Assembly: GCA_003602595.1 (NCBI GenBank)
Contig: QQRX01000020.1
Coordinates: 12,641-51,456, forward strand
Source: Candidatus Poseidoniales archaeon
GTDB lineage: Archaea; Thermoplasmatota; Poseidoniia; Poseidoniales; Thalassarchaeaceae
Direction of reading: 5' to 3'
Length of the DNA: 38,816 nucleotides
Positions 1 to 38,816 of the stretch are shown here, piece after piece. A model generated the notes under the pieces. It saw only the letters and a program-made list of their open reading frames with translations. It searched no databases and was not told the DNA's origin. The translations under genes and the position numbers were made by a program. Every line of letters begins with the position of its first letter. Positions within the stretch are counted from its first letter, which is position 1.

Positions 1-30
1 AATAATGTAATGAATTATTTGAAAGACTAG
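1..30 (+). CDS. 3' end of an upstream gene (partial)
   Basis: Frame 1 is open from the window edge to a TAG at 28-30, giving only nine residues (NNVMNYLKD). The other two frames are closed within the first few codons. The stop overlaps a GTG that could begin the next gene, which is common for tightly packed operons. Nothing can be said about function; this is simply the most likely end of a gene lying to the left. Confidence 0.3.
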   Translation, partial: NNVMNYLKD

Positions 31-47
31 TGAGTTTTGGAATAGTT

Positions 48-476
48 ATGAGTTTGCACAGTGCGACATGGAGAGTACATGTGAGTGAATTGGATGATTT
101 GGCATTAATAATAGAGAGTATTAAGTGGATTGCAGGTGATAATGCGCTGATAAATATAGAAAATGGAAAATCAATTCATGGCGCTAAACAGAAGACAATA
201 ATTGCCAAAGTCGAAAACAAGAGAGAATCATGTGAATCATTTCTCAGATTAGGAAAGGCCGCCTTGACAGAAATAGTGGGAGAAGATATAACAAAGAGAA
301 TTGATGAAAATAAAAATTTACATATCAGGATAGATGTATCAAATTTAGTATCGAGAGAAATAAAAATAAATTGTAATAAGGAGAAATTAGTTGCAAAAGG
401 AATTTTTAAAATTGAATGTTATCCAGGAGATTCTCCTGAAAGAAAAATTTTAGAATTGATAAAAAAATATCAATGA
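48..476 (+). CDS. Exosome-associated RNA-binding protein, COG1325-like
   Basis: A protein of 142 residues resembling the archaeal COG1325 family (PH1010-like RNA-binding domain, predicted exosome subunit). The opening ([10 protein letters not shown]), a central stretch ending in [14 protein letters not shown] and the later HIRIDVSNL fit the family's alternating strand-helix pattern. I place the start at ATG 48 because the family begins close to this segment; an in-frame GTG at 30 overlaps the stop of the preceding frame and is a possible alternative. The stop overlaps, as ATGA at 473-476, a possible early start of the ferredoxin gene, so the two are probably co-transcribed. The family is usually tied to RNA processing; the exact role is not proven. 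Assignment rests on overall resemblance, not on a catalytic motif. Confidence 0.6.
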
Positions 477-535
477 TTAAAAAAATTAGACAAGTATTCA
501 AATGTACCGATTGCTTCGGGTGTATGAGGGAAAGT

Positions 536-811
536 ATGACTCATGTAGTAACGGAAGCCTGTGTAGGGCACAAATATCAAGATTGCGTAGCAGTATGTCC
601 GGTAGAGGCATTTCGTGAAACCGATACATATCTAGTCATAGATCCAGATGAATGTATAGATTGTGCAGCTTGCGTACCTGAATGTCCAGTAGAAGCAATA
701 TTTGCCGATACTGATTTACCAGATGAACAAGAAGAATGGTTACAAAGAAATGAAGATGAAGCACCTGACTTACCAATAGCCGAGGGTGACTCTCCGGTTT
801 TAGGTGATTAA
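536..811 (+). CDS. 7Fe (3Fe-4S/4Fe-4S) ferredoxin, FdxA-like
   Basis: A soluble electron carrier of about 91 residues. From ATG 536 the protein starts MTHVVTEAC, matching the opening of seven-iron ferredoxins such as Azotobacter FdI. The three ligands of the 3Fe-4S cluster are present (C-x7-C plus the last Cys of the second motif), as are the four of the 4Fe-4S cluster (CP of the first half and [12 protein letters not shown]). The non-ligand cysteines of FdI (C11 and C24) are His and Ala here. An acidic tail follows. The start at 536 has a Shine-Dalgarno-like GAGGG eight bases upstream; an earlier ATG at 473 would add 21 residues carrying an extra CTDCFGC motif. Partner enzymes are not evident from context. 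Confidence 0.85.
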
Positions 812-828
812 TACAATTATGTATACAC
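812..828 (+). promoter_or_regulatory. TATA-like promoter element for pdxS
   Basis: The sequence ACAATTATGTATAC centred near 820 lies about 43 bases before the pdxS ATG. A start 25-27 bases downstream would leave a short leader of about 17 bases containing GGGGCGGT as a ribosome site. A second AT-rich stretch (TCTATTTAAG, 842-851) is too close to the ATG to act with normal archaeal spacing. Confidence 0.35.
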
Positions 829-862
829 GAAAGTCATCAAATCTATTTAAGGGGCGGTACAC

Positions 863-1852
863 ATGACAAAGAAATTAGATATTACTAAATTCCTACATGG
901 AACGGAACTTTTGAAAAGAGGTTTTGCTAAAATGCAAGAAGGAGGAGTGATAATGGATGTTGTCAATGCTGAACAAGCCCATGTTGCTGAAGAATCTGGA
1001 GCGGTAGCAGTAATGGCTTTGGAAAGAGTACCAGCCGACATTAGAGCAAATGGAGGAGTAGCCAGAATGAGCCATCCAGACATGATTAAAGAAATAATTG
1101 AGACTACATCCATACCAGTTATGGCAAAAGCAAGAATAGGTCACGAAGGAGAGGCAAGAGTCTTAGAAACTTTAGGAGTTGATATGATAGATGAGTCAGA
1201 AGTATTAACTCCTGCTGATCCCTTTTTCCATATTGACAAGAATAAATTCGATGTTCCCTTTGTTTGTGGTTGTACCAATCTACCAGAAGCTGTAAGGAGA
1301 ATTGTAGAAGGTGCGGCAATGATTCGTACGAAGGGGGAAGCAGGAACAGGTAACATAGTAAGTGCCATAGAACACGCTAGATTAGTTAAAAATGAAATAG
1401 AGGCATTAAGTATAGCGAATAAAGGTGAAATAGAATTAGCAGTAGACAAAATTTTAGAAGGTTATCAAAAATTACAAGAGAAGTCAGAATTCGCTATAAA
1501 TCCTAAAAATACTCCATTTGGTAATTTAGATCACTTACATAATGAAGTATCAATTATATTGGATGAAGTGATTAGTAAAAAAAGACTACCAGTTGTAACA
1601 TTTTCAGCAGGAGGGATAGCGACACCCGCAGATGCTGCATTACTAATGCAACATGGCATGGACGGAGTATTTGTTGGCTCGGGTATATTTAAGAGTGCAA
1701 ATCCTGAGATAATGGCAGAAGCCATAGTTTTAGCAACTCATCACTATGAAGATGCAGGAATAGTAGCAAAAGCAAGTTCTATGATGGAAGATGCTATGCC
1801 GGGTTTAGAGATTGAAAATTTAAAAACAAAATATCAGGATAGAGGGTACTAA
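863..1852 (+). CDS. pdxS: Pyridoxal 5'-phosphate synthase subunit PdxS
   Basis: The lyase/synthase subunit of the DXP-independent vitamin B6 pathway. It makes PLP from ribose 5-phosphate, glyceraldehyde 3-phosphate and ammonia supplied by PdxT, as a (beta/alpha)8 barrel assembling into dodecamers. Visible family blocks are [16 protein letters not shown] near residue 19, the barrel segment with [18 protein letters not shown] with the conserved Lys around residue 92, the RTKGEAGTG phosphate-binding loop, and [14 protein letters not shown] with GVFVGSGIF near the C-terminus. At 329 residues it matches the archaeal family length. The stop at 1852 abuts the stop of the convergent coiled-coil gene. 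The glutaminase partner pdxT is not in this window. Very high confidence. Confidence 0.97.
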
Positions 1853-2842
1853 TTACCTCTTTCTACCTCTAGTCGTTCTAAGTTTGCGTGAATGTTTCTT
1901 TGCTTTAGGCTTCTTTTCTGCAACAGAAAAATCACCACTAAGTGTTCCTCCAAATGTTAAAGATCCTTGTTCAATTAATTTTTCTGAGAGAGAATTTGCT
2001 AAATTTTCATCTTTATCCGGTGTTGTTAGAGACTCTCTTACTAAACGATTATGATTTTCTATTACTAGTTTTCCTTCTTCAATTTCAGCTTTCATTTTAT
2101 CCCTTATTTCATTAACTTCTTTCATCATTTCAACAATTGAGGAATGTACTTCATCTGCATTTTTTCTTCCTTCCAGATAAGCTGCATGAAGACGGTCACC
2201 CTCCGCTTGTAAGAAGTCTCTTTCTTCAAACATAGGCTTTATTGAGTTCCATATTTCATCTGCTTGACTATGAAAGTCTAACATTATTTTATGTTCTGCA
2301 TCAGCTTCAGCCTTTAATAATTGAATTGAGCCCTCCATGTCTCCTAAATCAATGTTTAATAGATTTAGTTCTGATGCTAAAGGAGTTAGTTCATCGCGTT
2401 TAACTATTAATTTCTTTAAAAATTTCAAGAGAGAATTTTCTTTTTTAAGAGATATAGTTCCATCAGTCATTAATTGTCTTTCGATTCTTTCTATTTCGGC
2501 TACAGTTTCAGAAAGTTCAACTATAGCAGATTTATTGCCTTTACTACTTTCTTTTTTACCTCTTTTTTGAGAAATTAGTTCACGTATCTGATTCTGTAGT
2601 GCATCTCTTTTTAATTGATGTTCTTTAGCTCTATTTCGAATTTCTTTTTGTTGATCTAGATATTCTTTAATTTTAGTCCGTATTTCTTTACCTTGATCCT
2701 GCATAGAATTTCTTGAATCTGCCGCTCTACGAGCATTTTCAGTGAAATTATTACGTTGATCCCGCATTCTTTTTAATTTGGTTTCCATTGCATTTAAGCG
2801 GTTTCTCAGATCTTCTTCTTGACCCTCGACGGCTTCATTCAT
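1853..2842 (-). CDS. Coiled-coil protein with basic tail, COG1340-like
   Basis: A 329-residue protein almost entirely of charged heptad-like helix from residue 1 to about 290, rich in Glu, Lys, Arg, Gln and Asn and lacking any membrane segment or signal peptide. It resembles the archaeal COG1340 coiled-coil family, whose function is unknown. Near the end there is a short Gly-rich break (EQGSLTFGGTLSGDF), then a strongly basic tail (KAKKHSRKLRTTRGRKR) that could bind nucleic acid or the polymerase/ribosome surface. It is the last gene of a leftward group 5149-6744, 4488-5147, 2877-4478, 1853-2842. Three further coiled-coil proteins of similar build sit on the opposite side of the same locus (6768-9540). 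The pattern QRN/QRD...KEH...KR..L..QI/VRELI recurs among them, suggesting paralogy. Cytoplasmic scaffold or filament-like role is inference only. Confidence 0.8.
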   Translation of the reverse strand: MNEAVEGQEEDLRNRLNAMETKLKRMRDQRNNFTENARRAADSRNSMQDQGKEIRTKIKEYLDQQKEIRNRAKEHQLKRDALQNQIRELISQKRGKKESSKGNKSAIVELSETVAEIERIERQLMTDGTISLKKENSLLKFLKKLIVKRDELTPLASELNLLNIDLGDMEGSIQLLKAEADAEHKIMLDFHSQADEIWNSIKPMFEERDFLQAEGDRLHAAYLEGRKNADEVHSSIVEMMKEVNEIRDKMKAEIEEGKLVIENHNRLVRESLTTPDKDENLANSLSEKLIEQGSLTFGGTLSGDFSVAEKKPKAKKHSRKLRTTRGRKR

Positions 2843-2876
2843 AGTTATGCGAGTAGTATTTCCTTATTCAAGGCCA

Positions 2877-4478
2877 CTAAAGGCCGAGCAAGGATAAAGC
2901 AAATGGAATTAGTGGAGAAAATACTGCAACAATAGCGCCAAGCATAAGTAAAGCACCCGTAGTTAATCTAAGTCTTGTAAATATATCAGAACGAACCTGG
3001 ACCGTCAGAACTCTTCCAGAAACTAGATTTCCAGATGTATCTTCAAGCCGAACAGTTACAGTTGCTTCACCGGTAGAAGACGGGATAAGGCTCTGCCAGA
3101 CAATCTTAGTGGATGATAAAGTTCTAGGCAACGATTTAGCTATTGAATCGTGGTTTTTAATATTATTTTCTTCATTACAGGGAGGTATTTTTAAACCATA
3201 CACACATTCATTAGGTCTAAAATCTGGAGTTTGTATCCTGAGAATTAGTTGTTTAGTTTCTGTACTCTGATTTAATACGTAAGCGAATAAATTTGCATTA
3301 CCTAATGTTAAATTCTCCATATCTACATCAAACCAAATTTCCCCTTCATAATTCTCATTTTCTTGATGCATACGTAATCTGTCGTGAAGTCGGAAAAATG
3401 GAGCACACCTTGAGCTTGCATGCGTAAGTAGACGGTTCCAAGTTTCCTCTCCTAATTCTGGATGTTGGAATATTTGTTCGATAACCTCCTCATCAATAAT
3501 TTCACCCAAAACATCTCTAAATACTTCATCTGAGATTAATCCAGATCTGCGTAAATGCAGTAAATGTAATAGATTTTCTTGAAGGTCAGTGATTGATTTT
3601 CCTTTATCGAGTTTAGAAGAGAGAGAATTTACATAACTCGATACTTTTACTAAAAGTAAAGGATCTACATGAGATCTAATAATATCAGAAAATGGTCTTT
3701 TTAACAAGGCCGGATGGATTGGTGTGGAAAAAGCCTCCAATAACCCCCAAGGATTAACTGTATTAAATCGGGAGCGAGAAGAAACCATGTAAACTCCATG
3801 CCCAGATAGTAAAGCACCTGTGGAAAGAGCAATCATAACTGGTAATTCAGATGATTGTTGAGTAGAGAAATAAAGTGATAAAGAAAGTAATAAAGTAGCT
3901 AAAAACATTAGTCCAGTTGTTACATTTAATTGCCTTGAAGAGCCATCTATTGTTTCTTTCATTTGGGCATATCCATGAGCACTGTTGAATGTAATTCCTG
4001 AGTTAGTTATTTCCTCAGCCTCTAAAATGAATATTTGCCTAGTGACATAAATTAATCTAAGTAAAATAAATAACAAAGACAAATCTGCTATCATAATTAG
4101 TAGAGAAATGAAATAAATAGATGTTGAAATGTCTTGATTAAAAATTAAACCTTGAACACTATTAACCCACCATTCCGGATTAGAATCACTAAAAGACTGA
4201 GCAAGACCGAATAGAATTACTACGATTAAAGGAAGGAATAAAATTAATCTTGCCCCGCTACTAATTAATAAATCATCAATTCCGGTTAGTATTATTTCTT
4301 GATTTTTGAGTTTGGATTTTTGATCATATATATTTATGTCGTCTTTTGGTACATTTTTCCCACTGTGTTCTAAGACTTCAGTGACTGGATTTGCATTAGT
4401 TAAGTCTTCTAACATTGATTCTAGATCAGATTTATTTGATTCATCATTACTATCAAAAATAATTTTATCATCGGACAT
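2877..4478 (-). CDS. Multi-pass membrane protein of unknown function
   Basis: A 533-residue protein not recognised by family. The first ~70 residues are acidic and hydrophilic (two Asp/Glu/Ser-rich stretches). Four hydrophobic segments follow at roughly 77-97, 118-146, 187-204 and 212-230, then a hydrophilic domain of about 275 residues, and a final hydrophobic segment at about 508-531. The large domain includes a helical part (LLHLLHLRRSGLISDEVF, reminiscent of a short oligomerisation motif) and a beta-rich part from about 375 to 495 that looks like an immunoglobulin-like fold. Ten bases separate it from the DtxR-type regulator gene upstream, with a TTGTTTT/GAGGT-like spacer, so it is probably in the same transcript. 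Regulation by that protein is possible but unproven. Confidence 0.75.
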   Translation of the reverse strand: MSDDKIIFDSNDESNKSDLESMLEDLTNANPVTEVLEHSGKNVPKDDINIYDQKSKLKNQEIILTGIDDLLISSGARLILFLPLIVVILFGLAQSFSDSNPEWWVNSVQGLIFNQDISTSIYFISLLIMIADLSLLFILLRLIYVTRQIFILEAEEITNSGITFNSAHGYAQMKETIDGSSRQLNVTTGLMFLATLLLSLSLYFSTQQSSELPVMIALSTGALLSGHGVYMVSSRSRFNTVNPWGLLEAFSTPIHPALLKRPFSDIIRSHVDPLLLVKVSSYVNSLSSKLDKGKSITDLQENLLHLLHLRRSGLISDEVFRDVLGEIIDEEVIEQIFQHPELGEETWNRLLTHASSRCAPFFRLHDRLRMHQENENYEGEIWFDVDMENLTLGNANLFAYVLNQSTETKQLILRIQTPDFRPNECVYGLKIPPCNEENNIKNHDSIAKSLPRTLSSTKIVWQSLIPSSTGEATVTVRLEDTSGNLVSGRVLTVQVRSDIFTRLRLTTGALLMLGAIVAVFSPLIPFALSLLGL

Positions 4479-4487
4479 AAAACAACC

Positions 4488-5147
4488 TCATAAAGTAGAA
4501 TATTGAGATACTCGTGCGAGTATTTTTTGACAAAGAGAATTGGAAATATTAATATTTTTACCATCTAATACAAATTGTTCATTAATTTTATTAATTTTTG
4601 AACCTAACATTATACCAATTCCTTCCAAGGTTTTTTTCTCACTTTCATTCATAGCAATCAACTCTACAGTGGCCTCTATATTATTTGGTAAGCAATTTAA
4701 TGGCAATAAATTATTTTGTAAGATTTCCATTTTCCTATCTACTAAAGGAATTTTGTTGCCCGAAATTGATCTTTCAGGATATCCAAGCATGTTATCCAAG
4801 GTAACCTCTAATTCTTCATCAATAGCATGTTCTAATTTACATGCCATTGCGTTAGCGTCTCCTTTGAAACCTATCACATCAACTAAAAGAATTTCAACTA
4901 ATGCTTCTCTTCTTTTTATTCTTGATGCAGTTATAAAGCCTGCTGGAGTAAGTCTGCAACCGCGATAAGGAAGATATGTCAATAAATCTTTTTTTGTAAG
5001 ACGAGTGAGCATTTGAGTAGTAGAAGCAGCACTTACATCCATAGATTCAGCAATTTGTGTCGTTTTTACTATCTGATCTGGTTTATCAGAATGGAGTTCA
5101 TATATCCTTTTTAGATACATTTCTTCAAATTCACTTAGGTCTAACAT
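4488..5147 (-). CDS. DtxR/IdeR-type metal-dependent transcriptional regulator
   Basis: A 219-residue regulator with the DtxR layout: winged helix-turn-helix at about 1-70 (recognition helix SAASTTQMLTRLTKK), dimerisation and metal-binding helices at 70-140, and a C-terminal SH3/FeoA-like region. The primary metal site of DtxR is intact by position: Met10, Cys103, Glu106 and His107 correspond to DtxR M10, C102, E105, H106. MntR has Asp8/Glu11 instead, and here these are Met and Lys, so iron sensing is favoured over manganese. The ancillary site looks weaker (the DtxR H79 and H98 equivalents are Glu and Ala). It lies between the zinc-ribbon envelope gene (two bases from its stop, with GAGGGG as ribosome site) and the membrane protein gene, so it is likely co-transcribed and may regulate its own operon. 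Confidence 0.88.
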   Translation of the reverse strand: MLDLSEFEEMYLKRIYELHSDKPDQIVKTTQIAESMDVSAASTTQMLTRLTKKDLLTYLPYRGCRLTPAGFITASRIKRREALVEILLVDVIGFKGDANAMACKLEHAIDEELEVTLDNMLGYPERSISGNKIPLVDRKMEILQNNLLPLNCLPNNIEATVELIAMNESEKKTLEGIGIMLGSKINKINEQFVLDGKNINISNSLCQKILARVSQYSTL

Positions 5148-5148
5148 A

Positions 5149-6744
5149 TTACTTCCCCTCAGAAAGTGCCATGAATTCGCATTTGCATGCTGGACAGCGC
5201 GCTCTAACTGGCCTTTTACTCTCTAGTACTCTAAGTTTCTGTTCACAAGATGGACAATTCAACATATCTCCACTAGATGAAGCCGAAGGTATTGTAATTT
5301 CAATATCATCAGATTCCATTTTTTCTTGTAAAACATCATCTTTCTCTAGTGGTTTATCCTCTAATGGTTGTACTTCAAAATTTGACTCACAAGAAGGGCA
5401 TTTGACAAGTCCATCATGGGATGAGGGAACGTTTAGTCTTTGTTCACATAGAGGACAAATAACTTCCCTTTTTTGTTTTTTTTCGGTATTTTTTGAATCT
5501 AATCTTGATTTTCTAGGAGGTCTTAATCTAGAGTTATTAACTGTAGAAGGAGTACGATTTGAAATGGCACTGATTACAATTTTGGCCATTATAACTATTG
5601 CTAAACCCGCAATAGAGCCATATGAAACGGCATAGATATCAAATGGGAGGCCGGAAGATTGGGGAGAATTGGTTGACTCTATTAATACCCAATTACTAGT
5701 ATGATAATCTCCAGAAATAAAGAAAATAGATAAATTTGTCGAATATGAGTATTTCCATTCTGTAATGATTATTTTACCAGAATAGGTAGCATCTGGCAAT
5801 AATGAAGGGAAGTTTTCTTCGTATATTATTGTTTGATCAGACATGATAAGTCGTATTAAACCAGAATTTATCTTACTATTACCGTTGTTGGTAACGGTAT
5901 ATTCAAATGATATATTTTCATTTATTAAAGGTTTTTTGGGATAAAAATTATCGATTGTAATTTCAGCCGAAGTATAAGGAGGATTTACAAATATAATACT
6001 GGTATTTTTAGAATCAGAAGTATTCGGAAGCCACGAAATAGGAACTACCTCTATTAATATATTATCCGTGATAGGGTTGGCTAAATTAAAATGGACAGTT
6101 CTACTACCATAATCCAGGGATAGTTTTAATGATTGGAGTAGATTATTTTTATTGGCATTATCAAAGATATTAATTGAAATATCTCTAGAAATACCTTCAG
6201 AAAGAAAAATAATTGGCATTACTTCTAATCCTTCTTCAGAAGTCCATGAGTAAGAGTTAGACAATATTTGTAATAATTGTTGATTCCGTACTTCAATATT
6301 AAAAGAACCATTTAGGTTACTATCTACACCACCTAATGGACTAAATACGCTCCAATTAAATTCATTATTTCCTGTATATAAAGGAGTAAAAGAAACAAAT
6401 ATTTCCCTACTTGAACCAGAATCGATTTCAATATAATCTCCTAGCCAGGCAGAATTATTCCTTCCAGTTATTTCTAACCTAACACTATCTCTAACTTCTC
6501 CTTCATTATGAATTAAAATTGAAGCTTTGACAGAATCGCCTAAATGAATAGGTTGCCCGATAATTGAGATTTTTTCGCTTCCTGCTGCAGAAAAATTAAC
6601 ATCATTGGAATTAGTCTTTTGAATGTTTTTTTCCATCAAAATTGGAGATTCGACTTGGGAAGTATGAAAATAGGAAAATGAACAAAATAACATTATTAGC
6701 AGTAATGTGAGAGAACTGTAGCCATGGAAACTCCTCGCCATCAT
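5149..6744 (-). CDS. Secreted, membrane-anchored protein with two cytosolic zinc ribbons
   Basis: A 531-residue protein. Residues ~10-29 form a signal peptide or signal anchor. Residues ~35-370 form a beta-rich, Asn/Ser-rich exterior region with repeated Ig-like (CARDB/NEW3-like) units, e.g. the segments around LGDSVKASILIHNEGE and NENISFEYTVTNNGNS, typical of archaeal surface proteins. One membrane segment follows at ~373-392 (SIAGLAIVIMAKIVISAI). After a basic linker, two four-Cys zinc ribbons lie on the cytoplasmic side (CPLC...CPSC near 430-450 and CPSC...CPAC near 498-521), the latter near the C-terminus. This arrangement puts extracellular binding domains and an intracellular zinc module on one chain. 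It is the first gene of the leftward operon; its ATG is only 23 bp from the divergent coiled-coil gene. Function unknown; sensing or envelope attachment are both possible. Confidence 0.8.
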   Translation of the reverse strand: MMARSFHGYSSLTLLLIMLFCSFSYFHTSQVESPILMEKNIQKTNSNDVNFSAAGSEKISIIGQPIHLGDSVKASILIHNEGEVRDSVRLEITGRNNSAWLGDYIEIDSGSSREIFVSFTPLYTGNNEFNWSVFSPLGGVDSNLNGSFNIEVRNQQLLQILSNSYSWTSEEGLEVMPIIFLSEGISRDISINIFDNANKNNLLQSLKLSLDYGSRTVHFNLANPITDNILIEVVPISWLPNTSDSKNTSIIFVNPPYTSAEITIDNFYPKKPLINENISFEYTVTNNGNSKINSGLIRLIMSDQTIIYEENFPSLLPDATYSGKIIITEWKYSYSTNLSIFFISGDYHTSNWVLIESTNSPQSSGLPFDIYAVSYGSIAGLAIVIMAKIVISAISNRTPSTVNNSRLRPPRKSRLDSKNTEKKQKREVICPLCEQRLNVPSSHDGLVKCPSCESNFEVQPLEDKPLEKDDVLQEKMESDDIEITIPSASSSGDMLNCPSCEQKLRVLESKRPVRARCPACKCEFMALSEGK

Positions 6745-6767
6745 TATAGCCCCTAGAGTAGTACCGT

Positions 6768-7649
6768 ATGAATGAAACCCTTTTTGAAGAGGATAGAGAC
6801 ATTTTAATGATGAAATTAAGTGGACGGCATGTGGATACAGAGACTTTACTCAGTGTGACTCCTGAAGAGATTGCTGAAGCGTTGTTAATTAGACGTAAGG
6901 CATTAAAGGATCAACTACCAAATATAGTAAAAAATTTAGATAATGAGGCAGAAGCACTGACGCCCAAATTGAATAAAATTAAAGAAAAAAATGAAAAAAT
7001 AAAGAAAAAAATATCTGAAATTAAAAAACAAAGAGATGCCCATCAAAAGGAGGCAGGGGAAATTTGGAAAAAAATTAAAGATATTCAAAATGAATTAACT
7101 GAATCCGGCAATATGATTAATCTAGACCCAAAGTGGAAGAAGGAAAGAATGATAGAAGAATTGGAAGAAATAGAGTTTAATATTCAAACTGTTGCACTTG
7201 ACCACAAAGCAGAGAAGAAAATGATAGATGCAAGACGGAATATAATAAGACAAAATGAATTGTGGCTAAAAGAACGTAAATCTTCAAATCCTCAAATGGC
7301 AGAGTTTATTGAGAAGAGGAAAAAAATGAATTCCCTCTATAAGGCTGCTGATAAGGAACATAAGGAGATGATTAAGAATGTCAATCTTGGAGAGCCAGTT
7401 CATGCCAAATATATGGCAAGAAAGACGGAGTTAGTTGATATAGAAAGACAAAGAGATCGTGCGAGGCAACTATTAAAAAATTTAGACAGGGACATATCCT
7501 ACTGGGAAAATACAATTCTAGATGGTTTTGATGAATTAATGACACTAGCACTGAAAGTTCAAAAAGGAGGAGAGTCTTCTTTTAGTTCCAATAAAAATAA
7601 AAAGGAAAAAAATGATATCAATCGCAAAAAAATGGAGGAAGAGGAATGA
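6768..7649 (+). CDS. Coiled-coil protein, COG1340-like
   Basis: A 293-residue protein: a short N-terminal globular part (about 1-45, containing TPEEIAEALLIRRKAL), then long charged helices to about 265 with repeated KIKEKNEKIKKKI-type heptads, and a Lys/Asn-rich tail. There is no signal peptide or membrane segment. It heads a rightward set of three coiled-coil genes and overlaps the next by four bases (ATGA at 7646-7649). The ATG at 6768 is preceded by little untranslated DNA because the divergent gene starts at 6744; an internal ATG at 6807 (MMKLSG) is an alternative start. It resembles the leftward coiled-coil gene at 1853-2842 in composition and length. Role unknown. Confidence 0.78.
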   Translation: MNETLFEEDRDILMMKLSGRHVDTETLLSVTPEEIAEALLIRRKALKDQLPNIVKNLDNEAEALTPKLNKIKEKNEKIKKKISEIKKQRDAHQKEAGEIWKKIKDIQNELTESGNMINLDPKWKKERMIEELEEIEFNIQTVALDHKAEKKMIDARRNIIRQNELWLKERKSSNPQMAEFIEKRKKMNSLYKAADKEHKEMIKNVNLGEPVHAKYMARKTELVDIERQRDRARQLLKNLDRDISYWENTILDGFDELMTLALKVQKGGESSFSSNKNKKEKNDINRKKMEEEE

Positions 7650-8614
7650 ATAATGCATCAGAAAATAAATTTGGTGTTGATTTGAAAAATATGGAATTTG
7701 AAGAAATTATTCAATTAAAAAGAGAAATACAAAGAGACATAGAATCCAATGAAAAAGGGTTTAAAGAATATTTAGAGGATAGAAGAAATCAAATAGACAT
7801 AGTAAAAACACTTCGAGAAATGATGAAAGAAGTAGATTCAATGGATGAAGAAAGACGAGAATTATTAAATGAGTTTAATGGATACAGAAAAAAAGCTGAA
7901 GAATTGAAAAAAATTAGAGATTTAGTAAATGATTTAATTCCCCCTCCAAGTGAAATATTAGAAAAATGGATAATAAAAAGTTATGAAAACCTAACGACGA
8001 TTAATAACGATTTGACGACAGTTCCAACATTAGAGAGAGAACAAGACCTATTCAAAAAATTCTTTGAATTACAAGTTTGTATCAAAAAGAAAAGAGAATC
8101 AGAGAAGGCACATGTGGAATATATAGAAAATATCACCAAACTCAGAGAGGTATCTAAAAAATTAGATAATCAGAGAGAAGAAAAAGAAAAAAATATATCT
8201 GAAATGGAAAATAAACCTGAATCTAAAGGGAAGGTAGTTTCAAGAAAGGAAATAAAGAAAATAAGTAAAAAAATATCTTTAATAGATAAAAAATTGGATG
8301 AATTAAAATTGGAAAGAAATGATTTGAAGTCAAATCTTGTAAAAATAAAAAAAATATTGAAGAAGAAGAATTTATCAAACAAAAAAATTAGTTTATCTAA
8401 GGTTAAAAATAAAATAAATGAAGGAGGACTTCTTGATGCTTCTGAATTCGATGTACTATTAGATCATGGAGTTTTAGACAGCATAAAATCAAATAAAGTA
8501 AAAAAAAGTGATTCTAAAATTAAAGGAAATAAAAAAAGGAAGATGAGGCGTTTTGGAAATACAAAAAGAAAGGCAAGAAAGGGAAATAGTGCAGCTTTAA
8601 GGGAAAATGAATAG
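7646..8614 (+). CDS. Coiled-coil protein with basic C-terminal tail
   Basis: A 322-residue, very Lys/Glu-rich protein predicted to be mostly long helices (about 15-230). A Pro-rich hinge (LIPPPSEILEKW, near 100) divides the coil. Toward the end comes a short motif (GGLLDASEFDVLLDHGVL, ~255-275), like the L..G..L...EF..L units that close many COG1340-type proteins. It then has a strongly basic tail (KGNKKRKMRRFG onward) comparable to that of the 1853-2842 protein. The start overlaps the preceding stop as ATGA, indicating translational coupling, with GGAGGAAGAGG just upstream. The run of A-rich codons is extreme even for this window. No enzymatic motif is visible. Confidence 0.78.
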   Translation: MNNASENKFGVDLKNMEFEEIIQLKREIQRDIESNEKGFKEYLEDRRNQIDIVKTLREMMKEVDSMDEERRELLNEFNGYRKKAEELKKIRDLVNDLIPPPSEILEKWIIKSYENLTTINNDLTTVPTLEREQDLFKKFFELQVCIKKKRESEKAHVEYIENITKLREVSKKLDNQREEKEKNISEMENKPESKGKVVSRKEIKKISKKISLIDKKLDELKLERNDLKSNLVKIKKILKKKNLSNKKISLSKVKNKINEGGLLDASEFDVLLDHGVLDSIKSNKVKKSDSKIKGNKKRKMRRFGNTKRKARKGNSAALRENE

Positions 8615-8638
8615 AAAATAAGAGTTTATTTTAGTATT

Positions 8639-8652
8639 AATTTATATTAACA
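8639..8652 (+). promoter_or_regulatory. TATA-like promoter element for the coiled-coil gene at 8689
   Basis: AATTTATATTAAC is centred about 44 bases before the ATG at 8689. With normal spacing this predicts a leader of about 18 bases that includes AGGTGG as a ribosome site. It implies that the third coiled-coil gene can be transcribed apart from the two before it, and it argues against translation starting at the TTG at 8665. Confidence 0.4.
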
Positions 8653-8688
8653 ATCGAAGTCGGATTGGACATAATAGGTGGCATATTG

Positions 8689-9540
8689 ATGGATTATAGC
8701 GAGGTTGGCGATATATTCAATCCACTTACTGAAAAAATTAATCTAGAATTGAGCAATAATAAAGAGCAAAGAGATGAATGGAATAATAGAGTTCGTAAAC
8801 ATTTGAACAAGCGAAATGAAATCAATATTCAGGTTAAAGAATTAATTTCAGAAGTACAAAAGCAGAAAGTCGTAAGAGATGCTGCAAATATTAAGGTTAA
8901 AGAATTAAAGGAAATAAGATTTGAAAAGTCTGAAAAATTGAAACTAATCAGAAAAGAAATGAAAGAAAAGATCGGAGATAAAGAGAATCGGAACTCTAAA
9001 AGATCTGGTCCTGATCCACGTAGAATAAAGTCTGAGATGAATAAATTAGAAAATATGTATGAGAGAGGAGCTTTTTCTGGAAAAAAGGAAAAGGAATTCT
9101 TCAATAAAATGAAGAAATTAAGCAGAGATTATAAAGAAGCCAAGAAAGTTGGAGAAGAAGATATTTTTGGAAACCTAAAAAAGAATGAACGAGAGGCAAA
9201 ATATTCTCAAGCAAAGGCGCATGATAATGTTGAAGATGCAGTTAAGAACGCGCAAGAAGCTCATGACTTGATGATGGAGCTTTCTGAAGAAGTAGATAGA
9301 TTAAGAGAGATTGCAAATAATGCACAGATGGAAGTAACAATATCAAAAAGGGAAGCGGATATAATGCACAGTAGATATGTAGTATCCTTGAGATGTATCC
9401 ACTCAATGCAAGATTTACTTAAGGAGATACCTTCAGAAGAGGTTGAAGAAGAAAAGGTAGAGGTTTCTGATTTAATGAGTAGATTGATGTCCGGAGATAC
9501 TTTATCTACAGACGAGTTGATGTCATTGCAAAGAAACTGA
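8689..9540 (+). CDS. Coiled-coil protein, COG1340-like
   Basis: A protein of 283 residues from ATG 8689 (AGGTGG lies ten bases before it; a TTG at 8665 would add eight residues). Charged helices run from about 10 to 245, with a break near 110-135. The C-terminus ends in the short motif LMSGDTLSTDELMSLQ. This matches the 'L..G..L..DEL' closing motif known from archaeal COG1340 proteins and is related to the closing motif of the gene before it. Its first 80 residues show the same spacing of RD/RN pairs and KELI as the protein at 1853-2842. No signal peptide, membrane segment or enzyme motif is present. Function unknown. Confidence 0.8.
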   Translation: MDYSEVGDIFNPLTEKINLELSNNKEQRDEWNNRVRKHLNKRNEINIQVKELISEVQKQKVVRDAANIKVKELKEIRFEKSEKLKLIRKEMKEKIGDKENRNSKRSGPDPRRIKSEMNKLENMYERGAFSGKKEKEFFNKMKKLSRDYKEAKKVGEEDIFGNLKKNEREAKYSQAKAHDNVEDAVKNAQEAHDLMMELSEEVDRLREIANNAQMEVTISKREADIMHSRYVVSLRCIHSMQDLLKEIPSEEVEEEKVEVSDLMSRLMSGDTLSTDELMSLQRN

Positions 9541-9545
9541 TATAA

Positions 9546-10478
9546 CTACATAGAAATCTCTTTACCACTGATGCCATGAATTAATTGCCTTTTTTCAGTA
9601 TTTATAATCCAAGCAGGCATTAATATTTTTTTCCAATAAAGATGACAATTATCGGATTTAAAAATCCAATTTTGTAGAACCATACTTTGGGTAAATGATC
9701 CAGCATTTTTTGGTTTTCCTTGACGTTTTTCATTAATTAATGGACCAATAAGGTCTATTACTTGAGACATATCTTTCCAAAAATTTTTGTTTGGCTCAAT
9801 AATTCTCAATGAAGGAGAAAGAGATAGAACATCCAAATTAGAAAACAAAATAAAATTATTTTCCCATGGATCTTCTATGATTTTCCACTTTTTCTTTTCA
9901 ATAAAACCATCTGGACCAAGTAGTTCACCATCGACCTCCCATAACCTAGATGAAAGTAATATTGGAGTGTATGTGATACCAGATAGTCCTTTATTAGATA
10001 ACCAAGAAGATATTTCTATATTGGGCTTTAATGTTAAAATAGAATCATCAATAATTTTAATTTCATTAACTTCATTAGTTTGGTCATCAATATTATTATC
10101 TTTGACAATTGATAATTGTATTTCTTTATTCAATATTGCTCTTCCAAACCATTGTGATAGTTCATTTGGACCCCAAAAGAAAATCTTATTTTTTCTGTAG
10201 TTATTTACATTTAATTTATCATCAATAAATCGCTCCGAAATAATCAAATGATTCCCAGAAGGAGCATCGACACTCCATCTTTCTATTTCAAAATTATTTA
10301 ATTTAGTAATTCCTTCACCGACATGCCAGATAAAAAGTGATTTAGAAGGAAATTCTTCTAAATCTTGTAAAGAATCTACTTTACCAATGAAATTAAAATC
10401 AATAGAAGAAAAATCATAATTCTGATTATGAAAATTTTCTGCCCGTAATTTTATTAAATTACGAATTTCACTTTCCAT
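9546..10478 (-). CDS. Uncharacterised protein, 310 residues
   Basis: Not recognised. The protein is soluble-looking with no signal peptide and no clear membrane helix. Residues ~40-110 include a Trp/Phe-rich block (FIWHVGEG, FFWGPNELSQWFGRAIL) that reads like an alpha/beta domain. The middle carries ILTLKPNIEISSWLSNKG and a strand-rich section, and the C-terminal part has IDLIGPLINEKRQG and MPAWIINTEK. The pattern 'W.P.ELS.W.GRA.L' recalls small nuclease-like or regulatory domains in archaeal genomes, but I cannot name a family. It is leftward, ending six bases after the convergent coiled-coil gene, and starts about 68 bases from the end of rpl30e, probably with its own AT-rich promoter (AAATTTTAG/TTTTATTC around 10500-10520). 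Confidence 0.65.
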   Translation of the reverse strand: MESEIRNLIKLRAENFHNQNYDFSSIDFNFIGKVDSLQDLEEFPSKSLFIWHVGEGITKLNNFEIERWSVDAPSGNHLIISERFIDDKLNVNNYRKNKIFFWGPNELSQWFGRAILNKEIQLSIVKDNNIDDQTNEVNEIKIIDDSILTLKPNIEISSWLSNKGLSGITYTPILLSSRLWEVDGELLGPDGFIEKKKWKIIEDPWENNFILFSNLDVLSLSPSLRIIEPNKNFWKDMSQVIDLIGPLINEKRQGKPKNAGSFTQSMVLQNWIFKSDNCHLYWKKILMPAWIINTEKRQLIHGISGKEISM

Positions 10479-10545
10479 GGCCTTGCGAGATAATGGAGGA
10501 CTTTGAATAAAACCCTAAAATTTTGTAAAATAGGCTTGTCAAGTG

Positions 10546-10842
10546 TTAAATATTTTGACTCAGGGTTAATAATTCACTTTGTCCGGGATCAGTAACACAA
10601 AGAGTACTAACAGGAAATGGTTTTGCACATGCAGCTCCTAATTGTCGATTAACTAACATTACTTGATGGACTGGTACATCAGGATGTTTTGATTGGAGAT
10701 TAGAAATATATTCTTGAGGGCAGTTAGCAGCTACTAAAACCATTCGCGCATCTCCTCTAGAACAGGCACTCATAGTTTGCCTCTGGCCGAATAGTAAAGT
10801 TCCAGTATTCATTCCTTGTTTTAATTGCCGTGCTAAATCCAT
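10546..10842 (-). CDS. rpl30e: Ribosomal protein L30e
   Basis: A 98-residue member of the L7Ae/L30e/S12e RNA-binding family that binds kink-turn RNA in the large ribosomal subunit. The start (MDLARQLKQGMNTGTLLFGQRQT) and the central ARMVLVAANCP and HQVMLVNRQLGAACAKPFPVS fit L30e, including the Gly-Ala-Cys-Ala-Lys-Pro block. It lies 11 bases after rpoA2 in the same direction, its classical archaeal position. In many archaea nusA, rps12 and rps7 follow; here the operon ends and an unrelated gene begins. Length is normal for the family. Confidence 0.9.
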   Translation of the reverse strand: MDLARQLKQGMNTGTLLFGQRQTMSACSRGDARMVLVAANCPQEYISNLQSKHPDVPVHQVMLVNRQLGAACAKPFPVSTLCVTDPGQSELLTLSQNI

Positions 10843-10853
10843 TTTATCTCTCC

Positions 10854-15510
<4,657 letters not shown>

Positions 15511-15514
<4 letters not shown>

Positions 15515-18500
15515 CTTTGATCCTCCAATTCTAATCTCATTGCAACACCTAAACTCTTCATTTCATCTAGTAGAAGTTTGAAAGCGTATGAGGTTTGAAT
15601 TTTGTAAACCTCTGCGCCATCTCCATGAATCGGAGACACATATGTTCTTTTCCTTGGATCATACCATGCGATATGTCCTGATTGAGCGCAAACAAATAAA
15701 TCAATACCATCAGACTCTCCAAGAAGTCTGTCTTTGATAACCATAGACGCACCATGTGAAATCAAACAATCTCTTTCCATTTCCCCGAATCTTAGACCAC
15801 CCTGTCTAGCACGACCTTCTGTAGGTTGTCTAGTCAAAATTTGAACTCTACCACGACTTCTAGCATGTAATTTACTACTGACCAAGTGATGTAGTCTTTG
15901 ATAATAAATTACTCCAACGAAAACCTCGGCAGGATATGATTCTCCTGTTTCTCCATTTACCATTGATTCGCGTCCTGTATGATTAAATCCATTTCTAAGT
16001 AAGCCCGATCTGAGAGATTCTTCTTTTTCTCCAGTAAATGCCGTTCCATCAATTCTCCTAGTTTCCATTGAACCTACTTTTCCTCCAATCATTTCAAGAA
16101 CGTGCGCCACGGTCATTCTAGAAGGAATAGCATGAGGATTAATCAGAATATCAGGTATAACTCCATCTTCCGTAAAGGGCATATCTTCTTCGTTTACCAT
16201 TCTACCAATAATTCCTTTCTGACCATGTCTACTGGCAAATTTATCTCCTAATTCGGGGATTTTATTACTTCTAAGAGTTATTCTTACAAGTCTTCCAGAG
16301 TCTAGTGACTCTGTCACGAATACATTATCTACCCAACCATTTTCTCCATGTCTAACATTCATGGACGATTCGCGTCTTTCTTGTGCTTGTAAGAACGCTC
16401 CGTGTGCTTCTTCCAAGAATCTTGGAGGACTGGTCTTTCCTACAAGAACTGGGTTTCCTCCTTTTTCACTTGTCAAAAATGTTTCAGGCACAGGTAAACC
16501 ATCTCTTTCAAGATGTGAATATGAATCCCACGATTTTAGACCTTTTATTTCATCTAGACCAGTACCCGGTATTTCTATTCTTTCTTCTTGGCCGCCGGGG
16601 AATCTTTTATTTTCTGCATTATAAGTCCTCATGAATGATGAGCGTCCCATTGAACGTTCTACAGATGCCTTGTTCATTACAATGGCATCTTGCATATTAT
16701 AACCATGGTGACTCATGATTGCCACTACAAGATTTTGTCCACCTGGTCTTTCATTGAACTTAGTGGAGTCCATAGCTCTTGTACCAACAATTGAACGTTG
16801 TGGATAATGCATTATGTGTGCCCTTGTATCTGGACGGAGTCTATAATTTGCACTCGAAAGTCCTAAACTTTGTTTTACCATTGCTGTCCCACCAGTAACT
16901 CTCGGAGTAGAATTGTGTTCCGGATATGGTACTAGAGAAGCGCATACGCCTAAAATTAATTGTGGATCTATTTCGACATGCGTAAATATTAGTACAGTAT
17001 GAGCTTTCTTTTCTTTTCTTTTAAGAGCATCAATATCTTCCTGATGATAGTTTAATGGTACTTTGAATTTCTCAATCTTTGATTTTCCATTAGGCATTTG
17101 AATTTCAGCAGAAAGATGGGCGTGAGTGATGTTAGGTTCGCCCAAATTTAGCCATTCTACCTTTGCTGGATTAATTGGTCTCTTATTCTTTGGAGAAACA
17201 GCAGGTAAGTTGTATGGCCTCGATGCTATTAAGAGGTCTTCTTCTTCTTCCGCATCAACCCATTCGACTACTCCATTAGTCAATAAATCATTAAAGTCCA
17301 TGCTTCCATCTCTCAGAGAGTCAAGGTGGAGTTTTGAAAGAGTTAGGCTACCATTTTCTAAAACGAGTAATGGACGAAGAATTCTTCCTCTATCCGTGTT
17401 GATAAAGACATCTTTATTTTCAGTATCGTGCCTTATACTTACTTCGGATCTTATTTTACCTGATCTTCTACTATTCTTAATTCTCTGTACTAACTTTTGT
17501 GGTCTCTTATGTAGCCCAAAGATATCTCCATTCACATGGACTCTAGAACCATCTGCCCAACCTTCTGGTGAATCATCAACTCCGGCTTCTTTTAGTAATT
17601 CTTTTACATCTGATTCCGAAACTTCCTCAGAAACATCTATCATTTGGGCTGCATTCTTCACTAAACCACAGTTTTGACCCTCAGGAGTTTCATTAGGGCA
17701 TAATCTCCCCCACTGTGTCGGATGTAAATCTCGTGCCTCGAAATGTGGCTGACTCCTAACCAAAGGACTTGTTACTCTTCTCATGTGAGATAATGCAGAG
17801 AGATATGTAGTCCTGTCTAATAATTGACTTACTCCTGATCTTCCCCCTACCCAATTACCTGTTGCAAGAGCATGCATTATTTTTGATGTCAAAACGTCAG
17901 GCCTCAGACAGGAGTTAATTTTCAATTCACGCTTTCTATTATGATGCCTTTCTAATTGATACTTCAAATCTCTAGCAAGTTGTTGAAGGCTTACTCGGAA
18001 TAAATCTTCAATGAGATCTCCGGCTAAACGCACTCTTTTGTTTGCATAGTGATCTTTGTCGTTAGGGTCTTTATTGTTGATCGCCATCTCGAGAACTTGT
18101 CTTACAATCCTACCTAAGAAAATAGATTTTTTCTGTCGGTGTTCATATGAAGCACCCAAATGAGGAAGAAGTTCTTTGTCTAATAAATTTTGAACTCTAG
18201 ATTCACGATATTCTTTTTGTTGTCCTGCAGCAAATTTTTTCTCTAACCAAGCAAGTGCTTCTTCTTCATTTTCTACTCCATATTCTTCGTTATCTTTAAC
18301 ATCATTAAGATTGGCGACAGTGTATTTCATAGCCTCTACAGGACCTGCAATTGAAGAGAAAATTTCTCTATCATTTGACATCCCTAATGCCCTCATTAAA
18401 AGAACTACAGGGATAGCAGTTGTTCCAGCACTAGGAATTTTTACCATTAACATACCATCCCTACGTTTTTCAACATTGAGAGGTTTACGAACACCATCTT

Positions 18501-19197
18501 TCTGAGAGAATATTTTAGCCACTTCAGTATCATGCGCGTATTTCTTATTTCTCTCAACTGTTACTCTATTTGGAGCCAAATCTTCCATTGATATCAAAAC
18601 TCTCTCAGTACCATTGATGATGAAATAACCGCCCGGGTCTACAGGATCTTCTCCATATTTTCTTAGTAATTTTACATATTGCTCAGCATCTTCTGGAGAT
18701 GTATCTGGAGAAAGCTTCCTATTAGGGTCTATATTATTTGCATGTAAGTTACATCTTGCAGAACGAACCATAATTGGTAAGTTTCCTATATGGACATTTT
18801 TCTCATCCATGTAGCCCAATTCAGAGCCGGGAGAGGGCGGTAAATCGTCTCGATATATCCTGAAGTCTAAGTATATAGGTGCAAAGTAAGTAAGTTTCCT
18901 CAATCTGCATTCTAGAGGAGTAGCAGGATGTTCTGCACCATTAGCTTCTCTAATTGTTGGTTGACCGAGACGTATGTTTTTAACTCGCACAATAATTTCT
19001 TTTTCCAAAACGTCGAGTTTGATTAGTCCACCTTCATTGTCATCCTCATAATCATCACTACCAATCCGGATATTTCTGACTATATTTTCCATTCTGCTTC
19101 CTCTACTATCGAGTAATGGAATACAATCATTGTATGAGGCGAGCTGGTGATTAACAAGGCTTCTTTTACTAAAATAACTTTCAACGATTTCCTTCAT
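15511..19197 (-). CDS. rpoB: DNA-directed RNA polymerase subunit B, unsplit
   Basis: The second-largest polymerase subunit as one 1228-residue chain; methanogens and halophiles split it, Thermoplasmatota and Thermococci do not. Conserved blocks include ERVLISMEDLAPNR (near 200), the HPTQWGRLCPNETPEG region near 500, ERPGGQNLVVAIMSHHGYNMQDA near 825-850, GDKFASRHGQKGI near 990 and FGEMERDCLISHGAS near 1140. The C-terminal zinc ribbon is degenerate: where the family has CxxCGH...CxxC, this protein reads CAQSGH (near 1169) and SPIHGD (near 1186). Three of four Cys are therefore gone, although the surrounding fold and the YAFKLLLDEM ending persist. Start ATG 19197 has GGGAGTGAT as ribosome site, 15 bases after the rpoH stop. 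Confidence 0.97.
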
Positions 19198-19212
19198 TTT
19201 TTAATCACTCCC

Positions 19213-19800
19213 TTAAGCTCTCTCCACAACTAGTCTGTATGCTATGCTAGTTCCTGCTGATCTACTATATCGTTCTATTTTCATTACCCTGTTTGTTAAC
19301 CAACCAGCCAATAATGTATCATCTTCTGCTTCAGTTGTTTCTTTAATGGCTTGAACAGCAGGGTCAGTAATCAATATCTTAGGTAAAAGTTCTTTTGCAA
19401 GTCTATTATTACCTTCAAAATCCTTTTCCATCAGATTCCATGGCGATAATACCTTCTCTTCATCTTCAATTGGCACCAATTCATGATGAGGGACTAAAAT
19501 ATGATTTAATACGTTAAATCGATCTTCTCCTTGAGGGATGTCTTCGTCTAATAAAGCATTTCTAGAAATGGTTATTCTACCGCTTCTGCTCCTTTTTCTA
19601 GATGCCATTTGTTCTCTAATGACTCCCATAATTAGTTCCAAATCTGCACTTCCCATCTCAAGATCTACTTTCTTTGCAACCTGCTCTACAGTCATTCTTT
19701 TGATAGCGTCCATATTAGCATCATCGGCTAGTTTATGTGCTCTGTCTTCAGGAACTCCTAGTTCTATTAGCCGTTTTTTTGTTGAGCTTTTTACTGCCAT
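19213..19800 (-). CDS. rpoH: DNA-directed RNA polymerase subunit H (Rpo5) with N-terminal extension
   Basis: Archaeal Rpo5 is normally a ~80-residue protein equal to the C-terminal half of eukaryotic Rpb5. Here it is 195 residues. The conserved core starts near residue 90 (FNVLNHILVPHHELVP) and ends with SRSAGTSIAYRLVV. Within it, two stretches are longer than usual (around WNLMEKDFEGNNRLAKE and AEDDTLLAGWLTNRV). The first ~65 residues (MAVKSSTKKRLIELG...AHKLADD) are not part of Rpo5 and match the N-terminus of A'' in the same operon; a basic linker (RKRSRSGR) joins it to the core. First gene of the operon; a TATA-like box ~24 bases before the ATG suggests a leaderless message. Confidence 0.93.
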   Translation of the reverse strand: MAVKSSTKKRLIELGVPEDRAHKLADDANMDAIKRMTVEQVAKKVDLEMGSADLELIMGVIREQMASRKRSRSGRITISRNALLDEDIPQGEDRFNVLNHILVPHHELVPIEDEEKVLSPWNLMEKDFEGNNRLAKELLPKILITDPAVQAIKETTEAEDDTLLAGWLTNRVMKIERYSRSAGTSIAYRLVVERA

Positions 19801-19817
19801 ATTTGTGATCCCCTTGT

Positions 19818-19830
19818 CCAGATAAATATG
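19818..19830 (-). promoter_or_regulatory. TATA-like promoter element of the rpo operon
   Basis: On the minus strand CATATTTATC is centred about 24 bases before the rpoH ATG at 19800. This spacing puts the predicted transcription start at or next to the ATG, consistent with a leaderless message. It lies between rpoH and the tRNA-Lys gene on the same strand, so read-through from the tRNA promoter is also possible. Confidence 0.4.
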
Positions 19831-19849
19831 GCCCTGAGGCTTATTCAGG

Positions 19850-19923
19850 CGGGCCTGACGGGATTCGAACCCGCGGCCGACGGGTTAAAAGCCCGTCGCT
19901 CTACCTGACTAAGCTACAGGCCC
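19850..19923 (-). tRNA. tRNA-Lys (anticodon UUU)
   Basis: A full cloverleaf of 74 bases can be drawn on the minus strand: acceptor GGGCCTG with CAGGCCC, D arm GCTT...GAGC, anticodon arm ACGGG-CTTTTAA-CCCGT with anticodon TTT, five-base variable loop, and T arm GCGGG-TTCGAAT-CCCGT, with G as discriminator base. There is no intron and CCA is not encoded (the next bases are CCT). It lies about 50 bases upstream of rpoH in the same orientation. An AT-rich element (TTTCTTAAAC, about 19960-19969) roughly 40 bases upstream may be its promoter. Confidence 0.95.
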
Positions 19924-20085
19924 ATAGCATATGCTGGGCTATTGCCCGTCCTAAGAGGGGTTTAAGAAAGTAACTAAACAAGCACCGCTAAGAGCACGAG
20001 TCGGAACTCCAGATGGTAATCTGATGTCAATACTTGATAAAGCAATCTAGACATAAATGTTTTCGAAAAAATAGGACAGATACAT
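19924..20085. other. 162-bp intergenic region with an open frame lacking a start
   Basis: Between the tRNA and the methyltransferase-BirA gene. It must hold the divergent promoters: an element near 19960-19969 for the tRNA, and CATAAATGTT near 20052-20061 for the rightward gene. A plus-strand frame 19955-20050 encodes about 31 residues ending RVGTPDGNLMSILDKAI, with no ATG, GTG or TTG before its internal Met. It is richer in GC than the surrounding DNA. It may be a gene remnant, a small structured RNA, or chance. Confidence 0.3.
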
Positions 20086-21438
20086 ATGGATTTTCCATTT
20101 AAACAAAACGAATTCCAGATAAAAAATATTTGTAATTGGAATTTAGAAACCCATAAGACAGTATATCCACCAAGAGAAGATACTTATTTAATGGCAAAAG
20201 CAATATTGAAAATGAAAAAACATCAGGGTTTAGCTCTAGAAATAGGGTGCGGGTCAGGAGCCTTGTCAATGCTTTTAGCAACATTAGGATGGAAGGTTAT
20301 AGCTTATGATGTAAATCCATATGCAGTTTCTAGTGCCCGAGGAAATGTAAAGAAGTATAATCTAGAAAATTCAATAACAATAGAAGAGGGTGGAATTGGT
20401 GAAAATATAGATATTTCAGATGAAATTGATATTATTATTTGGAATTTACCGTATTTGAATCCAATAATTGAACAAGAAAATAAACTAGAATATATTGAAG
20501 ATGCAGCTTATCTAGATTTGGAAAATGGAGGGTGGAATAGAAAATTAAATGATACTTTGGAAATGTATGAAATTTCCGATCATTGTTTAGTTATGTTACT
20601 TTTTAGGACGTTTCCTGAAAGTAATAGCACACCAGAGTTATGGAAAGAAAAGGGATGGTCTGGAAGAAAAATTACTGAAGAGATAATAGGTGATGAAAAA
20701 CTAGAAGTTCATGCATTTTGGAAACCTGGAGGAAATAGTATTCCAATAATCATTGATGAGTGCGAAAGTACTATGGATGAAGTGAAGAAAACTAACAATA
20801 AACATTGGACGAGAATAATGGCAAAAACTCAGACAAAGGGAAGAGGAAGAAGAAATGCCTGTTGGCAATCTATAGATGGCGATATGTTGGCAACATGGAA
20901 AATACCAAAAAAAATTCTTGAAGAAATCTCACCTGGCATATTACAAATTGCTGTTGGTGGATCAATTGCTAGTTTATTAAAAATTGGACTAAAATGGCCA
21001 AATGACTTATTGACTAATGACTTCAGAAAAATGGGAGGAATAATGATTGAATCGGATAGTGAAGATGAGTCCATGCGAATAGGCGTAGGCATCAACAGAA
21101 CAAAAAGAATCAGTGAGGAAATATTCACATCTTCTGGCTGGGACGAGACATTAGGTGAAATAGAAAATATTGATATCTACGAGATGGTAGATGTTGCTCT
21201 TTCTTCAAATTTTGAAGAACATTATCTATTGCCCAACATTAGTTCTCAAGAAATGGAAGATATATCATGGAAGGCACTTTCACAAATATTATCAAGAGGA
21301 GTTGTAATAAAATACAAAAAAAATAACTTTAGAATAATTGGAATGTCTGAGGATGGTAGATTAGATATACTTGGCAATCGTGATAGGATAAAAATAGCCG
21401 ATTTGGAAAAAATAGATTGGGAATTTTATAATCACTAA
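20086..21438 (+). CDS. Fusion: HemK/Mtq2-like methyltransferase + biotin-protein ligase (BirA)
   Basis: A 450-residue, two-domain protein. Residues ~25-215 are a class I SAM methyltransferase of the HemK/PrmC-Mtq2 type: PPREDTYLM near 27, SAM loop LEIGCGSGALS near 48, and NLPY near 119 in place of the canonical NPPY. That family methylates the Gln of the GGQ motif of release factors. Residues ~222-450 are a biotin/lipoyl ligase domain: ECESTMDE, the biotinyl-AMP loop GRGRRNACWQS near 250, KWPNDL near 305, and RKMGGIMIES. The N-terminal DNA-binding domain of E. coli BirA is absent, so a repressor role is unlikely. The biotin substrate is probably the carrier encoded at 37420-37818. A TATA-like element lies ~28 bases before the ATG. 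The stop overlaps the convergent RNase P gene by four bases. Confidence 0.9.
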   Translation: MDFPFKQNEFQIKNICNWNLETHKTVYPPREDTYLMAKAILKMKKHQGLALEIGCGSGALSMLLATLGWKVIAYDVNPYAVSSARGNVKKYNLENSITIEEGGIGENIDISDEIDIIIWNLPYLNPIIEQENKLEYIEDAAYLDLENGGWNRKLNDTLEMYEISDHCLVMLLFRTFPESNSTPELWKEKGWSGRKITEEIIGDEKLEVHAFWKPGGNSIPIIIDECESTMDEVKKTNNKHWTRIMAKTQTKGRGRRNACWQSIDGDMLATWKIPKKILEEISPGILQIAVGGSIASLLKIGLKWPNDLLTNDFRKMGGIMIESDSEDESMRIGVGINRTKRISEEIFTSSGWDETLGEIENIDIYEMVDVALSSNFEEHYLLPNISSQEMEDISWKALSQILSRGVVIKYKKNNFRIIGMSEDGRLDILGNRDRIKIADLEKIDWEFYNH

Positions 21439-21722
21439 AATATTCTTTCTCTGATTCGATTGATTTTACCTGAACTAGTTAATGTTTCAAATGAATCATG
21501 TGAATTTATTATCTTGAGTGAATTTTTATAGTCTTCAAGTTGTGTTTTAATAATGAAAAGGCATATTTCATCAATAAATTTGACATCATATAATTTCCAC
21601 TCACATTGTTCAAGAATATCGGAAATAATGTCAATTAATTCTTCTCTTGATTTATATTTGTCGTCCCCTCTAATTCCAATCCATCGGTGCTTGCCTCTTG
21701 CCACTTTAGAAACTCGCGCCAT
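21435..21722 (-). CDS. rnp2: Probable RNase P protein component 2 (Pop5/Rnp2)
   Basis: A small protein of about 95 residues resembling the Pop5/Rpp14 family, a protein subunit of archaeal RNase P that helps cut 5' leaders from pre-tRNA. The family pattern is visible: KHRWIGIRG near the start (the 'HRY..F' strand), an SREELIDIISDILEQC helix, KLYDVKFIDE, a strand with LFIIKTQLEDYKNSLKII, and the closing FETLTSSGKINRIRERI (compare the 'SGTI' end of the family). I start at ATG 21722 (MARVSKVARG); a TTG at 21752 would add ten residues and overlap the divergent membrane protein gene. Assignment by pattern only, as the family is weakly conserved. Confidence 0.62.
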   Translation of the reverse strand: MARVSKVARGKHRWIGIRGDDKYKSREELIDIISDILEQCEWKLYDVKFIDEICLFIIKTQLEDYKNSLKIINSHDSFETLTSSGKINRIRERIF

Positions 21723-21751
21723 GCGCTCCGACAGGGGGTTTAACTTAACCA

Positions 21752-22867
21752 ATGATGGTTCTTCGGGAGATTATGGGAGAAATAGGGGAGAAGAGAGGAA
21801 ATAGTTTTTTCATGACTATTTTGAATCCCTCTACTTTATCGCATTTAATTATATTATTATTCAATACTTCATTATTATACACGTTAATGAAGTATGAATT
21901 GGGATATCTTGGAACGAATGGGAGCTTGATTTTTCTTTCATTATCAATCTCATATGTTATTATAGCGATAATTATCTCATCAAGACTTGGAGAAATGATA
22001 TTCAATGTAAAAGATGATGGAGAGGGCATATTTACAAAAAAATATTTTATCAAAGCGTCTATTTCCATAGCCCCTGCTGTTGTAATTGCGATTTTGTTAT
22101 TTATAACTTTAAAATATTTATTTGAAATAAAGAATATTAACTATTTTATGAGTTCCCTTTTCATATTACTTTCAATAGGGCAAGGATTATCCCTTGTGTT
22201 TGGTAGCCTGATGTTCATTGAAAAGAGAGATTCAGTAAAACAAAGTAAGGTTTCAAAACATAATATTGCCTTCAGAACTCTCGGCCTAATCATGATATTT
22301 ATCCCTCTTGTTTGGTGGTTTGGTTATGGTGCAGAAAATGTATCAGAATCAAATATAAAAGTTCATATTTTGTGGTTTTTATTCTTTTTAATAATCTCTT
22401 CAATAAGTTATCTTATGGACATTTATACTTCCAATATTAGAAAAAATTTGGGAGATAAGGGGCATTTAGGAGACTTGTTTATGAGTGTTTTAATTTTTTC
22501 TTCCTGTTGGCACATATTAAGCGCATGGAGAAGAAATACTTGGTTAGTAGATTCTGTTGATGGATTAATGCTTATTGAAGAAGGTGTGTTAATGATTATA
22601 ACAATATTTTTCGCTGTAACTTCAATGATAAATAGAGGTAAGAAAAGAGGCATCGATATTTTTGGTGGTGGGTCTGCAATATTTTGGGGCATTTCCTTTG
22701 GGTATATGTATGCAGGTAGCATAAGTTCACTTACTATACTTTCTGAACAATTGACAGAAAGTAGCCTATTACAGACAACTGCCATAGGACATATAATCAC
22801 TGCATTGGTAATTTTATTGATTTTACCATTTTCAATTAAGAAAATCAACCAAGAAGAAGAAGAGTGA
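21752..22867 (+). CDS. Polytopic membrane protein of unknown function
   Basis: Up to 371 residues with about ten hydrophobic helices, e.g. LIILLFNTSLLYTLM, ISYVIIAIIIS, the segment around APAVVIAILLFITL, LIMIFIPLVWWFGYG, HILWFLFFLIISSISYLM, an EEGVLMIITIFFAVTSM helix and one near the end. No transporter or enzyme motif is recognised. Charged loops include SRLGEMIFNVKDDGEG and TSNIRKNLGDKGHLGD. The start is uncertain: ATG 21752, ATG 21773 and ATG 21809 (MTILNPST, preceded by GAGAGGAAA) are all in frame; the last still gives a complete set of helices. It ends next to the stop of the convergent FtsZ-family gene, with no bases between. Confidence 0.7.
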   Translation: MMVLREIMGEIGEKRGNSFFMTILNPSTLSHLIILLFNTSLLYTLMKYELGYLGTNGSLIFLSLSISYVIIAIIISSRLGEMIFNVKDDGEGIFTKKYFIKASISIAPAVVIAILLFITLKYLFEIKNINYFMSSLFILLSIGQGLSLVFGSLMFIEKRDSVKQSKVSKHNIAFRTLGLIMIFIPLVWWFGYGAENVSESNIKVHILWFLFFLIISSISYLMDIYTSNIRKNLGDKGHLGDLFMSVLIFSSCWHILSAWRRNTWLVDSVDGLMLIEEGVLMIITIFFAVTSMINRGKKRGIDIFGGGSAIFWGISFGYMYAGSISSLTILSEQLTESSLLQTTAIGHIITALVILLILPFSIKKINQEEEE

Positions 22868-23776
22868 TTAAAGTCCGCTGAGGACTGCAACTAATCTAAG
22901 TTTACCAATCATTTCTTCACTAGCACGAGCACCTAAAATAACTTGACAATCAGGATCTAAAACTGATAAGAAACCATCAGAAACTAAATTTAAATGTGAT
23001 AATGTCATATCTGGCCCACCTTCAACTTGGATTAGGCAGCCTTTTGCTCCTTCGACATTTATGTCATAAAGAGGAGATTGCTGTGCAACTCTTACAACTT
23101 TTTCTGGTTCATCGGTATGGCCAGTACCAACGACCAATGTAGCATTTCCTGGCTTACCGACTATTGACTTTAAATCCATCAGATCAAGATTTATTTTTCC
23201 TACCTTGGACAATGTAGTCACCAAACCTTCTACCAATTCTTCTATCCACTCTGATCCTGATTCCCAGTCTGATTTACGATCTCTTGCCTGCCATGCAAGT
23301 CTTTCCATGCTCAATTTTATGCACATATCTGAAGCATTATCTATTTCAGGTAGAACATCCTTAGCAATAGTGGATCGGAAGGGTTGTTCAGCAAAAGGTA
23401 AACCGACGATAGTAATAACTACGCTATCTGAATTTTTTCCAATAGTGGCTAGTTCAGCAGAAATTCCAGAACCTGTTCCTCCTCCTAATCCTGACAAGAT
23501 TATAACTAATTCTGAATCATTAAATAATGATTGAAAATCACCAATTCCATCGTTTAAACGATGTTTTGCCATCCTCCTTAGTGTAGCAGAACCTTTGTCT
23601 TCATCACCCAATGATAGTTGGAGACAATGAGCAGCGTTTGCATCTGAAAATGATTTTTTATCAACATCAATTAAAAGTAAATCAGCAGAACCTTCAGGGC
23701 ATCTAGAGTGTGCTTTTGTAGCCCATTTACAGCCTATCCCTCCAGCACCCAAAATCAATATAGAACTTCGGTCCAC
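22868..23776 (-). CDS. FtsZ-family GTPase (short)
   Basis: A 302-residue member of the FtsZ/tubulin/CetZ superfamily. Visible are the T1 loop GAGGIGCKW at the N-terminus, the tubulin signature SGLGGGTGSG near 95-104, and the T7 catalytic loop NLDLMD near 200 (consensus NxDxxD), which activates GTP hydrolysis in the adjoining subunit. The end, LRLVAVLSGL, matches the last strand of the FtsZ C-terminal domain. The form GGGTGSG resembles tubulins and CetZ rather than the GGGTGTGAAP of typical FtsZ, while T7 is FtsZ-like. The protein lacks the usual N-terminal leader and the C-terminal peptide that binds SepF/FtsA. Start codon is GTG at 23776, with a TATA-like box 28 bases ahead. Cell division or shape control is expected. 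Confidence 0.88.
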   Translation of the reverse strand: MDRSSILILGAGGIGCKWATKAHSRCPEGSADLLLIDVDKKSFSDANAAHCLQLSLGDEDKGSATLRRMAKHRLNDGIGDFQSLFNDSELVIILSGLGGGTGSGISAELATIGKNSDSVVITIVGLPFAEQPFRSTIAKDVLPEIDNASDMCIKLSMERLAWQARDRKSDWESGSEWIEELVEGLVTTLSKVGKINLDLMDLKSIVGKPGNATLVVGTGHTDEPEKVVRVAQQSPLYDINVEGAKGCLIQVEGGPDMTLSHLNLVSDGFLSVLDPDCQVILGARASEEMIGKLRLVAVLSGL

Positions 23777-23797
23777 ACATTCCGATAGAGGATAGAG

Positions 23798-23811
23798 ATT
23801 TATAATATACT
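23798..23811 (-). promoter_or_regulatory. TATA-like promoter element for the FtsZ-family gene
   Basis: Minus-strand GTATATTATAAATC is a strong archaeal TATA-like box centred about 28 bases before the GTG start. It sits in the 33-bp gap after the TPR gene, showing that the GTPase gene can be transcribed independently with a very short or absent leader. Confidence 0.5.
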
Positions 23812-24115
23812 AATCATAATTGAGATATCGTTGATAACGACGTCTCTCGTCTCTTGCCCAAGCATTATCGGGTTCTAATTTCAAAACTTTATCATAGTAG
23901 TTTATAGCATTCTCAAAATCGGATAAATATCGACCTTGCATATGGCCCATCACATTCAAGACAGGAATACAATCAGGGCTATCGTCAATTAGTTTCAATA
24001 ATATTGATTCTGCTTCAGAAATTTCCATCAATTCCATGTGATCTTCGGCCAACCCTAAATCTCTAATTTGTTGATCATTTAGTTCGTATATATTACGCCA
24101 AGTAGGGCCTGCCAT
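23810..24115 (-). CDS. Small TPR-repeat protein
   Basis: A protein of about 101 residues (MAGPTWRNIYEL...). It contains a helical repeat region resembling tetratricopeptide repeats: EISEAESILLKLIDDSPDCIPVLNVMG near 35-60 and FENAINYYDKVLKLEPDNAWA near 70-92, with the typical Ala/Gly/Pro positions (LEPDN.WA). TPRs mediate protein-protein contacts. I start at ATG 24115. Upstream in-frame ATGs at 24139 and 24163 exist, but the TATA-like box at 24152-24163 overlaps the latter, excluding it. It is followed after 33 bp by the FtsZ-family gene in the same direction, so a role linked to division is possible but only suggested by position. Confidence 0.65.
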   Translation of the reverse strand: MAGPTWRNIYELNDQQIRDLGLAEDHMELMEISEAESILLKLIDDSPDCIPVLNVMGHMQGRYLSDFENAINYYDKVLKLEPDNAWARDERRRYQRYLNYD

Positions 24116-24151
24116 AACCGTCCCTTGAAGCCATAACATTTTAGTTTTCTG

Positions 24152-24163
24152 AGATATATACAA
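24152..24163 (-). promoter_or_regulatory. TATA-like promoter element for the TPR gene
   Basis: Minus-strand TTGTATATATC lies about 42 bases before ATG 24115. Normal spacing predicts a start near 24132-24135 and a leader of about 20 bases, which argues for ATG 24115 rather than either upstream ATG. Confidence 0.42.
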
Positions 24164-24252
24164 TTGATAAAAAATTAAGCAGTGTGAAAGCGCAATACTG
24201 GAACCTTAATAGTCTCCTTTAATGTGGGCGTATTACTCATAGAGGCCAAAGC

Positions 24253-25071
24253 ATGCAAGGGTTGGATTTGTTCTCTAAGAGACTCATGGTTTTGAGTCTA
24301 ATTTTGATGTTTATTGCTGGCACTAGTCAAGCACTACATTCTGGCGTTGGAGGAGATGTTAACAATGAAGGAGATGTTACAATTGCAGGATGTACATGTC
24401 ATGCTTCAGAACCAGATAATTCAGTAACCATAGTTTTAGATGGAGTTCCTTATCATTATTCAACAAATACAAACTATGAGATGAAAATCCAATTAATTGG
24501 TGGTCCAGACATATTAAGTGGAGGTCAAACAGGAGGTTTTTCCATTAGGGTAAGTAGTGGCACTCTATCGGCAGCAGAAGGATATGAAAACTTAGTTCAA
24601 AATTGGGAAGGCGATGTAAGTACTCTTACTCACACTTCATCTGGATCAGAAACTGAAGATAGAGCCTGGGGCCTGATATGGAGCTCTCCAGAAGCTAGCG
24701 AAGAAGAGCCAGTTACAATCTGGCTTGTTGGAAATTCCGTTAATGGCGACCAAATACCTTCAGCTTTAGATAGATGGAATAGGTTAAGTGTTACTCTAGA
24801 AGAAGGCGAAGATAATGGGAAAACGAGAACAATTTTTTCTGGGAATGGGGATATCAATCCTCCTGCACCAATAAATGAGGAGGTTGATTTGCACCATATG
24901 GGAGCTAAATTAAGAGCACATTGGCTAGGTCTTCTTGGTTTTGGGGCAGTAATTTTAGTGATTATATTTTGTGGATTTTTCTTGAGATACGGATTTTCAA
25001 GACATTATGAAGGCCGTAGTAATCTATTGAGGCTTAGAATTAAACACCTCCGAAGAGGTGATCAACTATGA
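24253..25071 (+). CDS. Secreted CxCH protein, choice-of-anchor V/reeler-like, C-terminally anchored
   Basis: A 272-residue protein at the head of the respiratory locus. Residues ~10-28 form a signal peptide. Just after it comes AGCTCHA (near 47-50), placed where related 'choice-of-anchor V' proteins carry a CxxCH motif; here the spacing is C-x-C-H, so ordinary haem c attachment is not supported. The beta-rich body follows (GGFSIRVSSGTLSA, AWGLIWSSPEA, RWNRLSVTLEEGE), then a Pro-rich linker, one membrane helix at ~222-246 (WLGLLGFGAVILVIIFCGFF), and a basic cytoplasmic tail. The stop overlaps the next gene as ATGA. Ribosome site AGAGG. An extracellular partner of the Rieske/cytochrome b complex is a reasonable inference. 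Confidence 0.75.
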   Translation: MQGLDLFSKRLMVLSLILMFIAGTSQALHSGVGGDVNNEGDVTIAGCTCHASEPDNSVTIVLDGVPYHYSTNTNYEMKIQLIGGPDILSGGQTGGFSIRVSSGTLSAAEGYENLVQNWEGDVSTLTHTSSGSETEDRAWGLIWSSPEASEEEPVTIWLVGNSVNGDQIPSALDRWNRLSVTLEEGEDNGKTRTIFSGNGDINPPAPINEEVDLHHMGAKLRAHWLGLLGFGAVILVIIFCGFFLRYGFSRHYEGRSNLLRLRIKHLRRGDQL

Positions 25072-25517
25072 AAGACGACGTTGTAATGAAACTATTGCGA
25101 GAAGTCAGTAGCGGAAAAATAACCGTTGAAGAGGCTAGAGATGCCTTGGAAGGAGTGGAATTATCGGAAGAGAATTATACAAAGGCGGTTGATCATGGCG
25201 TATTTAATATGCCAAAACCAGGTACTATCGTCAGAGCAAGTATCTCGCCATCAGGAGACTCTTGGTTAATAATTCTGGTAGGATTATGGGGGATACTTTG
25301 GACTTTATTTTGGTCAGGTTCTTTATCATATGGACTCTACAACCATTGGGATCAACAAATTCTTGCATTTAATTTAGGAATGACATTACTTACTTTAATA
25401 ATAATGGGAATTGTATATTTGAAATATGTAATGCCAGACGTTGTAGTTGTCAAGCACAGAAGAAACAAATATATAACTAAGAATGATACTGAAGCATGGA
25501 AAAAATATGAGGCATGA
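25068..25517 (+). CDS. Small two-helix membrane protein of the respiratory locus
   Basis: A 149-residue protein. The first ~45 residues are soluble with a short helical pair (MKLLREVSSGKITVEEARDALEG), similar to small SHOCT-like oligomerisation motifs. Two membrane helices follow at ~66-90 (WLIILVGLWGILWTLFWSG) and ~100-124 (LGMTLLTLIIMGIVYLKYVM), then a basic tail. It overlaps the genes on both sides by four bases (ATGA), so it is translationally coupled to the CxCH protein and the Rieske protein and is likely an accessory subunit of the same complex. No cofactor ligands are apparent. Confidence 0.75.
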   Translation: MKDDVVMKLLREVSSGKITVEEARDALEGVELSEENYTKAVDHGVFNMPKPGTIVRASISPSGDSWLIILVGLWGILWTLFWSGSLSYGLYNHWDQQILAFNLGMTLLTLIIMGIVYLKYVMPDVVVVKHRRNKYITKNDTEAWKKYEA

Positions 25518-26365
25518 CGATGGCAAGAAAGTTTAAACTACGTCCCATTCCTACTCAATCTGATGTAGAAGATGAATCTATTAAAATGATAGATAGAAGA
25601 GAATTTATGAGGTTATCTTTTAATACGGCAGCAGGATTAATCACAATGGCTAGTTTAGGTAGTGTAGGGTTTGCTGCATTGTTGATGGGGCAACCTGAAT
25701 CCGATGGAGGAGATAGTGCCGTAAGATTTTGGGTTCCTTCAGGAGCGGAGGATACTTCATGGTACGGAGATAAGCACTTAGAGCCTATGAATTATAGTTC
25801 TTTTCAAGCAGCAGCAGCAGCCACAAACACAGGCATGATAGGTGCTCAAGGAGTATGGTCAGGACTTCCAGTGAACGTTGTTTATGTCCCTCATGAAGAA
25901 AATAAAGATTTACCTCCACAGTCTGATAAACCTAGATTTCAATACTTAGATGGGTATGATCTTGGAGGAAAATATATTGGTTCTGGAAGAGAAGTGGAAG
26001 ACGATGATACATATAGTTCGTTATCAATACATGACAATATGATAATTATTTTCTCGAGATGCCCTCACTTGTGCTGTATACCAGGATGGCAATTAGTCAC
26101 CAATAATTACACTGGAGATACTTGGGCGGCAGGTGGAACTGATGAAGGTGGAGATAAGCTATTTTGCATATGTCATTCTAGTAGATTCGACCCCACTGCT
26201 ATTGAAAAAAATAGCATGGGTAAAGGTGTTCCATTTGAGTTTATTGGGATTAGAAAAACTGGGGGGCCTGCTCCAAATGGAATGCCTCTTATACCGTTTA
26301 CAGTCAATGGCGATATAGTAGAAGCATTGCCTGATTTCAAGGATTGGTATGCATATTGTGGATGA
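25514..26365 (+). CDS. Rieske 2Fe-2S protein with Tat-like signal anchor
   Basis: A 283-residue subunit of a cytochrome bc-type quinol oxidase complex. Residues ~25-60 hold a twin-Arg-type signal (DRREFMRLSF followed by a hydrophobic helix), consistent with export of a folded Fe-S protein and N-terminal anchoring. The cluster ligands are CPH in CPHLCC near 183 and C-x-C-H in CICHSS near 218, giving two Cys, two His and the two disulfide Cys. The canonical Gly residues of CTHLGC and CPCHGS are replaced by Cys and Ser. Between them lies a longer insertion (about 30 residues, WQLVTNNYTGDTWAAGG). The gene overlaps its upstream neighbour by four bases and sits nine bases before cytochrome b, a typical pair. 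Expected to carry electrons from quinol to an extracellular acceptor. Confidence 0.92.
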   Translation: MTMARKFKLRPIPTQSDVEDESIKMIDRREFMRLSFNTAAGLITMASLGSVGFAALLMGQPESDGGDSAVRFWVPSGAEDTSWYGDKHLEPMNYSSFQAAAAATNTGMIGAQGVWSGLPVNVVYVPHEENKDLPPQSDKPRFQYLDGYDLGGKYIGSGREVEDDDTYSSLSIHDNMIIIFSRCPHLCCIPGWQLVTNNYTGDTWAAGGTDEGGDKLFCICHSSRFDPTAIEKNSMGKGVPFEFIGIRKTGGPAPNGMPLIPFTVNGDIVEALPDFKDWYAYCG

Positions 26366-26374
26366 GGTATTAAG

Positions 26375-27241
26375 ATGATTCAATTTTGGTTTTTGTGGTT
26401 ATTTATAGCACTGGTTGTTGTTATAGTCGCATTTACATTACGAAAAGAAAGGGATGATATGCCTAGAAAGGATATTTTAAGAGCTGTAGAATCTAATGCC
26501 AGTGAAATGGGATTTTCAGAAAAAATATTCTTATGGGCATTTTCATGGTTAGATACTAGATTTAGAATACAAGACTATTGGGGAATGAGTAGGGATGCAT
26601 TCCACAGCGTCCATAGACAGATGCCCCTAACTCATGCTGAAAAATACAAATTAAGAATAATATGGTATTGGTATCCATTATATTGTTTAGGAGGAATTTC
26701 ATTCCTAGCTTTCATAATATTAGTCATAACCGGAAGTATTCTTGGATTATATTATGTCCCTGGAGGAGAGGGAGATCCAACTCCTGCATATAGTAGTATG
26801 GAATTTATTATGACCACTTTACCGTTTGGATACATCATTCGTTCAATACATCACTGGACTACACATTTTATGGTTGCAGCAGTATTCTTACACATGTGTA
26901 GAGTATACTTTACAGGAGCATATCGTAATCCAAGAGAATTAAATTGGTTAATTGGAGTAGCATTGATGTTTTTTGTGATATTCTTTGGTTACTCAGGATA
27001 CCTTCTACCATGGGATAGTTTGGCATTTGGTGCTGCCACGATTGGAATCAATATGGCAACTGCAACACCTTTAATCGGAGATTGGATGGCAAATGCATTG
27101 TTTGCAGGAACTACATTGTCAGGCCAAACTGTTACTAGGATGTACTTTTTGCATGTTTTCATATTGCCTGTATTAGTTACTACATTAATCCTTATTCATC
27201 TATTTATCGTCTGGGTACAAGGAATTGCTGAACCACATTAA
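26375..27241 (+). CDS. Cytochrome b (N-terminal, b6-type)
   Basis: The di-haem membrane subunit of the quinol-oxidising complex, 288 residues. An extra N-terminal helix (residues ~3-22) precedes the four-helix b6 core. Helix B carries H-x13-H (HHWTTHFMVAAVFLH, near 164-178), helix C contains GYSGYLLPW, and helix D carries H-x14-H (LHVFILP...LIH near 265-280). The x14 spacing is that of b6 rather than mitochondrial cytochrome b. All four haem ligands are therefore present. The C-terminal half of cytochrome b (the subunit IV/PetD equivalent) is encoded by the next gene, 12 bases on, but fused to another module. Operon with the Rieske gene; AGGAGA lies before the next start. Confidence 0.95.
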   Translation: MIQFWFLWLFIALVVVIVAFTLRKERDDMPRKDILRAVESNASEMGFSEKIFLWAFSWLDTRFRIQDYWGMSRDAFHSVHRQMPLTHAEKYKLRIIWYWYPLYCLGGISFLAFIILVITGSILGLYYVPGGEGDPTPAYSSMEFIMTTLPFGYIIRSIHHWTTHFMVAAVFLHMCRVYFTGAYRNPRELNWLIGVALMFFVIFFGYSGYLLPWDSLAFGAATIGINMATATPLIGDWMANALFAGTTLSGQTVTRMYFLHVFILPVLVTTLILIHLFIVWVQGIAEPH

Positions 27242-27253
27242 GGAGATTTTGAA

Positions 27254-30037
27254 ATGGGATTATTAGATAGGTTTGGAAGGATTGCAGATACTTACATCAG
27301 TGAAAGAGATGCACTTGTTGAAGCAGAACAAGAAAGGAGAAGGGTTTTTGTTGGTCATTCTTTTTGGCCAACAGAAGTATTGAGAGATACAATAATCTTT
27401 GCAAGCATGATTATGGTAATATGCTTTTACTCATGGATTGTACCTCCTCCATTGCATAGTGCTGCTGATCCTTTTGCACAAGCTGGATTCGTATTCCCTG
27501 ATTGGTATGTTTTATTTTCTTACGGATATCTAAGATGGGGAGAATATTTGCCTCAATACACTATACCTGCAGGACCTATTGGGGATTTCTTTGGTCAGCC
27601 ATTCATTTACTGGAATGCTGCTTGGTGGGGTGCTGCAATAACAGGCATTCCGGTGGCAATTCTAGCATTACCTCCTTTCATTATTGGAAAAAGAGAAAAG
27701 AGAGGAGTTGAGGATCCTTGGTTTGCAAGTGCTGGTGCTGCATATTTGGCACATGTATGGTTCATATCTGTTTTCTCAATTAATATATTCTTAGAATTGT
27801 ATGCGAAAGATTTGACTAACTATTGTTTTATAGATTCGCATCAGAACTTTCTCTGTGGCCGACAAGCACCTTGGACGGCCACGATTTTTAATGCAATACC
27901 TTGGATTTTAACGGCTATTTTCTTATTTGTAGTGCTTTATTTTGTAATCAGAAAGTTTTTACTAAATACTATGGGAGCCCGTGTCAATCCAAAGATTGGT
28001 AAACAAATTACAATTGGGACTTTAATAATAACAGTCCTCATTTCTACCGCGACATGGCCTATTTATGAAGGAGGTTTTTGGAACTATGGTGGGCTTGGTG
28101 CTATGGATAGTATATCTCAATTAGATGAGATGAAAGAACAACCAGAAGATACCTTAGTTCATTATGGTAAAGGAAATGTATGGGAGGCATGGGAAGATGA
28201 GTGTTTGCCTTATTCAGAAACCACTGGACTATCGGTATGGGACACTATTGAAGCAGAAGATTATGAAGATTGGTGTGTAATTACAGCTTCTAATTGGGTT
28301 AATTGGGGAATTTACCAACCAACTAAATATAAAATAATTGATTTTGCGGGAGTTAATGGGCACGCTGATCCTGAAACAAATAGGAATACTGCTGTGTCTG
28401 AATTCACATACAATGGCGACTCTAATAATCTCGAGCAGACAGTTTCCGAATCTAAAACATTCACTGTAGAAGACTTGGGAGTAGATAAAATTCCAACAGA
28501 CATAGGATGTAACTTTAGAACATCTACTTATGGTGTTGGGACACACAGTCAGAGTATGAGTTTAGAAAACTCATTAGGAGAAAACATATGGAACATGGAA
28601 GGTAATTCTTGTACAACTGAAACAATTTATTTGGATTCTGGAGAATCATATATTTTACATTACAGTACAACTTCATCAGGAGTTAATGAAAGTGTTTCTA
28701 TGATTACAGACTATAATGCAGTAGCATATCAACCGTTGATATTGGCTGAAGATGGTACAGCATTAATTAGAGAAGACAGTACTTTAACTATTGAAGAAAT
28801 AGAAGAGATGGCAGTTAAAAATCCTACTTATCATAAAAATCCTAAAAGTCTCGATGCAAAATTGATTTATTCACTATTTATTCCCTGTCTAGGAGTAGGA
28901 GCAATGGTCTTCATGTTAATGCGTAGTATGGCAAGAGGATACGAATGGGAAATGAATAAGTGTTATGGTTGTGACTTATGTGATGATGCATGTCCTGTAA
29001 GATTATTTAATGCAGGCGATAAATTGAATATAATCTACAATACATGGAATAATGAAGATGATGGAGTTCCACTGTATTCATGCTTGACATGTAGTGCATG
29101 TACTAATGCATGCCCTCAATTAGTTGATTATGATTCATATGTTGATATTAGAAGGAATTTGATAGTAGGAGGACCTCCAGCTGCTGAAATACCGCATACC
29201 GTTTTACAAGCAGTATTAGCTGCAGAAGCAGATGAAGATGAAGCATTTATCTCGACGGAAGATTATCCGATTGATTCTAATGTTGGATATTACCCTGGTT
29301 GTGTAGATTATATCGACCAAGAAATGATTTTTAGTCATGTTAATGAAGGGACAATGAATCTTGGAGAAACTACAACTGCTGCTTTTACTCTATTTGAAGA
29401 ACTAGGTCAAGAAGTGACATACTTAGGAAGAGATTTTCTAAAATGTTGCGGCCATGATCAAAAGTGGCAAGGATTAACAGAGGTTTTCGAGAAATTGAAA
29501 CAGTATAACCAAAAGAAAATTGGCGAAAGTGGAATAGACACTTTAGTAACTTCATGTGCAGAATGCTTCAGAACGTTTGCTTTAGACTATGAATTAGATG
29601 ATATGAAGGTCATGCACACTACTGAATATCTGACCGAGAAGGGTTTTGATATGGAATTACAAACTGAAGAAGATATTACAGTAACATATCATGACCCATG
29701 TAGAATAGGTAGGCAGATGAATATCTATGATGAGCCTAGGGACCTAGTCCAATCCGTAGACGGAGTCAGTCTTGTTGAAATGGAGCATAATAAAGAAGAT
29801 GGATTGTGTTGTGGAGTATCAAGTATGATGTCATGTAATGAAAATAGCAGAGGTTTGAGATTACAACGTTTTGATGAAGTCAAAGCCACTGGGGCAGACA
29901 TTATGTTGACATCATGCCCTAAGTGCGTTAGTCACTTCGAATGTTTGAAATTCGAAGGTGATCCTAGGCATGATTTCGAAATATTGGATGTTGTTAGTTT
30001 CTTAGCAAGACAAGTTAATGCCAAAAAAAATAATTAA
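27254..30037 (+). CDS. Fusion: cytochrome b C-terminal half (PetD-like) + HdrD-like ferredoxin/CCG module
   Basis: A 927-residue protein of unusual build. Residues ~33-190 are PetD-like, with membrane helices, PPLHSAADP and the Qo-site motif PDWY (near 82; PEWY in ubiquinone/plastoquinone complexes). Further helices lie at ~215-240 and ~252-275. Residues ~285-530 form a Glu/Thr-rich beta domain predicted outside the membrane, then a helix at ~538-558. The cytosolic end has two 4Fe-4S motifs (CYGCDLCDDACP near 570, CLTCSACTNACP near 610) and two complete CCG domains: C...CCGHD...SCAEC near 680-770 and DPC...CCGVS...SCPKC near 814-890. CCG domains in HdrB/HdrD hold non-cubane or 4Fe-4S catalytic clusters. 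The likely job is electron exchange between a cytosolic thiol/disulfide or hydroxyacid reaction and the quinone pool; the substrate cannot be read from sequence. Confidence 0.93.
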   Translation: MGLLDRFGRIADTYISERDALVEAEQERRRVFVGHSFWPTEVLRDTIIFASMIMVICFYSWIVPPPLHSAADPFAQAGFVFPDWYVLFSYGYLRWGEYLPQYTIPAGPIGDFFGQPFIYWNAAWWGAAITGIPVAILALPPFIIGKREKRGVEDPWFASAGAAYLAHVWFISVFSINIFLELYAKDLTNYCFIDSHQNFLCGRQAPWTATIFNAIPWILTAIFLFVVLYFVIRKFLLNTMGARVNPKIGKQITIGTLIITVLISTATWPIYEGGFWNYGGLGAMDSISQLDEMKEQPEDTLVHYGKGNVWEAWEDECLPYSETTGLSVWDTIEAEDYEDWCVITASNWVNWGIYQPTKYKIIDFAGVNGHADPETNRNTAVSEFTYNGDSNNLEQTVSESKTFTVEDLGVDKIPTDIGCNFRTSTYGVGTHSQSMSLENSLGENIWNMEGNSCTTETIYLDSGESYILHYSTTSSGVNESVSMITDYNAVAYQPLILAEDGTALIREDSTLTIEEIEEMAVKNPTYHKNPKSLDAKLIYSLFIPCLGVGAMVFMLMRSMARGYEWEMNKCYGCDLCDDACPVRLFNAGDKLNIIYNTWNNEDDGVPLYSCLTCSACTNACPQLVDYDSYVDIRRNLIVGGPPAAEIPHTVLQAVLAAEADEDEAFISTEDYPIDSNVGYYPGCVDYIDQEMIFSHVNEGTMNLGETTTAAFTLFEELGQEVTYLGRDFLKCCGHDQKWQGLTEVFEKLKQYNQKKIGESGIDTLVTSCAECFRTFALDYELDDMKVMHTTEYLTEKGFDMELQTEEDITVTYHDPCRIGRQMNIYDEPRDLVQSVDGVSLVEMEHNKEDGLCCGVSSMMSCNENSRGLRLQRFDEVKATGADIMLTSCPKCVSHFECLKFEGDPRHDFEILDVVSFLARQVNAKKNN

Positions 30038-30297
30038 GAAAAGGCCAGATAAGCAGAAAAAAGAGATAAAAAGGCATTAAATAAAATTCCTAATAATGTC
30101 ATCTTTGCAACCTGTTTTTTTTGATAACCTAGCGCTGTTAGCCACAAAAAGAATCCAATCAATCCCCCACATGGAAAAGAAATCCATGCAACTTCTAAAT
30201 TTAAAAAATATACCATTAATACCCATATAGATATACCCTGAAATAATCCAATCAAAGAAAGAGGATCTTTCCACCAGGGTACAAGGTATTTTTCCAT
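30034..30297 (-). CDS. Small three-helix membrane protein
   Basis: An 87-residue protein from ATG 30297 (MEKYLVPWWKDP). Hydrophobic stretches lie at about 13-33 (LIGLFQGISIWVLMVYFL), 36-55 (the segment ending in GLIGFFLWLTALGY) and 64-86 (MTLLGILFNAFLSLFSAYLA). The frame continues upstream to 30423, but that part would overlap the divergent ferredoxin gene and lacks the same character. It converges with the fusion gene, overlapping its stop by four bases. No family recognised. It may be an accessory protein of the respiratory locus or unrelated. Confidence 0.55.
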   Translation of the reverse strand: MEKYLVPWWKDPLSLIGLFQGISIWVLMVYFLNLEVAWISFPCGGLIGFFLWLTALGYQKKQVAKMTLLGILFNAFLSLFSAYLAFS

Positions 30298-30378
30298 AGC
30301 TATCCGATTGTTACAAGAGCAATGAAACTGACGATTATAAGCAGTAGCCTTCTCAACCAGTGCAAAGAGGAACGTGAA

Positions 30379-30711
30379 GTGACTGAAAAAAGCGACCTTG
30401 CTGCAAGGAGAAATACTGAGCAAAAAAGGATAAGGATGATGTTGAATGCAATGCGTTCAGAAGAAAGGGCAAAAATAAAAGGAGGTTTGGATACAGTCGC
30501 ATGGGTAAAAGAAGAATTATGCATTGGATGTGATCAGTGCACAATTGTTTGTGATGATGATGCTATTGAAGTATACAAAACCCCAATGAAAAGTCCAATG
30601 ATGGATGTTGATAACAATAAAAAAGCCAGAATATTAAGAGACCCATGTACAGGATGTAAGATATGTGTATTGGCGTGCCCAACAGACGCGATAATTATGA
30701 TAGATAGGTGA
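30379..30711 (+). CDS. 2[4Fe-4S] ferredoxin-like protein
   Basis: A protein of about 110 residues with two 4Fe-4S motifs: CIGCDQCTIVCDD and CTGCKICVLACPTD, separated by ~30 residues. The first motif lacks the usual Pro after its fourth Cys. The N-terminal ~45 residues are charged and helical (RNTEQKRIRMMLNAMRSEER). I favour the GTG at 30379, which has GAGGAACGTG just before it; an ATG at 30322 would add 19 residues that look non-coding (KLTIISSSLLNQC) and lie in the divergent promoter region. It follows the cytochrome b/HdrD-like fusion and precedes a small membrane protein, so it may shuttle electrons to or from that complex. Confidence 0.78.
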   Translation: MTEKSDLAARRNTEQKRIRMMLNAMRSEERAKIKGGLDTVAWVKEELCIGCDQCTIVCDDDAIEVYKTPMKSPMMDVDNNKKARILRDPCTGCKICVLACPTDAIIMIDR

Positions 30712-30715
30712 TATA

Positions 30716-31000
30716 ATGGAAAAAAATAATCCACTAAGATTTGGAGCAGAGTTTGGACCTGAAGGAGTAGAAAATCCCACTGGAGTATCTTTATCTACAT
30801 TCAAGACATTAGTATGGGTTTCTAATGTAGGGGGTTTGATATTATTTGCAATAGGTTTAGAAATAATGGTGGTACAACAATCATTCGGAATAGGTCTGGC
30901 ATTATTAATAGCAGGAGTTATAATAGCATTATTTCCATCAAACTATGAAATAAGAGGGATGGAAGAAGATAATGACCTCAAAAATTATGGAGAAGAATGA
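30716..31000 (+). CDS. Small two-helix membrane protein
   Basis: A 94-residue protein, with ATG five bases after the ferredoxin stop, so co-transcribed. The first ~28 residues are hydrophilic (FGAEFGPEGVENPTG). Two hydrophobic helices lie at about 31-52 (LVWVSNVGGLILFAIGL) and 57-78 (IGLALLIAGVIIALF), and an acidic tail closes the protein. No family recognised. Position suggests a membrane anchor or accessory subunit for the neighbouring ferredoxin or the respiratory complex. Confidence 0.65.
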   Translation: MEKNNPLRFGAEFGPEGVENPTGVSLSTFKTLVWVSNVGGLILFAIGLEIMVVQQSFGIGLALLIAGVIIALFPSNYEIRGMEEDNDLKNYGEE

Positions 31001-31004
31001 TGAT

Positions 31005-31517
31005 ATGTCAGAAATTTTAAATTATGGCATTAGGAAAATAGATACTCCACTAGGAAATATATATGCGATTTCCTCTGAAAAGGGAATTATCAAGATAACT
31101 TCAAAGAACCAAAATGAGAATGACTCAATCGGAAAGTTGCATCTTGATAAAACTGAAAAATGGTTTGATTCGTATTTTAAGGGTGAAGAGAATGAAAGAC
31201 CTCCTCTAGATTTTCAAGAAATGACAGAATTTAGAAAAGGGGTTCTAAATAAATTGACAAAGGAAATTGGATTTGGAAAAATAATTTCTTATGGAGAATT
31301 AGCAATTTTATTGAAAAATGTAAGAGCTGCAAGGGCCATAGGAACAGCTTTAGCAAGGAATCCATGGCAGATTATCATCCCTTGCCATAGAGTTGTTAAT
31401 AGCGATAAGAACATAGGCAATTACAGTGGCATAAAGGGAAATATGGGTAAAAAATTCCTTCTAAAGCATGAAGGTTGGAATATCTCTGAAAATAAGATAC
31501 TAATTAATATCCCATGA
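31005..31517 (+). CDS. ogt: Methylated-DNA--protein-cysteine methyltransferase (Ogt/MGMT)
   Basis: A suicide DNA-repair enzyme that removes alkyl groups from O6-alkylguanine. From ATG 31005 it has 170 residues. The C-terminal catalytic domain is complete: GKIISYGELA (near 90), the helix-turn-helix with AARAIGTALARNPW, the active-site IIPCHRVV (Cys near 127) and the closing GNYSGIKGNMGKKFLLKHEG. The N-terminal part (YGIRKIDTPLGNIYAI) is the shorter RNase H-like domain. I choose 31005 because GGAGAAG lies ten bases upstream; two in-frame ATGs, at 30972 and 30987, overlap the previous gene. The 3' end overlaps the convergent asparagine synthetase gene by 18 bases. Confidence 0.94.
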   Translation: MSEILNYGIRKIDTPLGNIYAISSEKGIIKITSKNQNENDSIGKLHLDKTEKWFDSYFKGEENERPPLDFQEMTEFRKGVLNKLTKEIGFGKIISYGELAILLKNVRAARAIGTALARNPWQIIIPCHRVVNSDKNIGNYSGIKGNMGKKFLLKHEGWNISENKILINIP

Positions 31518-33365
31518 ATCAACGTCTTCCAATAAATCCATCAAGTTAGTTTTGTTGAAATTGGCATCTCTATCGGTTATGTGTAATGAATGAAATAATC
31601 TTATTCCTACTGCCATATCAGGTTGTTTTCTTAGGATATCGGATAAAATTCCATATTCTTTACTCCATTCTATGGCATGAGGAGTTAACTCTTCCATGAA
31701 TGATGACAATAAACTAGGAGTAGTAGCAGTCCCTGCAGGCATCTTAGGTCTATCTGTAACTATTTTGGGTAATTTTGTTAATTTGGCTGCTTTACGTAGA
31801 GCCATCTTTTCTTCTTTATTGGAGACTTTCCAGTTTAGTGGCACTTTATATGACTCTTTACGATGTTTATAATTCAGAAATGGGACTCTAGCTTCTAAAC
31901 CGAAAGCCATGCTATGACGATCAGCTAATCTTAATTGAAAGTTTGATAATTGACCCCTATCCATTTCGAATTGAAGAGCGGAAAGTAAATTTGAAAAATT
32001 ATTCTCGTAGAAAATATTTTTGTTCCTCCATGGACATCCTAGTCCGGTAGGAATATCTAAATCTAGGGAAGTATTAGTATTATCTAACCTAGATTTGATT
32101 AAGTCATAGTGTGAATTTAAGTGCTTATATCTTTCATAACCCGCATGCAATTCATCGGCACCTTGGCCGCATAACCCAACAGAAACGTGCTTTGACATTT
32201 CTTGGAATAATGGCTGCCAAAAAAGAACTGAAATATCCAAATCTTCCCCATGCCAAGAAAAATTTGGTAATTTTTTATAGAAAACATCATTTTCTATAAT
32301 CTTAGAATTAAATTTTAAATCAAGATGATTAGCGACTGATTCTGAAAAAATATAATCAGGATTGTCTTCACTGCCTGCCACAGTCCAGCATTCTGGGACA
32401 TTGCTATTTGTGGCAATCGCAGAATCATGGGATAAAGCAGCAATCATACTTGAGTCAAGGCCTCCAGAAAGTACAACTCCTATTGGGACATCAGACATGA
32501 AGCGATCCTGAACTCCATATCGTAGACTACTGAGCAGTTTTTTAGAACCCGAAATAGGATCCCAATTTTTATCTGGAGATATTTTTTCTGAAGAAAATTT
32601 GCTAATACCTGTCAATACTGCTTTACCATCTGAATCTAATGACCATGTTTCAATTGTGCCAGGTTCTACTTGAGTAACTCCTTCGAATAGAGTCGTATTA
32701 TCGATTGGGTATTCATAAGCAAGACGTGCATAAATAGCATTTATATCAGGTCTTCGAGAAAAATCAGGGTGTCGATAAAAGGCCTTTATTTCTGAAGCAA
32801 AAAGTAATGTCCCATCATCCAAAATAGTTCTAAAAAGTGGCTTTATACCCATTGCATCACGACTTAAAATTAATTCCTGTTTTCTAGAATCCCATAATGC
32901 GAATCCCCACATTCCATCAAGCTCTTCTATCCATGAATTATGAGATGTTGCAGGATTATTGATTTCTAAATAATTATCCGTTACACGTATGTAGCCGTTA
33001 AATTTACTTTCAGGTGGTTTAGAAAACTCAGGTTTAATTTGTGATGAATTCTTGTTCAACGCTAATATGACTTCTCCATCCCCACTTGTTCTCCAGGGGT
33101 AATTACGTATCTCGGACTTTAGTGATTTATAATTATATATTTGGCCATTTTGAATAAGTACTGAACCATGATCAGAACCTAAAGGTTGTTTTGAATTTTG
33201 TAAATCTACTATTGAAAGTCTTGCATGCCCAAGTGTAATTGAACCATTGGATATAATGTCGGAGAATATTTCCATTCCATTAGGTCCACGATGTGATAAT
33301 GCCGAAAGCATGGAGCTTGCAACTGAAGTATCCGAATTGCCTAACAATCCAATAATGCCACACAT
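31500..33365 (-). CDS. asnB: Asparagine synthetase, glutamine-hydrolysing (AsnB type)
   Basis: An enzyme making Asn from Asp using ATP and glutamine, or a related amidotransferase. From ATG 33365 it starts MCGIIGLLG, so that Cys2 becomes the N-terminal nucleophile of the glutaminase domain after Met removal; an upstream in-frame start at 33383 would bury it and falls inside the TATA box. Residues 2-~220 are the glutaminase (SHRGPNG, HARLSIVDL, DGMWGFALWD). The synthetase domain follows, with the PP-loop VLSGGLDSS near 305 and GQGADELHAGYERY near 405. At 621 residues it is long. About 40 residues (around KPEFSKPPESKFNGYIRV, near 100-135) are inserted in the glutaminase domain between GDGEVIL and ELDGMWG. 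Confidence 0.9.
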   Translation of the reverse strand: MCGIIGLLGNSDTSVASSMLSALSHRGPNGMEIFSDIISNGSITLGHARLSIVDLQNSKQPLGSDHGSVLIQNGQIYNYKSLKSEIRNYPWRTSGDGEVILALNKNSSQIKPEFSKPPESKFNGYIRVTDNYLEINNPATSHNSWIEELDGMWGFALWDSRKQELILSRDAMGIKPLFRTILDDGTLLFASEIKAFYRHPDFSRRPDINAIYARLAYEYPIDNTTLFEGVTQVEPGTIETWSLDSDGKAVLTGISKFSSEKISPDKNWDPISGSKKLLSSLRYGVQDRFMSDVPIGVVLSGGLDSSMIAALSHDSAIATNSNVPECWTVAGSEDNPDYIFSESVANHLDLKFNSKIIENDVFYKKLPNFSWHGEDLDISVLFWQPLFQEMSKHVSVGLCGQGADELHAGYERYKHLNSHYDLIKSRLDNTNTSLDLDIPTGLGCPWRNKNIFYENNFSNLLSALQFEMDRGQLSNFQLRLADRHSMAFGLEARVPFLNYKHRKESYKVPLNWKVSNKEEKMALRKAAKLTKLPKIVTDRPKMPAGTATTPSLLSSFMEELTPHAIEWSKEYGILSDILRKQPDMAVGIRLFHSLHITDRDANFNKTNLMDLLEDVDSWDIN

Positions 33366-33381
33366 AATGCTACCAATATTC

Positions 33382-33395
33382 AAAAATAAATAAAC
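33382..33395 (-). promoter_or_regulatory. TATA-like promoter element for asnB
   Basis: Minus-strand GTTTATTTATTTTT is centred about 23-24 bases before ATG 33365, so the message should begin at or within a base or two of the ATG. This supports a leaderless transcript and the MCG start. Confidence 0.5.
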
Positions 33396-33429
33396 ATATG
33401 CTTATCAAAATACAACTGATAAATAAGAA

Positions 33430-33534
33430 TTAGAAAAATCTTATGAAAATAACCATGGAGACGAATGAGGCTAGACCCCATATTAGTAAATATACATTTT
33501 GCGATAATTCAGATTCACTATCTTCAGTAGCCAT
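33430..33534 (-). CDS. 34-residue single-helix membrane peptide
   Basis: A very short frame read directly from the gap between asnB and the dolichol-kinase-like gene. It begins MATEDSESELSQN (acidic, hydrophilic), continues as one hydrophobic helix (VYLLIWGLASFVSMVIF), and ends IRFF before TAA. Charge and hydrophobicity follow the pattern of small membrane peptides that act as subunits or regulators of larger complexes. There is no strong ribosome site; an AT-rich stretch lies farther upstream. No family known. Confidence rests on composition alone. Confidence 0.4.
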   Translation of the reverse strand: MATEDSESELSQNVYLLIWGLASFVSMVIFIRFF

Positions 33535-33586
33535 GGTCAACATTTAATCGGAGGTTAATTGCAATGTAAAGATGACGGGTAAATAT

Positions 33587-34234
33587 CTACACAAAAGGCA
33601 ATAATATCATTAATGCAGCCAGAGGGAATAAAATCATTGTAGCATTATCGTCAATATATTTCACTTGGGGGATTTCTCCAAGTACAGTCAAAGGCGCCAA
33701 AATAATAGATACCATGAGAGGCGTTTCTATCCATAAGCTGCATCCTAACCAAATTGAATATGAGCAAAATAATCCGACTATTATGGCCATTTTTATATCT
33801 TTTTTCTGTCTTTTAATCTCTCCCATTAAAGGATCTACAAATGTGAGGCCAAAAATAAGAGGAATTCCATACATACCAGATTTTAATCCATCATATTTTT
33901 GCTCTGGAACAATCAAAAATACTAGGGAAACAGAAAGAGCTCCCCATGCTAACGCCGAAATTTGATTTGTTTCGTATTCTCTTTGGCCAATAATCACCAA
34001 TCCTGATTTTAATCTGATTGCTTCTATCAGTAAAATAGTTATACAAACCAAACTAACAAATTGCTGTGGATTGAGATTAAAAAATGATGCTATTTCGACT
34101 CCATTTTGATAATAAAGGAGAGGAATAATAAACATAGAAATATGAGTAAATCTACGAAATGCATGACCGCTAAATCCTCCTACGGAGTGAGAAACGTGAT
34201 CTATAGTTAGATTATTAACTGATTTTTCATCCAT
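33587..34234 (-). CDS. Dolichol kinase/CDP-lipid synthase-like membrane protein
   Basis: A protein of about 215 residues with seven or so hydrophobic helices. Features of the CTP-dependent polyprenol/dolichol kinase (SEC59) and phosphatidate cytidylyltransferase group are visible: a His/Arg-rich entry (HAFRRFTHIS near 22), an EAIRLKSG loop after the third helix, and near the end the YIDDNATMILFPLAAL block, comparable to the 'DDN.T.PL' motif of those enzymes. Expected job: phosphorylating or recycling polyprenol or another isoprenoid alcohol in the membrane. The start at ATG 34234 is one base after the meaB stop and gives MDEKSVNN; longer starts overlap meaB. Substrate not determined by sequence. 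Confidence 0.62.
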   Translation of the reverse strand: MDEKSVNNLTIDHVSHSVGGFSGHAFRRFTHISMFIIPLLYYQNGVEIASFFNLNPQQFVSLVCITILLIEAIRLKSGLVIIGQREYETNQISALAWGALSVSLVFLIVPEQKYDGLKSGMYGIPLIFGLTFVDPLMGEIKRQKKDIKMAIIVGLFCSYSIWLGCSLWIETPLMVSIILAPLTVLGEIPQVKYIDDNATMILFPLAALMILLPFV

Positions 34235-34235
34235 C

Positions 34236-35105
34236 CTAATTCTCCATATGTGCCTTGTCAATAATATCCACTGCATCGTAGAGTGTTATACTTCCGGTAG
34301 ATAAAGCGACAAGAAGTTCATTTAATCCATCATAATTCAAAAGACGGGAGTCCCACAAAGAAAGTAGTCTTTCTTTCTGTCTAAGAATTTCTCTTTCTGA
34401 CGATTTTGGGCATTCGTCAATAGTAGAAAGTAAATCATCGATACCATCTCCATTTAATGCTGAAACGAGATGGGTAATGGTGGAGTTATTATCATTTAGA
34501 GATAATGAAGAATTTAATGAATTATAAGCTAACTTTGAATTGGGTATATCTGATTTGTTAACCGTAACTATATCAGCTAATTCTAAAATACCTGCCTTTT
34601 CGGCTTGTATAATATCTCCCCTGTCTGGTCCTTCGACTAATAGTATACGGTCTGCAAAGGCAACTATTCTAGTTTGAGATTGGCCAGATCCTACAGTTTC
34701 AATGATTATTTTTGACCACCCAGAAGCTGATAAAACATTTATCATATGTCCTATGAACAATGATAGCCCTCCAGGGTGGTTACGAGATGCAATAGATCTT
34801 ATAAAAATTGATTCAGATTTTTCAGAACCCTGCATTCTGATTCTATCTGCTAAAAGTGCCCCTCCTGATTTTGGAGAAGATGGATCAACTGCTAAAACTG
34901 CTATTTTTTCTCCTTTCTTAATCCATCTAGATATTAAAGCACCTATTAGCGTAGATTTTCCAGCGCCTGGAGGCCCGGTAACTCCAAGCGTCCAAGGTTT
35001 TTGTACGGAGATATCAGGTTCAAATCCAGATTCTATTTTTGTAAGAATTTTGCCTAAGCTTCTCCTATCTCCATTTATAGCTAAATTTAGCAATTTGGAC
35101 TCCAT
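34236..35105 (-). CDS. meaB: Methylmalonyl-CoA mutase-associated GTPase MeaB (ArgK)
   Basis: A G3E-family GTPase that guards and loads the B12 cofactor of methylmalonyl-CoA mutase. Walker A GPPGAGKST (near 46) is followed by LAVDPSSPKSGGALLADRIRM near 72-92, switch segment IIETVGSGQS near 135, and VNKSD near 185 as the guanine-specificity motif. About 289 residues from ATG 35105 (MESKLLNLAINGDRRS), the usual family beginning; ATG 35123 would add six residues and overlap the previous gene by 16 bases. The B12-binding mutase subunit lies directly upstream (stop 35108), an arrangement widely seen. Leftward, divergent from the carboxylase genes. Confidence 0.94.
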   Translation of the reverse strand: MESKLLNLAINGDRRSLGKILTKIESGFEPDISVQKPWTLGVTGPPGAGKSTLIGALISRWIKKGEKIAVLAVDPSSPKSGGALLADRIRMQGSEKSESIFIRSIASRNHPGGLSLFIGHMINVLSASGWSKIIIETVGSGQSQTRIVAFADRILLVEGPDRGDIIQAEKAGILELADIVTVNKSDIPNSKLAYNSLNSSLSLNDNNSTITHLVSALNGDGIDDLLSTIDECPKSSEREILRQKERLLSLWDSRLLNYDGLNELLVALSTGSITLYDAVDIIDKAHMEN

Positions 35106-35107
35106 AC

Positions 35108-35545
35108 TCAATTCCAATGCCACCCAATTTCTTCTCCAACTCCTGTTGGCTCTCCTCTTTCTTTTCTTTGAGAAACATCGATTAAGAAATTTATTATTTT
35201 TTCCGAGTGAGTACCTGGTCCAAAAATAGCCCTAACTCCTGAATCATATAATTTTGGATGATCTTTTTCAGGAATAATTCCACCTGCAAAAACAATAATG
35301 TCAGATAAACCAGAAATTTTCATTTCCTCACAAATTTTTGGTATTAATACTTCATGAGCCCCTGAAAGAGAAGAAAGACCTAATGCCTCAGCATCTTCGT
35401 CAATCAATATATTGATGATTTCTTCAGGAGTTTTTCTTATGCCTGTATATATTACTTCATGACCTCCATCTCTAAGAACTCTGGTAATTACTTTTGCACC
35501 TCTATCATGACCATCTAGTCCTGGTTTGGCTATGACTATACGCAT
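35108..35545 (-). CDS. Methylmalonyl-CoA mutase, small (B12-binding) subunit
   Basis: A 145-residue cobalamin-binding domain. The motif DGHDRG (residues ~11-16) supplies the His that coordinates cobalt; SLSGAHEVLIP near 60-70 and FAGGIIPEKD near 88-95 complete the D-x-H-x-x-G...SxL...GG signature. It pairs with a separate catalytic large subunit to convert methylmalonyl-CoA to succinyl-CoA; the large subunit gene is not in the window. Directly followed by meaB in the same direction. Its promoter probably lies in the 113-bp gap shared with the divergent carboxyltransferase gene. Confidence 0.94.
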   Translation of the reverse strand: MRIVIAKPGLDGHDRGAKVITRVLRDGGHEVIYTGIRKTPEEIINILIDEDAEALGLSSLSGAHEVLIPKICEEMKISGLSDIIVFAGGIIPEKDHPKLYDSGVRAIFGPGTHSEKIINFLIDVSQRKERGEPTGVGEEIGWHWN

Positions 35546-35593
35546 ATCTATCTGTGATGGCGAGGTCGTATCCTATTTTGAAACAACCGCAAG

Positions 35594-35606
35594 AGGATAT
35601 ATTTTG
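35594..35606 (+). promoter_or_regulatory. TATA-like promoter element for the carboxylase operon
   Basis: GGATATATTTTG is centred about 58 bases before ATG 35659. Normal spacing gives a start near 35626 and a leader of about 30 bases. The rest of the 113-bp gap (35546-35658) should hold the promoter for the divergent mutase genes; no clear operator palindrome was seen. Confidence 0.42.
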
Positions 35607-35658
35607 ACAAACTTAGTCGGAATGCTCAAGGGCGTCCTTACTCAATGAAGGTTCAGAG

Positions 35659-37212
35659 ATGTCCGGAGTAGATGAGCGAACTGAAGAGCTTCGGCGAAGA
35701 AAGGCCCGCTCAGAAGCAGGAGGAGGTCATGAAAGAATTTCAGCACAGCATGCTAAAGGTAAGATGACTGCAAGAGAAAGAATTCTACATTTGTTGGATC
35801 ATGAAAGTTTTATGGAAATAGACTCACTAGTTGAGCATAGATGTCAAGACTTCAATATGGAAAGAAATATTATTCCTGGAGATGGAGTAATTTGCGGACA
35901 TGGTACAATTAATGGCAAATTAGTCTACTGCTTCGCTCAAGATTTTACAGTTTATGGAGGATCTCTAGGCGAGATGCATGGGCTAAAAATATGTAAAATA
36001 TTAGACATGGCAATAAAAACAGGAGCTCCGGTAATTGGTTTAAATGATAGTGGAGGAGCGAGAATACAAGAAGGAGTTGCCAGTTTAGGATCTTATGCAG
36101 AAATATTTTTCAGAAATGTTCGTGCAAGTGGAGTAATACCTCAAATCTCAGTCATAATGGGCCCTTGTGCAGGAGGGGCAGTTTATTCTCCTGCAATAAC
36201 TGATTTTGTCATAATGGTAGATAAAACCTCTCATATGTTCATCACAGGGCCCGAAGTGATAAAAACTGTAACAAATGAAGAAGTAACCTTTGAAGACTTA
36301 GGAGGAGCAAGTACTCATGCATCTAGATCGGGAGTTACACATTTTACTGCAGTAAATGATCAAGAAGCCTTAGAACTAGTACAAGAATTGATAGGTTATT
36401 TGCCCAGTAATAACTTAGAAAAAGCACCTACAAGGAATAGTCAAGATCCTCATGATAGATTGTGTAATATTTTAGACTCAATAATACCTAATGACTCCAG
36501 CTTACCCTATGATATCAATGAAGTAATTGAAGAAGTATTAGATGACGGGGCATTTTTAGAAGTTCAATCCGATTATGCACCCAATATAGTAATTGGTTAT
36601 GGTAGACTAGGTGGACATACCGTAGGAGTGATTGGTAATCAGCCTAAATTTCTTGCAGGTTGTTTAGATATTGATGCTTCAACCAAAGCAGCTAGATTTG
36701 TCAGATTCTGTGACTCTTTCAATATACCATTAATTACATTTGTAGATGTTCCAGGTTTTTTACCAGGCGCAAGCCAGGAATGGGGCGGAATAATACGTCA
36801 TGGTGCTAAATTACTTTATTCGTATGCAGAAGCAACAGTACCAAAACTTACTGTAATAACTAGAAAGGCATATGGAGGAGCATACGACGTTATGTCTTCA
36901 AAACATATTAGAGGCGATTACAATATTGCTTGGCCAACTGCTCAACTTGCAGTCATGGGTGCCAGTGGAGCGGTACAAATAATCCATCGTAAAAGAATAT
37001 CTAATTCGGGAAATCCTGAACAAGAAAGAGAAAGATTAGTTGAAGACTATAATGAAACCTTCGCTAATCCTTACCGCGCTGCATCACTAGGATATTTAGA
37101 TGATGTTATTCAGCCAAGAGAAACAAGAATGATGTTGATTAAAGCATTAGGTGCTTTATTGGAAAAAGAAGAAGTAAGGCCTTCTAAAAAACATGGGAAT
37201 ATACCACTATGA
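35659..37212 (+). CDS. pccB: Acyl-CoA (propionyl-CoA) carboxylase carboxyltransferase subunit
   Basis: The beta subunit that moves the carboxyl group from biotin to propionyl- or acetyl-CoA. At 517 residues it matches the family. Two crotonase-like halves are visible: [28 protein letters not shown] near 88-115, then [17 protein letters not shown] and [17 protein letters not shown] in the N-half; [27 protein letters not shown] and the oxyanion-hole segment [13 protein letters not shown] in the C-half. The Gly-Ala pairs that stabilise the enolate are intact. Operon: followed by a 63-residue protein, the biotin carrier and a small Cys/His protein. The biotin carboxylase is absent here. Pairing with the mutase genes favours propionyl-CoA as substrate. 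Confidence 0.95.
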
Positions 37213-37221
37213 GGTTATTAA

Positions 37222-37413
37222 ATGAGTGATTTAGAAGATAAATTGTTAGCTGCAGCCATATCTGCAGTATTATTTTTTGAGCCTAAAGAATCGATAATTA
37301 AAATTTCTTCAGGGAGAAAAAAAGGTAGTTTATGGTTTCAAGAACATACTAGGGCAATTATGGGTGAGACAAGTTTATCAAATGAGAGAAGTAAAAGAAG
37401 TGTGTTAAGGTGA
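37222..37413 (+). CDS. 63-residue accessory protein of the carboxylase operon
   Basis: A tiny protein between the carboxyltransferase and the biotin carrier. Its start (MSDLEDKLLAAAISAVLFFEP) resembles the helix of small OadG-like or 'epsilon'-type subunits found at this position in many bacterial and archaeal carboxylase operons (typically a DE..AAIAAA..A pattern). It continues with a strand (SIIKISSGRKKG) and SLWFQEHTRAIM, then a basic end. Ribosome site GAGGT precedes the ATG; ten bases after pccB. It may stabilise the carboxylase complex or attach it elsewhere; the homology is suggestive, not certain. Confidence 0.62.
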   Translation: MSDLEDKLLAAAISAVLFFEPKESIIKISSGRKKGSLWFQEHTRAIMGETSLSNERSKRSVLR

Positions 37414-37419
37414 TGTAAT

Positions 37420-37818
37420 ATGACTGAGAAGAGAAAAGTCATTGTAGATGACGAAGAATTCGAAGTAGAATTAGAAAAGAAAGGTACTTCTTGGCAGGTA
37501 AGAATTAAGGATAAAGAATTCCTAATAAAGGTAGAAGGAGAAAGAAATAAAATTTCTAAAGAAAATAAGAGAAAGAAGAAAGTCAGAGTTGGGAATGGGA
37601 CGGTATCATCAAGCATACCTGGGAAAATAATCTCACTGAATGTTGGCGTTGGTGATGAAGTAAAAGAAGGAGAAGTATTAGCAATTTTGGAAGCAATGAA
37701 AATGCAGAATGAAATAGTTGCACCAATAAAAGGTATAATTAAAAAAATTAATTGCGCCAGCGGAGATAGTATTATTGCAAATACTCCATTAATAATCATA
37801 GAAGATAAAAATAGGTGA
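37420..37818 (+). CDS. Biotin carboxyl carrier protein
   Basis: A 132-residue protein. The N-terminal part is a small beta domain (RKVIVDDEEFEVELEKKG, then DKEFLIKVEGE), followed by a basic Lys/Arg linker (ENKRKKKVRV) and a C-terminal biotinyl domain of about 70 residues. The biotin-attachment motif is EAMKM at about residues 91-95, making Lys94 the modified residue. PGKIISLNVGVGDEV and ANTPLIII are the flanking strands. It starts six bases after the 63-residue gene with AAGGTGATG as ribosome site. It carries carboxybiotin to the carboxyltransferase in the same operon; charged by the BirA domain encoded at 20086. Confidence 0.94.
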   Translation: MTEKRKVIVDDEEFEVELEKKGTSWQVRIKDKEFLIKVEGERNKISKENKRKKKVRVGNGTVSSSIPGKIISLNVGVGDEVKEGEVLAILEAMKMQNEIVAPIKGIIKKINCASGDSIIANTPLIIIEDKNR

Positions 37819-37825
37819 GAATGCA

Positions 37826-38056
37826 ATGAAAGAATGTAGTTTCCCTAAATGTTCGGAAAAAGGAGTTAAGAAAAGTAGATTATCCATAAATGGTTTTCTA
37901 GTTTCTAGTGGTAAAAAGGCATATTCATTTAGAGAAGCTTACCAACAATTTCATTATTGTAAAAAACATCATGATAAATTAATGCAAGAAGTATGGAATC
38001 GTGTCAGAACTACAGATCAGAAAGATGATGACCATGTAGCACCAACTTCAGTATGA
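37826..38056 (+). CDS. Small Cys/His-rich (zinc-binding?) protein
   Basis: A 76-residue protein seven bases after the biotin carrier gene. It has a possible zinc site formed by C4 and C9 in MKECSFPKCSEKG and by C45 and H48/H49 in FHYCKKHHDK, a CxxxxC...CxxH layout; between them is a basic region with SFREAYQQF. The end is acidic and disordered (TTDQKDDDHV). No family recognised; the spacing suggests a small zinc finger that might bind RNA or protein. It ends directly against the stop of the convergent aIF6 gene. Same operon direction as the carboxylase genes, but functional linkage is uncertain. Confidence 0.6.
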   Translation: MKECSFPKCSEKGVKKSRLSINGFLVSSGKKAYSFREAYQQFHYCKKHHDKLMQEVWNRVRTTDQKDDDHVAPTSV

Positions 38057-38719
38057 TTAAATTAATCCTAAAGCATCTTCTATCCTGTTCAATTCAGGAC
38101 CGGTCGAACCAGAGCCTACTAATGCATTTGAATCACTAGAAGTGCATCCGGCGCCAACGAATGGTGACCCAAAAGTAACAGTACCTACCATTAATGGTAC
38201 ATTAAGCGTAGATTCTATTATTTCAACTTCTTTAGGCGTAATATCCGGATGTGATAAAACGCCCTTATTATTTGCAACTAGTAGACTCCCAATTGATTCT
38301 TGGTGAGCAACTGTAGTTCTCATTGATTTTACCCCTAATACATCTTCAATCATTTCTAAACCAGAATCTGGCACTATAGGACTAACTATAGCACCAAAAT
38401 CATTACATTCGATTAAATTTCCTGCTGCATTTACTCCGCTTTGCATGACAACCACATCTCCAAAACTAGTTAATTCGTCTAATTCTGATTCAAATGCGAT
38501 ATCCGCTACTGCAAGGCCTTTTTTATTACCTCTTAAAAGGCTGCCAAGTAATGCAGATCCTCCTACTAAAAAAGGGTGCATTTCCATTTCAAAGGCTTTC
38601 TCTAGAAGTGTTATTGATTGAGTATCTAAAGAACGAGGATAAAAAAGAACATCCCCAATAACAGAAAGATGTACTCCTACTTGAGAATGACCGAATAAAT
38701 CTCCCGTAGTTATAGTAAT
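38057..38719 (-). CDS. Translation initiation factor aIF6, apparently with a non-AUG (AUU) start
   Basis: The anti-association factor that binds the large ribosomal subunit. Repeats of the pentein fold are clear: FLVGGSALLGSLLRGNKKGLAV, the TVAHQESIGSLLVANNKGVL repeat, VGAGCTSSDSNALVG, and the closing TGPELNRIEDALGLI. The first ATG, at 38587, would remove 44 residues containing the first repeat. The frame stays open upstream and reads TTGDLFGHSQVGVHLSV, matching the family's start (FxG...IGV), back to ATT at 38717-38719; beyond, codons AAT, GAT, GAT, GGA, AAG, AAT lead to a stop at about 38735-38737. There is no in-frame ATG, GTG or TTG. From ATT the product is 220 residues, the normal length. 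An out-of-frame ATG lies at 38725-38727, so a one-base sequence error is the alternative. Confidence 0.88.
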   Translation of the reverse strand: MTITTGDLFGHSQVGVHLSVIGDVLFYPRSLDTQSITLLEKAFEMEMHPFLVGGSALLGSLLRGNKKGLAVADIAFESELDELTSFGDVVVMQSGVNAAGNLIECNDFGAIVSPIVPDSGLEMIEDVLGVKSMRTTVAHQESIGSLLVANNKGVLSHPDITPKEVEIIESTLNVPLMVGTVTFGSPFVGAGCTSSDSNALVGSGSTGPELNRIEDALGLI

Positions 38720-38741
38720 ATTATCATCTCCCTTATTTTAG

Positions 38742-38749
38742 TTATTTAT
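38742..38749 (-). promoter_or_regulatory. TATA-like element upstream of aIF6
   Basis: Minus-strand ATAAATAA is centred about 26 bases before the ATT at 38719. If used, transcription would begin at or next to the ATT, giving a leaderless message. A Shine-Dalgarno-like GGGAGATGAT (about 38722-38731) also lies just before the ATT and would serve if transcription began farther upstream. The two readings exclude each other. Confidence 0.33.
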
Positions 38750-38816
38750 GGCTATCGCATAGATAGATGTAATGTTTGCGGGGAGATAAGAAAAGGCACA
38801 ACGACGAACTTTTCCG

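Follow-up and report, generated by a model that had tools for sequence, protein, structure and literature searches.

The DNA analyzed (the window) is a 38,816-nucleotide stretch of one contig from Candidatus Poseidoniales archaeon, a member of Marine Group II. Its forward strand contains a seven-gene cluster that encodes, in order, a choice-of-anchor V protein, a DUF7318-like protein, a Rieske protein, the N-terminal half of a cytochrome b, a fused protein, a ferredoxin and a small membrane protein (Table 1). The fifth gene is a single ATG-started open reading frame without internal stops. Hydropathy analysis and Pfam searches confirmed the layout proposed by the sequence-only reading, in which one 927-residue chain begins with PetD-like helices containing a PDWY motif, continues through an outside domain and a final membrane helix, and ends with a pair of 4Fe-4S motifs and a pair of complete CCG domains. 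The cytosolic HdrC-HdrB portion is referred to below as the arm.

Table 1. Genes of the cluster and parts of the fused protein, in window coordinates
Feature	Coordinates	Strand	Length or evidence
Secreted membrane-anchored protein, choice-of-anchor V domain (gene 1)	24253..25071	+	NCBIfam NF041895, 7e-22
Small subunit with one helix, similar to the DUF7318 of archaeal bc clusters	25068..25517	+	PF24002 weak, 23.5 bits, under the 27-bit cut-off
Rieske iron-sulfur protein, ligand boxes CPHLCC and CICH	25514..26365	+	TIGR01416, 3.5e-7
N-terminal half of a b6-type cytochrome b; cysteine in YCLGG	26375..27241	+	Cytochrome_B, 8e-42
Fused protein in full (PetD, outside domain, HdrC, HdrB)	27254..30037	+	927 aa
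PetD-like part, residues 1-240, PDWY at 82-85	27254..27973	+	PDWY in 40/40 copies
Outside (extracytoplasmic) insertion, residues 271-536, fastest-evolving part	28064..28861	+	Hydropathy, alignment
Last membrane helix, residues 537-555, leading inward	28862..28918	+	Hydropathy
HdrC-like part, two 4Fe-4S motifs (C570, 573, 576, 580 and C610, 613, 616, 620)	28928..29173	+	Pfam Fer4_9/Fer4_8; cysteines in 40/40
First CCG domain (C683; C731, C732; C768, C771)	29282..29653	+	Pfam, alignment; fold match to EtfD, LutA, HdrB
Second CCG domain (C816; C852, C853; C888, C891), plus invariant C861 and C897	29654..30034	+	Pfam, alignment
2[4Fe-4S] ferredoxin, RnfB/HdrA-ferredoxin-like	30379..30711	+	TIGR01944 rnfB, 9e-12
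Small membrane protein, also a member of unfused archaeal bc loci	30716..31000	+	Homologues downstream in MGIII, L071, L073, L074, L076

Layout of the fused protein and its gene cluster

Hydropathy analysis identified six membrane segments in the fused protein (residues 46-64, 126-144, 162-180, 214-232, 252-270 and 537-555) and placed the PDWY motif on the side opposite to the positively charged loops. The 266 residues between the fifth and sixth segments were predicted to lie outside, in agreement with the external insertion noted earlier between the membrane and Fe-S parts, and the remainder after the last helix, including the C-terminus, was predicted to be cytosolic, as expected for an Fe-S module facing the cytosol. 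Pfam searches detected a 4Fe-4S dicluster domain at residues 566-622, both motifs of which read CxxCxxCxxxCP, and two CCG domains (8e-23). The PetD-like part yielded no match to the Pfam family Cytochrom_B_C, and b6f subunit IV chains aligned weakly to its residues 29-94 (E 0.15-0.3); PetD homologues in related clusters matched Cytochrom_B_C or TIGR01156. The outside domain had no match in Pfam or NCBIfam, and its predicted model had a confidence below 50. The AlphaFold model of the whole chain was poor outside the CCG part (mean pLDDT 54.5) and unfit for geometry, and the model predicted for HdrC-HdrB was good in the CCG part only.

A choice-of-anchor V homologue is the first gene of the cluster in relatives, in most archaeal loci read, and the position of the DUF7318-like gene is conserved across fused and unfused clusters. 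The Rieske ligand boxes (C[PT]HLCC and CICH) were found in 39/39 copies of the order. The longest frame of the ferredoxin gene begins at 30322, and the conserved length of its product is about 110 aa; the gene lay within the fetched stretch in 37/40 copies of the order, and in the one-contig genome G002 it is located some 15 kb from the fused gene. Cytochrome b of this type occurs once per Marine Group II genome, aside from genes split across contigs. A search of viral contigs gave no match.

The choice-of-anchor V protein, which contains the motif GCTCH, may be a p-side partner of the complex. A heme c in this protein was considered and excluded, since GCTCH is of the form CxCH and CxxCH occurs in no copy. 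In archaeal complexes, blue copper proteins can take the place of cytochrome c1/f (PMC9038741). Elsewhere in the window, a 450-aa frame (20086-21438, forward strand) joins an N-terminal PrmA/MTS-type methyltransferase to a C-terminal biotin/lipoate-protein ligase, apparently an unusual fusion.

Conservation and fusion state across lineages

The fused protein was matched end to end, in one open frame without internal stops, in 101 of the 125 genomes of the order, bearing out the expectation of the same fused order in related genomes and of an unbroken frame. Several of the remaining genomes contained two segments of one 921-950 aa frame or copies cut at contig ends, and three drafts (G028, G074 and G142) had a broken frame, at a different position in each. 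The end-to-end frames, together with the relatives that carry equivalent loci, rule out an assembly error as the source of the fusion. All 18 Fe-S ligands (8 ferredoxin-type and 10 CCG cysteines) were invariant in the 40 aligned copies, in which mean column identity was highest in the HdrC part (0.97), lowest in the outside domain (0.60) and 0.71-0.97 elsewhere. For the two nearest relatives, in which the fused gene has an equal length, dN was 0.04 in the PetD part and 0.008 in the last helix and HdrC, with dS near saturation. Strong purifying selection thus acts on PetD and HdrC alike.

In the sister order, Marine Group III (MGIII), PetD and HdrC form one gene of about 340-430 aa without the outside domain, which is followed by a separate HdrB gene and then by a gene for a larger 4Fe-4S protein. 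The membrane and Fe-S parts are not always encoded by two genes, being fused in the window's order and, as PetD-HdrC, still fused in its sister. Outside the class, nzgw66 (L067/L085) and CSMAG_327 (L069/L083) encode PetD-HdrC-HdrB in 789 aa and 606 aa, respectively, with the outside domain absent from both, and CSMAG_355 (L101) has PetD-HdrC, then HdrB, then ferredoxin. Among the loci read, the outside insertion was confined to the window's order, and the module order cytochrome b, PetD-HdrC, HdrB and 4Fe-4S protein was common to MGIII and L101. An MGIII-type cluster was also found in L095, assigned to the Chloroflexi bacterium EAC10, which is probably a mislabelled or mixed bin.

Directly after PetD-HdrC-HdrB, L069 contains a gene for an HdrA-like flavoprotein (5435-6379) that is cut by the contig end, placing a bc complex together with an HdrABC-like set. 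The gene product scored 63 bits to solved HdrA chains and matched NCBIfam HdrA2, and such a neighbour was seen in this locus only. Different lineages attach different outside domains to one complex: the cytochrome b N-terminal half carries long N-terminal Big_5 (Ig-like) domains in L067 (10586-12475) and L069 (788-3613), and a laminin-G domain is located inside PetD in L068.

Ordinary bc clusters of the same phylum and of one haloarchaeon share most other genes with the fused clusters, whereas their PetD measures about 210-330 aa (579 aa in L068), indicating that the bc gene set is old and the fusion state variable. In the stretches of up to about 20 kb fetched around unfused bc loci, a CCG gene was found only in L074, in which a 1182-aa protein with CCG and 4Fe-4S domains (9128-12853) is encoded 4 kb downstream of the bc cluster. 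The C-terminal tail of unfused archaeal PetD proteins reads, for example, GYEFNLNRTYYKVR, and fused proteins have GYEWEMNKCYGCDLC at the equivalent position. Since the motif YE..LN.xY is common to both, the Fe-S domain must have been gained, or lost, exactly at the PetD tail. L174 has an unfused tail, yet it groups with the fused lineages on a long branch of the tree. The conserved tail YE..LN.xYY.vR of unfused PetD C-termini, for example in L076 (9617-10321), aligns with the start of HdrC and is possibly a remnant or a docking motif.

Cofactor sites and candidate routes for electrons

The best PDB matches of the cytochrome b N-terminal half were b6 chains (145 bits, versus 107 for bc1). Its YCLGG motif aligned with YCLGG of b6, and the heme histidines were conserved in the alignment. 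The cysteine of this motif is equivalent to Cys35 of b6, to which heme cn is bound in b6f. This cysteine occurs in every Marine Group II copy whose region was readable, in L067, L069 and L101, and in part of MGIII. One MGIII subclade has Ser at the position, and most unfused archaeal complexes have Ser, Thr or Ala there; the unfused L174 and L175 also carry the cysteine. Co-occurrence of the arm and the cn cysteine was dropped as independent statistical evidence. The arm linkage changes twice on the tree, the correlation comes from mostly one clade, and L174 and L175 are unlinked exceptions; the cysteine therefore fits the proposed link but does not prove it statistically.

Both CCG domains contain five cysteines in the window's order, in L067 and in L069, and not in MGIII or L101. 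With CCG and CAEC, the window protein has every cysteine of the HdrB set, and Glu stands where EtfD has its histidine. The outer cluster has been altered repeatedly, since a cysteine of the first (outer) CCG domain is lost in MGIII, where one part has CSG and the other CAEG, and in L101 (CAEG); the second domain was intact wherever complete. This first-domain (CCG1) cysteine is lost in L090 and in the MGIII subclade of L032, and the cn cysteine in the L032 group only, a distribution that possibly reflects a stepwise decay of the electron path across L090 and the L032 group. The joint loss of the two cysteines was discarded as a signal, because it concerns one clade and L090 lacks the CCG1 cysteine only. 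Two further cysteines, C861 (29834-29836) and C897 (29942-29944), were invariant in every complete arm copy read and absent from the aligned EtfD and HdrB; they are candidates for a redox disulfide or an extra ligand.

By both sequence and fold, the nearest solved structure to the CCG part was EtfD (9ojn), followed by LutA and HdrB by fold and by HdrB by sequence. In EtfD, Thr replaces the second Cys of the first CCG, resulting in a linear cluster, and the His in CPHC renders the second cluster non-catalytic; the cofactors form the string heme - D4 - D3 - D2 - D1, in which the two CCG domains are a plain wire from a soluble carrier to the membrane heme and quinone (PMC13083937). The genome also encodes L002, a separate protein of the EtfD kind that carries the EtfD-like CSG and CPHC.

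Taken together, the sequences indicate that the sole Rieske/cytochrome b (complex III type) enzyme of these archaea has a PetD-like subunit that carries a cytosolic HdrC-HdrB arm. The sequence-only reading had claimed that this bc-type complex exchanges electrons directly with a cytosolic substrate. The hard-wired Fe-S module in that claim is well supported by the conserved fusion, the topology, the gene order and the presence of only one such cytochrome b. Exchange with a cytosolic partner is a reasonable inference, already proposed for genes near complex III of Angelarchaeales (PMC9038741). A small substrate (such as a disulfide or hydroxyacid) as that partner is not supported, given the plain-wire role of the EtfD domains (PMC13083937), the loss of the CCG1 cysteine in MGIII and L101, and the companion gene, which usually encodes a 4Fe-4S protein.

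We favor the reading that a permanent electron wire is attached to complex III on the cytosolic side and would lead from ferredoxin to quinone at the Qn site, because modules of the EtfD kind act as a wire, a 4Fe-4S protein is encoded alongside, ferredoxin is made in these cells and a separate EtfD-like protein is available for ETF; from this we infer both the electron direction and the ferredoxin partner, and we regard the proposal as evenly poised between right and wrong. Reduced ferredoxin would be made by 2-oxoacid:ferredoxin oxidoreductase and would donate electrons to the co-encoded 4Fe-4S protein, from which they could travel along the CCG clusters and then those of HdrC to heme cn/bH, next to the Qn site, and there reduce quinone. 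The quinol would then be oxidized at the Qo site, with electrons going toward oxygen, and the enzyme would double as complex III and ferredoxin:quinone reductase. Genes for 2-oxoacid:ferredoxin oxidoreductase (KorA-type) are present in these genomes and NuoF (NADH-binding) was missing in 5/6 genomes searched, making oxidation of ferredoxin by the membrane chain plausible. For cyclic flow in b6f, it has been proposed that electrons move from ferredoxin to plastoquinone by way of heme cn (PMC9342900).

A ferredoxin-fed arm is further supported by the intact fusion in 101 genomes with its invariant cysteines, by the recurrence of the module order in relatives, by a neighbour that is a ferredoxin or, in L069, an HdrA-like protein, the one that feeds HdrC in HdrABC, and by the cn cysteine, kept in linked lineages save one MGIII subclade. 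It is weakened by the full HdrB set of Marine Group II, L067 and L069, which a plain wire does not need, by the distant ferredoxin gene of G002 and the Ser at the cn position in one MGIII subclade, and by the largely single-clade origin of the cn correlation with its two unlinked exceptions. More tentatively, the enzyme could be a covalently built ferredoxin:quinone reductase within a b6-type complex III, a counterpart of the cyclic route of b6f, with quinol-driven disulfide reduction also possible where the HdrB set is full. As judged from the cysteine sets, only certain lineages could carry out disulfide chemistry.

The main rival to ferredoxin input, which we consider unlikely, is quinol-driven disulfide reduction as an output: quinol would bifurcate at Qo, and the low-potential electron would move via HdrC to noncubane clusters in HdrB; these would reduce a disulfide in the cytosol, of either a small thiol or a protein, in the manner of HdrDE. 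The five cysteines in both CCG domains of the window protein, like those of HdrB, the Glu in CAEC at the place of the EtfD histidine, and the extra invariant C861 and C897 are consistent with such chemistry. However, the degenerate first CCG domain of MGIII and L101 argues against disulfide cleavage at two clusters as the shared function, and sensitivity to oxygen is expected of HdrB clusters (PMC13083937), whereas Marine Group II are predicted aerobes (PMC6336850).

Less probable again is an ETF- or dehydrogenase-linked entry resembling EtfD, LldE or GlpC, in which flavoprotein electrons would reach quinone via cytochrome b. Although EtfD is the closest solved structure, the genomes carry ETF genes and an HdrA-like flavoprotein adjoins the fusion in L069, the cluster itself contains no ETF or dehydrogenase gene, its usual partner is a 4Fe-4S protein, and the separate EtfD-like L002 makes ETF a less likely partner of the arm. 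It is very improbable that the arm is mainly structural or regulatory (a redox sensor or docking platform) with no catalytic electron flow, since none of its 18 ligand cysteines varies and HdrC, the best conserved segment of the protein, far exceeds the accessory outside domain in identity, even if the laminin-G and Big_5 additions suggest that accessory domains accumulate on the complex.

Marine Group II has been reported from marine samples worldwide, and its genomes were described as having cytochrome b and Rieske proteins but no canonical bc1, and an RnfB unaccompanied by the other Rnf subunits (Tully 2019, PMC6336850). The fusion may explain the "missing" bc1, in that complex III is present with its PetD fused to an HdrCB arm, and the orphan RnfB is probably the RnfB-like ferredoxin next to complex III. 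If there is indeed electron transfer between ferredoxin and the Qn site, the disputed ferredoxin:plastoquinone route of b6f could be tested where the connection is covalent, and a ferredoxin:quinone reductase would be the only complex III of globally abundant, uncultured marine archaea.

Comparison with known systems

No description of a PetD-HdrCB fusion was found in the literature searched, which mostly lacked subscription journals; on that basis the fusion is new, with a kindred arrangement recently hinted at for Angelarchaeales (PMC9038741). The complex resembles cytochrome b6f in its split cytochrome b (b6 and subunit IV), its PDWY/PEWY motif, its Rieske protein and its heme cn cysteine. 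In contrast to b6f, for which only docking of ferredoxin/FNR has been proposed, the PetD chain here is extended first by an outside domain and then by the cytosolic arm of HdrC and HdrB.

HdrDE shares the fused HdrC and HdrB, a membrane cytochrome b partner and, with the window protein, the full noncubane cysteine set. The partner here, however, is a bc-type cytochrome b with a Qo motif and a Rieske protein and not of the HdrE type, and the first CCG domain is degenerate in sister lineages of the fusion. EtfD, the mycobacterial ETF:menaquinone oxidoreductase (PDB 9ojn), likewise combines a membrane part, two 4Fe-4S motifs and two CCG domains in one chain. Its anchor is a NarI/HdrE-type five-helix heme b domain, whereas that of the fusion is PetD-like with PDWY; EtfD is also distinguished from the fusion by its Thr (CTG) and His (CPHC) substitutions, and it has no Rieske complex. 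HdrABC is related through HdrC and HdrB, and an HdrA-like gene takes the place of the ferredoxin in L069; unlike the present complex, HdrABC is soluble and flavin-bifurcating, uses CoM-S-S-CoB and has no quinone chemistry.

A close parallel is found in Ca. Angelarchaeales, in which hdrD-like and rnfB-like genes lie near complex III and ferredoxin entry into respiration has been proposed (Diamond et al., PMC9038741). This group belongs to the same phylum, its system has the same three ingredients (a cytochrome b complex III, an Hdr-like CCG protein and an RnfB-like ferredoxin) and the same role has been proposed for it. The accessible text makes no mention of a fusion, of cluster-ligand or heme cn analysis, or of Marine Group II or III. 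It describes two genes near complex III, whereas in the window the Hdr part is fused to PetD, an arrangement that is fixed across the order.
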